A stretch of 49,718 nucleotides of DNA from the IMG/VR virus record IMGVR_UViG_3300049893_000399, positions 1 through 49,718 of that record; one strand, 5' to 3'. A program made the position numbers and the translations under genes. This document shows, one piece after another, positions 1 through 49,718 of the stretch. The notes beneath the pieces were generated by a model. The model saw only the letters and a list, made by a program, of their open reading frames with translations, made no database searches and was not told the origin of the DNA. The stretch is from a virus. How positions within the stretch are numbered: the first letter of the stretch is position 1; every line of letters starts with the position of its first letter.

Positions 1-152
1 TTATATAACTCTTCTGCTTCTCTTGGGCTACGACGATCTAATGGTATATGCTGACCACTAGAATCAACTATAAATAATCCTATTAGATAATCAAAACTAG
101 TAGGAAGATCATAGTATCTAGTCCCAACAACAGTAACAAATGTGCCACTAGC
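1..152. repeat. Terminal redundancy, left copy
   Basis: These 152 bases recur at 49567-49718 with a single difference, A at 127 against G at 49693. The copy lies inside the adaptor reading frame, and joining the ends restores one continuous frame. The simplest reading is circular closure of an assembly of a circularly permuted or circular genome, not a physical terminal repeat. The mismatch would change one valine codon (GTT) to alanine (GCT), so it may reflect two variants in the sampled population. Confidence 0.9.
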
Positions 153-302
153 TTCACGCTGGCGAAACTTAAACTTATCCAGCATTTCCCAATAGGTACG
201 ATTAAGAAGTAAATCTAAACTATCCGTACCCCATTGCGGATCATCTACATCAACGCCCAAATGGCGTCTTAACTGATCTTCAAGTTGGGTCAGGTTCAGC
301 AT
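1..302 (-). CDS. Head-tail adaptor protein, N-terminal part (gene cut by window end)
   Basis: The ATG is at 300-302 and the frame stays open to base 1. It continues, across the circular overlap, in 49212-49718, giving a 218-residue protein. The N-terminus begins MLNLTQLEDQLRRHLGV and continues with a predicted helical bundle. Size, position after the capsid and decoration genes, and composition fit the SU10-type adaptor / tail-tubular-protein-A-like family, which forms a dodecameric ring under the portal and receives the short tail. The start overlaps the end of the upstream 91-residue gene by 23 bases. The family call rests on pattern recognition, not alignment. Confidence 0.75.
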   Translation of the reverse strand, partial: MLNLTQLEDQLRRHLGVDVDDPQWGTDSLDLLLNRTYWEMLDKFKFRQREASGTFVTVVGTRYYDLPTSFDYLIGLFIVDSSGQHIPLDRRSPREAEELY

Positions 303-555
303 TTAATATCTCCGCATGAACAGAAAGACGTAGCTCGTGCCCAGCTTGATCTATAATAGCGTGAACCTCACATGGCCCGTGGGCTCTTGCCTCAAATAAT
401 GGTTGTTTATCTTCGCCTACAACTATAGATACTAGACTAGTAGCAGTGGCGCTTTTAATAAACTTCCATTCACCTGATGGTAGAAATACCCGCGGGCCTA
501 TGTGAGACTTACCAAGGGCCTGCGGATTCGCTTCTATAAGTAATGGAATCCGCAT
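280..555 (-). CDS. Small head-completion or neck protein, 91 aa, unknown
   Basis: The chosen start is ATG at 553-555. An upstream in-frame TTG exists, but the ATG follows a weak GAGG-like ribosome site. The protein has alternating beta-strand-like segments and no membrane segment. It lies between the decoration-like gene and the adaptor and overlaps the adaptor start. Position suggests a small structural or neck protein; the function is not recognised. Confidence 0.75.
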   Translation of the reverse strand: MRIPLLIEANPQALGKSHIGPRVFLPSGEWKFIKSATATSLVSIVVGEDKQPLFEARAHGPCEVHAIIDQAGHELRLSVHAEILNAEPDPT

Positions 556-567
556 CCTATACCTCAA

Positions 568-1140
568 TTAAGCAAGAGCAATAAGTAATGGGAAAGCAGT
601 ACCGGCAACGTTAGCATCACCATTAAGCTTAATACCGAAGATTCTACCAGCAGCAGGCGCAGTAGTCTTAAGCCTACCTGCCGTTGTAGTAGCAGCTCCG
701 ATACCAACTAAGCCACCAGCAGCCATTGTTTCATCTGCTATACCCCAATATACACCGCCAACAGCAACTAATATCATCTGATGTGTAACCGCAACAGGAT
801 TTGCAGTAACCTGTAAAACACCAACTTCATTAAAGTCGTCTACGACCCTATAATCTGAGCCGGGTCCACCACATACTATGCCTACACGATTAGCATAGTT
901 TGCAACAGTGGTAGACTTATCAACGCCAGAAGCGGAGCTAGCATCAAGGAATACTGCATCACCAATCAATAACGAGTTATTACCACGGTTATACATTGGA
1001 ACTACTATTGGTGCTATAGCAACTTCACCATAAGGAGAAGTAGCTGGCTTAGCTGAATACGTCCAAGGACGGTCAAGATCAGATAAGAAAAGAGCACCAA
1101 AAGTAGAAGGGCTTCTACGTCCTGCACGTGAACTTGGCAT
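568..1140 (-). CDS. Putative capsid decoration / structural protein, 190 aa
   Basis: The protein is rich in glycine, alanine and valine, with beta-rich stretches such as ILVAVGGVYWGIAD and LVGIGAATTTAG. This composition is like capsid decoration or DUF2190-type head proteins. It lies directly downstream of the major capsid gene in the late operon. It shares size and character with the gene at 2089-2580 on the other side of the capsid gene, so the two may be related or bind neighbouring sites on the shell. The role is inferred from composition and position. Confidence 0.7.
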   Translation of the reverse strand: MPSSRAGRRSPSTFGALFLSDLDRPWTYSAKPATSPYGEVAIAPIVVPMYNRGNNSLLIGDAVFLDASSASGVDKSTTVANYANRVGIVCGGPGSDYRVVDDFNEVGVLQVTANPVAVTHQMILVAVGGVYWGIADETMAAGGLVGIGAATTTAGRLKTTAPAAGRIFGIKLNGDANVAGTAFPLLIALA

Positions 1141-1158
1141 TGTATCCTCCTTTTAGGA

Positions 1159-2070
1159 TTAGGTAGCGTTAGAGCCAACCCAACCGCGAGGATCAACACC
1201 AAAGATCATTATACGAGTAGTAGCCTTAGTTAACATTGCACCAGTACCAAAGTCCATCTCATCTTCAACCTGCACGGGACGACGAACTAAGAAGTGTGCA
1301 TCGCTAAGCTTACTATCAACACCAAACCACGAACGTAAGCTAGACTTAAACCGCGATACAACAATCTTAGGAGAACCATGCCGCTTCTTTAATGCATTAT
1401 CCTGATTCTCAGCAGTAAACGGTTCCTTATCAGAGCCGAATATCTGAAGAGCCCTATTCCAGTCACCAGCATTATTGCCGATGATTATAGTATCAAACAT
1501 TGATCGTATAGGATCGCCGTTATGATCCTTAAGCGTCTGGAAGGCATCTTCCATTGCAGTTACACCAGCAACGGAAACAGGTAATGCAGGAGCTAACGAA
1601 TTAGACCAAGTACCAGTTGCATTAATAAACGTATGTGAAGCAGAGCACCACGCAAGACCATCATAACCCTTGAATAACGAACCAGTAAATGCGTCATCAA
1701 GGAATGATGCAGCACGATATTCATACGTCATGCGGCAAGCGTGAGCTAACCACTTAGCTGCACTACGCATCTTACCATACTGATCGTCTTCAATAGTCTT
1801 TTTACTAATAGAAACACCAGCACCAAACTCACGATCAATTGCAATAACACGAGGACCCATAACCGGAGACTGATAAGTAACCGGCTCGCCATCTTCCATT
1901 TCTAACAGACGATTAAGTCCAGTGATTAATGCAGCATTGAACTCTGGAGTAGAGATGGACCCTGTACGAAGGTACATCGGATACTCAGGTTCATACCTAT
2001 CATACTCGTCTCTAAAATCCTTGCGTAATCCAGCTCGGAAGAGAGGAGCAAAATTAGCCTGTACCTGCAT
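1159..2070 (-). CDS. Major capsid protein (HK97-fold, gpT-like)
   Basis: This 303-residue protein forms the head shell. The N-terminal segment has the charged run FRDEYDRYEPEYPMY, followed by a central region with GAGVSISKKTIEDDQYG and a later GYDGLAWCSASHTF segment. The latter resembles the capsid signature of Mu gpT-like major head subunits, where a DG-x-LF/W-x-x-xHT loop is common. The gene sits between scaffold-side and adaptor-side genes, as expected for a capsid gene. There is no sign of a long N-terminal delta domain, which fits the separate scaffold gene upstream. Confidence 0.88.
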   Translation of the reverse strand: MQVQANFAPLFRAGLRKDFRDEYDRYEPEYPMYLRTGSISTPEFNAALITGLNRLLEMEDGEPVTYQSPVMGPRVIAIDREFGAGVSISKKTIEDDQYGKMRSAAKWLAHACRMTYEYRAASFLDDAFTGSLFKGYDGLAWCSASHTFINATGTWSNSLAPALPVSVAGVTAMEDAFQTLKDHNGDPIRSMFDTIIIGNNAGDWNRALQIFGSDKEPFTAENQDNALKKRHGSPKIVVSRFKSSLRSWFGVDSKLSDAHFLVRRPVQVEDEMDFGTGAMLTKATTRIMIFGVDPRGWVGSNAT

Positions 2071-2088
2071 TTATTTATCCTCCTCTCA

Positions 2089-2580
2089 TTATGGAAGCTG
2101 AATGTTAGCTTCAAGGAACTTAAAGAACACCAGTTTGTTATCAATATCCACGTCAGTAATACGAACGCGAGTATTGACAGCCTCAGCCTGGTCAACAGTC
2201 CATATACCAGACTGATTAACTACGCCGAATGGATCACCTATCATAGCTACTGTGGGAGTAACTGGAGTAGCTGAACCATTCGTCATCTGCCCAACAAATT
2301 CAACATCACGAGCAGCTAATGCAACACTAACCTTATCAACCTGAGGTAATGAGTTAATAAGAGTAGGACTATTGCTAGCTGCAAAGCCCGGAGCCGCTCC
2401 CTGAGGATTTAACGCTACACCTAAAATAGATGCAGGGTCAGCGCCACAAAGATTGAGCAATCCGTTAGCATCTAATAGCACCAGCGAGCCAAGCACGATA
2501 GACTGTCCAGCTAATGCACCATATCCACGTACTGACTCAACTAAGCTACTAGTGCGGGCTGGTTCAAAACGAGAGCCCAT
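2089..2580 (-). CDS. Putative head decoration / stabilising protein, 163 aa
   Basis: The protein is rich in A, G, V and S, with predicted beta strands (GQSIVLGSLVLLDANGL) and a DNKLVFFKFLEA segment near the C-terminus. This pattern is common in small capsid-associated proteins. The gene is immediately upstream of the major capsid gene in transcription order, with an 18-base gap. It is probably a decoration or DUF2190-like protein; this is an inference from size, composition and location. Confidence 0.65.
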   Translation of the reverse strand: MGSRFEPARTSSLVESVRGYGALAGQSIVLGSLVLLDANGLLNLCGADPASILGVALNPQGAAPGFAASNSPTLINSLPQVDKVSVALAARDVEFVGQMTNGSATPVTPTVAMIGDPFGVVNQSGIWTVDQAEAVNTRVRITDVDIDNKLVFFKFLEANIQLP

Positions 2581-2589
2581 TGTTTATCC

Positions 2590-3096
2590 TTACTGAGTAG
2601 TAGATTCCAATGCAGCCTTAATAGCATTAATGTCAACTGCTTCTTGGCTGCTCTGATTAACAATTGGAAGCTCTGACTTACTAGCTAAATCACGCTCTTC
2701 CTTAAGATTCTTACGACGCCCCGGCGCTCCATGCATAGCTTCAAAACGTTCGCGATTAACTTCATCAATAGCTTCCTTGACGAATCTAGGCGCCGTCATG
2801 AAAACTACATCTGCGATACGAGCTGTGCCATGTATGGCGGACTGTTTAGCATACTGATCGCCAAATTCAAAGCCCATAGCCAAGAAGCGGTTAATTTCTA
2901 TAGGGTCATTAACCACCCATTCGCCATAAATATCAGAAGGAAGTGGAATATTAAAGCGTTCATTAACTATTCCCCTATCCCTAAGAGATAGAAAGAGAGC
3001 CTTTGCTTCTTCCTTATTAGTAGGCTTCGATATAGGTGAAGCACTAGTAGGAATCACATCTATAGGCGTAGACGCCTCAGTAGTTTCTTCAGACAT
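2590..3096 (-). CDS. Hypothetical head-assembly protein, 168 aa
   Basis: A low-complexity N-terminus rich in T, S, P and E precedes a more ordered region (about residues 30-130), followed by a charged helical tail. The ATG overlaps the stop of the scaffold gene by one base, implying translational coupling. The position between scaffold and capsid genes suggests a role in head assembly. I do not recognise a family. Confidence 0.7.
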   Translation of the reverse strand: MSEETTEASTPIDVIPTSASPISKPTNKEEAKALFLSLRDRGIVNERFNIPLPSDIYGEWVVNDPIEINRFLAMGFEFGDQYAKQSAIHGTARIADVVFMTAPRFVKEAIDEVNRERFEAMHGAPGRRKNLKEERDLASKSELPIVNQSSQEAVDINAIKAALESTTQ

Positions 3097-3896
3097 TATT
3101 TCTTAGCTCCTGGCCTATCCCAAGTAGATACATTAGAATCAGCATCACGTAGATGAATATACTCAGCTAAACCTTCTGGTGACATAGAGAAACCCATAAC
3201 ACGAGCAGCGGTACGTTCATCTTCAGTTAAGGCATCTATCTTAGCCTTTAGCACAGATTCTGGCGTAGCTTTAACTCCTTGAGGAACTGTAGGAGGAGCA
3301 GGAGGAATATTTGGAGGTATCACAGTAGTAGCCACCGGCGTAACAGTAGTAGAAGGTACAGGTGGAGTATTAGACTTAGGTGTAGCAACATCACCCTGTA
3401 ATGTCTTAATACCAATAGCTTGAACTAATGCAGCCTGTAAATTCTGTGGTGTAGGTTCCATGTTGGGTAGAGACATTAAGTGATCTACTATAGCTTCATG
3501 ATCCTTAAGCTTACTACCCATTGCCGGAAACTGTTCGATAAATGAATTCTTTAATTCAGTATACTTATCACGCTTATCGAACTTATTAACAAACTGTACT
3601 AAGGGAGCTACAGTATCCTGTAATTCTTTACGTAACAAAGGAATAGGATCATTAATGAAATCAGCCCCACTTGGCTCAGGCTTGCGATTAGTAGCCTCTA
3701 ATGCAGCAAGCCTAGATTCTAACATGGCATTCTTTGCACGAGTCTCAGCTAAATCCCTAGCTAATGAACTACTACTAGAATTGTTAAGCCTAGCTAATTC
3801 AGCAGCTAAAGGATCATCAGTAGGTTTGGAGCTTGACGGTGGTGGATTCGGACTCGGATTCTCTGCTGGATCTGGCAATACTATCTCGTCCTGCAT
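3096..3896 (-). CDS. Scaffolding-like capsid assembly protein
   Basis: This 266-residue protein has a disordered N-terminus rich in P and S (residues 1-45), a predicted coiled coil (about 45-75, ARDLAETRAKNAMLESRL), a helical middle, a proline/threonine-rich linker (about 165-205) and a helical C-terminal region. The elongated, charged, helix-and-linker build and the place between portal and capsid genes fit a scaffolding protein. The ATG follows a good AGGGAG ribosome site. No protease domain is visible. Confidence 0.75.
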   Translation of the reverse strand: MQDEIVLPDPAENPSPNPPPSSSKPTDDPLAAELARLNNSSSSSLARDLAETRAKNAMLESRLAALEATNRKPEPSGADFINDPIPLLRKELQDTVAPLVQFVNKFDKRDKYTELKNSFIEQFPAMGSKLKDHEAIVDHLMSLPNMEPTPQNLQAALVQAIGIKTLQGDVATPKSNTPPVPSTTVTPVATTVIPPNIPPAPPTVPQGVKATPESVLKAKIDALTEDERTAARVMGFSMSPEGLAEYIHLRDADSNVSTWDRPGAKK

Positions 3897-4011
3897 TCGT
3901 AGACTCCCTTAGAATTTTTTCTAGTGTTTCTATAATAGTTGTTACGCCGTGATGATAACCTTTACGCTCATATGCCTCGTACGGATTGGAGAAGCTGAGC
4001 AATTGCTGCAC
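3817..4011 (-). CDS. Possible small overlapping ORF bridging portal and scaffold genes
   Basis: The 71-base gap between portal and scaffold is covered by an open frame that overlaps the ends of both. Its middle part (NPYEAYERKGYHHG, then a helix ending in LEKILRE) looks like real protein, whereas its ends are translated from neighbouring genes in other frames. The start is uncertain: GTG at 4009-4011 is chosen, a TTG lies a few codons later, and an ATG at 4137 would need a longer overlap. It may be a 64-residue protein of unknown role, or chance. Confidence 0.4.
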   Translation of the reverse strand: MQQLLSFSNPYEAYERKGYHHGVTTIIETLEKILRESTNAGRDSIARSSRESESESTTVKLQTY

Positions 4012-5941
4012 CGCTAGCCCCTGAATTATCTTCAATACCTTGCGGAGTACCGGGTATTGACGGGATTTGAGGAGTAATACCAACTCCATTACTTCCTGCG
4101 GGGATAGCTGTAGGCCCTCCACTTCTAAGGCCGCCATTCTTTAGTAACTCCTTTATGACCATACGGTCTATATTACGTACACCAAAGCCTTCTAATATTT
4201 GTACCATTGCTTCTGTTGCACCCATCATACCCTTCTGAGCTATGATAGGAATTAAGTTCTGATTCTGTGCAAGCTGTGCTAACTCTACTAAACCTTGTAT
4301 ATACTGACCATATATACCAGAAATCTGTGACCAATTCTGTCTATTTATTATATTATTATCTTGTTCTCCTGCTATTGTAAGGTCTAATACCAAGCCATCA
4401 CGAATATATGAGTCAGGAAGAGATAAAGTCTTACGTATATTACCATCAGGATCATTTAAATCTAGATAAGTTACGTCTCTAGGACCAAATTGCTGAGTAC
4501 ATACAGCAAAATCTATGGCTAAATCAGTTAAATATGCCTTAATATTAGCATAAGAGTAGTCAAACTTCTTCTTTCCCTCTTGTACTCTAGCTAAATCACC
4601 AGTAGCAGTGCCCGGCGTACCTACTTGTGGCATACCAAGGGTTACTTCATTGACACCAGTACGCTGTTGAGAGTATAAAACACTCTGATTTTCGTTATTA
4701 TAACTAGATGGATAGATCTCAGATGAGTGCTGTAAGGCTTCTACATGCGTCATATCATCTAAGAACCACATTTTACCAGGAAATATAGGCTCTTTAGGCC
4801 CATAACCACTCATTCTAGACACCTTAAACATGCGCATATTAGCTAAAGTAGCATTATCTATGCGCTGTCTATGCTGAGTAGTTACTTCTTCCTGAAATTG
4901 CTCGTTCTGTTTACATATACCTATACCATACCAACGATATTCAAGGGGAAAATACACACCCTTTCGGTATGGTCTACGTAAATCAGCATTCCAATTATAC
5001 TGAACACCCAATAACTTACGTGAATCATAGTGATAATAGACTACAATCTCTTTCTGTCTACCAGATTTGTCTACATCATATGATACATATAAGCGCTGCC
5101 ACTCAATTCTACTTGGCCAAACAGGTTCAGTATTCTCTCGCTGCTCCTGTGCAACCATTGCTCTATCTCTAATTGGAGTAGTAAGTATCCAATTGTATAG
5201 AGTAGCATACATACCCGGAGGTAGTAAGCCTGACTGCTCTCCAAGATAGATTGAGTGCTGCGTATCTAACATTATCTCACCGCACCAAGCTGCGGTCTGA
5301 GCATCTGTAGCACTAAAAGGCATTAAGAATCTAGATAGTGGAACTGAATAAGCTTTTGCCCCGCGTCTAACTACTACAGGAAACTCAACTTCAGTACCAC
5401 CTATATTCTTAACACCAAACTTAACTAACTGTTCCCACTCTACTCTACCGATACCAGTACCTAACTTCTCAATCTCTATGATAGAAGGCTCAATACAATC
5501 ACGAAAGCGTGACTGCTTAAGCTCATGATCTAAAAACTTTTCGTAATCCTGATCTACGTCAGACCATTCAGCATTAACCCCCTTAACTGACACTATTTGC
5601 TTTAAACCAAAAGCCTGAGTCATTGTTCTAGAATGAACAGCTTCAAAAGCAATAGCAGTTAAAGGTATAACTAACTTAGATGCACCCTTAAATGGAAAAG
5701 TCTTTTCCCCTTCAGCTGGAGTAGCATAGTAATCACTCTGAGCCTTTATTATATCATCATCAAACTTAGTACGCTCAGTAAAATGCTGCTGTAGCTCGAA
5801 GGTAATATAGTTATTTAATGCCTGCTTTACATCTTCACTGAGATTTAAGAATCTAGGATAGGCTGTACTTACTGGAACTGTAGGAGCCTTAACGGTAGAT
5901 TCAGGATTTCCCGCATTAAGCGGGGAGTCTGCCATATCCAT
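3968..5941 (-). CDS. Portal protein
   Basis: This 657-residue protein would form the dodecameric ring at the head vertex through which DNA is packaged and leaves. It lies directly after the large terminase gene, with one base between start and stop. Visible features are an N-terminal region with FKGASKLVIPLTAIAFEAV, a middle segment of aromatic strands, a long helical region (residues about 340-440, EQFQEEVTTQHRQRIDNA), and a glycine- and proline-rich tail. Length, order and helical stem-like part fit podovirus portals. Confidence 0.85.
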   Translation of the reverse strand: MDMADSPLNAGNPESTVKAPTVPVSTAYPRFLNLSEDVKQALNNYITFELQQHFTERTKFDDDIIKAQSDYYATPAEGEKTFPFKGASKLVIPLTAIAFEAVHSRTMTQAFGLKQIVSVKGVNAEWSDVDQDYEKFLDHELKQSRFRDCIEPSIIEIEKLGTGIGRVEWEQLVKFGVKNIGGTEVEFPVVVRRGAKAYSVPLSRFLMPFSATDAQTAAWCGEIMLDTQHSIYLGEQSGLLPPGMYATLYNWILTTPIRDRAMVAQEQRENTEPVWPSRIEWQRLYVSYDVDKSGRQKEIVVYYHYDSRKLLGVQYNWNADLRRPYRKGVYFPLEYRWYGIGICKQNEQFQEEVTTQHRQRIDNATLANMRMFKVSRMSGYGPKEPIFPGKMWFLDDMTHVEALQHSSEIYPSSYNNENQSVLYSQQRTGVNEVTLGMPQVGTPGTATGDLARVQEGKKKFDYSYANIKAYLTDLAIDFAVCTQQFGPRDVTYLDLNDPDGNIRKTLSLPDSYIRDGLVLDLTIAGEQDNNIINRQNWSQISGIYGQYIQGLVELAQLAQNQNLIPIIAQKGMMGATEAMVQILEGFGVRNIDRMVIKELLKNGGLRSGGPTAIPAGSNGVGITPQIPSIPGTPQGIEDNSGASGAAIAQLLQSVRGI

Positions 5942-7555
5942 TTAGTATCCTGTAGAAGCTATGACCAATGGGTCACGGCTAGGCTCTATTATTACACTTG
6001 AAGTATTAGGCGAAAGATTGAATGGCTTACACCAGACTCTTGGGCCATATGCAAAGGCATCTAGCAAATGCTTATTTTCTATACTTGCACCTAGCGTGCG
6101 AAACTCATCAAGTAAATCAGTTTGATCCTGATGATGATATATATTACCAGAAGCATAGAAATTTGCTAAACCCTTTATTCTAGCGCCTTTACTTCTAGTC
6201 TCTGGTTTAACAGGAGTGATATGAAATCTTACACCACGTAAGATCATTTCACGCTGCCACCAAGGACGATATATCTCAGAAAACAATACTTCTTCAATTG
6301 CTACTGTACGAGGACTATATTTAGATACTAACTGGAAAATCTTTTCAGTAAGCTCAGGCGGTCTAAGTACACCCTTAATAGCTTCAAGAGTAAATACTCT
6401 TTCATTAGCTGTCATACCAGTAACTACTATACCACAGTTACCAGTAGTAGCAGGATCAATAAGAATAACCCTATCCATCTGAGTCATTATATTGTACTGC
6501 TCAACCTTTACATTACCAAAATTATCTTTATTGAAGATTACTACATTATTATTTCCACGACGATTATAATATCTTAACCAACCCGGTAAGAAAGCAGAAT
6601 CAATAAGTTCAGGATTGTTAAGATAGTTAGCTGACCAATGACGAGCATCCTTCTTAATTATTTCAAAGCCCTTTAAGGAAAACTTTTCAGGAAAGGCCGG
6701 ACGCTCTATACCATTAGCATCCTTCTCAATAGCTTGTCTACGATATACAGCTAACTGGTCTCCATAGGTCTTTATAATATGTGCATATACATCATCAAAG
6801 GCCCAGCGAGTACCAATGAAATCTATCTCATCTTCAAGGAAGCTAGAGAAGAAAGACTGTATACCATTAATCCAAGCAATAGCAGTTTCCATTTCACGCT
6901 TAGAATCTCTAGCCTTGTCACCAATAATGTCATCTAACTTTAGCTTATTATAGTGGCGTCCCTGAGCCTTTGCTCCTACACCCATTGTATCTATTGTAGG
7001 CTGAGGCCACTTTTTCTTTCTAGGAAGCTCTAACTGATAACTATTTATCTTCTGCTTACCCTTAACAGGAATTATCTCAGGAAACAATCCCATTAAGAAA
7101 GGATTAGATAAGAAGTGACCAATAATAGTTTCTAAGAATGTAGAAGCACCATCCTCAGTTTCATGCCCTATCATTAATCGAATATCAGTACCTAAGCATT
7201 CAGGATATGGAGAAGCATTTGTATCATCTGGTAGTACACAACGAATAGCATCTGTGATTGTATCTATCGTTGACTTCAGATGACCACGAGGTTGTAGATC
7301 CATTAAGAAACGATACTTAGAATCTACAGAAGCTTTCCATCTACAAAAGTCACCATGATAATTAGGAGATAACCAATCATAGCCTAGAATCGTTTTAGCT
7401 AAGAAGAATAAATTAGTCTTACATAACTTACGAGTATAGTTATACTGTTCCATCGTAAGTTGTGCAGCCCGTCTTTCAGCTTCTATTCTAGCCTTAGCTA
7501 TTGATGTATCATCGAGAAGCTTAGCTAATTCTACACTAGTATCTCCATAACTCAT
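5942..7555 (-). CDS. terL: Terminase large subunit (ATPase and nuclease)
   Basis: This 537-residue protein is the packaging motor. The N-terminal ATPase has a Walker A-like LQPRGHLKST (residues about 87-96) and a Walker B-type KLDDIIGD segment near residue 210. The C-terminal RNase H-like nuclease begins with VILIDPATTGNCGIVV, which supplies a first acidic residue. A following VAIEEVLF and a late HLLDAFAYGP supply further acidic residues. The start overlaps the small terminase stop by four bases (ATGA). The mode of end formation cannot be read from the sequence; the circular overlap would fit headful packaging. Confidence 0.92.
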   Translation of the reverse strand: MSYGDTSVELAKLLDDTSIAKARIEAERRAAQLTMEQYNYTRKLCKTNLFFLAKTILGYDWLSPNYHGDFCRWKASVDSKYRFLMDLQPRGHLKSTIDTITDAIRCVLPDDTNASPYPECLGTDIRLMIGHETEDGASTFLETIIGHFLSNPFLMGLFPEIIPVKGKQKINSYQLELPRKKKWPQPTIDTMGVGAKAQGRHYNKLKLDDIIGDKARDSKREMETAIAWINGIQSFFSSFLEDEIDFIGTRWAFDDVYAHIIKTYGDQLAVYRRQAIEKDANGIERPAFPEKFSLKGFEIIKKDARHWSANYLNNPELIDSAFLPGWLRYYNRRGNNNVVIFNKDNFGNVKVEQYNIMTQMDRVILIDPATTGNCGIVVTGMTANERVFTLEAIKGVLRPPELTEKIFQLVSKYSPRTVAIEEVLFSEIYRPWWQREMILRGVRFHITPVKPETRSKGARIKGLANFYASGNIYHHQDQTDLLDEFRTLGASIENKHLLDAFAYGPRVWCKPFNLSPNTSSVIIEPSRDPLVIASTGY

Positions 7556-8085
7556 GAAGCCTTCTCCTCTACTACAATCTCATCCTTCTTCATTACTTCA
7601 CGAGCCTCAGCCATACCATCAGCTAACTGCTTTTGTAATGCAGGATCAAGATTAGCAAAGAAGTTGAATTGATTGTTTTGTGCTTGCTTTACAACAGTAT
7701 CATCTTTAAGCCTACCCATTCCCTTCAAGAAATCCATGGAAGCTCTGACCATATGGAATGGCTGGCGGGCCGCTAATTCTTTATTAGTTAATATAGCCTT
7801 AACGTTTTCCGCCGCAGCCATCTGAGCTACTTCTAAGCCCATATCAGCAGTATCCATTAACTTCTTACGAACTTCAGCTGTATACTGAGCAGCTAATTCT
7901 CTACCTTGTGGTGAATTAATTATCCGCCCAACATGAAGTTCATTATAGCCTAGAGTTTCAGCTATAGCCTTATTAGACAAACCCCGGCATGACATAGCAA
8001 CCATCTGCTCATGCACGGCTTCCCATCTCTTAGGAGCCCAAGCAGTATGCTTGTGTAATACCGGGAGAGTGTCATCACTTGACAT
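7552..8085 (-). CDS. terS: Terminase small subunit
   Basis: This 177-residue protein should recognise phage DNA and load it onto the large terminase. An N-terminal helix-turn-helix is visible around residues 35-60 (GLSNKAIAETLGYNELHVGR), followed by helices suited to ring oligomerisation and an acidic and lysine-rich C-terminal tail. It lies immediately upstream of the large subunit with an ATGA overlap. It overlaps the end of a 40-residue basic gene by 11 bases. Confidence 0.85.
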   Translation of the reverse strand: MSSDDTLPVLHKHTAWAPKRWEAVHEQMVAMSCRGLSNKAIAETLGYNELHVGRIINSPQGRELAAQYTAEVRKKLMDTADMGLEVAQMAAAENVKAILTNKELAARQPFHMVRASMDFLKGMGRLKDDTVVKQAQNNQFNFFANLDPALQKQLADGMAEAREVMKKDEIVVEEKAS

Positions 8086-8197
8086 GTCTAATCTTTCTTG
8101 GTGGATCGTATTTCTTTGGTTGAACCTGTATTGATTTAGCTGCTGCTCTTACATATGTCTTAGCGTAAGAACGTGTACTTAATTGCTTTCTTGGCAT
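8075..8197 (-). CDS. Small basic protein, 40 aa
   Basis: The start is ATG at 8195-8197 and the stop TGA at 8075-8077, overlapping the small terminase start. It is highly basic (MPRKQLSTRSYAKTYVRAAA at the N-terminus, a PKKYDPPRK segment later). Preserved overlaps with both neighbours support it as a real gene. A nucleic-acid-binding role is possible but unproven. Confidence 0.6.
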   Translation of the reverse strand: MPRKQLSTRSYAKTYVRAAAKSIQVQPKKYDPPRKIRHVK

Positions 8198-8265
8198 TAC
8201 TTCCAACCAAGGATAAATTTAAAGAATGTTTTAATTAACGCCCATATATCACGCATTAATGGCAT
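8197..8265 (-). CDS. Possible micro-protein, 22 aa
   Basis: An open frame fills the space between the lipoprotein and the 40-residue gene. It encodes a hydrophobic, tryptophan-containing peptide (IWALIKTFFKFILGW) preceded by AGAGG. The in-frame second ATG has better spacing from this site. It is too short to be sure; it could be a small amphipathic membrane peptide. Confidence 0.3.
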   Translation of the reverse strand: MPLMRDIWALIKTFFKFILGWK

Positions 8266-8465
8266 CCTCTATGCTTTGAGCAGTAGATAGTATCAATAAC
8301 AAAAATAGTTTCAGGTGGAACCTTAACCGAATCTATGATCGTCATAGTATCAACAACTGTATCTACAATAAACTCGTCTCCATTACCAACTATTGCATCA
8401 GCAATTGGATTAATACAAGAAGCTAAAGCAATAGAGATTGCAGCGTAAATCAGGTACTTTTTCAC
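8256..8465 (-). CDS. Small lipoprotein, possible outer-membrane spanin or exclusion lipoprotein
   Basis: This 69-residue protein begins MKKYLIYAAISIALASC. That is a lysine-charged, hydrophobic signal peptide with a lipobox (L-A-S-C, cysteine at residue 17). The mature part is acidic and rich in V, D and T, ending in a Cys/His-rich KHRGCH. A lipid-anchored mature peptide of about 52 residues would suit an outer-membrane spanin. The inner-membrane spanin-like gene is far away at 46443-47015, so pairing is only a hypothesis. A surface lipoprotein for superinfection exclusion is the alternative. Its ATG overlaps the upstream stop (ATGTGA). Confidence 0.65.
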   Translation of the reverse strand: MKKYLIYAAISIALASCINPIADAIVGNGDEFIVDTVVDTMTIIDSVKVPPETIFVIDTIYCSKHRGCH

Positions 8466-8626
8466 ATTCTATCCTTTCTATCCATATTATGCTCAGACAT
8501 ATACATGGCTCTCATCTGTGCTGTAGCTTTTTCTTTTGTCTGAGGCTTCTTACTATAGCCCGTCTTACCTGTGGATTTCTTAGCTACCTTATATCCACCC
8601 TTAACTTTCTTCACCTTGTAAGGCAT
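8462..8626 (-). CDS. Small basic phage protein, 54 aa
   Basis: The start is ATG at 8624-8626 after a GGAG-type ribosome site, and the stop overlaps the lipoprotein start. The sequence MPYKVKKVKGGYKVAKKSTG followed by a SKKP-x-TKEKA segment matches a widespread type of very small lysine-rich protein seen near virion genes of many phages. The function is unknown. Confidence 0.7.
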   Translation of the reverse strand: MPYKVKKVKGGYKVAKKSTGKTGYSKKPQTKEKATAQMRAMYMSEHNMDRKDRM

Positions 8627-8801
8627 CTCTAATTCTCCGCATTACATTCTCTTGACGATTCATTGTCCATAGAATTACTGCGGTATCTTTACTATAACCC
8701 CGCGGTTTGAAGATGGTATCATATATCTCTTCAAAGTCATCTAGAAATTCTCTCCACTCATCAAGAATCTCTTTCTCATCTTCCGCAGAGTCAAATAACA
8801 T
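8601..8801 (-). CDS. Small acidic helical protein, 66 aa
   Basis: An acidic N-terminal half (SAEDEKEILDEWREFLDDF) is followed by a more basic C-terminal helix (NRQENVMRRIRDAL). It overlaps the following 54-residue gene by 26 bases. The function is unknown; its place among small genes ahead of the terminase suggests an accessory late role. Confidence 0.65.
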   Translation of the reverse strand: MLFDSAEDEKEILDEWREFLDDFEEIYDTIFKPRGYSKDTAVILWTMNRQENVMRRIRDALQGEES

Positions 8802-8804
8802 ATA

Positions 8805-8984
8805 TTATCCCTTTTTAGGCCATGTATGCTTTACAGCTTTAATGTTCATTATATCTCCCATTAAAGGAGAATTATCAGCCGCTTCGTTCCCCATCTGAGG
8901 CTGAATGCTCGGACATTGATAGCCCGCATTATTATCTGGAAGAGTCTCATCTACATCTCTATGATATTTAGGTCCACCACTCAT
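8805..8984 (-). CDS. Hypothetical protein, 59 aa
   Basis: The start is ATG at 8982-8984 with a strong AGGAG site seven bases upstream; the stop is at 8805-8807. The sequence is proline- and asparagine-containing and largely polar (SGGPKYHRDVDETLPDNN near the N-terminus). No family is recognised. It fills the space between the 118-residue and 66-residue genes exactly. Confidence 0.65.
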   Translation of the reverse strand: MSGGPKYHRDVDETLPDNNAGYQCPSIQPQMGNEAADNSPLMGDIMNIKAVKHTWPKKG

Positions 8985-8993
8985 GTTAACTCC

Positions 8994-9350
8994 TTAGCTA
9001 TCGTTATAAGCTACTGTTGCTTGAAAGATGCGATCGGCAGCAACTGCCGCAGCACTAATTCTAAATGCAGCAGCATAGAAAGCATATTGTCTAGTCTTAC
9101 TTGCTGGAGGGGCTGTTACATCTACTCCAGTAGAATCTTGTAGTGTGGTCCATGTAGGAGTTTGTGAAGCTTCAGGTAAATTTGGGTCATAATCATGCGA
9201 TACCTGAATTGTAGTAGCTTCAGGTAATGTACTCGGTGCCCCAATTGCCAAGGTAATTAATGATGCAAGACCTTTGCTAAATGGTACAGCAGGACTAACA
9301 GTACCACCATTAGGCACTGTAATATTAGGTAACCTACAAGAGTTTATCAC
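8994..9350 (-). CDS. Virion-associated hypothetical protein, 118 aa
   Basis: A serine/threonine/alanine-rich, beta-prone protein with a DYDPNLPEASQTPTWTTLQD segment. It overlaps the end of the tailspike gene by four bases (ATGA), so its translation is coupled to the tailspike. A small tailspike-associated or baseplate-like component is plausible; no family is recognised. Confidence 0.65.
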   Translation of the reverse strand: MINSCRLPNITVPNGGTVSPAVPFSKGLASLITLAIGAPSTLPEATTIQVSHDYDPNLPEASQTPTWTTLQDSTGVDVTAPPASKTRQYAFYAAAFRISAAAVAADRIFQATVAYNDS

Positions 9351-11305
9351 AGTAAAGCTCCAATATAGCGTTCAGGAATAAATAAACTATTGGTAGGATC
9401 TCCAGCACCAATAAAAGATCCACCAGAATTAGAAAATTCAAATCTACCTATATCTGGAGCTGAGCCTAAATACTTAATACTACCACCTGTACCATCATTT
9501 ATTCCAACAATAATCTGGCCACGATCTATGCTTGGAGAATTAGATTTAAGTCTGAAATCTAATATAGCTGTAGAAATAAATAACGGATTCTCTTGTCTAC
9601 CATTAACTTCTATACCAGCCTGTGCTCCTTGCAGAGCAGCTAATGTAGTATAAGATTGGCCAGCGGCCCCGGCATCGGTTAATCTATATATAGCATGTCC
9701 AGCAGGTTGTTCTCCTACAGGAGTATATGTATTATAATTTAGGGTGTATGTTGGATCACCCCAACAAGTAGTAGGAGCAGTAGAACCAGTTTTTCTTACA
9801 TAAATAGAGCCACCAGTATCTGCTCCATCATATGTCCACTGATTTTGTGCCACTATAGCAGCTAGGTTAGCAACTCTAGTAACTATAGCATGAGAATCAT
9901 CACCTAATATACCGGGGTCCCAATCTATATGTTGATGTTTATATATTGCATCAACACCTGGAGTACCACTGTGTAATGTCCATGTAGTAATATTCCATTC
10001 TATATAAACATCTTGACTATTAGTATCTGTACCATTACCATATATAAGATTATTACGAGCATCAAATGGGCCATGAGCATTGATTACATGCAGCCCAGAT
10101 TTATGATTACCCCATATAGTAGCGTGATATAAACTATTACTAGAGCTACCATTTGTAGTACCACCTTCAAACATTACACCAAATAAAATATTACGTACAC
10201 TAGTTATATGATGGAAGATATTATTACTAGATAGAGCATCTACTTGAAATCCTGCCTTGCCATTGTTATCAGCAAAACAGAAGGATATAACATTACCACT
10301 AGCACGATCGAAATTAGGAACTTGTCCTACTACATAAATTCCGGCATCAAATCCTTGAACTGTAGCAGGTTGATTCCATTTATTAGCTACACCAGCATTG
10401 GAAGTAAAAGAAGATAAAGTAACAGTAGAATTTCTTGCAGCAAACTGTAATCCAGCTCTACCATTGCTATCAAAAATACAATTATATACAGAACTACCTG
10501 CGGATAAAAATATTAGTGATGCACCGTGTTCACGTTGGTATCTAAATGTACAATTTGATAATGTAATAGTACGTGTTTGTGCAAATGAATTAGTACCTTG
10601 CCCGCCATATTGAAATCCAAATTCTCCCCACTCGAATAAACAATCTGTTACAGTCCAACCTTCATTAACAACAGAATTAGCATTAACATCTAATTGGCTA
10701 GAACCACCAATATTAGTAAATCTAAAATGTATAGAAGAAAATGTTATAAAATCTTGCCCATCACTAAATTCGTTAAAACAAAAGTTTCTGCGTCCAACGT
10801 GTACTGTTATACCACCAGCGCCCGGCACCTCTCCTGTAGCTACAACTACATATAAATCTGTGCCAGTAAAATGCCATTCATCTAAAGCAGTACAATTAGC
10901 TAGTACAGTATCTTTAGATAAATGTCTTGTAGTTGATTGTCCTACTGGAGTACCATCTTCACGCCAAACAGAATTAGGTGTCCAACCTAAAGCAGCAATC
11001 TTATATCTATCTCCACCAGCTACAGCACTATCAAATACCCATCCTACTGGAATATCAGCAGAAGTTATTATAGGACGATTACCAGAACCATAAGCACCAA
11101 ATTTCAGTGGATGCCCGCTAGTGCCTGTACCACGTACACTACCAGATTCTGACCAACTATCACCACGACGCAAATTTACAATATCATCAGCAGTAAGAAA
11201 AGCCGTAGCACTTAACTTGGCTAACGTAGTCCAAGGAAGTAATTCAGTTAATCCTGAATTACCATCATTAGCCCCGGCTTCTTTGGATTCAAAATATTGT
11301 GTCAT
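9347..11305 (-). CDS. Tailspike with right-handed parallel beta-helix
   Basis: This 652-residue protein is likely the receptor-binding spike. The N-terminus (MTQYFESKEAGANDGNSGLT) resembles the entry of pectate-lyase-like folds. Residues about 170-480 contain repeated short strand-turn units rich in N, S, T and G (for example ITLSNCTFRYQREHGASLIF and NNLIYGNGTDTNSQDVYIE), typical of parallel beta-helix coils. Such spikes often bind or depolymerise surface polysaccharide; catalytic residues cannot be assigned here. It is the second gene from the late promoter and stands apart from the other tail genes. Confidence 0.8.
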   Translation of the reverse strand: MTQYFESKEAGANDGNSGLTELLPWTTLAKLSATAFLTADDIVNLRRGDSWSESGSVRGTGTSGHPLKFGAYGSGNRPIITSADIPVGWVFDSAVAGGDRYKIAALGWTPNSVWREDGTPVGQSTTRHLSKDTVLANCTALDEWHFTGTDLYVVVATGEVPGAGGITVHVGRRNFCFNEFSDGQDFITFSSIHFRFTNIGGSSQLDVNANSVVNEGWTVTDCLFEWGEFGFQYGGQGTNSFAQTRTITLSNCTFRYQREHGASLIFLSAGSSVYNCIFDSNGRAGLQFAARNSTVTLSSFTSNAGVANKWNQPATVQGFDAGIYVVGQVPNFDRASGNVISFCFADNNGKAGFQVDALSSNNIFHHITSVRNILFGVMFEGGTTNGSSSNSLYHATIWGNHKSGLHVINAHGPFDARNNLIYGNGTDTNSQDVYIEWNITTWTLHSGTPGVDAIYKHQHIDWDPGILGDDSHAIVTRVANLAAIVAQNQWTYDGADTGGSIYVRKTGSTAPTTCWGDPTYTLNYNTYTPVGEQPAGHAIYRLTDAGAAGQSYTTLAALQGAQAGIEVNGRQENPLFISTAILDFRLKSNSPSIDRGQIIVGINDGTGGSIKYLGSAPDIGRFEFSNSGGSFIGAGDPTNSLFIPERYIGALL

Positions 11306-11577
11306 GTAATCGCCGAGTTAACTTCTTCTTGTGTATATAAACCTTTTTGTATACAAAAGCGTATATACTTTACTATATCACTCTTAAGCTTCTCTAATCT
11401 GTCAACTTCATCTTTATGACATTCATATATTAAAAGTTTTATACTTTCCTTATTTACGTCTAATCTAAGATTTAATATATTTCTATTTAACTCTAATAAT
11501 TCCTGTACTACCGCTTGTCTAAATTCTTCATCATTTTTTATTGATAATAGATTACGTAATTCTTTGCGCTTAGACAT
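11302..11577 (-). CDS. Hypothetical helical protein, first gene of the late block
   Basis: This 91-residue protein is predicted almost entirely helical and charged (ELLELNRNILNLRLDVNKES, later KSDIVKYIRFCIQKG). It is the promoter-proximal leftward gene and overlaps the tailspike start by four bases. It could be a small regulator or an assembly factor; no motif decides. Confidence 0.6.
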   Translation of the reverse strand: MSKRKELRNLLSIKNDEEFRQAVVQELLELNRNILNLRLDVNKESIKLLIYECHKDEVDRLEKLKSDIVKYIRFCIQKGLYTQEEVNSAIT

Positions 11578-11633
11578 AAGTTCCCAAATCTATTACCAAA
11601 GATCAGTAGACATACTGCTCTCGCTCCGCCTAT

Positions 11634-11662
11634 AAGGTATAGCATCTAGCTCTAAAAGTCAA
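11634..11662 (-). promoter_or_regulatory. Leftward sigma70-like promoter for the late block
   Basis: Reading leftward, a TTGACT box (11657-11662) is followed after 17 bases by TACCTT (11634-11639). An overlapping TATACC would give a 15-base spacer. It points into the first late gene 57 bases downstream. The -10 is imperfect, which fits a promoter needing an activator; see the upstream TTCCAC repeats. Confidence 0.5.
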
Positions 11663-11671
11663 TACTTTGGT

Positions 11672-11700
11672 TTCCACTTTGGCTTCCACAATCTTTCCAC
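11672..11700. repeat. Three helically phased TTCCAC boxes upstream of the late promoter
   Basis: TTCCAC occurs at 11672-11677, 11684-11689 and 11695-11700, with start-to-start steps of 12 and 11 bases, about one helical turn. They lie just upstream of the leftward -35 box, where an activator would bind. The fuller TTTCCACA form partly resembles a DnaA box, so a replication role is an alternative. Confidence 0.5.
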
Positions 11701-11701
11701 A

Positions 11702-11880
11702 AGCTAAACACGAAAGTGGAGAGATAAAAAACTTTAGATACTTTTTTAGAAAGCCAAAAATTTTTTATTGCCTTAATTATTTACTAATTCATTTGGTATC
11801 TTGTTTGGTATTTATATTTTATATTAGCGATTTGTTGAGGTTCCATTAGGGGGGTTTGAGTTGGTATTTTTGGGTGTGCC
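11702..11880. other. AT-rich intergenic segment without a credible gene
   Basis: Between the divergent blocks, about 11725-11830 is very AT-rich with A and T runs. It is followed by an imperfect stem with TAGGGG (11847-11852) and CCCCTA (11879-11884). I see no credible gene. Together with the repeats to the right it could serve as a DNA-unwinding or early-promoter region. Confidence 0.45.
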
Positions 11881-11889
11881 CCTATGATT

Positions 11890-12057
11890 GATAACGTCTA
11901 TGATGTGATAGATAACTTCTATGTTGCAACATGAAACATAGGGGGTAGTATGAAGATTCCTTCACACTAGGCCAAGTATGAAGATTCCTTCATTAATCCA
12001 ATTCATGAAGGTTCCTTCACATTAATCCTATACGTTCCAATATGAAACATTGGGGGT
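11890..12057. repeat. Repeat cluster: three families of short repeats (candidate origin or operator)
   Basis: Family A, GATAACnTCTATG, lies at 11890-11902 and 11911-11923. Family B, ATGAAACATnGGGGGT, lies at 11931-11946 and 12042-12057. Family C, the dyad TGAAGRTTCCTTCA, lies at 11951-11964, 11979-11992 and 12006-12019, with steps of 28 and 27 bases. C is nested between the two B copies. The arrangement in a divergent intergenic region resembles replication iterons or multi-site operators. Confidence 0.65.
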
Positions 12058-12063
12058 CTATTG

Positions 12064-12076
12064 TAACATATCCACA
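12064..12076 (+). other. DnaA-box-like 13-mer, copy 1
   Basis: TAACATATCCACA contains ATATCCACA, one base from the DnaA consensus TTATCCACA. The identical 13-mer occurs at 19389-19401. It sits just right of the repeat cluster. A role in origin function is possible but not shown. Confidence 0.35.
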
Positions 12077-12202
12077 TGGCACGGGATATGCGTCTGTAGC
12101 ATTTCAGGCCCTATGCAAATATCATGCCTTGCTTTATGCAAAGAATCGGGCATAGTGCAAACCATTTTATACATAAGGCAAGATGCGTGCCAAGCTAAGT
12201 CG

Positions 12203-12231
12203 TTGTCAGTCAATAACTTAGGATGTATAAA
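12203..12231 (+). promoter_or_regulatory. Rightward sigma70-like promoter
   Basis: TTGTCA (12203-12208) and TATAAA (12226-12231) are separated by 17 bases, pointing into the early block. The next gene starts at 12401, so a leader of about 160 bases would be made, containing the second promoter. Confidence 0.5.
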
Positions 12232-12316
12232 TGTATTGGCACAGCGATTGCTTTAGTAGTGGCCGTGAGGCCAAGGGGTTGCACTAGAGCCTAGCGGTTC
12301 CGTTACAAAGTACCCC

Positions 12317-12344
12317 TTGACTTCAGTACCAAATGCGATAGTAT
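12317..12344 (+). promoter_or_regulatory. Rightward sigma70-like promoter before the first early gene
   Basis: TTGACT (12317-12322) and TAGTAT (12339-12344) have a 16-base spacer. Predicted transcription starts near 12351, about 50 bases before the ATG at 12401. This argues against the longer reading frame beginning at 12317. Confidence 0.55.
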
Positions 12345-12400
12345 TGGGTAGCAGTAAACGCTCTTACTACTCCGTTTCATTCCTCTATTGTGGGGGTACT

Positions 12401-12712
12401 ATGCGGCACATTCTTAACGGCCGCGTAGTGCGGCTAGTGAATGATTCTGACCGCTGGCAGAACGTCCCCGATGTATCCACTAGGGGCAAGGCGGTAGCCG
12501 AGCAAATCACGTCAAGCCGTAAGGCTGATAGTGAAATGCGTAAAGCATACCGTGAAGCCGAACGGGCAGAAATTCGCTACATGAATTTCACACTGGGATG
12601 TAATGGCCGCAAGCTTGCGTCACCATCCCAAGGCCGCACTAGCGACAAGGTAGTACGGGATCATGGCATTGGCTTGCAAGGTCCTAGGTTTAAGCGTAGA
12701 CCAGCTAGCTAA
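12401..12712 (+). CDS. First early gene, basic protein of 103 aa
   Basis: The start is ATG 12401, because an in-frame earlier ATG lies inside the promoter. The protein is basic, with a charged helix (SEMRKAYREAERAEIRYMNF) and a basic C-terminus (GLQGPRFKRRPAS). As the most promoter-proximal early gene it may act on the host just after infection, as small early phage proteins often do. No family is recognised. Confidence 0.7.
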   Translation: MRHILNGRVVRLVNDSDRWQNVPDVSTRGKAVAEQITSSRKADSEMRKAYREAERAEIRYMNFTLGCNGRKLASPSQGRTSDKVVRDHGIGLQGPRFKRRPAS

Positions 12713-12720
12713 GATGATGT

Positions 12721-12741
12721 GCTAGGGTGCAATTCCCTAGC
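12721..12741 (+). other. Hairpin after the first early gene
   Basis: GCTAGGG (12721-12727) pairs perfectly with CCCTAGC (12735-12741) around a 7-base loop, eight bases after the stop. No T-run follows, so it is not a standard intrinsic terminator. It could be a processing or mRNA 3'-end structure. Confidence 0.5.
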
Positions 12742-12748
12742 CTAGCTC

Positions 12749-12777
12749 TTGACAAAGCTAACGTAGTGTGTTAGCTT
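12749..12777 (+). promoter_or_regulatory. Rightward promoter with an inverted repeat inside
   Basis: TTGACA (12749-12754) is followed after 17 bases by TAGCTT (12772-12777). A perfect 7-bp inverted repeat, AGCTAAC (12756-12762) and GTTAGCT (12770-12776), fills the spacer and overlaps the -10. It would drive the structured region downstream. The dyad could be an operator. Confidence 0.5.
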
Positions 12778-12854
12778 AGTAGTAGAAACAAAACATAGCC
12801 TGATATATGGGCACCAATAGCTAGACCTATCTACGGCGTAGGGATATAGCTAGC

Positions 12855-12938
12855 ATGAGTTTAACACTGCTAACTATATGGCGACCGAAGTATGATAGTG
12901 AAGCTATAGGGAAACAGTGTAAATCTAGTGTGCGATAG
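12855..12938 (+). CDS. Possible micro-protein, 27 aa
   Basis: ATG 12855 to TAG 12938 encodes a short, partly basic peptide (MSLTLLTIWRPKYDSEAIG at the N-terminus). It overlaps the stem structures annotated here, and the ribosome site is weak. Either the RNA structure or this ORF could be the functional element. Confidence 0.25.
   Translation: MSLTLLTIWRPKYDSEAIGKQCKSSVR
12860..12923 (+). ncRNA. Candidate structured RNA element 1
   Basis: The closing stem pairs 12860-12869 with 12915-12923 (TTTAACACTG against CAGTGTAAA, one bulged A). Inside, CTATA (12874-12878) pairs with TATAG (12905-12909). It lies downstream of the TTGACA promoter and is directly followed by a second stem-closed element. 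Confidence 0.4.
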
Positions 12939-12978
12939 AAAGATGTACGTAACCCTAACGTAATAGGGCCACACTAGA
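12924..12978 (+). ncRNA. Candidate structured RNA element 2
   Basis: CTAGTGTG (12925-12932) pairs perfectly with CACACTAG (12970-12977), extended by a T-A pair at 12924/12978. It encloses a hairpin CCCTA (12953-12957) / TAGGG (12964-12968). It abuts element 1 and the tRNA-like element that starts at 12978. Confidence 0.45.
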
Positions 12979-13076
12979 AGCTATGGGCTAGCATGGTAGC
13001 CAACAGATAATATACCGTAATCTAATCATGCACCATGAGACGGTATAGACTTAGGTTTAAATCCTAAGCATAGCTT
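12978..13076 (+). ncRNA. tRNA-like four-way junction
   Basis: An 8-bp closing stem, AAGCTATG (12978-12985) with CATAGCTT (13069-13076), encloses three arms in cloverleaf order. Arm 1 is GGCTA/TAGCC (12986-12990 with 12997-13001, 6-base loop). Arm 2 is TATACCGT/ACGGTATA (13011-13018 with 13040-13047, 21-base loop). Arm 3 is CTTAGG/CCTAAG (13050-13055 with 13063-13068) with a 7-base loop TTTAAAT, much like a T-arm. Arm 2 is too long and its loop too large for an ordinary anticodon arm. It ends one base before the ATG of the next small gene. Confidence 0.5.
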
Positions 13077-13077
13077 T

Positions 13078-13185
13078 ATGCCAATACCCATTGAATATCT
13101 TTCACTGCTATTCATAAGGTTCATTGAAACGGGTGATGAATCATATGAATATGCAATAGCATGGGAGCTACAATGTCTAAGGTAA
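13078..13185 (+). CDS. Small protein, 35 aa
   Basis: ATG 13078 to TAA 13185 begins MPIPIEYLSLLFIRFIETGD and ends in an acidic, aromatic stretch with a W. It begins right after the tRNA-like element and its end overlaps the start of the next small gene by 13 bases. That suggests a coupled pair. The function is unknown. Confidence 0.5.
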   Translation: MPIPIEYLSLLFIRFIETGDESYEYAIAWELQCLR

Positions 13186-13307
13186 CGGCTCACAAGTATA
13201 CTACCTATTCCAAGGTATACGCAAATATGATGCGTACCTCGGGATTCAAGGTTACTTCCACGTATATGCGTGATGGGATGATTTGCTATATCATCCTCAT
13301 TGCGTAA
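13173..13307 (+). CDS. Small protein, 44 aa
   Basis: ATG 13173 follows a GGGAG site and the stop is TAA at 13305-13307. The peptide is basic and rich in K, T, Y and M (MSKVTAHKYTTYSKVYANMM), with a hydrophobic C-terminus ICYIILIA. Unknown function; overlap with the upstream ORF and a good ribosome site support it. Confidence 0.55.
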   Translation: MSKVTAHKYTTYSKVYANMMRTSGFKVTSTYMRDGMICYIILIA

Positions 13308-13603
13308 TACCAAAGGAAGTAGTTTTACCAAAGCTTTCAAAGCGTTCAAAGGATTCAACGCTATCAACTAAATTGGAAGGCTGACCCCCGGAGGGTGTAC
13401 GATTCTAGCCATGGGGTAGTGTAGTGGTTCCGTATATATATGTAACAATAATATATATATACATATAATCACTGCATAATCCTCTACCTCTGGCACGGTT
13501 CATGCATCTATGGGGCACAGCCTCGGATAATGGTTGATAGCCTTGAATGGTTTGATTGGTTTGCGAGATTTGTTACCTTTGGTTCACCCTTTGGTAAATC
13601 TAT
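13308..13603. other. Non-coding stretch with a long hairpin
   Basis: I find no credible gene here. A long imperfect hairpin is visible: GGGGTAG (13413-13419) with CTACCTC (13484-13490), AGTGGTT (13423-13429) with AATCACT (13467-13473), and TATATGT (13437-13443) with ACATATA (13461-13467), including G-U pairs. The last two partners share one base. The apex is an alternating AT run. Confidence 0.45.
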
Positions 13604-13792
13604 ATGCTACCAAGCGCTAGAACGGTTAAGCGAGCAGGAATCCAGCTACAAGGTATCATAGAGCTATTGGAAAAACAAAAATATCCGATAGATATGGTAG
13701 TTCCATTAGCAAATGTAGTATTCAAGCTAAAGGAACAACAGAGTGAGTTAGGTGTACTACTCTGTAGGCTAAAAGAAAAGAAAGCAGAGTAA
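13604..13792 (+). CDS. Hypothetical helical protein, 62 aa
   Basis: A helical protein with a basic N-terminus (MLPSARTVKRAGIQL) and lysine-rich C-terminus (CRLKEKKAE). It is followed one base later by the zinc-finger-like gene. The ribosome site is weak. Unknown function. Confidence 0.6.
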   Translation: MLPSARTVKRAGIQLQGIIELLEKQKYPIDMVVPLANVVFKLKEQQSELGVLLCRLKEKKAE

Positions 13793-13793
13793 C

Positions 13794-14021
13794 ATGACAA
13801 TCTGCCCAATCTGTAAAAAGCCATTGCTAGCTGATGATGTGCTAGCATTAGAATGGTATGAACCTTGTCAGTGGTGGGTATTGCATCATTACTCACCGTC
13901 TCGACAAATCGAAAACGTAGCATGGTGTATTCAAGCAGATCATTTCATAGGAAGAAATGCCTCTACGATAATGAAAGAACAATTCGTAGAAAAAGAAGTT
14001 GGAAATACACTGCTACCGTAG
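13794..14021 (+). CDS. Small zinc-ribbon-like protein, 75 aa
   Basis: It begins MTICPICKKPLLADDVL, with a CPIC-type zinc knuckle, then further Cys and His residues (EPCQWWVLHH) that could complete a metal site. Tryptophans cluster around residues 20-30. It may bind nucleic acid or protein; the family is not recognised. Confidence 0.65.
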   Translation: MTICPICKKPLLADDVLALEWYEPCQWWVLHHYSPSRQIENVAWCIQADHFIGRNASTIMKEQFVEKEVGNTLLP

Positions 14022-14031
14022 AAGGTGAATA

Positions 14032-14166
14032 ATGCACAAGCTAGATGAGATCACATTCACCGTCGGGCAAGTATTGACTACCTTCGTTCTGTGTATTATA
14101 TTCTGGGGCGGGGTGAGTTGGTATCTGACCCGCAGGCAGGGGCAGGCTAACCGCAATTGGGAGTGA
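14032..14166 (+). CDS. Small single-span membrane protein, 44 aa
   Basis: ATG 14032 follows GAAGGTG; the stop is TGA 14164-14166. A hydrophobic segment (VLTTFVLCIIFWGGVSWYL, residues about 14-32) is flanked by an acidic N-terminus and a basic C-terminus (TRRQGQ), predicting N-out, C-in insertion. Role unknown. Confidence 0.6.
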   Translation: MHKLDEITFTVGQVLTTFVLCIIFWGGVSWYLTRRQGQANRNWE

Positions 14167-14180
14167 GACTTAGCTCCCTC

Positions 14181-14209
14181 TTGACAGATTCTCCCCTTAT
14201 CATTATATA
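14181..14209 (+). promoter_or_regulatory. Strong rightward sigma70-like promoter with a dyad
   Basis: TTGACA (14181-14186) and TATATA (14204-14209) are separated by 17 bases. CTCCCC (14191-14196) and GGGGAG (14211-14216) form an inverted repeat whose arms flank the -10, suggesting an operator. It precedes the basic 48-residue gene and a 153-residue gene with a very strong ribosome site. Confidence 0.65.
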
Positions 14210-14249
14210 GGGGGAGCGCAGAAGGAAAACATAAAACTATCACAACAAT

Positions 14250-14290
14250 AGGAGGTAGCATATGATGAGTATATAACCTCATCATAGGAG
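14250..14290 (+). promoter_or_regulatory. Leader mini-ORF inside a hairpin
   Basis: A strong AGGAGG (14250-14255) precedes ATG 14262, which begins a four-codon frame (M-M-S-I, stop TAA 14274-14276). The frame lies in a hairpin with perfect 8-bp arms ATGATGAG (14262-14269) and CTCATCAT (14278-14285). The second ribosome site, AGGAG at 14286-14290, serves the gene starting at 14297. Translating ribosomes would open the hairpin, suggesting coupling or attenuation. Confidence 0.45.
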
Positions 14291-14296
14291 CTACAG

Positions 14297-14443
14297 ATGT
14301 ACCGCGATAGCGTGGGCAACACTTATAAGAGTGTTCCGCCCGCTAAGACTCCGCCCGGTGCTGGTAAGTCTCGCAACGGCAATAAGAAGCATGGCCGTAA
14401 CAAGATCAAGTGTGCTAAGTATCGGGCTAAGCACAACAAGTAA
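14297..14443 (+). CDS. Very basic small protein, 48 aa
   Basis: ATG 14297 follows AGGAG; the stop is TAA at 14441-14443. The C-terminal half is a run of K, R and N with NKKHGRNKIKCAKYRAKHNK. That resembles a small family of phage proteins with a K-x-GRN-(K/R)-x-x-C-x-x-Y pattern. Nucleic-acid binding is likely from charge alone. Expression should be strong, given the promoter at 14181. Confidence 0.65.
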   Translation: MYRDSVGNTYKSVPPAKTPPGAGKSRNGNKKHGRNKIKCAKYRAKHNK

Positions 14444-14479
14444 CAATCAACTAGACATGAAAGGAGGTGAATACATAAT

Positions 14480-14941
14480 ATGTCAGAGTTTAAGCAGATC
14501 ACCATTAAGCTCAAGCCTGAAGGCTATGGACAGGAGATTAGCTTTACGGCTGAGCGCCCGTTTAGGGGGAATCTTGCAGGATATGCAGAGTTTTTCGGTG
14601 GCGAGAATAATCTGTATACCCGTATTGATTCTATAGTGGAGCGTGCAGCAAAGCAGAATGGTGTGGTTAAGTTCAATAAGACTCCTGAAGGAGGCTGGAA
14701 CGAAACTAACATCGCAGAGACTATCGCTAATGCACAGGAAGCTATTAGCGGTTACGCTCCTGATACTGGTGGTGCTGGGGTACAGACTAAGGCTAAGAAT
14801 GTTGACGCATTCCAAGAGCTTGCGGATAAGGAAGCAGAGAAGTTTAGCAAGGTTAATCCGCTTGATCTTGTCGCCCGTATGTCTGGCCGTATGTCCCCGG
14901 CTGACTTCACCGCTAAGTATGGTTTCGATCTTAGCGCGTAA
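14480..14941 (+). CDS. Hypothetical early protein, 153 aa
   Basis: The start follows AAAGGAGGTG, the strongest ribosome site in the early block. The N-terminal region is beta-prone (FKQITIKLKPEGYGQEISFT), the middle alpha-helical, and the C-terminus alanine-rich (MSPADFTAKYGFDLSA). No known family is recognised. The strong promoter and ribosome site imply an abundant product. Its codon use is visibly richer in G and C than the next genes. Confidence 0.7.
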   Translation: MSEFKQITIKLKPEGYGQEISFTAERPFRGNLAGYAEFFGGENNLYTRIDSIVERAAKQNGVVKFNKTPEGGWNETNIAETIANAQEAISGYAPDTGGAGVQTKAKNVDAFQELADKEAEKFSKVNPLDLVARMSGRMSPADFTAKYGFDLSA

Positions 14942-14948
14942 TTAGTAA

Positions 14949-15054
14949 TGGTGAGTAATGCAGCGACTAGTCATCGCCGAGATACAAAGTAGGCTGACTA
15001 CCTACACCGAGCTATCCGGTCCAGTACGCTGGAATAGGAGATAGCTACTCACCA
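14949..15054 (+). ncRNA. tRNA-like cloverleaf element
   Basis: A 9-bp stem TGGTGAGTA (14949-14957) / TACTCACCA (15046-15054) encloses three arms. The first is GCGA/TCGC (14963-14966 with 14974-14977, 7-base loop). The second is GTAGG/CCTAC (14989-14993 with 15001-15005), with a 7-base loop CTGACTA like an anticodon arm. The third is GCTATC/GATAGC (15011-15016 with 15040-15045), enclosing CCAG-TACG-CTGG. The 3' strand ends in CCA. The third arm lacks a TTCRANT loop, so it is not a standard tRNA. A 28-codon frame (14958-15044) lies within it as an alternative. Confidence 0.45.
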
Positions 15055-15270
15055 ATTAATTAGCTAGTAGCTAGGGTACACACCCGACGCGCTAAGCTAA
15101 CGTATGAATGGTTGGCCATATACAACTAGCACGTACGCTAAAAGGAATGGCCTATTTTAAAGCTATGATAGCTATGCTTTAGGTACATGAAATAGAGCTA
15201 TCCTTGGTGAGGTAGATTGATAGGGCCTAGTTTCGCTAGCTTCTAGGCAAGTGGTCAAAAGCTAGCACAT
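15055..15270. other. Non-coding stretch with several hairpins
   Basis: No gene is visible. Possible stems are GGCCAT (15114-15119) with ATGGCC (15147-15152), TAAAGC (15158-15163) with GCTTTA (15176-15181), and GCCTAG (15225-15230) with CTAGGC (15243-15248). It leads into the tRNA-Ile and may be its precursor RNA. Confidence 0.4.
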
Positions 15271-15344
15271 TGGCCCGTAGCTCAATAGGTTAGAGCGTTG
15301 GCCTTATAAGCCAAAGGTAGATGGTTCAAATCCATCCGGGCCTA
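15271..15344 (+). tRNA. tRNA-Ile (anticodon UAU)
   Basis: A full cloverleaf is visible: acceptor TGGCCCG with CGGGCCT (first pair mismatched), D-arm GCTC/GAGC, anticodon stem TTGGC/GCCAA with loop CTTATAA, and T-arm GATGG-TTCAAAT-CCATC. The anticodon TAT reads the AUA codon, common in this AT-rich genome. CCA is not encoded. Confidence 0.88.
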
Positions 15345-15368
15345 TTCAACATTAACAGGATAGAGATA

Positions 15369-15539
15369 ATGCTACTAATGTATCACGCTATACAGGCTAA
15401 TGGGGAAACAATCTATGCCGCGTCAGACCCAAGCAAGGCCCGGAATAAATTCTTAAAGCTAGTAAAGCAAGGCGTGATAAACATTAAGGCAATAGTTATA
15501 GACACTAAGCCAACAGTAGAGGAAAAGCCGGAAGGCTAA
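15369..15539 (+). CDS. Hypothetical protein, 56 aa
   Basis: ATG 15369 is preferred, because an earlier in-frame ATG lies inside the tRNA. The protein contains YHAIQANGETIYAASDPSKA, a strand-turn-strand pattern, then a lysine-rich helix. Unknown family. The stop is three bases before the next gene. Confidence 0.65.
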   Translation: MLLMYHAIQANGETIYAASDPSKARNKFLKLVKQGVINIKAIVIDTKPTVEEKPEG

Positions 15540-15542
15540 TAC

Positions 15543-16043
15543 ATGACAGTCCAATTTTCCCCAGAGCTACTACAGGCTTTACAGACTGTAGTATATGAAA
15601 AGTATGCCCGCGAAACAGGCATTATTCAGGGGATGCTGGAAGTGAAAATCGACCCGTCTATTGATGGGGAGTATAAGCTAGATGTAACGTATGATGATGA
15701 AGGAACAAAGAAGTTTATTCTAACCACTAGATATGTACCATTTGGGCAGCTACATGCTAGATTTGAATTAGTCATGAAAGACTTTTTCTCTTCTATCTGG
15801 CCCAAGTTTGTATTGTCTAATGGTAGAATTAAGTATAATGATATACATAGCCTTGAAGTTAAGGGCCATGTAACTAAGAATCGAGAACGTAAAAACCATA
15901 GTAGATTTGAGATAACAAATCTCTATGGTGTAATAGTAAAAGATAAAGAAACTGGTCTAACATTTACTCTAGTCGAACCAGCTAGAACATTGAGTGAAGT
16001 TAGAGATAAAGTAGTGGAGTTTCTATATGGAGAAGGAAGATAA
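15543..16043 (+). CDS. Hypothetical protein, 166 aa
   Basis: An acidic, mixed alpha/beta protein with several strand-like segments (EYKLDVTYDDEGTKKFILTT, later RFEITNLYGVIVKD). No motif is recognised. It is tightly packed with both neighbours in the early operon, and its end overlaps the next gene by 17 bases. Confidence 0.65.
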   Translation: MTVQFSPELLQALQTVVYEKYARETGIIQGMLEVKIDPSIDGEYKLDVTYDDEGTKKFILTTRYVPFGQLHARFELVMKDFFSSIWPKFVLSNGRIKYNDIHSLEVKGHVTKNRERKNHSRFEITNLYGVIVKDKETGLTFTLVEPARTLSEVRDKVVEFLYGEGR

Positions 16044-16230
16044 AACAATGCTTAAACCCGGCCAATGTTACTGGCATATAGGTAAATTAGGAGATGTAAG
16101 TGACGCGGCCTATTGTAGAAAGAAAACTACTTACAAGATACTTAAAGATGATGATGATAATAAAAAAAGGGTTTATAATGTATATTGTCCAGAGCATGAA
16201 TTAATAGCAGATAACGAAAAAGAAATATAA
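16027..16230 (+). CDS. Small putative metal-binding protein, 67 aa
   Basis: The residues include GQCYWHIGK, AAYCRKK and VYCPEHE, giving C-x2-H ... C ... C-x2-H spacing typical of a small zinc ribbon. ATG 16048 (a seven-residue-shorter product) has an alternative GAAGGA ribosome site; ATG 16027 has GGAG seven bases upstream. Function unknown. Confidence 0.6.
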   Translation: MEKEDKTMLKPGQCYWHIGKLGDVSDAAYCRKKTTYKILKDDDDNKKRVYNVYCPEHELIADNEKEI

Positions 16231-16240
16231 GTAGGAAACT

Positions 16241-18421
16241 ATGAATCCCGATGAACTTAGTGACGAAGAACTAGAAGCTATATTGGCTAAGCGAAAAGAG
16301 GAAAAGTTTAAGCGTTACTCTGAGCTTGCCGATTATATGCTTGAGTGCGAAAGATGGATGGAAGATGAAGCTGCTGCATATGCAGAAGAGATTAGACGTA
16401 ATAAGGTTTATCTAGTCTCTTCTCCGGGTGTAGTAGATACATATGATGGAGAAAAGATAAAGCTTAAAATCTCAGAATATCTACAGGAATATGTAGAGAT
16501 AATGAGAACTACTCCGTCACGTCTACATAGCTATAATGACCATACAGATAGCATAGATGTAGAGCAGTGGCCAGCACTTGAAGAGAGACTTAAAGCTGTA
16601 GGCATCAAGATAGATGAATCTGTCTATGAAAATATCAAGAGCTTTAAGCGAGCAGCTAATTACAAAGTATCTCGGGATGCAAAGTCTTTCTATATAGTAA
16701 CAAATGCTAAGACTAAAAGTTATGTTATCCGAGAGATACCGGGATGTACATTAGATGAAAAGGTTACTAATAGATGGAAGTTTCCTTTGCCTGAAGGATG
16801 GAGAATATTCAAGGCATTAGAGGAAGAGCAAAAGAATGGACATACTGTAGAATGGGAAGATGATAGTCATGACTTTGCCATGAAGCAGTATGAAACTAGG
16901 CTATCGTTGGATGTGATAGCTAAGAAAGAAAAGCCTGAGCAAGATATAGTATTGAATGGTATTAAGCTACATGATTATCAAGCAGTAGAGGTAGAATTCA
17001 TAGAAGCTGCTGGAGGTAGTGGAATACTAGGGCCTGAAATGGGACTTGGTAAAACTCCCATATCTCTAGCCATAGCTGAGCGTATGTGTGAACGTGGGGA
17101 AGGTAACACTATCCTTATCGTTTGCCCGGCTGCGCTCATTCCTAACTGGCAACGGCAGCTAATTAAGTTTACTAATATGTGTGCGTATAGATTTTCCGGA
17201 GAAACTCCAAGTAAATTCGATACAGCAATGGCATTAACTAAGAAGTATCGTTATTACATAATCAACTATGATATTCTTAGTACAGAAATAATCATACCTG
17301 AAGAGGTAAAGAAAAAGGAGAATGGAGATACTGTAAAGATACCAGCCTATAAGCGTAAGCTTTGGGTTGAAGTAATACTTAAGTATCTACGCGCTGATAT
17401 GGTGATCTTTGATGAAGCTCACTATATGCAGAATGTAACCTCTAAGCGTAGTGATGCTGGGCAAGCACTAGTGTCTATACCTAGACGGGTACTTCTGTCT
17501 GGTACAATCTTTACTAGCTATGCTCCACAGCTATGGGCTAATGTATACATTGCTGCTCCTGAAATAGCTGGGCCATATGAAAGCTTCCTGAAATTCTACA
17601 CTGTAGATGGTAAGGCTGCTAAGAATATAGAACAGTTGCGTGATATTCTTAGACCCATTCTTATCAGACATACAAAGAAGCAAGTAATTAAAGAACTTCC
17701 GCCTATCAATCGTATTGTACGAGAGTTTGAACTTAGTAAGAAAGCTCGTGCAGTATATGATAAGGCTTATAATGAAGGGCTGCTGGTAGCTATTGATGAA
17801 TTGACTGGGGATGTGACGGATACTAAAGCCATACCGGGCATCCTTGCTCAGCTAATGAAGCTCAAGCAGATATGTGCAGAGGATAAGTATGATTACATTG
17901 CGAACCTAGCTACTGAACTATTTGACCAGTCAGAGAATGGCCACCGTAAGGTAATTGTCTTTACACAATTTGTAGACAATCCTCCTGTAATTAAGAATAT
18001 CCGTGCCCGACTTGGATATGAAGCAGTAAGCTTCAGTGGACAGGATGAAGTAGAAGATAGAATGAAGATAGTAGATAGATTCCAAAACTCTGCTGACATA
18101 CAATATCTAGTCTGTAGTATCAAAGCAGCTAGTGAAGGGCTAGATATTACAGCAGCGGGTCATGTTGTATTCTCTGATCTAATGTGGACTCCAGCTAGTC
18201 ATCATCAGGCGGAAGCTAGAGCTTATGGTCGTCTGTCCGATCTACATAGCATAGACTCTTACTATGTAATCGCAGATAATACAATAGAAAATGATATAAT
18301 GGCATTGCTTGAAGCTAAGCTTAATACCTTTAACATGATTGTTGAAGGTAGTGAAGATACTAGAATGGATACCAGTATTGCAATGGAGCTTATCAGAGCT
18401 ATTAGAGGGAGGAAAAAGTGA
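16241..18421 (+). CDS. SNF2-family DNA helicase/translocase
   Basis: This 726-residue protein has a long N-terminal extension (about residues 1-240) and then a complete SNF2 ATPase. The Walker A is GPEMGLGKT (about 262-270), the Walker B VIFDEAHYMQN (about 386) and motif III-like LSGTIFTSYAP. The second RecA lobe has KVIVFTQF, the ASEGLDITAAGHVV segment and a final QAEARAYGR motif. Such enzymes remodel forks or displace proteins from DNA; SMARCAL1-like phage members are usual near replication genes. It is probably ATP-driven and dsDNA-bound. Confidence 0.92.
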   Translation: MNPDELSDEELEAILAKRKEEKFKRYSELADYMLECERWMEDEAAAYAEEIRRNKVYLVSSPGVVDTYDGEKIKLKISEYLQEYVEIMRTTPSRLHSYNDHTDSIDVEQWPALEERLKAVGIKIDESVYENIKSFKRAANYKVSRDAKSFYIVTNAKTKSYVIREIPGCTLDEKVTNRWKFPLPEGWRIFKALEEEQKNGHTVEWEDDSHDFAMKQYETRLSLDVIAKKEKPEQDIVLNGIKLHDYQAVEVEFIEAAGGSGILGPEMGLGKTPISLAIAERMCERGEGNTILIVCPAALIPNWQRQLIKFTNMCAYRFSGETPSKFDTAMALTKKYRYYIINYDILSTEIIIPEEVKKKENGDTVKIPAYKRKLWVEVILKYLRADMVIFDEAHYMQNVTSKRSDAGQALVSIPRRVLLSGTIFTSYAPQLWANVYIAAPEIAGPYESFLKFYTVDGKAAKNIEQLRDILRPILIRHTKKQVIKELPPINRIVREFELSKKARAVYDKAYNEGLLVAIDELTGDVTDTKAIPGILAQLMKLKQICAEDKYDYIANLATELFDQSENGHRKVIVFTQFVDNPPVIKNIRARLGYEAVSFSGQDEVEDRMKIVDRFQNSADIQYLVCSIKAASEGLDITAAGHVVFSDLMWTPASHHQAEARAYGRLSDLHSIDSYYVIADNTIENDIMALLEAKLNTFNMIVEGSEDTRMDTSIAMELIRAIRGRKK

Positions 18422-18576
18422 TAGAAAAAGTTAAATGCAGGTCTTATATAAAAGTTCCCACCCCTAGTGGCATATCAATTAGACATATATGCGGTAGAAT
18501 ACTAGGTCATAGTGGACTACACAAATGCATGATAAAAACTTGTGAGACACAATGGAAACCAAAGAAAAAGAAATAA
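18418..18576 (+). CDS. Small Cys/His protein, 52 aa
   Basis: The GTG start at 18418 follows GGGAGG and overlaps the helicase stop (GTGA). Residues include HICGRILGHSGLHKC, a C-x5-H-x3-H-x-C pattern seen in small phage proteins with GHxGxH, plus two more cysteines and a lysine-rich tail. A zinc-bound fold is likely; function unknown. It overlaps the next gene by 25 bases. Confidence 0.6.
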   Translation: MIEKVKCRSYIKVPTPSGISIRHICGRILGHSGLHKCMIKTCETQWKPKKKK

Positions 18577-18779
18577 GAGCAGAACCAAAATATAAAGTAG
18601 CGCATGAAGGTTTTGGAGCAGGAGATCGTAGTATGATCTTCACCTATGATGAGCCAATAACTAAAGAAGAGTTTATGTATTGGCGAGATAAAGATATACC
18701 TCATGCTGTATACTTTCCTAGAGTTTATCAGGATGCTCCAAATAAAATAACTATTGTATATGCTAGGAGTTGCGAATGA
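18552..18779 (+). CDS. Hypothetical protein, 75 aa
   Basis: A small charged protein (METKEKEIRAEPKYKVAHEG at the N-terminus), then an aromatic strand region. The TGA overlaps the next ATG. Unknown family; kept for its tight coupling and normal codon use. Confidence 0.6.
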   Translation: METKEKEIRAEPKYKVAHEGFGAGDRSMIFTYDEPITKEEFMYWRDKDIPHAVYFPRVYQDAPNKITIVYARSCE

Positions 18780-19150
18780 GAACTAAAACATTATCTTTAA
18801 CGTATCACGGAAAGCCTCTTACATTTACTGATACTACTGGCATTACGCCAGAGCTTGCGGTACGTAAGTTAAAAGAGAATGATAGTGCTAACCTTATACA
18901 GTTAGTGCTTGAGCCCGGTGATGCTACTAGATATTATATTATCCTTATTAAGATGGAGGATAATAATGGAGAGGAAGTTATATCTATAGTTTATACTTAT
19001 AACTTTTTCCATATTAATGGAGGCTTCTCTGTTCCTATTGAAGAACAATATGGTGCAGAGTTAGCAGAGCCTGATGGTATTAGTAATACTTGGACCAAAA
19101 CTTTACTAAAGCATTACATGAATCTCATCCTTGATGAATGGTTTAAGTAA
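18776..19150 (+). CDS. Hypothetical protein, 124 aa
   Basis: ATG 18776 follows AGGAG and is preferred over an in-frame TTG six bases earlier. A beta-prone N-terminus (KTLSLTYHGKPLTFTDTTG) and a helical C-terminus (LLKHYMNLILDEWF) are seen. Unknown family. Confidence 0.65.
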   Translation: MRTKTLSLTYHGKPLTFTDTTGITPELAVRKLKENDSANLIQLVLEPGDATRYYIILIKMEDNNGEEVISIVYTYNFFHINGGFSVPIEEQYGAELAEPDGISNTWTKTLLKHYMNLILDEWFK

Positions 19151-19152
19151 GT

Positions 19153-19347
19153 ATGCATAATCCCATGATAATTGGTAGAATAAGTAATATGCATTTGGCC
19201 TGTGTTCCTAAAGAATGGTCAGATGAAAAGATAATAGAAAACTTTCGTGCTGAGATAGAAAAGCCAGGCGAAAATAGAAAGTTTGAAATTAAGAATAAAG
19301 TAGCTTGTCCTATGTCAGGGATGGTTCACGTAGATATTCTTGGATAA
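19153..19347 (+). CDS. Hypothetical protein, 64 aa
   Basis: A short mixed-charge protein (CVPKEWSDEKIIENFRAEIE). No family is recognised. It closes this gene cluster before a 177-base gap with a promoter. Confidence 0.55.
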   Translation: MHNPMIIGRISNMHLACVPKEWSDEKIIENFRAEIEKPGENRKFEIKNKVACPMSGMVHVDILG

Positions 19348-19388
19348 TATTATATAACAGTCCAAGAAATAATAATTAACTAAGTTGT

Positions 19389-19401
19389 TAACATATCCAC
19401 A
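19389..19401 (+). other. DnaA-box-like 13-mer, copy 2
   Basis: TAACATATCCACA is identical to 12064-12076 and sits in the short intergenic gap at 19348-19524. It is one base from TTATCCACA over nine bases. Confidence 0.3.
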
Positions 19402-19449
19402 CCAAATGTAACAGACCTAAATCCTTCTGGCTCAAGGGGTTAGCCTCTC

Positions 19450-19478
19450 TTGACGCCGGGAGCCTTTGGTATTAGATT
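19450..19478 (+). promoter_or_regulatory. Rightward sigma70-like promoter
   Basis: TTGACG (19450-19455) and TAGATT (19473-19478), spaced 17 bases. It shares the pattern of the other early promoters, including a pyrimidine-rich CTCTTGAC lead-in and an ACAAAACAT segment downstream. It drives the gene set starting at 19525. Confidence 0.5.
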
Positions 19479-19524
19479 TGCTTGATAGCTGACCAACCTA
19501 TAACAAAACATGAGCGAATAATTT

Positions 19525-19845
19525 ATGACACAAAATGACAATCCAATTCATCCTATCCTACATGCATTGGACTTTACTAGGTACACTGATGCTAAGATAG
19601 GTAAAGCTTTTGAGGATGCATTGAAGGCTTTGGCTCAGGACATGGCTGCTGCACGTTATGAACCTAGCCCGTCAGCAGCTAGTTTCTATTCTGCGTTGTC
19701 CGTTTGCATACATGATACACTAGAAGCCCTTAGCGAAATTGTTACTGTTCCACCAGAGACGCCCAAGCCCAGCTTTGATGATATTGCTGTTGCTTCCTTG
19801 AGCGCGAAAGATTCTGATAATGTTGAAGGAACTGAGGAGCTATGA
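19525..19845 (+). CDS. Hypothetical protein, 106 aa
   Basis: A helical N-terminal two-thirds (YTDAKIGKAFEDALKALAQD) and a disordered, acidic C-terminal tail. It is the first gene after the promoter at 19450. Unknown family; it overlaps the TSCPD gene by 26 bases. Confidence 0.6.
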   Translation: MTQNDNPIHPILHALDFTRYTDAKIGKAFEDALKALAQDMAAARYEPSPSAASFYSALSVCIHDTLEALSEIVTVPPETPKPSFDDIAVASLSAKDSDNVEGTEEL

Positions 19846-20188
19846 TTGTAGTACCATTAGGCAAGATACTCCTGATGGTACCATGTTTGTTACTATAATA
19901 GAAGATGAAAAGGCCAAGCCCATAGAAGTGTTAGTCTCGATAGGTAAGACCGGCACTTCTATTAGGGCTTGGACGGAAGCAGTGCAGGGTTTATGTAACA
20001 TGGTTTTATCTAAGGGTGGAGGTTTAACTGATATAGTTAACTCTATTGATAGTATCACTACAGATAAAGCTTATCGTAACATACGCTCTGGCCCTGAAGG
20101 GTTAGTTAGGTGCATCTCTGTCTATCTTAGGAGCCGGGCAGATTTAATTAAGGATGAAAAGCCTTCATTAGATATGCCGTGGATATAA
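19820..20188 (+). CDS. TSCPD-domain protein (ribonucleotide reductase C-terminal-like)
   Basis: This 122-residue protein contains TPDGTMFVTIIEDEKAKPI, then EVLVSIGKTGTSIRAWTEA and a GGGLTDIVNSIDSI segment. This series is characteristic of TSCPD domains, usually found at the end of class II ribonucleotide reductases or as stand-alone relatives. No reductase core is seen in the window. A stand-alone form may be regulatory or interact with the host enzyme. The assignment rests on motif similarity. Confidence 0.65.
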   Translation: MLKELRSYDCSTIRQDTPDGTMFVTIIEDEKAKPIEVLVSIGKTGTSIRAWTEAVQGLCNMVLSKGGGLTDIVNSIDSITTDKAYRNIRSGPEGLVRCISVYLRSRADLIKDEKPSLDMPWI

Positions 20189-20190
20189 CA

Positions 20191-20376
20191 ATGAGTATGA
20201 AGGTAGAAATCATACATCGTATTAGCTATGTACTAGTATCTGTATTAAAAGATGACATGGCAATTGGTAGCTTTATGTTGGAGAAACTTGAGGATATAGA
20301 TGACATCATTGAAGCTCTCTCCAGAACTAGTGCAGAAATTAGATCAGATAGAGCCAAGTCCGACAGTAAACTTTGA
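20191..20376 (+). CDS. Hypothetical protein, 61 aa
   Basis: ATG 20191 is used rather than an upstream GTG. A strand-like N-terminus (MKVEIIHRISYVLVSVLKDD) is followed by an acidic helix. It overlaps the next gene by about 77 bases in another frame, so the exact extent of one of the two is uncertain. Confidence 0.5.
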   Translation: MSMKVEIIHRISYVLVSVLKDDMAIGSFMLEKLEDIDDIIEALSRTSAEIRSDRAKSDSKL

Positions 20377-20569
20377 TTTAGTTTTTGCTAGCCTCAAGGA
20401 ACACTGCTCTAATATAACTGATTATCAATTGCTATGCTTTTGTATTATCTATCTTACTGGTATAGCAGCTAAAGAAAAGATGTTTGAAGGCCCGGCTCGT
20501 CAACTTAATAGAGATTTGCATTTCGCCCATTATGATACCATCTTAAAAACTATTAAAGATGAACGCTGA
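20300..20569 (+). CDS. Hypothetical protein, 89 aa
   Basis: A helical protein with a hydrophobic Cys-rich stretch (DYQLLCFCIIYLTGIAAKE). ATG 20300 gives the long overlap with the upstream gene; GTG 20333 is an alternative. Unknown family. Confidence 0.55.
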   Translation: MTSLKLSPELVQKLDQIEPSPTVNFDLVFASLKEHCSNITDYQLLCFCIIYLTGIAAKEKMFEGPARQLNRDLHFAHYDTILKTIKDER

Positions 20570-20819
20570 TTTCGGTACTGGTGTTGAACCAGATACAGGA
20601 AAATATTATCAGCAATGGCGATTAGAAAGATTCTTTGCCGTGTTCTCTGTTGATGGTAGTATACGGCCAGATGAAGATCTAAAAGCTATAGTGTATTCTA
20701 TGGGTGGACCTTTTCCATCTTGTATAGATAGGATAGAGTATGCAATTAATCCTATACTTAAAGAAGTCAAAGTATATATAATTACTAACTCTAACTATAA
20801 TTCAGAGAAGCCAAGATAA
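20559..20819 (+). CDS. Hypothetical protein, 86 aa
   Basis: A mixed alpha/beta protein with WRLERFFAVFSVDGS. No family recognised. The stop overlaps the next ATG by one base. Confidence 0.6.
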   Translation: MNADFGTGVEPDTGKYYQQWRLERFFAVFSVDGSIRPDEDLKAIVYSMGGPFPSCIDRIEYAINPILKEVKVYIITNSNYNSEKPR

Positions 20820-21067
20820 TGGAAACTATAAATGTATCTATCTCTGTAAGAAAGAATCTTAATCCAAATAGACCATCTCATATGTATGGTTTATATGAGC
20901 TAGCTTGTAGTAAACATGGGATAAGAGTTTTCCTTTTAGGTGATACTGAAGTAGAAGAATCAGAAGAAAATCTTGAGTGTGCTAAACAATTATTGCTTGC
21001 CTTACTACGTCGTATGGGTATGATAGTAATACCCCTTGAACAAGTAGAAGGCAATCCATTAAATTAA
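20819..21067 (+). CDS. Hypothetical protein, 82 aa
   Basis: An N-terminal strand (INVSISVRKNLNPNRPSHMY) and a helical end (ECAKQLLLALLRRMGM). Unknown family. It lies just upstream of tRNA-Leu. Confidence 0.6.
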   Translation: METINVSISVRKNLNPNRPSHMYGLYELACSKHGIRVFLLGDTEVEESEENLECAKQLLLALLRRMGMIVIPLEQVEGNPLN

Positions 21068-21072
21068 TCTAA

Positions 21073-21154
21073 GCCCTCATGGTGAAATTGGCAAACACGA
21101 GGGACTTAAAATCCCTTGCCTTCGGGCTTATCGGTTCGATTCCGATTGAGGGCA
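21073..21154 (+). tRNA. tRNA-Leu (anticodon UAA)
   Basis: A class II tRNA: perfect 7-bp acceptor GCCCTCA/TGAGGGC, anticodon stem AGGGA/TCCCT with loop CTTAAAA, long variable arm TGCCTTCGGGCTT, T-arm ATCGG-TTCGATT-CCGAT, discriminator A. It reads UUA. The next gene starts two bases later. Confidence 0.95.
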
Positions 21155-21155
21155 T

Positions 21156-21344
21156 ATGATAGAAGCTAGTGATATAGGAAAGAAGGCGTTGTTATTTGAT
21201 GCCAAACTTAAACAATGGAGTAACTGGGATTTATTCATTGTTGATATAGTTAAAAAGAATACTCAGTATTATGCCATACTGAGATCTAAAATAGGTTCTA
21301 CTTTATGTTCTCCTATCGAATACGTCAGAGCGATAGACAGATGA
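21156..21344 (+). CDS. Hypothetical protein, 62 aa
   Basis: A small beta-rich protein (DIGKKALLFDAKLKQWSNWD). It starts two bases after tRNA-Leu, so tRNA maturation would also free its 5' end. Unknown family. Confidence 0.55.
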   Translation: MIEASDIGKKALLFDAKLKQWSNWDLFIVDIVKKNTQYYAILRSKIGSTLCSPIEYVRAIDR

Positions 21345-21838
21345 TAGACTATTATCAACTTGCAAAAGAAATCTGCATCCCACCATTTCTAGAATCTATG
21401 GCATATAATCTTGTACCTGCTAGTGTAGAAAGAGTTCAGCAATACCTAGAGATTATGAAGAACTCTGAAGGTATATGCTCATTTCAAACACATAAGCCAG
21501 AGACTCTACGCTATGCTATATATGAAGGCATAGCTGCTGCTGTAGCCTTAAAGTATCCCGGCTATGATACATTAAAGGATAAGTTTACTATCTCCTGCGA
21601 AGAGGGTAAGATAGTATGCTCTCCCACAAAGCTGGAAACTTTAAAGACAGCAGCATTAATACTTGAAGATGTTAACGATTGGATGGAAGCAATAGGCGCT
21701 ACAATAAGAAACAAAGAAGTAAAGACAGCCATCATCTATCCCAATCTCATAGATAATGATGGACAGTTTAAGAAGTGGTGTGAGATTAATGAGTGGAATC
21801 ACGTAGCTTTACCTAGTGGATATAAGGTATGGAGATAG
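21341..21838 (+). CDS. Hypothetical protein, 165 aa
   Basis: ATG 21341 overlaps the previous TGA and is preferred over an in-frame upstream ATG. The N-terminal half is helical (MIDYYQLAKEICIPPF) and the C-terminal part alpha/beta with KTAIIYPNLIDNDGQFKKW. Unknown family. Confidence 0.6.
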   Translation: MIDYYQLAKEICIPPFLESMAYNLVPASVERVQQYLEIMKNSEGICSFQTHKPETLRYAIYEGIAAAVALKYPGYDTLKDKFTISCEEGKIVCSPTKLETLKTAALILEDVNDWMEAIGATIRNKEVKTAIIYPNLIDNDGQFKKWCEINEWNHVALPSGYKVWR

Positions 21839-22110
21839 ATTTCATGTCGGCGAGTATTAATAGCAGAGCTGTAGCTGATGGAGCATTACAGTATTATCTT
21901 GAAGTTGAACATAGATGTAGGCACAATAACTATTTTATTCACAGTGAAATAATGCCTCGCTCTATAATAAGACAGGCTCTACTACGTACATTAAACTATC
22001 AAGGCTACATAGATATATCTAGTAACGCAATGGATGGTGTTGATCCAGAGATAACAGAGACTATAGATAATCTAACAGAGCAAATAAATAATATACTTAG
22101 AGGCGAGTAA
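21829..22110 (+). CDS. Hypothetical helical protein, 93 aa
   Basis: Predicted helical with ADGALQYYLEVEHRCRHNN near the middle. ATG 21844 is an alternative start. Unknown family. Confidence 0.55.
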   Translation: MEIDFMSASINSRAVADGALQYYLEVEHRCRHNNYFIHSEIMPRSIIRQALLRTLNYQGYIDISSNAMDGVDPEITETIDNLTEQINNILRGE

Positions 22111-22112
22111 GT

Positions 22113-22298
22113 ATGGAAATAAGAATATATAAAGTAAATGGTGATTATTGTGTATGTTCTGATCTTGCTGCGGCATTAAGAGATTTTATAAAAGACCCAT
22201 CTTATGTAGAAATAGTTCTATCTGATTTAGATGCTGGTGTAATTTTGTATAAAACTAAGTGGAAGGCACACGTAATTTCGCATTACAACTCAGCCTAA
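22113..22298 (+). CDS. Hypothetical protein, 61 aa
   Basis: A small alpha/beta protein (MEIRIYKVNGDYCVCSDLAA). Unknown family, ending five bases before the nuclease gene. Confidence 0.5.
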   Translation: MEIRIYKVNGDYCVCSDLAAALRDFIKDPSYVEIVLSDLDAGVILYKTKWKAHVISHYNSA

Positions 22299-22303
22299 CT
22301 AAT

Positions 22304-23242
22304 ATGGAAATAAGAGAACATACTAACAAGAGGTTCATGGTATCCTTTCCAAGAGTCGAACCATTGTTATATGACTCTACTTCTATAACTACGTACTTAA
22401 CTTGTCCTCGTAAATACTTTTATCGCATAGTCTGTGGCTTTGTAGCAAAGGCTGCTACTCCGCCATACTTTGCTTTTGGTTCTGCCTATCATAAGTTTAG
22501 AGAAGTATTAGATCAAACTATGATGGATACTATAGATGGTAGACCATATACAGAATCAGAAGCGTTTGTAAAAGCAATCACTGCTGCCAAGTCTTATGCA
22601 GCTAAGCATCTTAAGGCACCAGAAGTAGGAACTAAGTTTGACTTCATGACTCCAGAGCGTTTACAGTTGTCATGCACTAAAGCTTTTGAAGTATGGTTAG
22701 CTGAACGTAAGAAGTTTCAGATACTAGCAGCAGAACAAATAGTAACTGTCAAGTTACCTCATGGTACTTTCATTCATGGTAAGATAGATAGACTTATCAA
22801 TTGGAATGGAAGGCTATGGGTATGGGACTACAAGACTACATCTAAGTTAGGTCCGTTCTATGAACGTTCACTGGAACCTAACGATCAGTTTACTAGATAT
22901 ATATGGATAGCCCGTGAGCTTAATGGCCGAGAGCCAGCAGGCTTGATGGTGGATGTGCTATTCAATAGTAAGAAGGAAGGCCCCAAGTTTCAGACCATGC
23001 CAACATCACGTACTAAATCTCAGTTAGAGATGTGGGTACGTGAACATAAGTATTGGGAAGATAGGTTAGAAGAGAATCGTAAGGAAGATTTCTGGCCTAT
23101 GAATCCTAAGGGTTGTATGTTCTGTGAATTTCATTCTGTATGTAGGCAACAGACTGAATCAGGCCAGATGACACAACTTAGAAGTTACTTCAAAGTCAAA
23201 GCTTGGGACCCAACTAATACAGAAGAAGATAATGATGAGTAA
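22304..23242 (+). CDS. Cas4/RecB-like PD-(D/E)XK nuclease
   Basis: ATG 22304 is used; an upstream GTG would overlap the preceding gene. This 312-residue protein contains YLTCPRKYFYR near residues 27-37, GSAYHKF, a nuclease core WVWDYKTTSKL (about 172-182) and a C-terminal CMFCEFHSVC (about 271). One N-terminal cysteine plus three C-terminal cysteines make a likely 4Fe-4S site, as in Cas4 and AddB-type exonucleases. It precedes a RecA-like ATPase and a likely single-strand-binding protein, forming a recombination set that may resect DNA ends. Confidence 0.85.
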   Translation: MEIREHTNKRFMVSFPRVEPLLYDSTSITTYLTCPRKYFYRIVCGFVAKAATPPYFAFGSAYHKFREVLDQTMMDTIDGRPYTESEAFVKAITAAKSYAAKHLKAPEVGTKFDFMTPERLQLSCTKAFEVWLAERKKFQILAAEQIVTVKLPHGTFIHGKIDRLINWNGRLWVWDYKTTSKLGPFYERSLEPNDQFTRYIWIARELNGREPAGLMVDVLFNSKKEGPKFQTMPTSRTKSQLEMWVREHKYWEDRLEENRKEDFWPMNPKGCMFCEFHSVCRQQTESGQMTQLRSYFKVKAWDPTNTEEDNDE

Positions 23243-23263
23243 TCCACGAGCGAAGAAAAATAT

Positions 23264-24106
23264 ATGACTTCTTCTATTCCAGAACCAGTATCCTTCGATA
23301 CATACCATTTTGGTGAATCAGTAATAACAATGTTATATGGACCATCTGGTAGTGGCAAGACAGAAACCGCTGCTACAGCAGATAGTCCAGAAGCTCGTGC
23401 GCTTATAGTAAATACTGGTAATGGTATGGAAACATTAGGCTCTACTGGCTTTCGTGCCCGGCATCCTAATTGTAAACCAGACATTGTAGATGTACGAGAA
23501 GAAATTGGTAACAGAGGTTACGTTGATACACCTATGGTATATGATATGGTGTGTAATGTAATCGAAGCCCAGTTAGATAAGAAGAAGTACAAGACTATCA
23601 TCATTGATGATCTAACTTCTTTACGTCGTGGCGCCATCAATAAGGCCATGGATGTTAACGCTGCTACAGGTAAGTCTACATCTAAAGCAGTATCAAAGAA
23701 GCTACGTGTTAATATTGTAGCTGTGCAAGACTTTGGAATGGAAATGTCCTTAGTCTCACAGTTCATTGCAGCTTATTCTGATATATTCAAAAGTGAGAAA
23801 GTTAATCTAATCATTCTTGCTCATGAACGTTTGTACTATAAGAAGGCTGGTATTGGTGAGCCTGCTGTCTTATATCGTATTAGACCTGCCGTTACTGGAC
23901 AAACTTTTCCTGATGACATACCACAGTTCTTTGATGTTATTGGCTACTGTCACACCTACCACAGTGGAGGAAAATCCATATATAAAGTAAAGTTCTCGCT
24001 AGATAATATGATCTTAGCAAAGAACAGATTTGGTGGTGTTGGGTACGATGATGTTGTAGACAACTTTAACTTTACCACATTCCTTAACACAATCCAAAAG
24101 AGCTAA
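23264..24106 (+). CDS. RecA-like / Sak4-type recombination ATPase
   Basis: This 280-residue P-loop ATPase has Walker A GPSGSGKTET (about 26-35), Walker B KTIIIDDLTSL (about 110-120) and a RecA-like core with NLIILAHERLYYK. Phage Sak4-type proteins of this form help anneal or pair single strands. It sits between the Cas4-like nuclease and the SSB-like protein. Confidence 0.8.
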   Translation: MTSSIPEPVSFDTYHFGESVITMLYGPSGSGKTETAATADSPEARALIVNTGNGMETLGSTGFRARHPNCKPDIVDVREEIGNRGYVDTPMVYDMVCNVIEAQLDKKKYKTIIIDDLTSLRRGAINKAMDVNAATGKSTSKAVSKKLRVNIVAVQDFGMEMSLVSQFIAAYSDIFKSEKVNLIILAHERLYYKKAGIGEPAVLYRIRPAVTGQTFPDDIPQFFDVIGYCHTYHSGGKSIYKVKFSLDNMILAKNRFGGVGYDDVVDNFNFTTFLNTIQKS

Positions 24107-24109
24107 TTT

Positions 24110-24589
24110 ATGCCTCCTCGTTTTACTCCAAACATGGCTGACGTTACTACTACCGTTCCTATCATTGATGACGGTGATGCTGTGTTTGAGATTAATCAGC
24201 CTAAGCTTTTTGCTCGTAAGAATGCAAAGGATGAAGAGGTTTATGGTGTACAGCTTGGCCTGTTAATTAAGCAGGCTCCTAACCATGTTGGCAAGACTAT
24301 TCCTCAGCAGTTGTATCTGCATACTGAGGCTTCTCTTCCGATGACTAAGCGTTTCGTTATGGCTGCGCTTGGTTATGATCCGAATGATGAGACTGTTGCT
24401 GAAGCCTTTAACGCTAAGTATCCATCTGAGATGTGGGTGTGTGATTGGGATAACAACGTTATTGGTGAAGTGTTCAATCGTCTTGCTGGACAAAACATTG
24501 CTGCCAGTGTTACGCATGGTCTCACTAAGCCGCAGGATGGTAGTGAACCCCGTAATCAGAATCGGTTTAACTGGAAGCCGATTGCATAA
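24110..24589 (+). CDS. Putative single-strand DNA-binding protein
   Basis: This 159-residue protein has an OB-fold-like run of strands (KDEEVYGVQLGLLIKQ) and aromatic residues (PSEMWVCDWDNNVIGEVF), ending in a basic and asparagine-rich tail. Position immediately after the RecA-like ATPase supports an SSB or single-strand annealing role. The family assignment is inference from position and fold-like features. Codon use is richer in G and C than its neighbours. Confidence 0.5.
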   Translation: MPPRFTPNMADVTTTVPIIDDGDAVFEINQPKLFARKNAKDEEVYGVQLGLLIKQAPNHVGKTIPQQLYLHTEASLPMTKRFVMAALGYDPNDETVAEAFNAKYPSEMWVCDWDNNVIGEVFNRLAGQNIAASVTHGLTKPQDGSEPRNQNRFNWKPIA

Positions 24590-24594
24590 GTATA

Positions 24595-24706
24595 GTGGCC
24601 TACATCTAAACATCCGAAACAGCGATTCGCGGTAGCTAAAGTATAGATGGGGTGTCTTGGTGTGTTGATACGAGTTCGACTCTCGTTAACCCAAGATGTA
24701 GGCTAC
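24595..24706 (+). ncRNA. Candidate structured RNA with a T-arm-like hairpin
   Basis: A 13-bp closing stem (24595-24607 with 24694-24706, one G-U pair) encloses about 86 bases. Inside is a hairpin ACGAG-TTCGACT-CTCGT (24670-24686), matching tRNA T-arm form, extended by GTTG/TAAC and CTTGG/CCAAG. The CCAAG arm overlaps the closing stem by two bases, so the folds compete at the base. No tRNA acceptor or anticodon arm fits. Confidence 0.5.
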
Positions 24707-24712
24707 ATCTTA

Positions 24713-24798
24713 ATAGCTAGATAGACGGCGTAGCGATTACGGTTGCTATGATTTAACAAGGGGATACGACAGAACATACCCCGGCGCTATCTAGCTAT
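24713..24798 (+). ncRNA. Candidate structured RNA, three-way junction
   Basis: A 12-bp perfect closing stem (24713-24724 with 24787-24798, containing TAGCTAGATAG) encloses two smaller hairpins: TAGC/GCTA near 24731-24748 and GGGG/CCCC near 24760-24782. It directly follows the preceding structured element, in tandem. Confidence 0.5.
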
Positions 24799-24811
24799 GT
24801 TAATTCCCAAC

Positions 24812-24848
24812 CTCCGGCGTTAGGTATAATGATGGGGATATACCGGAG
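24812..24848 (+). promoter_or_regulatory. Leader hairpin before the zinc-finger gene
   Basis: CTCCG (24812-24816) pairs with CGGAG (24844-24848), and GTATA (24824-24828) with TATAC (24839-24843), with a 7-base bulge and 10-base loop. A TATAAT lies in the stem (24825-24830), but no good -35 is seen. A ribosome site GGAGG and a 6-codon frame follow. Confidence 0.35.
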
Positions 24849-24871
24849 CAAAATCGGAGGACTATGCCGGT

Positions 24872-25099
24872 ATGCCTTATATAATATGCAAGCAATGCAA
24901 TGGTGAAGGGGATTTATTTTGTGGTATGAATCACCATACTAATGAAGCTTACACAGAGGAATGTAATATCTGTTCCGGTCTAGGTTATCTACCATTACTA
25001 GGCTGGGCAGTATTAGATTCTACCTATGGTAGTGACACTAATACCTGTAGGCGTAAAATAGAAAAGTGGTTAATAGAATTATCTAACCTTTCTTTTTAA
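24872..25099 (+). CDS. Zinc-finger protein with DnaJ-type CxxCxGxG motif
   Basis: This 75-residue protein begins MPYIICKQCNGEGDLFCG and has a second ECNICSGLGYL, two CxxCxGxG knuckles of the DnaJ zinc-finger type. A tryptophan-containing C-terminal helix follows. Such small proteins occur widely in phages; the partner is unknown. Confidence 0.7.
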   Translation: MPYIICKQCNGEGDLFCGMNHHTNEAYTEECNICSGLGYLPLLGWAVLDSTYGSDTNTCRRKIEKWLIELSNLSF

Positions 25100-25128
25100 T
25101 ATGCCAATAGAAAAATAATGGAGCATAA

Positions 25129-25329
25129 ATGTCACATTATCTAGTTCAATTTTTTAAGAACGATCATTTACCTGGCTCTTTAAAAGATATAAGTGATCCA
25201 TTTAAGTACTTAGCTAGTGATATAGATAATCGTTTACCAGATAATCCAGAAAAGACTACAGCTTTACGTAAGTTATTAGAAGCTAAGGATTGTGCAGTAC
25301 GAGCCTTAATTTTTGATAAGGAGTATTAA
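25129..25329 (+). CDS. Putative anti-CBASS protein, Acb2/Tad1-like hairpin domain
   Basis: This 66-residue protein ends in a helical hairpin with PDNPEKTTALRKLLEAKD followed by CAVRALI. This resembles the conserved C-terminal motif of the Acb2/Tad1 hairpin family (DUF7681), whose characterised members sequester cyclic nucleotide signals and block CBASS or Thoeris. An N-terminal segment (VQFFKNDHLPG) precedes it. The similarity is by eye. The tight junction with the next gene is consistent with a real gene. Confidence 0.55.
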   Translation: MSHYLVQFFKNDHLPGSLKDISDPFKYLASDIDNRLPDNPEKTTALRKLLEAKDCAVRALIFDKEY

Positions 25330-25544
25330 TGTCTCGCTTTATCGGAAAGTTAAATGCTGCCTTCGTAGCAACCAATGCTCACAATATGGAAGAAGCAAAG
25401 CAGCACTTAGCCGATGCTTTTAATCTTGAAGAACTTAAGGCTAAGGGATTAGATGCTGGTGTGTTTACTCTTCAGATTGAAGAGCATGAAGATGTTTCGC
25501 AGGCTACTGTTCAACCTGTGACGGGAATGAGGATTGTTCAATAA
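25329..25544 (+). CDS. Hypothetical protein, 71 aa
   Basis: A helical N-terminal part (FIGKLNAAFVATNAHNMEEA) then an acidic strand region. The stop overlaps the next start. Unknown family. Confidence 0.6.
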   Translation: MSRFIGKLNAAFVATNAHNMEEAKQHLADAFNLEELKAKGLDAGVFTLQIEEHEDVSQATVQPVTGMRIVQ

Positions 25545-25696
25545 TGACAAAGAAAGAACTGCTTGCTCGCATTGAAACTTATCCAGATGATACTGAAGTG
25601 CTTATTAGTTTCAATGATGGTGATGAGGATTTGACTGTTAATATAGCAGAAGTCAAGTTTGAAGATGATGAGATTATATTAGTTGAAGAGTGCTAA
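25544..25696 (+). CDS. Small acidic protein, 50 aa
   Basis: ATG 25544 to TAA 25696. It starts with a helix MTKKELLARIETYPDDTEVL and has an acidic strand-rich second half (FNDGDEDLTVNIAEVKFEDD). This form is common among tiny phage proteins; function unknown. Confidence 0.6.
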   Translation: MTKKELLARIETYPDDTEVLISFNDGDEDLTVNIAEVKFEDDEIILVEEC

Positions 25697-25697
25697 T

Positions 25698-26201
25698 ATG
25701 CTCATAGCTAAGTTTCAAGAACTTATAGTCCAGCCCTTATATGATAGAGATGTATCACCGGGAGGCATTATTATTCCAGACACAGCAAAGGAACGCTGTG
25801 ACCAAGGAATAGTAAAGTATATCGGCCACGGTTGTAGATCAGTCTATATAGGGGCACATGTTATATTCAATGGTTACTCTGGTAAGACATTGGATATAGA
25901 AGGGGAAGGAACAGTAATCATTCTGCGTGAAGCAGAAATAGCTGCTATAGTAGAACAACAGCCAATAGAAATTAATGGCTTATATTTTAGGGACAAGCAA
26001 GGTAAGTATCATTTAGTAACATATGAACAGGCTATGTATCTTATAGCTTCTGATCTTAACTTAGTCAACAAAGTTGATCGTTCATATGATAAACGTGAAG
26101 CTAAGCGATATTATGCTCAAACTTCATTTAATGATCTTAATGAATACGAGGCAGCTAGGTGTCCTAAATGTAATACTATAATATATGAGCCCAAAGATTA
26201 A
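25698..26201 (+). CDS. GroES-like co-chaperonin with C-terminal extension
   Basis: ATG 25698 is used; an upstream TTG is less likely. The first 90 residues match Cpn10: VQPLYDRDVSPGGIIIPDTA, then QGIVKYIGHG, HVIFNGYSGKTLDIEGEGT and VIILREAEIAAIVE. That order (roof, mobile loop region, VxFxxYSG, final strand) is the GroES plan. The extension of about 75 residues is unusual and ends in CPKCNTIIYEP, a zinc-knuckle-like pair. It may help fold capsid or other phage proteins with host GroEL. Confidence 0.78.
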   Translation: MLIAKFQELIVQPLYDRDVSPGGIIIPDTAKERCDQGIVKYIGHGCRSVYIGAHVIFNGYSGKTLDIEGEGTVIILREAEIAAIVEQQPIEINGLYFRDKQGKYHLVTYEQAMYLIASDLNLVNKVDRSYDKREAKRYYAQTSFNDLNEYEAARCPKCNTIIYEPKD

Positions 26202-26373
26202 ACGTGAATGTGGCTGTGGTTGTGTATGCGCAGAGCATACAGATATAATAGATGACATTGCTAATATAATAAAACAGCTGCGTAATTGGGAACGTAAGTT
26301 AGAAGAATCTAGCTTTTCTAGAGATCAAGTTGACATGTGGTTAGAAAAATTAGAGAACTATGCCAAAGATTAG
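26185..26373 (+). CDS. Small Cys-rich helical protein, 62 aa
   Basis: An N-terminal CGCGCVCAEH cluster suggests a metal site, followed by a long helix (IIKQLRNWERKLEESSF). Overlaps both neighbours. Unknown family. Confidence 0.55.
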   Translation: MSPKIKRECGCGCVCAEHTDIIDDIANIIKQLRNWERKLEESSFSRDQVDMWLEKLENYAKD

Positions 26374-27982
26374 TAGCATATATGTACCAGCATCGGGTGA
26401 TCCTTCATCTAAGTTATGGTTTATAGGTGAAGCTCCCGGAGCAGAAGAGGAGATTAAAGGTGAACCCTTTATCGGCCCGGCGGGACAACTTCTTAGAGAA
26501 GCATCCCTTCGCAATGGTATTGATTTTAGTAGTTGTTATGTTACTAATCTCTGCCATTATAGGCCAGACAATAATGTCTTTGATCTGCTAGTTGGTAGCT
26601 CTCAGTTAATAGCTGGTATGCAGGAAATCTTTAATCTACTTAAAACTCATAAACCTAACTTAATTGTACTTCTCGGAAACCAACCTCTTAAATATCTACT
26701 CCCTCCTAAAGAACATATAACTAATTGGCGTGGGTCTATCTTAGACTTGAATGGTGTAAAGTGTATTCCTACTCTACATCCAGCAGGTCTATTACATAAT
26801 GAGGACCCACGCCTATATGCTATCTTCGATGCAGATATGAAACGCATCGCACATGATAGCCAGTTTCCAGAACTAAACACACCAGAGTTAACTATTCATA
26901 TAGACCCAGGATTAGAGTGCCTAGATATATTAGCCTCTAGTCCTATTTTGTCTTGTGATATTGAGACTGTAAAAGCAACTACATCTATTATCTGTGTTGG
27001 CTTTGGTATAAGCGAAACTGAGGCGTATGTCTTACCCTATGACTCTCCTAACACACGAACTATCTTACATACAATTCTGCCAAATCCAAACATTAAAAAG
27101 ATATTTCACATGGGTATATACGACTCCACGGTATTATCCCTTAACGACTTTGGAGTCGAAGGTTATACAGACGATACCATTATCATGTCTCATATCCTTG
27201 ACCCCGAGATGCCTAGGGACTTGGATTTTCTTACGTCTATATACACCAGACAACCACACTATAAAACTCAAGGTCGTGCAACAATTCCGGGTGATACGAA
27301 GGGATGGAAAGCTGCGCGCAATAGGCAAGAGTTATTCGAGTACAACGGAAAAGATTGCACCACTACTTTCGCAATCTATAATAGACTTCAACAAGAGATT
27401 CGGAATGATGGATTACTTGATCTTTATTCCTATGAAATGACAGTCAACGAAATGTTTCGTGAGCTGACTCTTCAAGGATTATTAGTAGATCAAGAGCGTA
27501 TGGACCTCATTCGCACTGGTGTTAACAATCAAAAGAAACAGACACAGGCTATACTTAATCTATTAGCTGGTCAGCCAATTAATGTTCAAGGTAAAAAGAC
27601 GCTGCCCGAATTTCTATATAGAACCTTAAAGCTTCCAGCTAAAACTAAGTATGACCGAAAGAAAAAGAAATCTAAAGAGACTACTGAGCAGAAAGCTTTG
27701 GTCCAACTTATTGGCTACTGCAAGGCTAAGATTGACGAATATAAAACAGATAAGAAAAAAGAAGAGTGGGAACGAAACTTACACATACTAACTAGCATAC
27801 TTAAGATACGTGAACGAGATAAGTTAATATCATCCTATCTTGATATAACATTACATGATGGTAGAGCTAAGTCTATATGGCGAGCTGATGGTACTGAGAC
27901 TGGTAGACCTAGCTCTAAATTGTTTGTAGATGATAGTGGTTTGAATCTTATGACTATACCTAGGAGTAAGATAGAGATATGA
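26360..27982 (+). CDS. Split DNA polymerase A, N-part: UDG, 3'-5' exonuclease and start of polymerase
   Basis: This 540-residue protein begins with a family 4-like uracil-DNA glycosylase domain: GEAPG (23-27), GEPFIGPAGQLL (34-45) and IPTLHPAGLL (136-145). A DEDD exonuclease follows (CDIETVKA about 199-206, HMGIYDS, YNGKDCTTTFAIY). The polymerase thumb region ends with TETGRPSSKLFVDDSG and NLMTIPRSKIEI, then stops. This is just before motif A of family A polymerases, where NLQNIP is normally followed by the palm. The missing part is encoded at 30188-31018. The glycosylase fusion could excise uracil or sense it ahead of synthesis. Confidence 0.88.
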   Translation: MPKISSIYVPASGDPSSKLWFIGEAPGAEEEIKGEPFIGPAGQLLREASLRNGIDFSSCYVTNLCHYRPDNNVFDLLVGSSQLIAGMQEIFNLLKTHKPNLIVLLGNQPLKYLLPPKEHITNWRGSILDLNGVKCIPTLHPAGLLHNEDPRLYAIFDADMKRIAHDSQFPELNTPELTIHIDPGLECLDILASSPILSCDIETVKATTSIICVGFGISETEAYVLPYDSPNTRTILHTILPNPNIKKIFHMGIYDSTVLSLNDFGVEGYTDDTIIMSHILDPEMPRDLDFLTSIYTRQPHYKTQGRATIPGDTKGWKAARNRQELFEYNGKDCTTTFAIYNRLQQEIRNDGLLDLYSYEMTVNEMFRELTLQGLLVDQERMDLIRTGVNNQKKQTQAILNLLAGQPINVQGKKTLPEFLYRTLKLPAKTKYDRKKKKSKETTEQKALVQLIGYCKAKIDEYKTDKKKEEWERNLHILTSILKIRERDKLISSYLDITLHDGRAKSIWRADGTETGRPSSKLFVDDSGLNLMTIPRSKIEI

Positions 27983-28260
27983 CCGGACCTATAACTGAAG
28001 CTAACAAAAAGCCAGATGCGATATTAGATATAATTCGTAAAGAGAATCTAATTCATTTAGGCAATTTAGCTTCAATAATAGCTAGATTAGATAATGTAAT
28101 AAGTAGAGTGCTTGGCCCAGTAGTTTTACCTGCACCAGAACCAAGAGAGAAAACTCCAACTATTAGTACAGCAGTAACTAATTTACATTCAACTAATATA
28201 GAATTAAAAGAAGCATTAGAGACTTTAAACATTATGGTAAAGCAGTTGGAGAATTTATAA
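27979..28260 (+). CDS. Hypothetical protein inside the polymerase split, 93 aa
   Basis: An ATGA overlap with the polymerase stop. The N-terminal helix contains AILDIIRKENLIHLGNLASI, then a coiled-coil-like C-terminus (NIELKEALETLNIMVKQLEN) after a proline-rich linker. Unknown family. Confidence 0.6.
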   Translation: MTGPITEANKKPDAILDIIRKENLIHLGNLASIIARLDNVISRVLGPVVLPAPEPREKTPTISTAVTNLHSTNIELKEALETLNIMVKQLENL

Positions 28261-28427
28261 TGGCTACAAAATATTTTTGTGATAGATGTAATCTAGAAGT
28301 TTTTGACTGTAGAAGTCTTACTAAAGTAATAGATGAAGAGGGAGATAAGTTTAGTATAGAACTCTGTGAACCTTGTTTAGCTCAACTCAAAATGTTTTTT
28401 AAACCTTTACCTTTACCTCATAAATAA
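28260..28427 (+). CDS. Small zinc-ribbon protein, 55 aa
   Basis: ATG 28260 to TAA 28427. Four cysteines in CDRC and CEPC pairs (residues about 7-10 and 36-39) form a classic zinc ribbon, with another Cys between. The stop precedes the Tad2 gene by one base. Confidence 0.65.
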   Translation: MATKYFCDRCNLEVFDCRSLTKVIDEEGDKFSIELCEPCLAQLKMFFKPLPLPHK

Positions 28428-28428
28428 T

Positions 28429-28653
28429 ATGTACAACTTCGGCGTAGCTCTAGAATACATGAAACAGCAAGATGCTAAGATGACTAGAGCTGGATGGAAT
28501 GGATCGGGACAGTGGATTAAGCTTCAACGCCCCGATGAAAATAGTAAGATGACTCTTCCATATATCTATATAAGCACAGTTAAAGGTGATCTTGTACCTT
28601 GGTTAGCGTCACAGACTGATCTACTTGCAGAAGATTGGATTAGAGTAGCATGA
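28429..28653 (+). CDS. tad2: Anti-Thoeris protein Tad2-like (DUF2829)
   Basis: This 74-residue protein matches DUF2829: FGVALEYMKQQDAKMTRAGW near the start, then MTLPYIYISTVKGDLVPWLA, and SQTDLLAEDWIRV at the C-terminus, in the expected order and spacing. Characterised Tad2 proteins sequester Thoeris signalling nucleotides so that the defence cannot trigger cell death. Activity here is inferred. It lies within the segment separating the two polymerase halves. Confidence 0.85.
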   Translation: MYNFGVALEYMKQQDAKMTRAGWNGSGQWIKLQRPDENSKMTLPYIYISTVKGDLVPWLASQTDLLAEDWIRVA

Positions 28654-28718
28654 CCTTTTTCCCCCGAAATACTCTTGATCTTTGTAATGGACTTTATCTT
28701 ACGGGAAGTAGGATATAA
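28650..28718 (+). CDS. Possible micro-protein, 22 aa
   Basis: ATG 28650 overlaps the Tad2 stop and the frame ends at TAA 28716-28718. Short, with MTFFPRNTLDLCNGLYLTG. It could be a fortuitous frame in the gap before thyX. Confidence 0.28.
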   Translation: MTFFPRNTLDLCNGLYLTGSRI

Positions 28719-28723
28719 ACGAG

Positions 28724-29404
28724 ATGATACCAGTCCTAGATAAAGGCTATGTAAACTTAGTAGATCATATGGGTAATGATCTATCTATTGTACGTGCCGC
28801 TAGAGTATCTTATAATGCAGCTTGGAGGGCAGGAATAGATGAAGGAAGTGATAGTAAACTTATCAATTACCTCTGGAAAAATAAACATACCACACCATTT
28901 GAAGCCGTTACTTTTACATTTGAAATCTATGCACCCATCTTTGTTTTTAGGCAATGGCATAGACATAGAACGTGGAGTTATAATGAACTCAGCGGAAGAT
29001 ACAAGGAACTTAACGGAGATTTCTATATCCCTCAAGTTGACGTAGTAGGAACACAAAGTCATGCTAATAAACAGGGGCGTGATCTTAGTATGCTTAATCC
29101 TGAAGATAGAAGTAGAGTAAGTGATATAGAAGATTATATTATCATGTGTAATAAAGCCTATATTTTCTACCAGGATTTATTAGCTAAGAACTGGCCCCGA
29201 GAATTAGCTCGTATGGTGCTGCCTCTTAGTACCTATAGTCATATGTTTGCTACTGTTAATCTATTAAACTTATTTAAGTTCCTTACTCTACGTATGCATC
29301 CTCATGCTCAGTATGAGATAAGGCAGTATGCATATGCACTTAGAGATTTAATTACTCCTATTGTACCTGTAGCAATGGCAGCCTATAATGAGAACCAAGG
29401 GTAA
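28724..29404 (+). CDS. thyX: Flavin-dependent thymidylate synthase
   Basis: This 226-residue protein carries the ThyX signature RHRTWSYNELSGRY (RHR-x7-S, about residues 78-91), followed by an FAD-binding helical region and PRELARMVLPLSTYSH. It makes dTMP from dUMP using folate and FADH2, supplying phage DNA synthesis. It lies between the two polymerase halves, and its function suits a phage whose polymerase carries a uracil glycosylase domain. Confidence 0.93.
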   Translation: MIPVLDKGYVNLVDHMGNDLSIVRAARVSYNAAWRAGIDEGSDSKLINYLWKNKHTTPFEAVTFTFEIYAPIFVFRQWHRHRTWSYNELSGRYKELNGDFYIPQVDVVGTQSHANKQGRDLSMLNPEDRSRVSDIEDYIIMCNKAYIFYQDLLAKNWPRELARMVLPLSTYSHMFATVNLLNLFKFLTLRMHPHAQYEIRQYAYALRDLITPIVPVAMAAYNENQG

Positions 29405-29474
29405 GTTTACCAAAGCTTTAGGCCCGAGTATTAAACAAATTTTCTACGGAAGCTATCCTAAGGAGCTAAAGAAA

Positions 29475-29720
29475 ATGTCTAAGAAAAAGCCCATCAATGA
29501 TACTATTAATCCTCAGCATTACAAGGATCATCCTTCTGGCATAGAAACTATTACTATTACAGAACATTTCAACTTTAACCTGGGCAACGCGATCAAATAT
29601 TGTTGGCGCGCTGATAATAAAAATGGTCTCGAAGATCTTAAGAAGGCTCAGTGGTATATCAATCGTGAAATCGCTCGTCGTAATAAGTTTGGTGATACTC
29701 CATACGTCACCACTAAGTAG
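29475..29720 (+). CDS. DUF3310-family protein
   Basis: ATG 29475 with AGGAG upstream is preferred; an in-frame ATG 29388 would add 29 residues. The motif INPQHYKDHPSGIETITI followed by NFNLGNAIKYCWRAD and LEDLKKAQWYINREI is the DUF3310 signature common in phages. The role is likely in nucleotide or DNA metabolism; its exact function is unknown. Confidence 0.8.
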   Translation: MSKKKPINDTINPQHYKDHPSGIETITITEHFNFNLGNAIKYCWRADNKNGLEDLKKAQWYINREIARRNKFGDTPYVTTK

Positions 29721-30024
29721 TCAAGTATCAGGAGGTTGTTGTGGCTTTCATGATTGGCTTACTTGGCAAGCTGACAATCCTTTTAGGAATCATCCTATTA
29801 GCCATACTATTGGCGGTATTGGGCTTGATATGGTGGTTAGGCTACCTATTTTCAATGATAGAATTAGACGATCAAGGGCCGGAAGATTACTAGTAGTAGC
29901 TATCTTTGCCGCTGCATGGGAAGGCTTTCAGCTTAAGGAAACTGATGGATATAGATGGGATTACGCTGCATTAGATTTTGGTACTACAATGTTAGGCGCT
30001 AGCTTAGTGGAGATAGTATGGTAA
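29623..30024 (+). CDS. Membrane-associated protein, 133 aa or shorter
   Basis: The frame overlaps DUF3310 by 98 bases and includes a hydrophobic stretch (IVKSLVVISLVILHTSPLSS), then HDWLTWQADNPF, an ISHTIGGIGLDMVV and a final WDYAALDFGTTMLGASL. The C-terminal half resembles small phage/YfiM-like membrane proteins with a DFxTTxLGA-type end. The true start may be downstream of 29720. A second, strongly initiated frame lies inside it at 29741-29893. Confidence 0.5.
   Translation: MVSKILRRLSGISIVKSLVVISLVILHTSPLSSQVSGGCCGFHDWLTWQADNPFRNHPISHTIGGIGLDMVVRLPIFNDRIRRSRAGRLLVVAIFAAAWEGFQLKETDGYRWDYAALDFGTTMLGASLVEIVW
29741..29893 (+). CDS. Overlapping small membrane protein, 50 aa
   Basis: GTG 29741 sits five bases after AGGAGG (29730-29735), the best ribosome site nearby. 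It encodes a hydrophobic single span (GLLGKLTILLGIILLAILLA) with an acidic tail. It lies wholly within the other reading frame described at 29623-30024. A holin-like or membrane-anchor role is possible. Confidence 0.5.
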   Translation: MAFMIGLLGKLTILLGIILLAILLAVLGLIWWLGYLFSMIELDDQGPEDY

Positions 30025-30104
30025 TAACTATACTAGTTATAGCCTACTTAGTTTGGTTTATTTGGTGGTGGAATAGAGAAGTAAAAAGTGGAAGGATGAA
30101 TTAA
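30018..30104 (+). CDS. Tiny single-span membrane protein, 28 aa
   Basis: ATG 30018 to TAA 30104 encodes MVITILVIAYLVWFIWWWNR and a short basic tail. It overlaps the preceding stop and abuts the next tiny gene. Function unknown. Confidence 0.45.
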   Translation: MVITILVIAYLVWFIWWWNREVKSGRMN

Positions 30105-30188
30105 ATGACATGGGCTACATGGTTCTTATTAGGATACTTCTTAGGATTATTTAGTTCCTTAGCAATAGATAAATGGATTAAGCGATAA
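30105..30188 (+). CDS. Tiny single-span membrane protein, 27 aa
   Basis: ATG 30105 to TAA 30188, encoding MTWATWFLLGYFLGLFSSLA and a basic end. Its stop overlaps the start of the polymerase C-part by one base. Confidence 0.45.
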   Translation: MTWATWFLLGYFLGLFSSLAIDKWIKR

Positions 30189-31018
30189 TGAAATACGCCA
30201 TACGCTCAGTATTCATTCCGCCTCCAGATTATCTATTTGTGGCTTTTGATTTATCTCAGGCCGAAAGCTGGGCGTCTGCTTATTTATCCGGGGAAGAAAC
30301 CTTCAAAGATAATTTAAAGAATAGAGACTGTCATTCTGCTACAGCTTCTATTATCTTTGATATTCCCTATGATACTGTAGTCGAAGAATATAAAAAGATT
30401 GGCTCAGCCTATATGCCTAGATACTTAGGCAAGAAGAGTAATCATGGTCTTACATATCAAATGGGGCCAGAAGAGTTTACTGAGCAGATAAATGCTGAGT
30501 CAGAGGAAACTGGAATAATAGTATCTCTACCACAGATTAAGAAGATTAGAACTAAGTGGTTAGAGTATTATTGGAAGATACCACAATGGTGGAGAGCAAT
30601 AGAAGCAGAGATAAGAGCTACTAGAATATTGATTAATCCATACGGTAGAAAGCGTACCTTTATGGGATTCTTAAACAATCAATTATTCAAAGAAGCTACA
30701 GCATTCGTACCTCAATCTACAGTGGCAGATCATGCCTTTGGAAGAATCCAGCAAGAAAATCCAATTCCGGGCGGAATGCTCTTTATCAGAGATACTATCA
30801 AACGAAATAATATACCAGCCCGACTCTGCCATACCGCCTATGATAGTTGTATGTACGAGGTACACAAGGCAGCAGTTACCGATTTTATTCCAATGGCATA
30901 TAAGGCCATGCACAGACCTGTTATCATTAACGGTGAAGAATGTTTAATACCTGTAGATGGCGAGATGGGTGATAGGTGGGGTGAGTTATCTAAGATACCA
31001 AAGGATATGTTATCATGA
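30188..31018 (+). CDS. Split DNA polymerase A, C-part: palm and fingers
   Basis: This 276-residue protein begins MKYAIRSVFIPPPDYLFVAF and runs straight into motif A, DLSQAESW. Motif B is RYLGKKSNHGLTYQM, where the usual FGxxYG is HGxxYQ. Motif C is TAYDSCMYEV, so HDE becomes YDS, keeping the catalytic Asp. Together with the 26360-27982 product it rebuilds a full family A polymerase. No start-side intein or intron is visible, so the two polypeptides probably assemble non-covalently. It overlaps the next gene by four bases. Confidence 0.9.
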   Translation: MKYAIRSVFIPPPDYLFVAFDLSQAESWASAYLSGEETFKDNLKNRDCHSATASIIFDIPYDTVVEEYKKIGSAYMPRYLGKKSNHGLTYQMGPEEFTEQINAESEETGIIVSLPQIKKIRTKWLEYYWKIPQWWRAIEAEIRATRILINPYGRKRTFMGFLNNQLFKEATAFVPQSTVADHAFGRIQQENPIPGGMLFIRDTIKRNNIPARLCHTAYDSCMYEVHKAAVTDFIPMAYKAMHRPVIINGEECLIPVDGEMGDRWGELSKIPKDMLS

Positions 31019-31392
31019 GCTATGATCCAAAAGAGCCTAATCCTTATGATTGTGAAACTATTCGAGACTGGACAGAGTATATAAGAGATTGGGGTAAGCG
31101 CAAGGGTTGGACATATGAAGAGAAAGATGTACCAGAAAAGCTAATGCTAGCAGTAGGAGAGTTAGCAGAAGCAATGGAGGAATTTCGTAGACATAAGCCT
31201 ATATACTATGAAGTACCTTCGCCTGAAACTGGGCTATCAAAGCCAGAAGGTTTTGCTGTAGAATTAGCAGACTGCATTATACGGTTACTTCATCTGTGTG
31301 ATGTATATAAAATAGATATGCATGACATGATTCTAAAGAAAATGTTATACAATGAACAGCGCCCATATAGACATGGAAACCTCAGAGCCTAA
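31015..31392 (+). CDS. MazG-like nucleotide pyrophosphohydrolase
   Basis: This 125-residue all-alpha NTP-PPase has KLMLAVGELAEAMEEFR (the ExxE metal site) and FAVELADCIIRLLHLC (the second acidic ExxD pair), then a KMLYNEQRPYRHGN end. MazG-like enzymes hydrolyse nucleoside triphosphates or alarmones. It follows the polymerase by overlap and belongs to the nucleotide-metabolism set with ThyX. Confidence 0.85.
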   Translation: MSYDPKEPNPYDCETIRDWTEYIRDWGKRKGWTYEEKDVPEKLMLAVGELAEAMEEFRRHKPIYYEVPSPETGLSKPEGFAVELADCIIRLLHLCDVYKIDMHDMILKKMLYNEQRPYRHGNLRA

Positions 31393-31564
31393 AGAATTAC
31401 CTCATTGCCAGTATGCTGTAGGATCAATGGCATCTTATGTACAGTGTACTGCATTAGCAAAGCATATAGTTACACTTAAGAATGATACAAAGAAAACTCT
31501 ATGTGGATTACACATGAGTATAATGAGTAGAGACAATCTATTCAAGGACGTACAAAAGATATGA
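31352..31564 (+). CDS. Small Cys-containing protein, 70 aa
   Basis: Cysteines and histidines in LPHCQYAVG, VQCTALAKH and LCGLHMSIM suggest a metal site. ATG 31373 is an alternative start with a smaller overlap. Unknown family. Confidence 0.55.
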   Translation: MNSAHIDMETSEPKELPHCQYAVGSMASYVQCTALAKHIVTLKNDTKKTLCGLHMSIMSRDNLFKDVQKI

Positions 31565-31950
31565 GTACTGACTTTAGAGTAGAATATAATACTTTACAAG
31601 ACTTAGCTAAATCCTTAGGTAAACCAATCTGGTCACATATACCTATAGAAACTTTAGAGCGAGAGTTATGGAAGCGTGAGATTGTTCCCTATGGCTATCG
31701 TTATTATATGTATGATGGAGATAGAGAACAGGCTATCTTTACTGATCCTGATGCTCGCTTAAGAGCAGCTACTGGTATACTTACAGGCTTTGAGCCAGCA
31801 GATATACAGGTTAATAACAGAGAAATAAAGTCTGAAATTAAACAGAGTATGTGGCATGAAGCTTTTCAAGAAGGTTATAAGCAGCACATTAGAGAGATGA
31901 AGTCGTATGGCTTTTTCTACCGTCTAAAGGTACTGTTTAACTTGAAGTAG
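31561..31950 (+). CDS. Hypothetical protein, 129 aa
   Basis: A mixed alpha/beta N-terminus and a helical, basic end (EGYKQHIREMKSYGFFYRLK). No family is recognised. It lies directly before the DUF3987-like helicase. Confidence 0.6.
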   Translation: MSTDFRVEYNTLQDLAKSLGKPIWSHIPIETLERELWKREIVPYGYRYYMYDGDREQAIFTDPDARLRAATGILTGFEPADIQVNNREIKSEIKQSMWHEAFQEGYKQHIREMKSYGFFYRLKVLFNLK

Positions 31951-31958
31951 AAGAATAA

Positions 31959-33131
31959 ATGCCTAAGCGTCAGTGTGAGAACTGGCTTGTAACATTTAGT
32001 GAGTGGGTACTTCCTCTATCAGCAGAAGCTCCAGAGGCATATATATTCTGGAGTGGATTATTTGCGCTATCTTCCGTCTGTCGTAGACGTGTTAAGATAC
32101 CACAAAGTCTGCTAGGTAGATGGGAGTGCCCTCCTCACTTATATGTGATGTTAATTGGGCCGCCCGGCATGATTAAAACCACGTCAGCCCGTGCCGGGGC
32201 AGAACTATTAGATGAAGTAGGAGGGATAACGCAAGCAGCGGATGCAGGAAGTATTGCAGCTATAGCTACGGAGTTAGTTAATACTGAAGATGCAGCGTTA
32301 TTCTTTATCTCTGAAGAGTTTTCTGATCTTATATCTAAATCTCATGGTAAAGAAGTATATGAATTTCTAACCTCAATGTATGATGGTAAAAAGAAATTCA
32401 AAACTTCTACCCATGCACGAGGAATTGAATTAGCAGAGAAGCCCTGCATTAATATGTTAGCAGCTACTACTCCAAAGTGGATAGCTGCAAATATGACTGA
32501 AGATATTATTGGTGGTGGATTTGCTTCGCGAGTAATGTTTATATATGAAGATCAGCTTCGTGGCAAGAAACTTTTCTATAAAGATAAATTCGACAAAGCT
32601 ACTTACGATAAACTCAAGAAAGCCCTCATTGACGATCTTAAACATATAGCTACACTTCAAGGTGACTTTGATATTCCAGATGATATTCTCCACTGGATTG
32701 ATAATGATAAAGATGGTTGGTATCAACGTATGCCTACCCCAAAGAATCCTAAGCTTATGGGGTATCATAGACGCAAGCCAGCACACATGCTCAAGCTTGC
32801 AATGCTCTTTCATCTAGCCTATGATGACACGCTGACATTAAATATGGCAGATATAGAGATGGCTATAAAGACGCTTGAAGCAGCAGAAGTTAATATGTTC
32901 AAGGTCTTTGAAGGACTTGGAAGGAACCCATATATCTTTGATGTTAAGGAGATATACAACTGGTTGCTTCTTAATGGCCCATGTCCCAAGGATGTATTAC
33001 TTCGCCAGTTTGATTCAGTAGATTCTCCTTATAAGATGAATGAAATACTAGATGGTATGATAAACATGAAGATGGTAAAAGTTATAAATAAAGATGGAGT
33101 GCTTCAATACGAAGCAATTAACTTCAAATGA
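31959..33131 (+). CDS. DUF3987-like replicative ATPase/helicase
   Basis: This 390-residue protein has Walker A IGPPGMIKTTSARAGAELL (about 65-83), a Walker B-like ALFFISEEFSDLI (about 110) and a sensor segment GFASRVMFIYED (about 185). Together with a C-terminal winged-helix-like region (IYNWLLLNGPCPKDVLLRQF), this matches DUF3987-type phage proteins that work with or in place of a replicative helicase. No separate primase with a TOPRIM domain was found in the window. Confidence 0.75.
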   Translation: MPKRQCENWLVTFSEWVLPLSAEAPEAYIFWSGLFALSSVCRRRVKIPQSLLGRWECPPHLYVMLIGPPGMIKTTSARAGAELLDEVGGITQAADAGSIAAIATELVNTEDAALFFISEEFSDLISKSHGKEVYEFLTSMYDGKKKFKTSTHARGIELAEKPCINMLAATTPKWIAANMTEDIIGGGFASRVMFIYEDQLRGKKLFYKDKFDKATYDKLKKALIDDLKHIATLQGDFDIPDDILHWIDNDKDGWYQRMPTPKNPKLMGYHRRKPAHMLKLAMLFHLAYDDTLTLNMADIEMAIKTLEAAEVNMFKVFEGLGRNPYIFDVKEIYNWLLLNGPCPKDVLLRQFDSVDSPYKMNEILDGMINMKMVKVINKDGVLQYEAINFK

Positions 33132-33343
33132 CAACTAAACTACGCTATTGGGTTGTATATAAGTATGACTGTATGTGCTGTGGACACTTTGAATATACAA
33201 AAGAACCGCCCGCAAAAATTGCAAAGATTGGTCTCTGCTATCGTTGCGGGCAGCCGTTAATACAAATTAGACCTATACCTATAATGAATAATGCTGATAG
33301 GAAATATCCACCTAAAGTTAAGGACCAGAAGCTTCATCCATAG
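33128..33343 (+). CDS. Zinc-ribbon protein, last rightward gene
   Basis: CMCCGHFEY and CYRCGQPL form a four-cysteine zinc ribbon (residues about 15-43) in a 71-residue protein. Its 3' end overlaps the convergent giant gene by 26 bases, and no terminator is visible between the two blocks. Confidence 0.65.
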   Translation: MTTKLRYWVVYKYDCMCCGHFEYTKEPPAKIAKIGLCYRCGQPLIQIRPIPIMNNADRKYPPKVKDQKLHP

Positions 33344-36300
33344 GTATTGGATTAAAGTTTTCTTCCCTAGTCCTAGGCGCTTTATATTCTCCGTACTTCT
33401 TAATCAACTTCATAGTATGCTCAAATGCTATATTCAATCTTGATACTATTTCATCTATATCATACGTACTTAACATATCTCTATATTCTATGGTCTTTCC
33501 AGTTTTGCCCGGCCTTACTCCTACATCATAGCTTATATACTCTGGAGGAAGCTTGAATGGATTAACCTTAGGATCACCATAGTATCCATTTAAATCAGGC
33601 TTAGGAGATACATGTATATGCATTGCTCCTATACCAAATGTTGGCGGACCAGATCCATAGTAACCATTAACTAGCTTTACTATCTTCTTATCTGGCACAA
33701 CTACAGTATATTCCTTAAGAAAATCTAAACGCTGTCTTAATCCATCAAGATCAAGCTTATCAATTTCAGCTGGACCATAAGTTAATTCTACTGCCTCTCC
33801 TACTTCTCCTTTAAGTATAAATTCTGGATTACCAGACTTAGCTCTAAGTGCATTACCTTGAGCAATTAATCTATATCTTGGATAATCATAAAGATCACCG
33901 GGATCATGTATATCCGTAAGAAATTTATCGTAATAAGTTTTTAATAGACCACGCTCTGAAGTTTTCAGAAAGCCTGACTCTGCAAAATTATTGGGATGGT
34001 ATCTACTAAACTCTAACTCTAATCCAACCTTACCAACCTTACCTCTAAGCATCCCAACTAATGGTACAAAGGCTGCCATCTTAGCTACAGTAACAGCATT
34101 AACTAATTCTTTACTTGGTTTAGCTACAGCGGCAGCGAATAGAGCTTTAACTTCATGTGGCTTGTTAACATCTAGCTTCTTACTACTAAGTTCTACATAT
34201 GGAAATTCATCAGTAGGTGTAGCCTTAGGTAACATGGTCTTATCTAGTATCTTAGGATACTGGTTAGGATCAGCATTGCCTCCCATAATCATCCAGCCAA
34301 TTACTTCTGGTGGATAACCAGCATCTATAGCAGCTAATACCTCTCTACCATTCTGCCTAAGCATTAAAGGAATAGGCACTAAGATACCAGAGCTAGGATC
34401 AACCATAGCTGCTATATCATTCATAGCGTCAGCAAAGTTTGTAGCATCTACCTCTTGTCCCGATGCTGCACCATAAGCTATTTTACCTGCTCCCATCAAA
34501 GCCTGCCCTGCATTAATAGCTAACTGCAAAGCTGGACTCTTGTTGTCTTGATAGTCTGGCCCAAACCATTGATTCAATGCATTCATAGGAGTTAGTGCCC
34601 ATGAACTTAAATTGAATCCTGTAGCTTTCTTAGCTGCTTCCATTGCAGCATATGATGCACCGGTTATAGCTACAGCTTTAGCCAAACCCTTAGGACTTCT
34701 AGTAGCTTCATCAGTTATACCATTAAGTAACCATATAGGCCACTGACCAAACTGCCCAGCTAACTTACCAAATCTATTCCACATAAATCTTGGAGCATTA
34801 GCTTTACCATACATCCCTACTACTCTATAACCCATATCAAGAGCTAATACATCAGCAGCTTCTTTATACTTATGAGAATTAAGCTGCTTATTGAATTCTC
34901 TTACTATAGAAGGATCATACTTATCTAGTTCAATAGCCTTCTCAAATTCAGCTCTTGAAACTTTTCCTGCAACTAACTTACCTATATTATCTAAAGCATT
35001 AGGAGCTATGCCCCAATATACAAGAGCATGCATCTTCTCATATACTGTAGGCTGTAAAGATAAGGCAAATGCTAAATCAGTAACCTTATCATATATATGA
35101 CCAGCAAGGCCAACATGTCCTAATGCAGCTTCCATTGATTCTCTAGCTATCTGTTCCTGTAGAGTTTCATTGAATACTGATGTAACTCTACCCGGAATCC
35201 TACCCATCTCTACAAGTAAATTAGAGCCAGTAGCAATATCACTAAAGTGTGTCATGCCCCGCAGTAAAGCTTTATTTCCCATAGCTAGTTCTGCCATCTG
35301 TAGGCCAGTAAATAAGTCTCGGCCACCAGCAGTAAATCTAGCTCCCTGTGCCGATGTTTCAACTCCACGTAAAAAGTTCTTAGTAGTAAATGGATTCCAC
35401 TTAGCTACGAAAGCTCTAATAAAGCTAATCTGCTTCTGTTCAGGCATCTCCGGTAATTTAGCTTTTAGATACGCCCGCATCGAAGCTTCTGCAATAGCCT
35501 CCGCGTCTGCTATATCTCCCCGCTGAGCATCCAAATAATTATCAAAATACGTCTTGATACCCTTAGAGGCTAGCTTAGCAAATCTAGGCTTCTCACTATT
35601 CTGTGCATAAGAATCAGCTAATAACTTTACTTCACGTCTAATTCTAGTTTCACTTGGAGCTAAGTGTCTATCAGCAAAACCACTATTAATATACCTAAGA
35701 AGTATATCAATTGGATCAGTATTAAAGTCTGTTATATTTCCAATTCTAGTAAGATCATTTACAAACGATCTACTAGTACCATCAAGTTCAGCATATAAAG
35801 GAGTACCCTTTAGATTAACTTGATCGTTATATCTACGGAAATGGGATATATAGTTAGTAATACGTCTAGCTTCAGGTATCCCAAACTCCTTAGCTAAGTC
35901 CTTAAACATTTGTTCTATCTGTGCTACAGCAGCCCGCTTAGCTGGAGTAAAGTCCTTCATAAAATCATTACGACTAGGTGTATCTAATAATATCTTCCGA
36001 GCTAACTCCTGCACACCATATTCAGAGAATTCGCTTAATGGTGCTTTGTTAGCATCTAAGATATTAAGAAAATCACGCTCATCGTTTGTAAGCGGACCTA
36101 CTTCAGTTTCCCACTTAGCTAACTTATTCTGTAATTTCTGCCCAGTAAATTTCTTTCCCCATATAGCTCGATTAAGTCTATAATCAGCTACTCGCTTAAG
36201 ACTAGCATCACCATTGTTTTGGGTCTTAAACTTCTCTGCAAAGTCTCTAGCTATACTAACTTCAGTATCAGTTAATCTACGACTTAAACCATTAGCTATA

Positions 36301-39300
36301 AACTCTTCAGGAGTAGAAGCTTCTAATGCATGAAATATATCAGACCGATCTGCACTATCCATACCCTTAAGTAATCCCTTAGCTAAATCTTCAACCTTCT
36401 TTAGCCAAGGCATACGAGCAGCATTGAACTTTAATCCAGCCCGCTGATGTTCTAATATAGCACCAGCAATGTCTGAGCTAGGATTAAGATTACCTAAGGC
36501 TCTAGCTAATGTAACTGTATGATGTATAGGGTAAGTGAGTAGTCTAACATAATCAGCAAAGCGTCTAGTAATAGAAGAATGTGTATCACTAGCTAATGAT
36601 TCACCAAACGTTCTTGGGTTACCCTTAGCTGGAGGTAATAGCGTACTTCCACCAATACTAAAGGCATCAGTATAATCTGGTAATGCTTCTGATAATTTTT
36701 CTAGGTTATCATATACACCTATAACCTGTCCTGTGGTGCGGTTGTAGACCATCATCCTCCCGCCTGAGACTCTTTCGGCGCTCAAACCCCCAGCAGCCAG
36801 CCTAGAAGCCACCGAGAGCGATTCTTTTTCCTGAGCTTCCCTTACTGACGCCTGATTCTTTTTAAACGTTCCTAGCTCATCCTCGCTCAATTGGCGGGGA
36901 TCGACCCCGACTGGCGCTCTAGTGCTCTGCCCATACATATCTTCATGGTAAACAATACCACCATCATACCACACACGCTCTAAATTAGGAGCATGTTTAA
37001 CTTGTGTACGTGGAGCATTGACTTGCTTACCATCTTCCAATGATTGAAGAATAACTCTATCACCAGTAGAGGTAACAAAGCTATGTTCCTTACCCTTATA
37101 GATTACTAACTCTTTAGGTATAAATCCATGCTCCTTAAAACTCTTAATTACTTCTGGAGGTAACTGAACAACTGGAGCATTTTTATCTACTATGTTAAGA
37201 TTGTCACCATTAAAGATTACATAGTTATGTGTAGCAGCCTCATTTGCTAAAGTAGATCTAGAAAAGTTATCTTTAAACTTTATACCCTTAACACCTAAAT
37301 CAGAAAGAAGCATTGATGCAGCTTCATCTGTACGCTTATACTTACCTAATACTTTAGTGTTAAGGTTCTCTATAACATCACCAAGCTTATCAATATTACG
37401 ATCCATGATTAGTGGAGCATAATCCTGTAAGCCTAGCTTAGTTATAGCATCAGTTAATTCTGCATCCGTAGTATTTGGACGCTTTGATAATATCTCATAA
37501 ACAGTTTCAAGCCCCTCAGCTTTACGTGTTGCAATATCATCTACTGCACTAGCAAGTTCATGATAAAAGAATGAACCCGGCTGATTCATATCAAGAGGAA
37601 CCTGATACTGCTCAGCCAGTTTAATTATAGCAGCCTGTACTGCGGGAGGCTGTTTGCTTATAGGTAAATCATAATGTAAGAGTTCTTCTGATTTAGCTAA
37701 TAATTGAACCCTTAACTTTTTTCCTACAAGTGAGTTTTTATTAGCAACATTGACATAATACTCTGCAACACCTTTATGTTCCGCTGTATATATGCCCCAA
37801 CCAAATGCCTGTGATCCTTCTCCAGTACCTAAGAAGCTAGTATCAAACTTATCAAACTCTGCTCCAGTACCATGATGAGTTAATATACCTTCTGGCCTAG
37901 AGAATAAAACAGAATACTTGCCCGTCTTAGGATCTTTGAATATGAAAGGTACGGACGCATCTACGGCAGGAATAGGAGAGAAATATCTAAATCCTTCAGT
38001 AGTTGAAATTCTCTCTATACCAGCATTTATTATCTTATTAGCTAATTTAGGTGTAACTATCTCACCCGCCTTGGCTAAAATTTTAGGATTACCACTATCA
38101 TCAAGAACACTGGGATTATAAATATCCTCAGTTAAAACTTCTTTATTCTTTATTGCGATTTCAAATGAATTCTCTTTATTCAAAGAATACTCATGTAAAT
38201 TACCTTCCTTAACAGTAACATTAGGAAGCTCAGTAATTATTCTATTATCCTTCCTAGGCATATTCCTAAGTATAACCTGATCTATAGGAATACCATCAGC
38301 TAATTCAGCAGCAGCCTTAGCTGCGTTCTTAGCCGGAAGATTCATTAAGCTAAAATAGTTATCTCTAAGATTCAATGCATCTATACTAGATTTAATCTTG
38401 GGTGAAGGCCGTGCTCCTAATACACCTTCTAATGTAGAACCTATCAAGGCTCCAGCAAAAGCTAGGTGTAATGCATTATTGAATCGTTCATCTGGAGTAT
38501 CACCCTCACTACTACCAGCTATAAATCCGAAGGTACTTCCTTCTACTGCACCCTTAACTAACCTAGGAACAACAGTAGCAGTTTTCATTAAATTAGCTAC
38601 TTCAGCCCTAGTATATGGATCAAGTGCAGCTAAGCTTTCTGGTAACTGTCCCCAAGACTTTACATTGGTAAGCTCTTCGAGATTCTTTACACCAGTACCA
38701 TAACGTGTAGACTTACCAACCATTGTACCTATAGCAGCCCCGACATAATTAACAGTCGCTTCTTCTCCTAACTTAACTCTTTGAGCTTCTGATAATGGAT
38801 TAAGCAATTCTCCATACTGCTTCTCTACATCATCATTATTCGGTCCAAGTAATAACTTAGGAACTACCGGGGCAAAGTTATAACCAGAAGCAGAGGAAAT
38901 TACTGTAGTAGTAAATGGTGCCACTAATCCATTAAATAATCCAACAGCAGCCTTGTAATCATCATATGCAGGCTTAGCTATGCCATAAGGTATATTACCA
39001 AATGGAGTAGGTATAGTTAGATTCTTAAGCTCTTCAGGAGTCTTATCCTTAAAGAAGTTTACTACAGCTCCCGGAGCTTCCTTCACCATACTATATAAAG
39101 CTTTACCAATCTTTGGATATGTAGAAGGATGTAGAAGCTGTGAAGCAGTTTCAACTAACTTAGCATCAGCCCCGACTATAGCTTTAGTAGCTACTCGTCC
39201 AAAAGACTTAACTGCTTCATACGTACTAACTCCGGGCAATCCACCACTAAAAGCATTCTCTGGAGATGGTTCACCAAGTAACTGCTCTAGAGCTTTATTA

Positions 39301-39422
39301 GTCTTATTAGCAAAGCCTATTGGGCCATTAAGAGATATATCCTGCTTATCAAATGGATTCTCTCCAGCAGCATCAAAAGGATTTGTATTATCCTGCTGTG
39401 GTGCATCAAATGGATTTCCCAT
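33318..39422 (-). CDS. Giant virion protein with ADP-ribosyltransferase-like and amidoligase-like domains
   Basis: This 2034-residue protein is the last and largest late gene. N-terminal NPFD repeats (1-30) and helical regions are followed by an ART-like domain (about 510-750) with HHGTGAEFDKFDTSFLGTG, QAFGWGIYTA and a closing NYVIFNGDNLNIV, as in polyvalent-protein ARTs. A long helical body follows. At about 1800-1980 come VGLELEF, MHIHVSPKPD and TIEYRDML, which fit an amidoligase/GCS-like fold. Such giant proteins are likely carried in the head and ejected with DNA. Catalytic roles are inferred from motifs only. Confidence 0.75.
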   Translation of the reverse strand: MGNPFDAPQQDNTNPFDAAGENPFDKQDISLNGPIGFANKTNKALEQLLGEPSPENAFSGGLPGVSTYEAVKSFGRVATKAIVGADAKLVETASQLLHPSTYPKIGKALYSMVKEAPGAVVNFFKDKTPEELKNLTIPTPFGNIPYGIAKPAYDDYKAAVGLFNGLVAPFTTTVISSASGYNFAPVVPKLLLGPNNDDVEKQYGELLNPLSEAQRVKLGEEATVNYVGAAIGTMVGKSTRYGTGVKNLEELTNVKSWGQLPESLAALDPYTRAEVANLMKTATVVPRLVKGAVEGSTFGFIAGSSEGDTPDERFNNALHLAFAGALIGSTLEGVLGARPSPKIKSSIDALNLRDNYFSLMNLPAKNAAKAAAELADGIPIDQVILRNMPRKDNRIITELPNVTVKEGNLHEYSLNKENSFEIAIKNKEVLTEDIYNPSVLDDSGNPKILAKAGEIVTPKLANKIINAGIERISTTEGFRYFSPIPAVDASVPFIFKDPKTGKYSVLFSRPEGILTHHGTGAEFDKFDTSFLGTGEGSQAFGWGIYTAEHKGVAEYYVNVANKNSLVGKKLRVQLLAKSEELLHYDLPISKQPPAVQAAIIKLAEQYQVPLDMNQPGSFFYHELASAVDDIATRKAEGLETVYEILSKRPNTTDAELTDAITKLGLQDYAPLIMDRNIDKLGDVIENLNTKVLGKYKRTDEAASMLLSDLGVKGIKFKDNFSRSTLANEAATHNYVIFNGDNLNIVDKNAPVVQLPPEVIKSFKEHGFIPKELVIYKGKEHSFVTSTGDRVILQSLEDGKQVNAPRTQVKHAPNLERVWYDGGIVYHEDMYGQSTRAPVGVDPRQLSEDELGTFKKNQASVREAQEKESLSVASRLAAGGLSAERVSGGRMMVYNRTTGQVIGVYDNLEKLSEALPDYTDAFSIGGSTLLPPAKGNPRTFGESLASDTHSSITRRFADYVRLLTYPIHHTVTLARALGNLNPSSDIAGAILEHQRAGLKFNAARMPWLKKVEDLAKGLLKGMDSADRSDIFHALEASTPEEFIANGLSRRLTDTEVSIARDFAEKFKTQNNGDASLKRVADYRLNRAIWGKKFTGQKLQNKLAKWETEVGPLTNDERDFLNILDANKAPLSEFSEYGVQELARKILLDTPSRNDFMKDFTPAKRAAVAQIEQMFKDLAKEFGIPEARRITNYISHFRRYNDQVNLKGTPLYAELDGTSRSFVNDLTRIGNITDFNTDPIDILLRYINSGFADRHLAPSETRIRREVKLLADSYAQNSEKPRFAKLASKGIKTYFDNYLDAQRGDIADAEAIAEASMRAYLKAKLPEMPEQKQISFIRAFVAKWNPFTTKNFLRGVETSAQGARFTAGGRDLFTGLQMAELAMGNKALLRGMTHFSDIATGSNLLVEMGRIPGRVTSVFNETLQEQIARESMEAALGHVGLAGHIYDKVTDLAFALSLQPTVYEKMHALVYWGIAPNALDNIGKLVAGKVSRAEFEKAIELDKYDPSIVREFNKQLNSHKYKEAADVLALDMGYRVVGMYGKANAPRFMWNRFGKLAGQFGQWPIWLLNGITDEATRSPKGLAKAVAITGASYAAMEAAKKATGFNLSSWALTPMNALNQWFGPDYQDNKSPALQLAINAGQALMGAGKIAYGAASGQEVDATNFADAMNDIAAMVDPSSGILVPIPLMLRQNGREVLAAIDAGYPPEVIGWMIMGGNADPNQYPKILDKTMLPKATPTDEFPYVELSSKKLDVNKPHEVKALFAAAVAKPSKELVNAVTVAKMAAFVPLVGMLRGKVGKVGLELEFSRYHPNNFAESGFLKTSERGLLKTYYDKFLTDIHDPGDLYDYPRYRLIAQGNALRAKSGNPEFILKGEVGEAVELTYGPAEIDKLDLDGLRQRLDFLKEYTVVVPDKKIVKLVNGYYGSGPPTFGIGAMHIHVSPKPDLNGYYGDPKVNPFKLPPEYISYDVGVRPGKTGKTIEYRDMLSTYDIDEIVSRLNIAFEHTMKLIKKYGEYKAPRTREENFNPIPMDEASGP

Positions 39423-40750
39423 TACTTAGCTCCAGATGATATAGCCCTCATTACCTTTAACTGATCTTCTTGAGATAAAGACTTATATTTCTGAGATGTA
39501 ATCAACTGTTGAGCTGTACCCTTTCCTGCTTTAAAATCTGATATTAATGCATCGGCAGGAGAACTAGTAGAATCCTGTTGCATTGTAGGAGCTATTGGGC
39601 TATCCTTAACAAACTTATCCCAAAAGCTTCTAGGATCAACTTCCTGCTGATTACCATTGGCATCTATTATCTTAATCTTACCATCTACTGTAGCAGCAAT
39701 ATTGTTATATCCTGCCTGCCCAAGTAGAGTATTAAGATTAGTAGCTGCCGCAGCCTTAGCACTACCCTTAGCTTTACCTAATGCATCAAAGGCAGCAGCT
39801 ATAGGAGCATTAGACTTAAGAGAGGCATAGGTTGAAAGATTATCTAACTGCTTCTTAGTAGCAGCAACAGACTCAGGAGTTATAGCATCCTTAGCATATA
39901 AGCCCTGAATATCCTGTAAAGCATTATCACCATACTGTAAAGCAAAAGCAGCAGGAACATTTATCTCTGGATGCTTAGCACTCATATTACGAGAGAAGTC
40001 CAGATACAACTGTTGCATTAAATCTCTACGTCCATTAAGATGTGCAATATTAGCTATCTTAATTCTTCCTTCATTATCAGCATCCTGCATCATCTTAGCA
40101 AACATAGCCTTAGTAGATTCAGCTCTAGAAGTAAACAAACCCTGCATCACATCAGCTATAGGGTATTCAGTAGTACCCATTTTTAATGGAGTACCAGCTA
40201 AGAAGGCATCCATTATCTCTTTAGGACTCTTAGTCTTTACAGCTTCATCAGCTATATTAGACATACTAATGTCTCTAAGATCCTGCTCAGAGATACCACC
40301 ATTCTTGATTATAAGAGCTTGCATTTCAGGAGGTATCTTAGACTGCTTAAGCGAATTAATTAAATTACGCTTAGCTTCTAAATCCATACCCTGAGATTCA
40401 CGCTGCTGTAAATCAACTCCTAATGCTTTCTCTCCTACAGCTTGTGGATTCTGTTCAGTAACTTGAGTAGCAGCTTCATTTACTTTACGATTAAGCTGCT
40501 GAGCAGGAGAGAGATTAAGAGTAGATAAAAACTTACCAGTATTAGGCCCGAAAATCTTAGTTAATGATCCCGGAGAATTAGTTTCTATTTCTGCTAATGC
40601 TGGAATATCTTCTGGATGCTGAGTAATATGAGCAGTGAAAGCCTGCTCTTTATCATAGTAAGGATTTATGATACGCTTGGTAGCTTCTGCTAACTGAGGC
40701 AGAGTTTCCTTAAGGGTATCACCAAAGCCCGGAATATAAGGTATGGTCAT
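39422..40750 (-). CDS. Internal virion protein, 442 aa
   Basis: ATG 40748-40750 is chosen; an upstream TTG would add four residues. A mostly helical, Ala/Gln-rich protein with long amphipathic segments (for example KMMQDADNEGRIKIANIAHL) and no cysteine-rich or catalytic motif. With the next two genes it resembles the internal core/ejection proteins of podoviruses. It overlaps the giant gene start by one base. Confidence 0.65.
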   Translation of the reverse strand: MTIPYIPGFGDTLKETLPQLAEATKRIINPYYDKEQAFTAHITQHPEDIPALAEIETNSPGSLTKIFGPNTGKFLSTLNLSPAQQLNRKVNEAATQVTEQNPQAVGEKALGVDLQQRESQGMDLEAKRNLINSLKQSKIPPEMQALIIKNGGISEQDLRDISMSNIADEAVKTKSPKEIMDAFLAGTPLKMGTTEYPIADVMQGLFTSRAESTKAMFAKMMQDADNEGRIKIANIAHLNGRRDLMQQLYLDFSRNMSAKHPEINVPAAFALQYGDNALQDIQGLYAKDAITPESVAATKKQLDNLSTYASLKSNAPIAAAFDALGKAKGSAKAAAATNLNTLLGQAGYNNIAATVDGKIKIIDANGNQQEVDPRSFWDKFVKDSPIAPTMQQDSTSSPADALISDFKAGKGTAQQLITSQKYKSLSQEDQLKVMRAISSGAK

Positions 40751-40752
40751 AA

Positions 40753-41337
40753 TTAACCCCAAGGATTATTAGGATCAAAATATTGAGCACTACCGCCCCA
40801 GCCATTAGGGCCTGTACCAGCAACATCTGATGGTGCCGCTGGACCACCTTTACTAAATACTGGAGCAATAGATGCAACAGAAGTAGCTAATCCTGTGGCT
40901 GTATCTAATAAACCCTTACCAAATGAAGGCTTCTGTATTGTTTGTGCTTGCGGTGTACCCAATCCTAATGCCTGACCGAAAGCAGGAAGTAATAAGCCTA
41001 ATGCGGCTAATTGACGTTTATCCATGAAATCTTCAATCTGCATAACATCTTGTGGTGCCCGACGAGCTAGATACAAACTCTTAGCAGCTTGAGTTGTACC
41101 AGAGCGAGAACTAGTATTTAGTCCTCCAGCAGCAGTAAGAGTACCTAAATCTTCAGTCTTACTCTGATTCTGCATATCTCTGATAGCATTGATACCAGCA
41201 CTAGTATCACCACCAAGAAGCCTTCCTAATGCAGCCGTAACATTACCACCCTGTAATATCTGATCTAGCATATTAGCAAAGTCAGCCGCAGGCTTCTTAG
41301 CTGCACCACCACCAACAGTCTGTGTACTGTTACCCAT
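40753..41337 (-). CDS. Internal or core virion protein, 194 aa
   Basis: It has a glycine- and alanine-rich N-terminus, a helical segment (ADFANMLDQILQGGNVTAAL), low-complexity regions and a glycine/proline-rich end. It is placed between the GNAT gene and the internal protein gene. A small ejection-core component is likely. Confidence 0.6.
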   Translation of the reverse strand: MGNSTQTVGGGAAKKPAADFANMLDQILQGGNVTAALGRLLGGDTSAGINAIRDMQNQSKTEDLGTLTAAGGLNTSSRSGTTQAAKSLYLARRAPQDVMQIEDFMDKRQLAALGLLLPAFGQALGLGTPQAQTIQKPSFGKGLLDTATGLATSVASIAPVFSKGGPAAPSDVAGTGPNGWGGSAQYFDPNNPWG

Positions 41338-41938
41338 TTGAGTTAGTCTCGGATAATTCCATTACTTCGGCTTTAACCTCAGAGTCGGACATAGTGTTAA
41401 CTAAATCCTCTGGTAGTATTCCGTATAATACCTTATTATGAAACTTACCATCATAGTAAGCAGCCTTACGTTTAATCCCTTCTTTCTTAAAGCCAATCTC
41501 TTGTATAAACTCCATAACTCTAGGACCTAAGAATTCTGGAGCTTCTGCACTAATACGACGTAAACCGTAAGTATTAAATACATCTTGAACTAATGCACGA
41601 GCTAATGGCGCCCGGCCATATAACTTACGATCAAAGAAAGTGAAGTGAGCTATAGCATCAAGTCCAGTAGTAATATCAGTAAGATAGAAGATACCAACGA
41701 AATCATCTATCACCCAAAATAATCCATTAGATATATACTTTCCATCTTTATCTTCTGATACAAACATTTCTACAAACGACTTGAAATTGGTAGCTACTTC
41801 TTTATTAAATAGTCTCTTGAATTTCTTTCCTTCATTCCAGAAACGTTGTAAGTTCTCAGGAGTAAGCTGCATCCTAGTGATAGTTCTCGTCACTTCACCC
41901 TGAGACTCCTTGCAGGTAACAACTAAGTCATTACTCAT
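41330..41938 (-). CDS. GNAT-like acetyltransferase
   Basis: This 202-residue protein contains a DAIAHFTFFDRKLYGRAPLA stretch, ALVQDVFNTYGLRRISAEAP and a C-terminal GFKKEGIKRKAAYYDGKFHN, in line with the A and B motifs of the GNAT superfamily. Phage GNAT genes are common among tail/internal genes; their targets are unknown. It overlaps both neighbours by a few bases (ATGA). Confidence 0.65.
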   Translation of the reverse strand: MSNDLVVTCKESQGEVTRTITRMQLTPENLQRFWNEGKKFKRLFNKEVATNFKSFVEMFVSEDKDGKYISNGLFWVIDDFVGIFYLTDITTGLDAIAHFTFFDRKLYGRAPLARALVQDVFNTYGLRRISAEAPEFLGPRVMEFIQEIGFKKEGIKRKAAYYDGKFHNKVLYGILPEDLVNTMSDSEVKAEVMELSETNSNG

Positions 41939-43551
41939 TGCTGCGATCTCCCTATAGCGTATGAAGTTATTTCGTAGCCTACTATAGCAAATCTACCAGT
42001 GATTCCCTTCAACTTAAACTTAAAACTTCTACACCTTACATTGAGCGGAATAATAAAAGTCTCCGTGCGCTGATCGCTGTACTTGTTAAGGTATCGCTTC
42101 CATCTAGGATCAGGTACAGACTTTTCATCCCCGAAGATTCCACCGTTAATAGCATAGAAAAATTCTAATTCTCCATCAGATTCAAATTGAATATCTATTC
42201 TAACTCTACCGACTCCTTGATCTATGTCAGGAATTTGAAAATTCTTGCTAATAAAATCAGCAGTAAAGTCTACACCATTATCGTCATTACCATCTGGATT
42301 ATCACGAGCCTCTGATACAATATTACCATCAGACATTCCAAAGGCTCTGGTTGGTATTAAATTAGCTGGCGGGCTAAGCTCATCTATAGTTCCCACTAAG
42401 CCATCAATAGTACCAAGTAATTCGTCAATGCTTATATATCCAGTAGCAAAATCAAAATCTTGTAATGACCATACTGTATTAGGATATTCGTCATACGCCC
42501 AAGCTTTAGTCCTAAAATTGTATGTCCAAGCTGGATATAAAGCACTACCCGGAATTGGTAATACTAACGTATATTCATTTTGGATAGAGTCGTAAGAGGC
42601 AAACGCATCATCCTTTCCCACCTGCGATAACTGTCTATAGAATAACTTATCATTAGGACGCCCAATAGGATCAGGACGATCACCAACAGTATACAAGTAT
42701 ACAGTACCAGTTCTAGAGTCTGCATAAATCAATCCACCTTCCCATACTTTTATGGTATAAGGTAAATCAGACCCTACACCCGGAGCTGCATTATAGAAAT
42801 TAAATGGTTTCTGTGGTTGAGGATTCTTAGTAGCCACCCAAACAGAGCGTTCACGAGGCACAACTAAATAATTAGTTATACCAAATACGCCAGTAATTAA
42901 GTCTCCTAAATCTGATGGAGACTCAACTAACAGTTCTGAGTTAGCGGATATATCAACTGAAAAATCCCATTCAGTAGGATTAAGCTGTCCACTCCATCCA
43001 ACTTCTACTCCATTAGTACCTTGCTTATGCGCTCCTACTATACGCTCATAAAATCCAGTAATATACTTATATTTAGGTGCATTACCTAAATCAGCAAAAT
43101 TAGCTATACCACCGTCAATAGCTTGAATCTCATCAGCCCCATTATTAGCAAAATAGAAGTTGTTCTCTAATACAACTACAGATATACGGTCACTATTACC
43201 ACCAACTAATGTACCAGTCAATGCTACCCAAGCACCGCCAGATAATTTCTGTACGCCATCTTTATCAAAACGTAAAGTAGTGGCATTACCTAAAGTATCT
43301 TTAACAGTGACCACTTTCAAAACTCTATTGGCATTAGGTTTAGTTGGTCCAAATAAACTATATCCTGGCCTGCGTAGAGTTTTATCAAACCTAACACGCA
43401 TATTTTTTAATAACTGAGCTTGATTACTGTCTATGTCTGTAGGATCAATAGAAGTAACCATACCACCATTAATCCTAGCCTCAGCTATTATTCTAGGTGA
43501 AGTAGACCCCCAACTAGGAGCTCTAGGTATTATTGGCTTATGTCTCTGCAT
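41935..43551 (-). CDS. Tail nozzle / stabilisation protein (beta-propeller-like)
   Basis: This 538-residue protein begins with a region containing LLKNMRVRFDKTLRRPGYSL, a typical entry for podovirus nozzle or head-stabilisation proteins. Repeated strand blades with GGIANFADLGN, NYLVVPRERSVWVAT and GGLIYADSRTGTVYLY segments suggest a beta-propeller. It should cap the adaptor ring. It ends in a strand-rich part. Position well downstream of the adaptor matches podoviruses only loosely. Confidence 0.68.
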   Translation of the reverse strand: MQRHKPIIPRAPSWGSTSPRIIAEARINGGMVTSIDPTDIDSNQAQLLKNMRVRFDKTLRRPGYSLFGPTKPNANRVLKVVTVKDTLGNATTLRFDKDGVQKLSGGAWVALTGTLVGGNSDRISVVVLENNFYFANNGADEIQAIDGGIANFADLGNAPKYKYITGFYERIVGAHKQGTNGVEVGWSGQLNPTEWDFSVDISANSELLVESPSDLGDLITGVFGITNYLVVPRERSVWVATKNPQPQKPFNFYNAAPGVGSDLPYTIKVWEGGLIYADSRTGTVYLYTVGDRPDPIGRPNDKLFYRQLSQVGKDDAFASYDSIQNEYTLVLPIPGSALYPAWTYNFRTKAWAYDEYPNTVWSLQDFDFATGYISIDELLGTIDGLVGTIDELSPPANLIPTRAFGMSDGNIVSEARDNPDGNDDNGVDFTADFISKNFQIPDIDQGVGRVRIDIQFESDGELEFFYAINGGIFGDEKSVPDPRWKRYLNKYSDQRTETFIIPLNVRCRSFKFKLKGITGRFAIVGYEITSYAIGRSQQ

Positions 43552-44150
43552 TAGCGTGTATTCCTACAATCTGGTACATCATAAAGAATTTGCCCGCCAT
43601 ATAGATATATAGAAGCAAATGCTCCAGTTGCTATCTTCAATGAATAAGACTTGCCAGCAGCAAGTAATATTGAAATAGGAGTGCTATCCGCAGCGCCATA
43701 AACACCTAAGTTATATGTCCATGGGCCACTAACAGCAGCAATATTACCAGTAGCTAAATCTTGCTCCATTAAATTGACGGTAACTACTCCTACACTACAT
43801 AAAGCAAATACTTTTACACGAGTGATAGTTACACCGTCTCTAACAATAATAGGCTTAAAGAAGGTATGTGAATTGCTAATTAACATTCTATTATCTGATT
43901 GTGTTAAATCAGTTATATCAACGTTAACTAGCGCAATATCACTCCAATGAAAGTTATATTCCTTTCCAGTAACTTTTCCAGATACAGCAGGATTAACTAC
44001 AAGTGGATCATCAGTGAAAGGAGTATTAAATATTGCTGGGCATAGGCGCTCTTCTAAATCAAGCCTAGCTTGCTGAATAGCTGAATCAATTTGATTTGCA
44101 GGTAAAGCGCCAGCGGGTATTGTATTAGACCATCCATTAGTATATGGCAT
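43551..44150 (-). CDS. Virion structural protein, 199 aa
   Basis: A beta-rich protein with an N-terminal GWSNTIPAGALPANQIDSAI helix and then strands (TITRVKVFALCSVGVVTVNL). It overlaps the nozzle-like gene start by one base. Unknown family; likely a tail or fiber component by position. Confidence 0.6.
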   Translation of the reverse strand: MPYTNGWSNTIPAGALPANQIDSAIQQARLDLEERLCPAIFNTPFTDDPLVVNPAVSGKVTGKEYNFHWSDIALVNVDITDLTQSDNRMLISNSHTFFKPIIVRDGVTITRVKVFALCSVGVVTVNLMEQDLATGNIAAVSGPWTYNLGVYGAADSTPISILLAAGKSYSLKIATGAFASIYLYGGQILYDVPDCRNTR

Positions 44151-44518
44151 TAGCCTGCTACTCCAATCTCCCCTTCACCTTCAATACTAAGCGATGTAAG
44201 GGCACTTGCACCACCAACTAAGAAATCAGCAACCTCTATACGAAGCTGACCGTACCAATCAACATAGCTATTAGCAGGAACACTTAATCCCTGACCAATA
44301 ACTTCAGTACCAGCAGCATTAGCACCAGTAGCACCAAGCCAGAATGAACATGTAACAGCGCCAGCAGTTTTGTTTACTATCCTAATATGACGTAGGATAA
44401 TATACTGTCCACTTGATCCACCATTAACGCCACCACTAGCAGTTGGAGGATTAAGTAAGTTGGTAGTTAATGTATTGGTTAAGGCTATTGGCCCGAATCT
44501 AAACTGTTTATTTTGCAT
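44150..44518 (-). CDS. Virion structural protein, 122 aa
   Basis: A beta-rich, glycine-rich protein (YIILRHIRIVNKTAGAVTCS) consistent with a small beta-sandwich such as a fiber tip or decoration. It overlaps its downstream neighbour by one base. Unknown family. Confidence 0.6.
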   Translation of the reverse strand: MQNKQFRFGPIALTNTLTTNLLNPPTASGGVNGGSSGQYIILRHIRIVNKTAGAVTCSFWLGATGANAAGTEVIGQGLSVPANSYVDWYGQLRIEVADFLVGGASALTSLSIEGEGEIGVAG

Positions 44519-44528
44519 TTCATCCTCA

Positions 44529-45230
44529 TTAGAATGCAGTGACTTCTGCCCAAGCTATAGCAACAGAAAGTATTCCGGTACCAGCAGCAGGCCATACAGT
44601 ACGATTACGTATAATTATACCTTCATTTTGTGCTAATGTTATAGGATGATCGCCTCCACCCATATCAAAATCTAATTCCATTCCATCGGCTGTCGGCATT
44701 ACAACTTCTTCTGTAGCAGCAGCAGGATTAACTCGATTACCTTTACGTATAGATTGAGCAAAAGGAAAAGCATCAAAAGTATGAGTACCTGCGGTTAATG
44801 CAGTAGTTGTAGATATTCGTATATCCGTTGCTAATGATGTACCCATACTAGTACGAGCTTTAGCATTATTACCAGTAGGCGTTAATGCAGTACCACCAGT
44901 ATGTGAAGCAGTATATCCTCTAACAATAAACGCATCAAAAGATGTATGATCTGTAAGAGTAGCAGCGGTGAACGGAGTTAAAGGTAAAAATCTGGTCTTT
45001 AATTTTGTTATAATACATAAGCGTGTAGCATCACCCCACCTAAAAGCAAATACATGTCCAGCAGTACCAGTACCAGCAGCTAAAGCAGCAGCTAAAGTAC
45101 CAGTATTAGTATGGATACGATAATGTCCTAATGATCCATATGATATTGGTTTGGCTGTAACATGTAGTGGGGCAGCATTAGCCAATCCAACTTCAACTAA
45201 TCCGCCAACAACTCCTTCTATAACAGCCAT
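44529..45230 (-). CDS. Virion structural protein, 233 aa
   Basis: A beta-sandwich-like protein rich in T, A and G (TGTAGHVFAFRWGDATRLC, then a later GGDHPITLAQNEGIIIRNRT). No catalytic motif. It lies between fiber and smaller structural genes; a tail or fiber part is likely. Confidence 0.6.
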   Translation of the reverse strand: MAVIEGVVGGLVEVGLANAAPLHVTAKPISYGSLGHYRIHTNTGTLAAALAAGTGTAGHVFAFRWGDATRLCIITKLKTRFLPLTPFTAATLTDHTSFDAFIVRGYTASHTGGTALTPTGNNAKARTSMGTSLATDIRISTTTALTAGTHTFDAFPFAQSIRKGNRVNPAAATEEVVMPTADGMELDFDMGGGDHPITLAQNEGIIIRNRTVWPAAGTGILSVAIAWAEVTAF

Positions 45231-45231
45231 A

Positions 45232-46443
45232 TTACAGCACCATGTAGTTAAATTTAATATTGCCCTTAACCAAATTTCGGCGCCTATTTATCACTATATC
45301 ATTCTCACTTAACTGCCCAGCAATACCAACAGAAGTATTAGCTTTACCAAAATCTCCACCAGTAAGGCTCAATTGTATTCCACCAATTATAGGAGGAGTT
45401 TGCCAATATAATGTAGCTTGTCCAGCACCCGGTTCTACAGCTAATACTTGTATTGGTGATAGTTCAACTTCATCCGCTCGTGTTCCTTTACCTGTATATG
45501 GTCCCGGTGCTTGCCAAGCTAATATCTTAGATGTGCCAGATATAGCAGCATCAGTTATAGTAAACTTACCACTAAATATTGGAGTAGCTCCTAAATTTTG
45601 TTCTATAGTAGTTGCACTACCTCCACCTCCACCTGCCGGACCTTGTGGACCTTGTGGTCCCGGTGGTCCACGCATACCTTCTATACCTTCTTCTCCATCT
45701 AAACCGGGAGGACCTTGTATACCAGTAGTTCCTGTACTACCAGTATTACCTTGTGGTCCAACAGGCCCCGGTATAGGCATACCATCATTGCCATCAATAC
45801 CATCAAAGGCAAATGGTATACCAGATGATCCTATTAATCCTTGAATTCCCTGAATACCTTGAGGTCCGGGAGGACCATCATTACCATCTATTCCATCTAA
45901 TCCATCATTACCGGGTGGGCCTATACTACCAGTTGCGCCAGTTGAACCAGTATTACCTATAGGTCCTTGTGGCCCAATCATTCCATCACTACCATCATTA
46001 CCATCTATTCCCGGTACACCCATAGGACCCATTGGTCCAGCAGGTCCTACACCACCACCTCCACCACCACTTTCTTCTATCCAATATTCTATACCACTAG
46101 CTCTATCTTTATAACAAGCATAAGAATGTATAGCCCCAGCAGCTAGTAATGTATCTGCCCCACTAGCACAGCGAATTCTTAAACCATTAGCTACATTGAT
46201 AACGCCAGCATAATGTTGTATTGTTGTCTGCCCATCACCTAATACTTTAATTATCTGTGATTCTTGCCCATCAAAGAAATGTGTAACAGTGACAGGAGCA
46301 GTATTTATAAATTCTACAGTTCTAGCATCTCGAACTGATGGAGTAGTTATACCCTTATTTATTACTATAGCATACTGTTGAATACTAAGTGGTGTTCTTA
46401 GTCTTTCAACTTCTACTTGCCCCTGAAGATAAGGATTGGTCAT
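45232..46443 (-). CDS. Collagen-like tail fiber
   Basis: This 403-residue protein has a central collagen-like region of Gly-X-Y triplets (about 125-275), with units like [21 protein letters not shown] and GNDGSDG. One interruption ([11 protein letters not shown]) divides the repeats. The N-terminal part is an ordered head, and the C-terminal part (after about 280) is a beta-rich domain ending in [17 protein letters not shown]. Collagen-like shafts trimerise and are common in phage fibers. It follows the spanin-like gene by overlap. Confidence 0.8.
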
Positions 46444-47015
46444 TAATGCTTCCTAACTCCATTTAATAGGTATCCTCCTACCGTACCTATTATAAGAGCA
46501 TATCTAGCTCTATTGTTAGCAGCTATAAGAGAACGGCTTAAACTAGTATTAATTTGAACTAGCTTATTTATTTGTAAATCCTTATCTCTTATAATTAAAC
46601 TATCTTCGTGCACTAGCTTTCCTAATGCTACTATCTCATTATGTTGACTAACTATAACATTATCTCTAGCTTTGATCTGTTGATTCTTAGCTTCCATAGC
46701 ATCTGCTACAACCTGTGATACCTGAGCTTGTGTACTATTAAGAGCAGTAGCCATACTATCAGCATAAGCATCAGCAGCTACGACTTGAGTTTCTTTATAC
46801 TTAAGATCTTTCCTGATTTTTTGCAGCGTATCAGACAAACTTTTAACAACTTTGTCGTGCGCTTCTTGCTGCTTTTTACTTTCTTTCTGCACCGAATCAC
46901 TAACAACTCTAAGACTGTCTGCTGTATGGTCATTGGACATTCTCGCGTTATCCATATAGAGATACATTATTATACCCGCGAGAATTGTTACTATTACCCA
47001 AGGTATGTATTTCAT
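46443..47015 (-). CDS. Inner-membrane spanin-like protein
   Basis: A 190-residue protein with an N-terminal transmembrane segment (PWVIVTILAGIIMYLYM, residues about 5-21) and a long periplasmic coiled-coil region (for example QQEAHDKVVKSLSDTLQKIR), with a hydrophobic C-terminal stretch. This Rz-like plan fits an i-spanin acting with an outer-membrane partner. It overlaps the endolysin gene by four bases. The C-terminal hydrophobic segment is unusual for an i-spanin. Confidence 0.65.
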   Translation of the reverse strand: MKYIPWVIVTILAGIIMYLYMDNARMSNDHTADSLRVVSDSVQKESKKQQEAHDKVVKSLSDTLQKIRKDLKYKETQVVAADAYADSMATALNSTQAQVSQVVADAMEAKNQQIKARDNVIVSQHNEIVALGKLVHEDSLIIRDKDLQINKLVQINTSLSRSLIAANNRARYALIIGTVGGYLLNGVRKH

Positions 47016-47404
47016 TTCTTATACTTCTTCCAATTTAGGCGTTCAACATGGTCGTCATCCTGAAAAGATTTTCCGCTCTTTAATCTAGGATGAATAAGGA
47101 CTTTAGCAAACAACCATAACCATCTAGTAGAAGAAGTAATCCAATCTGGCTGTAAGCCCGGTTTAGTATCATCAACATCAGGTACAATATCTACAGCCAA
47201 ACCATATTCATGTGGAGATAATCCCGGTGGAGCTGCTTTAGGGCCACCAGCTAGATACTTCTTATACAATTCTTTCTGCTCATTAAATGTTCTAAATCCG
47301 TACGTAACATACCAAGTGTACGGAGAGGGAATAAGTAATCCCTCTATATCCTTAAGAAAGTCTGGATCTAGTAGATCCTTATTCACTCTCCATACAATTG
47401 GCAT
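47012..47404 (-). CDS. Endolysin, M15-family peptidase
   Basis: This 130-residue protein has TYGFRTFNEQKELYKKY, the zinc site SPHEYGLAVDIV (HxxxxxxD) and a later DDDHVER supplying a second His. These are the VanY / L-Ala-D-Glu peptidase signatures, so it would cut peptidoglycan stem peptides. It has no signal peptide and thus needs the adjacent holin. It is located between holin and spanin genes. Confidence 0.85.
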   Translation of the reverse strand: MPIVWRVNKDLLDPDFLKDIEGLLIPSPYTWYVTYGFRTFNEQKELYKKYLAGGPKAAPPGLSPHEYGLAVDIVPDVDDTKPGLQPDWITSSTRWLWLFAKVLIHPRLKSGKSFQDDDHVERLNWKKYKK

Positions 47405-47409
47405 AATAT

Positions 47410-47601
47410 TTAGGCTCCGTTACCGTTAACAGCAATAGCAGTACGAATACCAGTAATACCTAAAAATGAACCAATGCCTTCAAGTATCTTCTGAACTGTA
47501 GTAGCGATCCCCTGATCTGCAACAATAACAGGGATAATCGTGGATACCGCAAGAAGAAGCGCACCCCAAACAGTTTTAGACTTCCACCATGACTTGTTCA
47601 T
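47410..47601 (-). CDS. Holin
   Basis: A 63-residue protein with WWKSKTVWGALLLAVSTIIP near the N-terminus, a transmembrane span, then a second hydrophobic region (ILEGIGSFLGITGIRTAIAV). Length, two hydrophobic segments and location next to the endolysin fit a small holin. Confidence 0.75.
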   Translation of the reverse strand: MNKSWWKSKTVWGALLLAVSTIIPVIVADQGIATTVQKILEGIGSFLGITGIRTAIAVNGNGA

Positions 47602-47602
47602 T

Positions 47603-47926
47603 TTACTTTCCTTTGATGATTGCTATGTCCCTAGATAATCTACCAACCTCTTCCTTCACATTAGTTAAATCCCCTACTAATCCATTATCCCCCCTTGGTC
47701 CGGTTAGTATGGTCTCAAACCTAACTAATGTTTCTCGTACCTCTCTAATATTAGTTGATACTTCATTCTTATGATCTTTGAAATCATCAACTAATGTACC
47801 TATTTTAGATCCTGCTGACTTTACAGTTTTCTGTAGTGTTGCCCAAGCTACACCAATGGCAAAGATTGTTCCACCATAAGCTATAAGAGTCTTTAAGTCA
47901 TTGATGCCAGCAGAATCTTGTAGCAC
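47603..47926 (-). CDS. XhlA-like or holin-accessory membrane protein
   Basis: This 107-residue protein has an N-terminal hydrophobic segment (LIAYGGTIFAIGVAWATL) followed by a coiled-coil helix (DDFKDHKNEVSTNIREVRET). It resembles hemolysin XhlA-like or holin-associated proteins, and the holin starts directly downstream. Confidence 0.6.
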   Translation of the reverse strand: MLQDSAGINDLKTLIAYGGTIFAIGVAWATLQKTVKSAGSKIGTLVDDFKDHKNEVSTNIREVRETLVRFETILTGPRGDNGLVGDLTNVKEEVGRLSRDIAIIKGK

Positions 47927-49003
47927 TTAAACCTCTTCAATTAAGTAGTGATGGTCAAAGCTATCAAAGTTGAATGTACCACCAGCACCGCCAGTAACAC
48001 CTTCAACTATGATCTTATAGAATGGATTACTAACAACATCAAACATGTTAGCATCACCGCTTAATGAGGCTTGAGATATTCCATTGATAAAGGCTTCTAT
48101 TGTAGGAGTAGTTCCTTCAGTATATACAATCTTAAGTTTAGCTACTGCCGTAGCAGATATAGCTGTATTTACTGTAGTTAATCCACCACCATTAGTTTGT
48201 CTATATCTAACTACCCAATTACCACTATTCAATCCTTGTGCAGCTTCAAACATAAAGCCACGAGGATTAGTAGCACCATTACTTAATACATCACCTGTAG
48301 ATGATATACCATATCCCATACCATGCCCAGCAGTAGCTAAGGCAGAAGCATAGGCAGAACATTCTAAGGTAAATTTTCTAAAAGTTCTTGACGGAGCAGG
48401 AGAGGTACCAACCTTAAGACCTATTGGTACACCAAGTTGATCTGAAGATATACCTGCCGTAGCAGATACACCATTGGGAGCTATACGTCTAGTAAGAACA
48501 CCATTAGCTAGTAATACTGTAGATGAACCAGAACCTACTGATGTATTGAACATCGTTGAAATACTTGATGGTCCTATGATACTACCAAATCTAAGTATCA
48601 TAGATGCTTGGTTATTATTCCATCCAACCAAGGTATCAAATATTTCAAGGATGGGCGTAGCACCCTTAATTGTATCTGAAGTAATCACTGTACCTCCAGC
48701 TAAAGCCCATCCAGTATTACCAGTACCAGATTCCTTTATCCATAACATACTTCCAGATGCACCGTCTGTCTGGAAATATAATCTACCGGGAGGAGAAGTA
48801 ACTACACCTTCTGGGGAACCAGTACCATGATACCTACAAGCAAAGCCCGGAAAATCTTCTGAATCATTAACTTCTGAAAAAGTTAATACATTTAATAATG
48901 GACGATTCATTATATCATTTACTGAACCGTCTAGTCTTGGAAAGTTTACATTTGTCTTGGCATAAATTGGTTCACCGTCTAATATCCAATCTATTACGCT
49001 CAT
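47927..49003 (-). CDS. Tail fiber protein
   Basis: This 358-residue protein has a fiber-type N-terminal motif, PEGVVTSPPGRLYFQTDGAS followed by LWIKESGTGNTGW, common in phage fibers, then glycine/serine-rich beta repeats and a lectin-like jelly-roll C-terminal half. Likely a receptor-binding or side fiber. It is flanked by the 71-residue gene and the XhlA-like gene. Confidence 0.75.
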   Translation of the reverse strand: MSVIDWILDGEPIYAKTNVNFPRLDGSVNDIMNRPLLNVLTFSEVNDSEDFPGFACRYHGTGSPEGVVTSPPGRLYFQTDGASGSMLWIKESGTGNTGWALAGGTVITSDTIKGATPILEIFDTLVGWNNNQASMILRFGSIIGPSSISTMFNTSVGSGSSTVLLANGVLTRRIAPNGVSATAGISSDQLGVPIGLKVGTSPAPSRTFRKFTLECSAYASALATAGHGMGYGISSTGDVLSNGATNPRGFMFEAAQGLNSGNWVVRYRQTNGGGLTTVNTAISATAVAKLKIVYTEGTTPTIEAFINGISQASLSGDANMFDVVSNPFYKIIVEGVTGGAGGTFNFDSFDHHYLIEEV

Positions 49004-49215
49004 GAAGTGCTCCCAAATTCTATAGCAGTACCAGTATTAATCGGCATACCGTACAATATTTGCAGAGCACCAAAGCTACAACATGGATTATCAAATATAT
49101 ATCCAGTAGCCGCCGGTCCCGGATCAACTGTTACTGTATTATCCGGGCAATCTTCTCTTGTATAAACAGTGGCCACACAATCTTCAAGAGTTACGGGTAG
49201 CTTAGGACAAGTCAT
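49000..49215 (-). CDS. Hypothetical Cys-containing protein, 71 aa
   Basis: It contains EDCVATVYTREDCPDNTVTV and NPCCSFGALQILYG. Four or more cysteines may form disulfides or a metal site. Its start overlaps the adaptor stop (ATGA), so it is co-translated with the adaptor. Unknown family. Confidence 0.55.
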   Translation of the reverse strand: MTCPKLPVTLEDCVATVYTREDCPDNTVTVDPGPAATGYIFDNPCCSFGALQILYGMPINTGTAIEFGSTS

Positions 49216-49718
49216 TTTAGATTATACGAAGGTCTAATACACTCCGCCCCCGCATATCTAGAATCTTCTTCTTCATTACCCTCAGTTGGCATTATCTCTG
49301 ATACCTTAGCATTATATAAAGCTAGCATCTGTTGATAACGAGGATAATCACCAAGCTCTAAAAAGCCTCTCCAAGCAGCCCCGAATACTAAACATTCATG
49401 CCAAACATCTGGTATAGTAGTCTGTGGATTAGATACGCTTAAATCAGCTAAAGTAATAGTGTACTTAATAACTATCGTATATACATCATTAGGTGTAGGT
49501 ATTAACTTAATACCACATCCTTCACGAGTATAATACTTAGGAAAATCTTCTGCGCTAGTACTTTCGTTATATAACTCTTCTGCTTCTCTTGGGCTACGAC
49601 GATCTAATGGTATATGCTGACCACTAGAATCAACTATAAATAATCCTATTAGATAATCAAAACTAGTAGGAAGATCATAGTATCTAGTCCCAGCAACAGT
49701 AACAAATGTGCCACTAGC
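49212..49718 (-). CDS. Head-tail adaptor protein, C-terminal part (gene cut by window end)
   Basis: It continues the frame that starts at 302 on the circle; the stop TGA is at 49212-49214. The fragment includes IVIKYTITLADLSVSNPQTT, PDVWHECLVFGAAWRGFLEL and an acidic end with EEEDSRY. Together with 1-302 (less the 152-base overlap) it encodes 218 residues. Bases 49567-49718 duplicate the window start with one difference. Confidence 0.75.
   Translation of the reverse strand, partial: ASGTFVTVAGTRYYDLPTSFDYLIGLFIVDSSGQHIPLDRRSPREAEELYNESTSAEDFPKYYTREGCGIKLIPTPNDVYTIVIKYTITLADLSVSNPQTTIPDVWHECLVFGAAWRGFLELGDYPRYQQMLALYNAKVSEIMPTEGNEEEDSRYAGAECIRPSYNLK
49567..49718. repeat. Terminal redundancy, right copy
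   Basis: A copy of 1-152 with G instead of A at 49693. See the left copy. Confidence 0.9.

Follow-up and report, generated by a model that had tools for sequence, protein, structure and literature searches.

How does a phage replicate its genome when the gene for its DNA polymerase stops within the palm domain, and the remainder of the enzyme is encoded in a second open reading frame lying beyond a run of unrelated genes? This question is raised by IMG/VR virus record IMGVR_UViG_3300049893_000399, positions 1 to 49,718 of which were analyzed (this whole 49,718-nucleotide stretch is referred to below as the window). A preliminary description of the window had reported a 540-residue and a 276-residue product, broken just before motif A, and both are indeed found: the N-subunit has NLMTIPRSKIEI at its C-terminal end, followed by a stop codon, and the C-subunit starts with MKYAIRSVFIPP. 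The two genes and their landmarks are as follows.

26360..27982, plus strand: N-subunit gene, 540 aa, with a family-4-like UDG, a 3'-5' exonuclease, the thumb and the first part of the PolA palm (open reading frame list, Pfam, PHROG, alignments)
26393..26806, plus strand: UDG-superfamily domain, N-subunit residues 12-149, with GEAPG and HPA motifs (Pfam PF03167, 2e-21; NCBIfam UDG_fam4, 1e-23)
26930..27400, plus strand: 3'-5' exonuclease domain, N-subunit residues 191-347 (Pfam PF01612, 4e-10)
27521..27979, plus strand: thumb of PolA with the first segment of its palm, as far as the break, N-subunit residues 388-540 (PF00476 positions 11-124)
30188..31018, plus strand: C-subunit gene, 276 aa, PolA palm and fingers with motifs A, B and C (PF00476 positions 140-381, 4e-19)
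30248..30250, plus strand: catalytic Asp of motif A, C-subunit D21, the counterpart of D705 in E. coli Pol I (alignment to 1kln; invariant in the clade described below)
30839..30844, plus strand: Tyr-Asp of motif C, Y218-D219 (clade alignment)

The palm and fingers with motifs A, B and C, matched by PF00476 and accompanied by the folds discussed below, place the enzyme in family A (PolA), while the family-4-like UDG domain lying N-terminal to the exonuclease and PolA parts places it in the UDG-PolA class. The N chain has a PF00476 match of its own (2e-5), in the part complementary to that of the C chain, and the PHROG profile phrog_17 spans the break, its match resuming at model position 994 after 988, so that nothing substantial is missing from the polymerase. 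Both genes belong to the same operon-like gene string, with start and stop codons that overlap those of their neighbors. As a separate observation, the window's UDG (26360-26410) apparently lacks the N-terminal CxxC pair that is present in some relatives (L010, L012), a pair typical of Fe-S family-4 UDGs.

Alignment with intact relatives locates the break in a palm loop between the NLxTIP / NLQNIP sequence and the IRxxF segment that precedes motif A. This loop is 5-30 residues long among 164 intact sequences. The cut divides the catalytic residues between the chains: those of the exonuclease stay in the N-subunit, together with the first segment of the palm, and motifs A, B and C are in the C-subunit.

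The relatives of this polymerase were gathered from IMG/VR by searching with an alignment of the N-half and then with a split-clade alignment, together with one search of bacterial genomes, giving about 200 loci; a scan of viral contigs with the C-half as a single protein gave no matches. After removal of redundancy, 128 loci carry an intact gene, 22 (the window included) are split at the window's loop, 4 are split ~13 residues later, and 4 or 5 are split at the exonuclease/polymerase boundary, counts that do not stand for frequencies, given that loci were ranked in the sample by how closely they resemble the window. Within this sample, the window and 13 IMG/VR or MAG loci form a single clade (SH-aLRT 100), all 14 members of which are split at the same loop and match UDG_fam4 (NCBIfam). 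Because the same break recurs in these 13 related loci, the split is neither chance nor a sequencing error, and what might have passed for the peculiarity of one phage is real in the window but extends to its whole clade and beyond. No cultured phage of this clade was found among 50,697 phage records. Nearly all of the annotated phages nearest to either half encode the polymerase in one unbroken gene, which the same primase often follows downstream. The annotated phages matched differ for the N and C chains, which suggested chimeric halves; that idea was rejected, as both chains have the same nearest relatives within the split clade (L019-L021, at ~40% identity each). The contig of one clade member, L219 (JACCVY010000265.1), belongs to the bin of a Blastocatellia (Acidobacteriota) MAG, which gives a hint of the host range.

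The break has, in addition, arisen more than once. A second group of 8 loci is split at the window's loop and lies interspersed with intact genes of the Mel-JY34 group; the AU test rejects a single clade for both groups (p 6.7e-6; 28 rows, LG+G4), whereas a single origin inside the second group is compatible with it (p 0.52, for 7 of the 8 loci in the 28-row version). These trees point to at least two origins of the break in this palm loop; the larger tree draws seven changes, a figure that we do not claim. Four further polymerases, those of the cultured phage MEP401 and of L054, L160 and L199, are broken nearer motif A and occupy four separate tree positions, although the halves of L054 and L160 overlap by ~20 nt and may reflect sequencing frameshifts. 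Of the 31 splits in all, 26 are confined to 16 columns of the 776-column model. A second class of splits separates the exonuclease from the polymerase parts (L013, L014, L094, L130, L188).

Taking these results together, we consider it very probable that the window encodes a stable, non-spliced, two-subunit family A replicative polymerase whose chains associate non-covalently, and that the gene-filled gap came later. The preliminary description had likewise thought a two-subunit enzyme probable, and this reading now draws support from the comparative evidence, from a break shared by the whole clade and from the lack of splicing elements. Mechanistically, each chain would be translated from its own start codon, and the N and C chains would dock across the palm and so rebuild the active site, with neither chain able to polymerize alone. 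The ancestral single gene would have been split by fission within a variable, tolerant loop, giving at an early stage abutting or overlapping frames of the kind seen in L019, L065 and L060; with the halves then in separate cistrons, the insertion of unrelated genes between them would have carried little penalty, which would have led to the 2.2-kb gap of the window.

To this reading one might add that the repeated split was kept because it is useful, through separate control of the chains or escape from homing elements, and not merely tolerated. The concentration of breaks described above, with at least two origins in the same loop and four more close by, speaks for such an addition, as does a distinct, mostly acidic tail of 29-45 residues that extends past the break on most N-subunits of the clade (L019, L020, L021, L102-L107, L143, L219). 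The window and L144, however, lack this tail, no regulatory signal came to light, and the variable length of the loop in intact genes means that tolerance alone explains where the break falls; we regard the addition as unlikely, if worth entertaining. Equally speculative, and to be held with as much reserve, is the broader picture of a large uncultured lineage with an obligate two-subunit polymerase, in which the loop would have been cut repeatedly since the two-chain state was itself selected, regulated assembly being one conceivable benefit, and in which the N chain's acidic tail would act at the interface.

A quite different possibility is that the polymerase is decaying, the halves being pseudogene remnants in a phage whose genome is copied by a polymerase of the host or by one that has escaped detection. 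A second complete polymerase gene would have told against the two-subunit reading, and in the window record, a linear IMG/VR contig beyond which a further polymerase might be encoded, no second PolA, PolB or PolIII-alpha gene was found. What decay has in its favor is motif C, which reads YDS in the window and HDS in all 13 clade relatives, a change that could reduce activity. On the other hand, both frames are open and share start/stop overlaps with their neighbors, and all other catalytic residues are kept: the exonuclease residues D200, E202, D255, Y328 and D332 are invariant in the clade, as are the residues of motifs A, B and C apart from this motif C His. The ~40% identity to distant split relatives argues in the same direction, and dN is well below dS in close pairs (NG86), at 0.13 against 1.36 for the N chains of L104/L106 and, for L103/L107, at 0.24 against 1.49 (N) and 0.23 against 4.3 (C), values of dS that are near-saturated, with other pairs saturated. 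Both chains thus appear to be under purifying selection in those close pairs that can be measured, synonymous sites being near saturation, and we judge decay to be very unlikely. A side observation concerns the O-helix position occupied by Phe 762 in E. coli Pol I and by Tyr in T7: judged from the R-K-H-Y spacing, it apparently corresponds to H86 of the window's C-subunit and is His across the split clade and many UDG-PolA relatives.

Structure prediction is consistent with a working enzyme. In L019 the halves lie in one frame, separated only by a TGA and the following start codon, and the joined 852-residue chain (the TGA being read as Trp as a modeling device, with no claim on the genetic code) folds in AlphaFold2 as one PolA enzyme, with pLDDT 92.7 and pTM 0.90 for this linked chain of a relative. 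Confidence is low mainly in the first residues, in a loop near 319 and in the acidic stretch at ~560-587 just before the break, and the model matches the Bst Pol I large fragment with a TM of 0.83-0.85 by target length (Foldseek). The window's C chain modeled alone reaches pLDDT 95.0, and in a Foldseek search it matches the palm and fingers of Klenow and further Pol I structures. From these models we infer that the free N and C chains would bind one another.

Might expression instead be followed by a joining of the halves, through a split intein in a fractured gene or a cis- or trans-splicing intron across the gap? Phage polymerase genes do carry inteins and introns, and two intact UDG-PolA genes in our sample have intein-like palm insertions. 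That of L086 (3612-6698) is ~127 aa long and lies just upstream of NMQNIP (Pfam Intein_splicing 5e-8, below cut-off); that of L047 (5530-8898) spans ~295 aa inside motif B and is recognized from sequence, with no Pfam intein match. These insertions sit at other, conserved places, while the break falls in a variable loop. Moreover, intein models have no match in the 14 clade N-subunits or in the window's C-subunit, the C-subunits begin, in the clade alignment, at or no more than ~20 residues from conserved PolA sequence, and no Rfam intron family is found in the window or ten relatives. In L019, L205, L065 and L060, furthermore, the genes abut or overlap at this same loop, with the next start 0-9 nt from the stop, which leaves no space for an intron. 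Read-through, too, was tested and found no support. The absence of intein motifs and of an intron-like junction in the preliminary description is accordingly borne out, as is that of an endonuclease in the gap: Pfam finds no homing endonuclease there, and the 41 gap open reading frames of other splits include a single HNH, that of L188, whose break lies between the exonuclease and polymerase parts. The window's gene thus does not fit a fractured gene with a split intein, given the lack of intein parts at the junction and the C-chain starts, nor a polymerase interrupted by a group I or II intron, nor one split by a homing endonuclease. We regard post-expression joining as highly improbable.

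There remains the gap itself. The ~2.2 kb of unrelated genes reported between the halves (Tad2, ThyX, DUF3310 and membrane-like proteins) measures 2,205 nt and holds ~7 genes in a contiguous run on the same strand as the polymerase.

27983..30187, plus strand: 2,205-nt gap between the polymerase genes, with unrelated phage genes
27979..28260, plus strand: 93-aa open reading frame overlapping the N-subunit stop (ATGA), no Pfam or PHROG match
28260..28427, plus strand: 55-aa open reading frame with Cys pairs
28429..28653, plus strand: Tad2-like protein, Thoeris anti-defence 2-like domain (PF11195, 1e-22)
28724..29404, plus strand: ThyX, flavin-dependent thymidylate synthase (PF02511, 2e-53)
29388..29720, plus strand: DUF3310 protein (PF11753, 6e-15)
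29623..30024, plus strand: 133-aa membrane-like open reading frame, no family match (Pfam, PHROG)
29741-29893, plus strand: alternative 50-aa open reading frame overlapping the 133-aa one
30105..30190, plus strand: 27-aa transmembrane-like open reading frame whose TAA overlaps the C-subunit ATG (TAATG)
25683..26201, plus strand: conserved 172-aa upstream neighbor, present before the polymerase pair in 12 of the 13 relatives
31959..33131, plus strand: DUF3987/primase-like downstream neighbor, kept in 12 of 13 clade relatives and most intact relatives

Across the clade the gap ranges from -14 nt (L219) and at most 9 nt (L019) through 1,262 nt (L100) to the 2,205 nt of the window, and its genes are mutually non-homologous except in the near pair L104/L106. 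Tad2 alone among the genes of the window's gap has a homologue in the examined clade loci, and that homologue lies outside the gap. With 13 of 13 relatives split in the same loop around other or almost no gap contents, the break is older than what now fills it in the window. That one recent insertion of the 2.2-kb block broke an intact gene in this phage, as the contiguous, same-strand run of unrelated genes might suggest, is scarcely credible in view of these already split relatives. The insert is real, but most plausibly its genes did not cause the break and accumulated after the polymerase gene had already been split. Elsewhere, the gap genes of other splits encode a DHH phosphoesterase, Lon_C-like proteins, a Mom-like protein, an RNase_T and a dCTP deaminase; the Lon_C-like proteins lie between the halves in two related phages (L155 4702-5238 and L163 9629-10168) and are 32% identical. 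Beyond the primase, the window has a minus-strand gene for a 2,034-aa protein (33318-39422), and a giant minus-strand gene occupies the corresponding place in several relatives.

Natural two-chain polymerases have precedents. In T4-related Aeromonas phages the replicative polymerase gp43 is split into two chains, although, unlike that of the window, it is a family B enzyme associated with a mobile endonuclease. Closest in kind are the OM43 phages MEP401 and MEP402, in which PolA occupies two open reading frames with a small one between, an intron being suspected by the authors, and in which the split is common to most of their group I relatives (PMC10580990). MEP401 (our locus L018) resembles the window in having a family A polymerase cut in the palm, between NLQN and motif A, with a small unrelated open reading frame (of 77 aa, the only one) in the gap and no known homing endonuclease; it differs in that the break lies ~13-16 residues further on, adjoining motif A, and in lacking a UDG domain and belonging to a remote lineage. 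Mel-JY34, a Desulfofustis phage and MW202489 are the nearest annotated relatives and share the window's domain order and neighboring primase gene, but their polymerase is a single intact gene. More distant parallels are found in family B. Pseudomonas phage MIJ3 also has a polymerase in two open reading frames, with a reported split intein and HNH endonuclease (PMC6892783), both absent in the window. Methanothermobacter has a split polymerase encoded by two genes and supposed to have arisen by intein excision (Kelman et al. 1999, cited in PMC4104785), likewise a natural two-gene enzyme but an archaeal one, non-homologous to that of the window. No report of the window's clade or of the recurrent breakpoint was found in the open-access literature. 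Since split PolA is already known from MEP401, what the present comparison would add is a clade-wide, apparently non-spliced palm split with a recurrent breakpoint.

For the biology of these phages, a palm cut inherited over a deep clade without splicing means that even the core of an essential polymerase can be divided for good between two genes. The steps by which the products of a gene fission move apart are displayed by the series of gaps, which extends from frames that overlap to an interval of seven genes, and the recurrent breakpoint is a natural, ready-made site for splitting PolA enzymes. Automated annotation and surveys that use PolA as a marker gene will overlook or halve such split polymerases.
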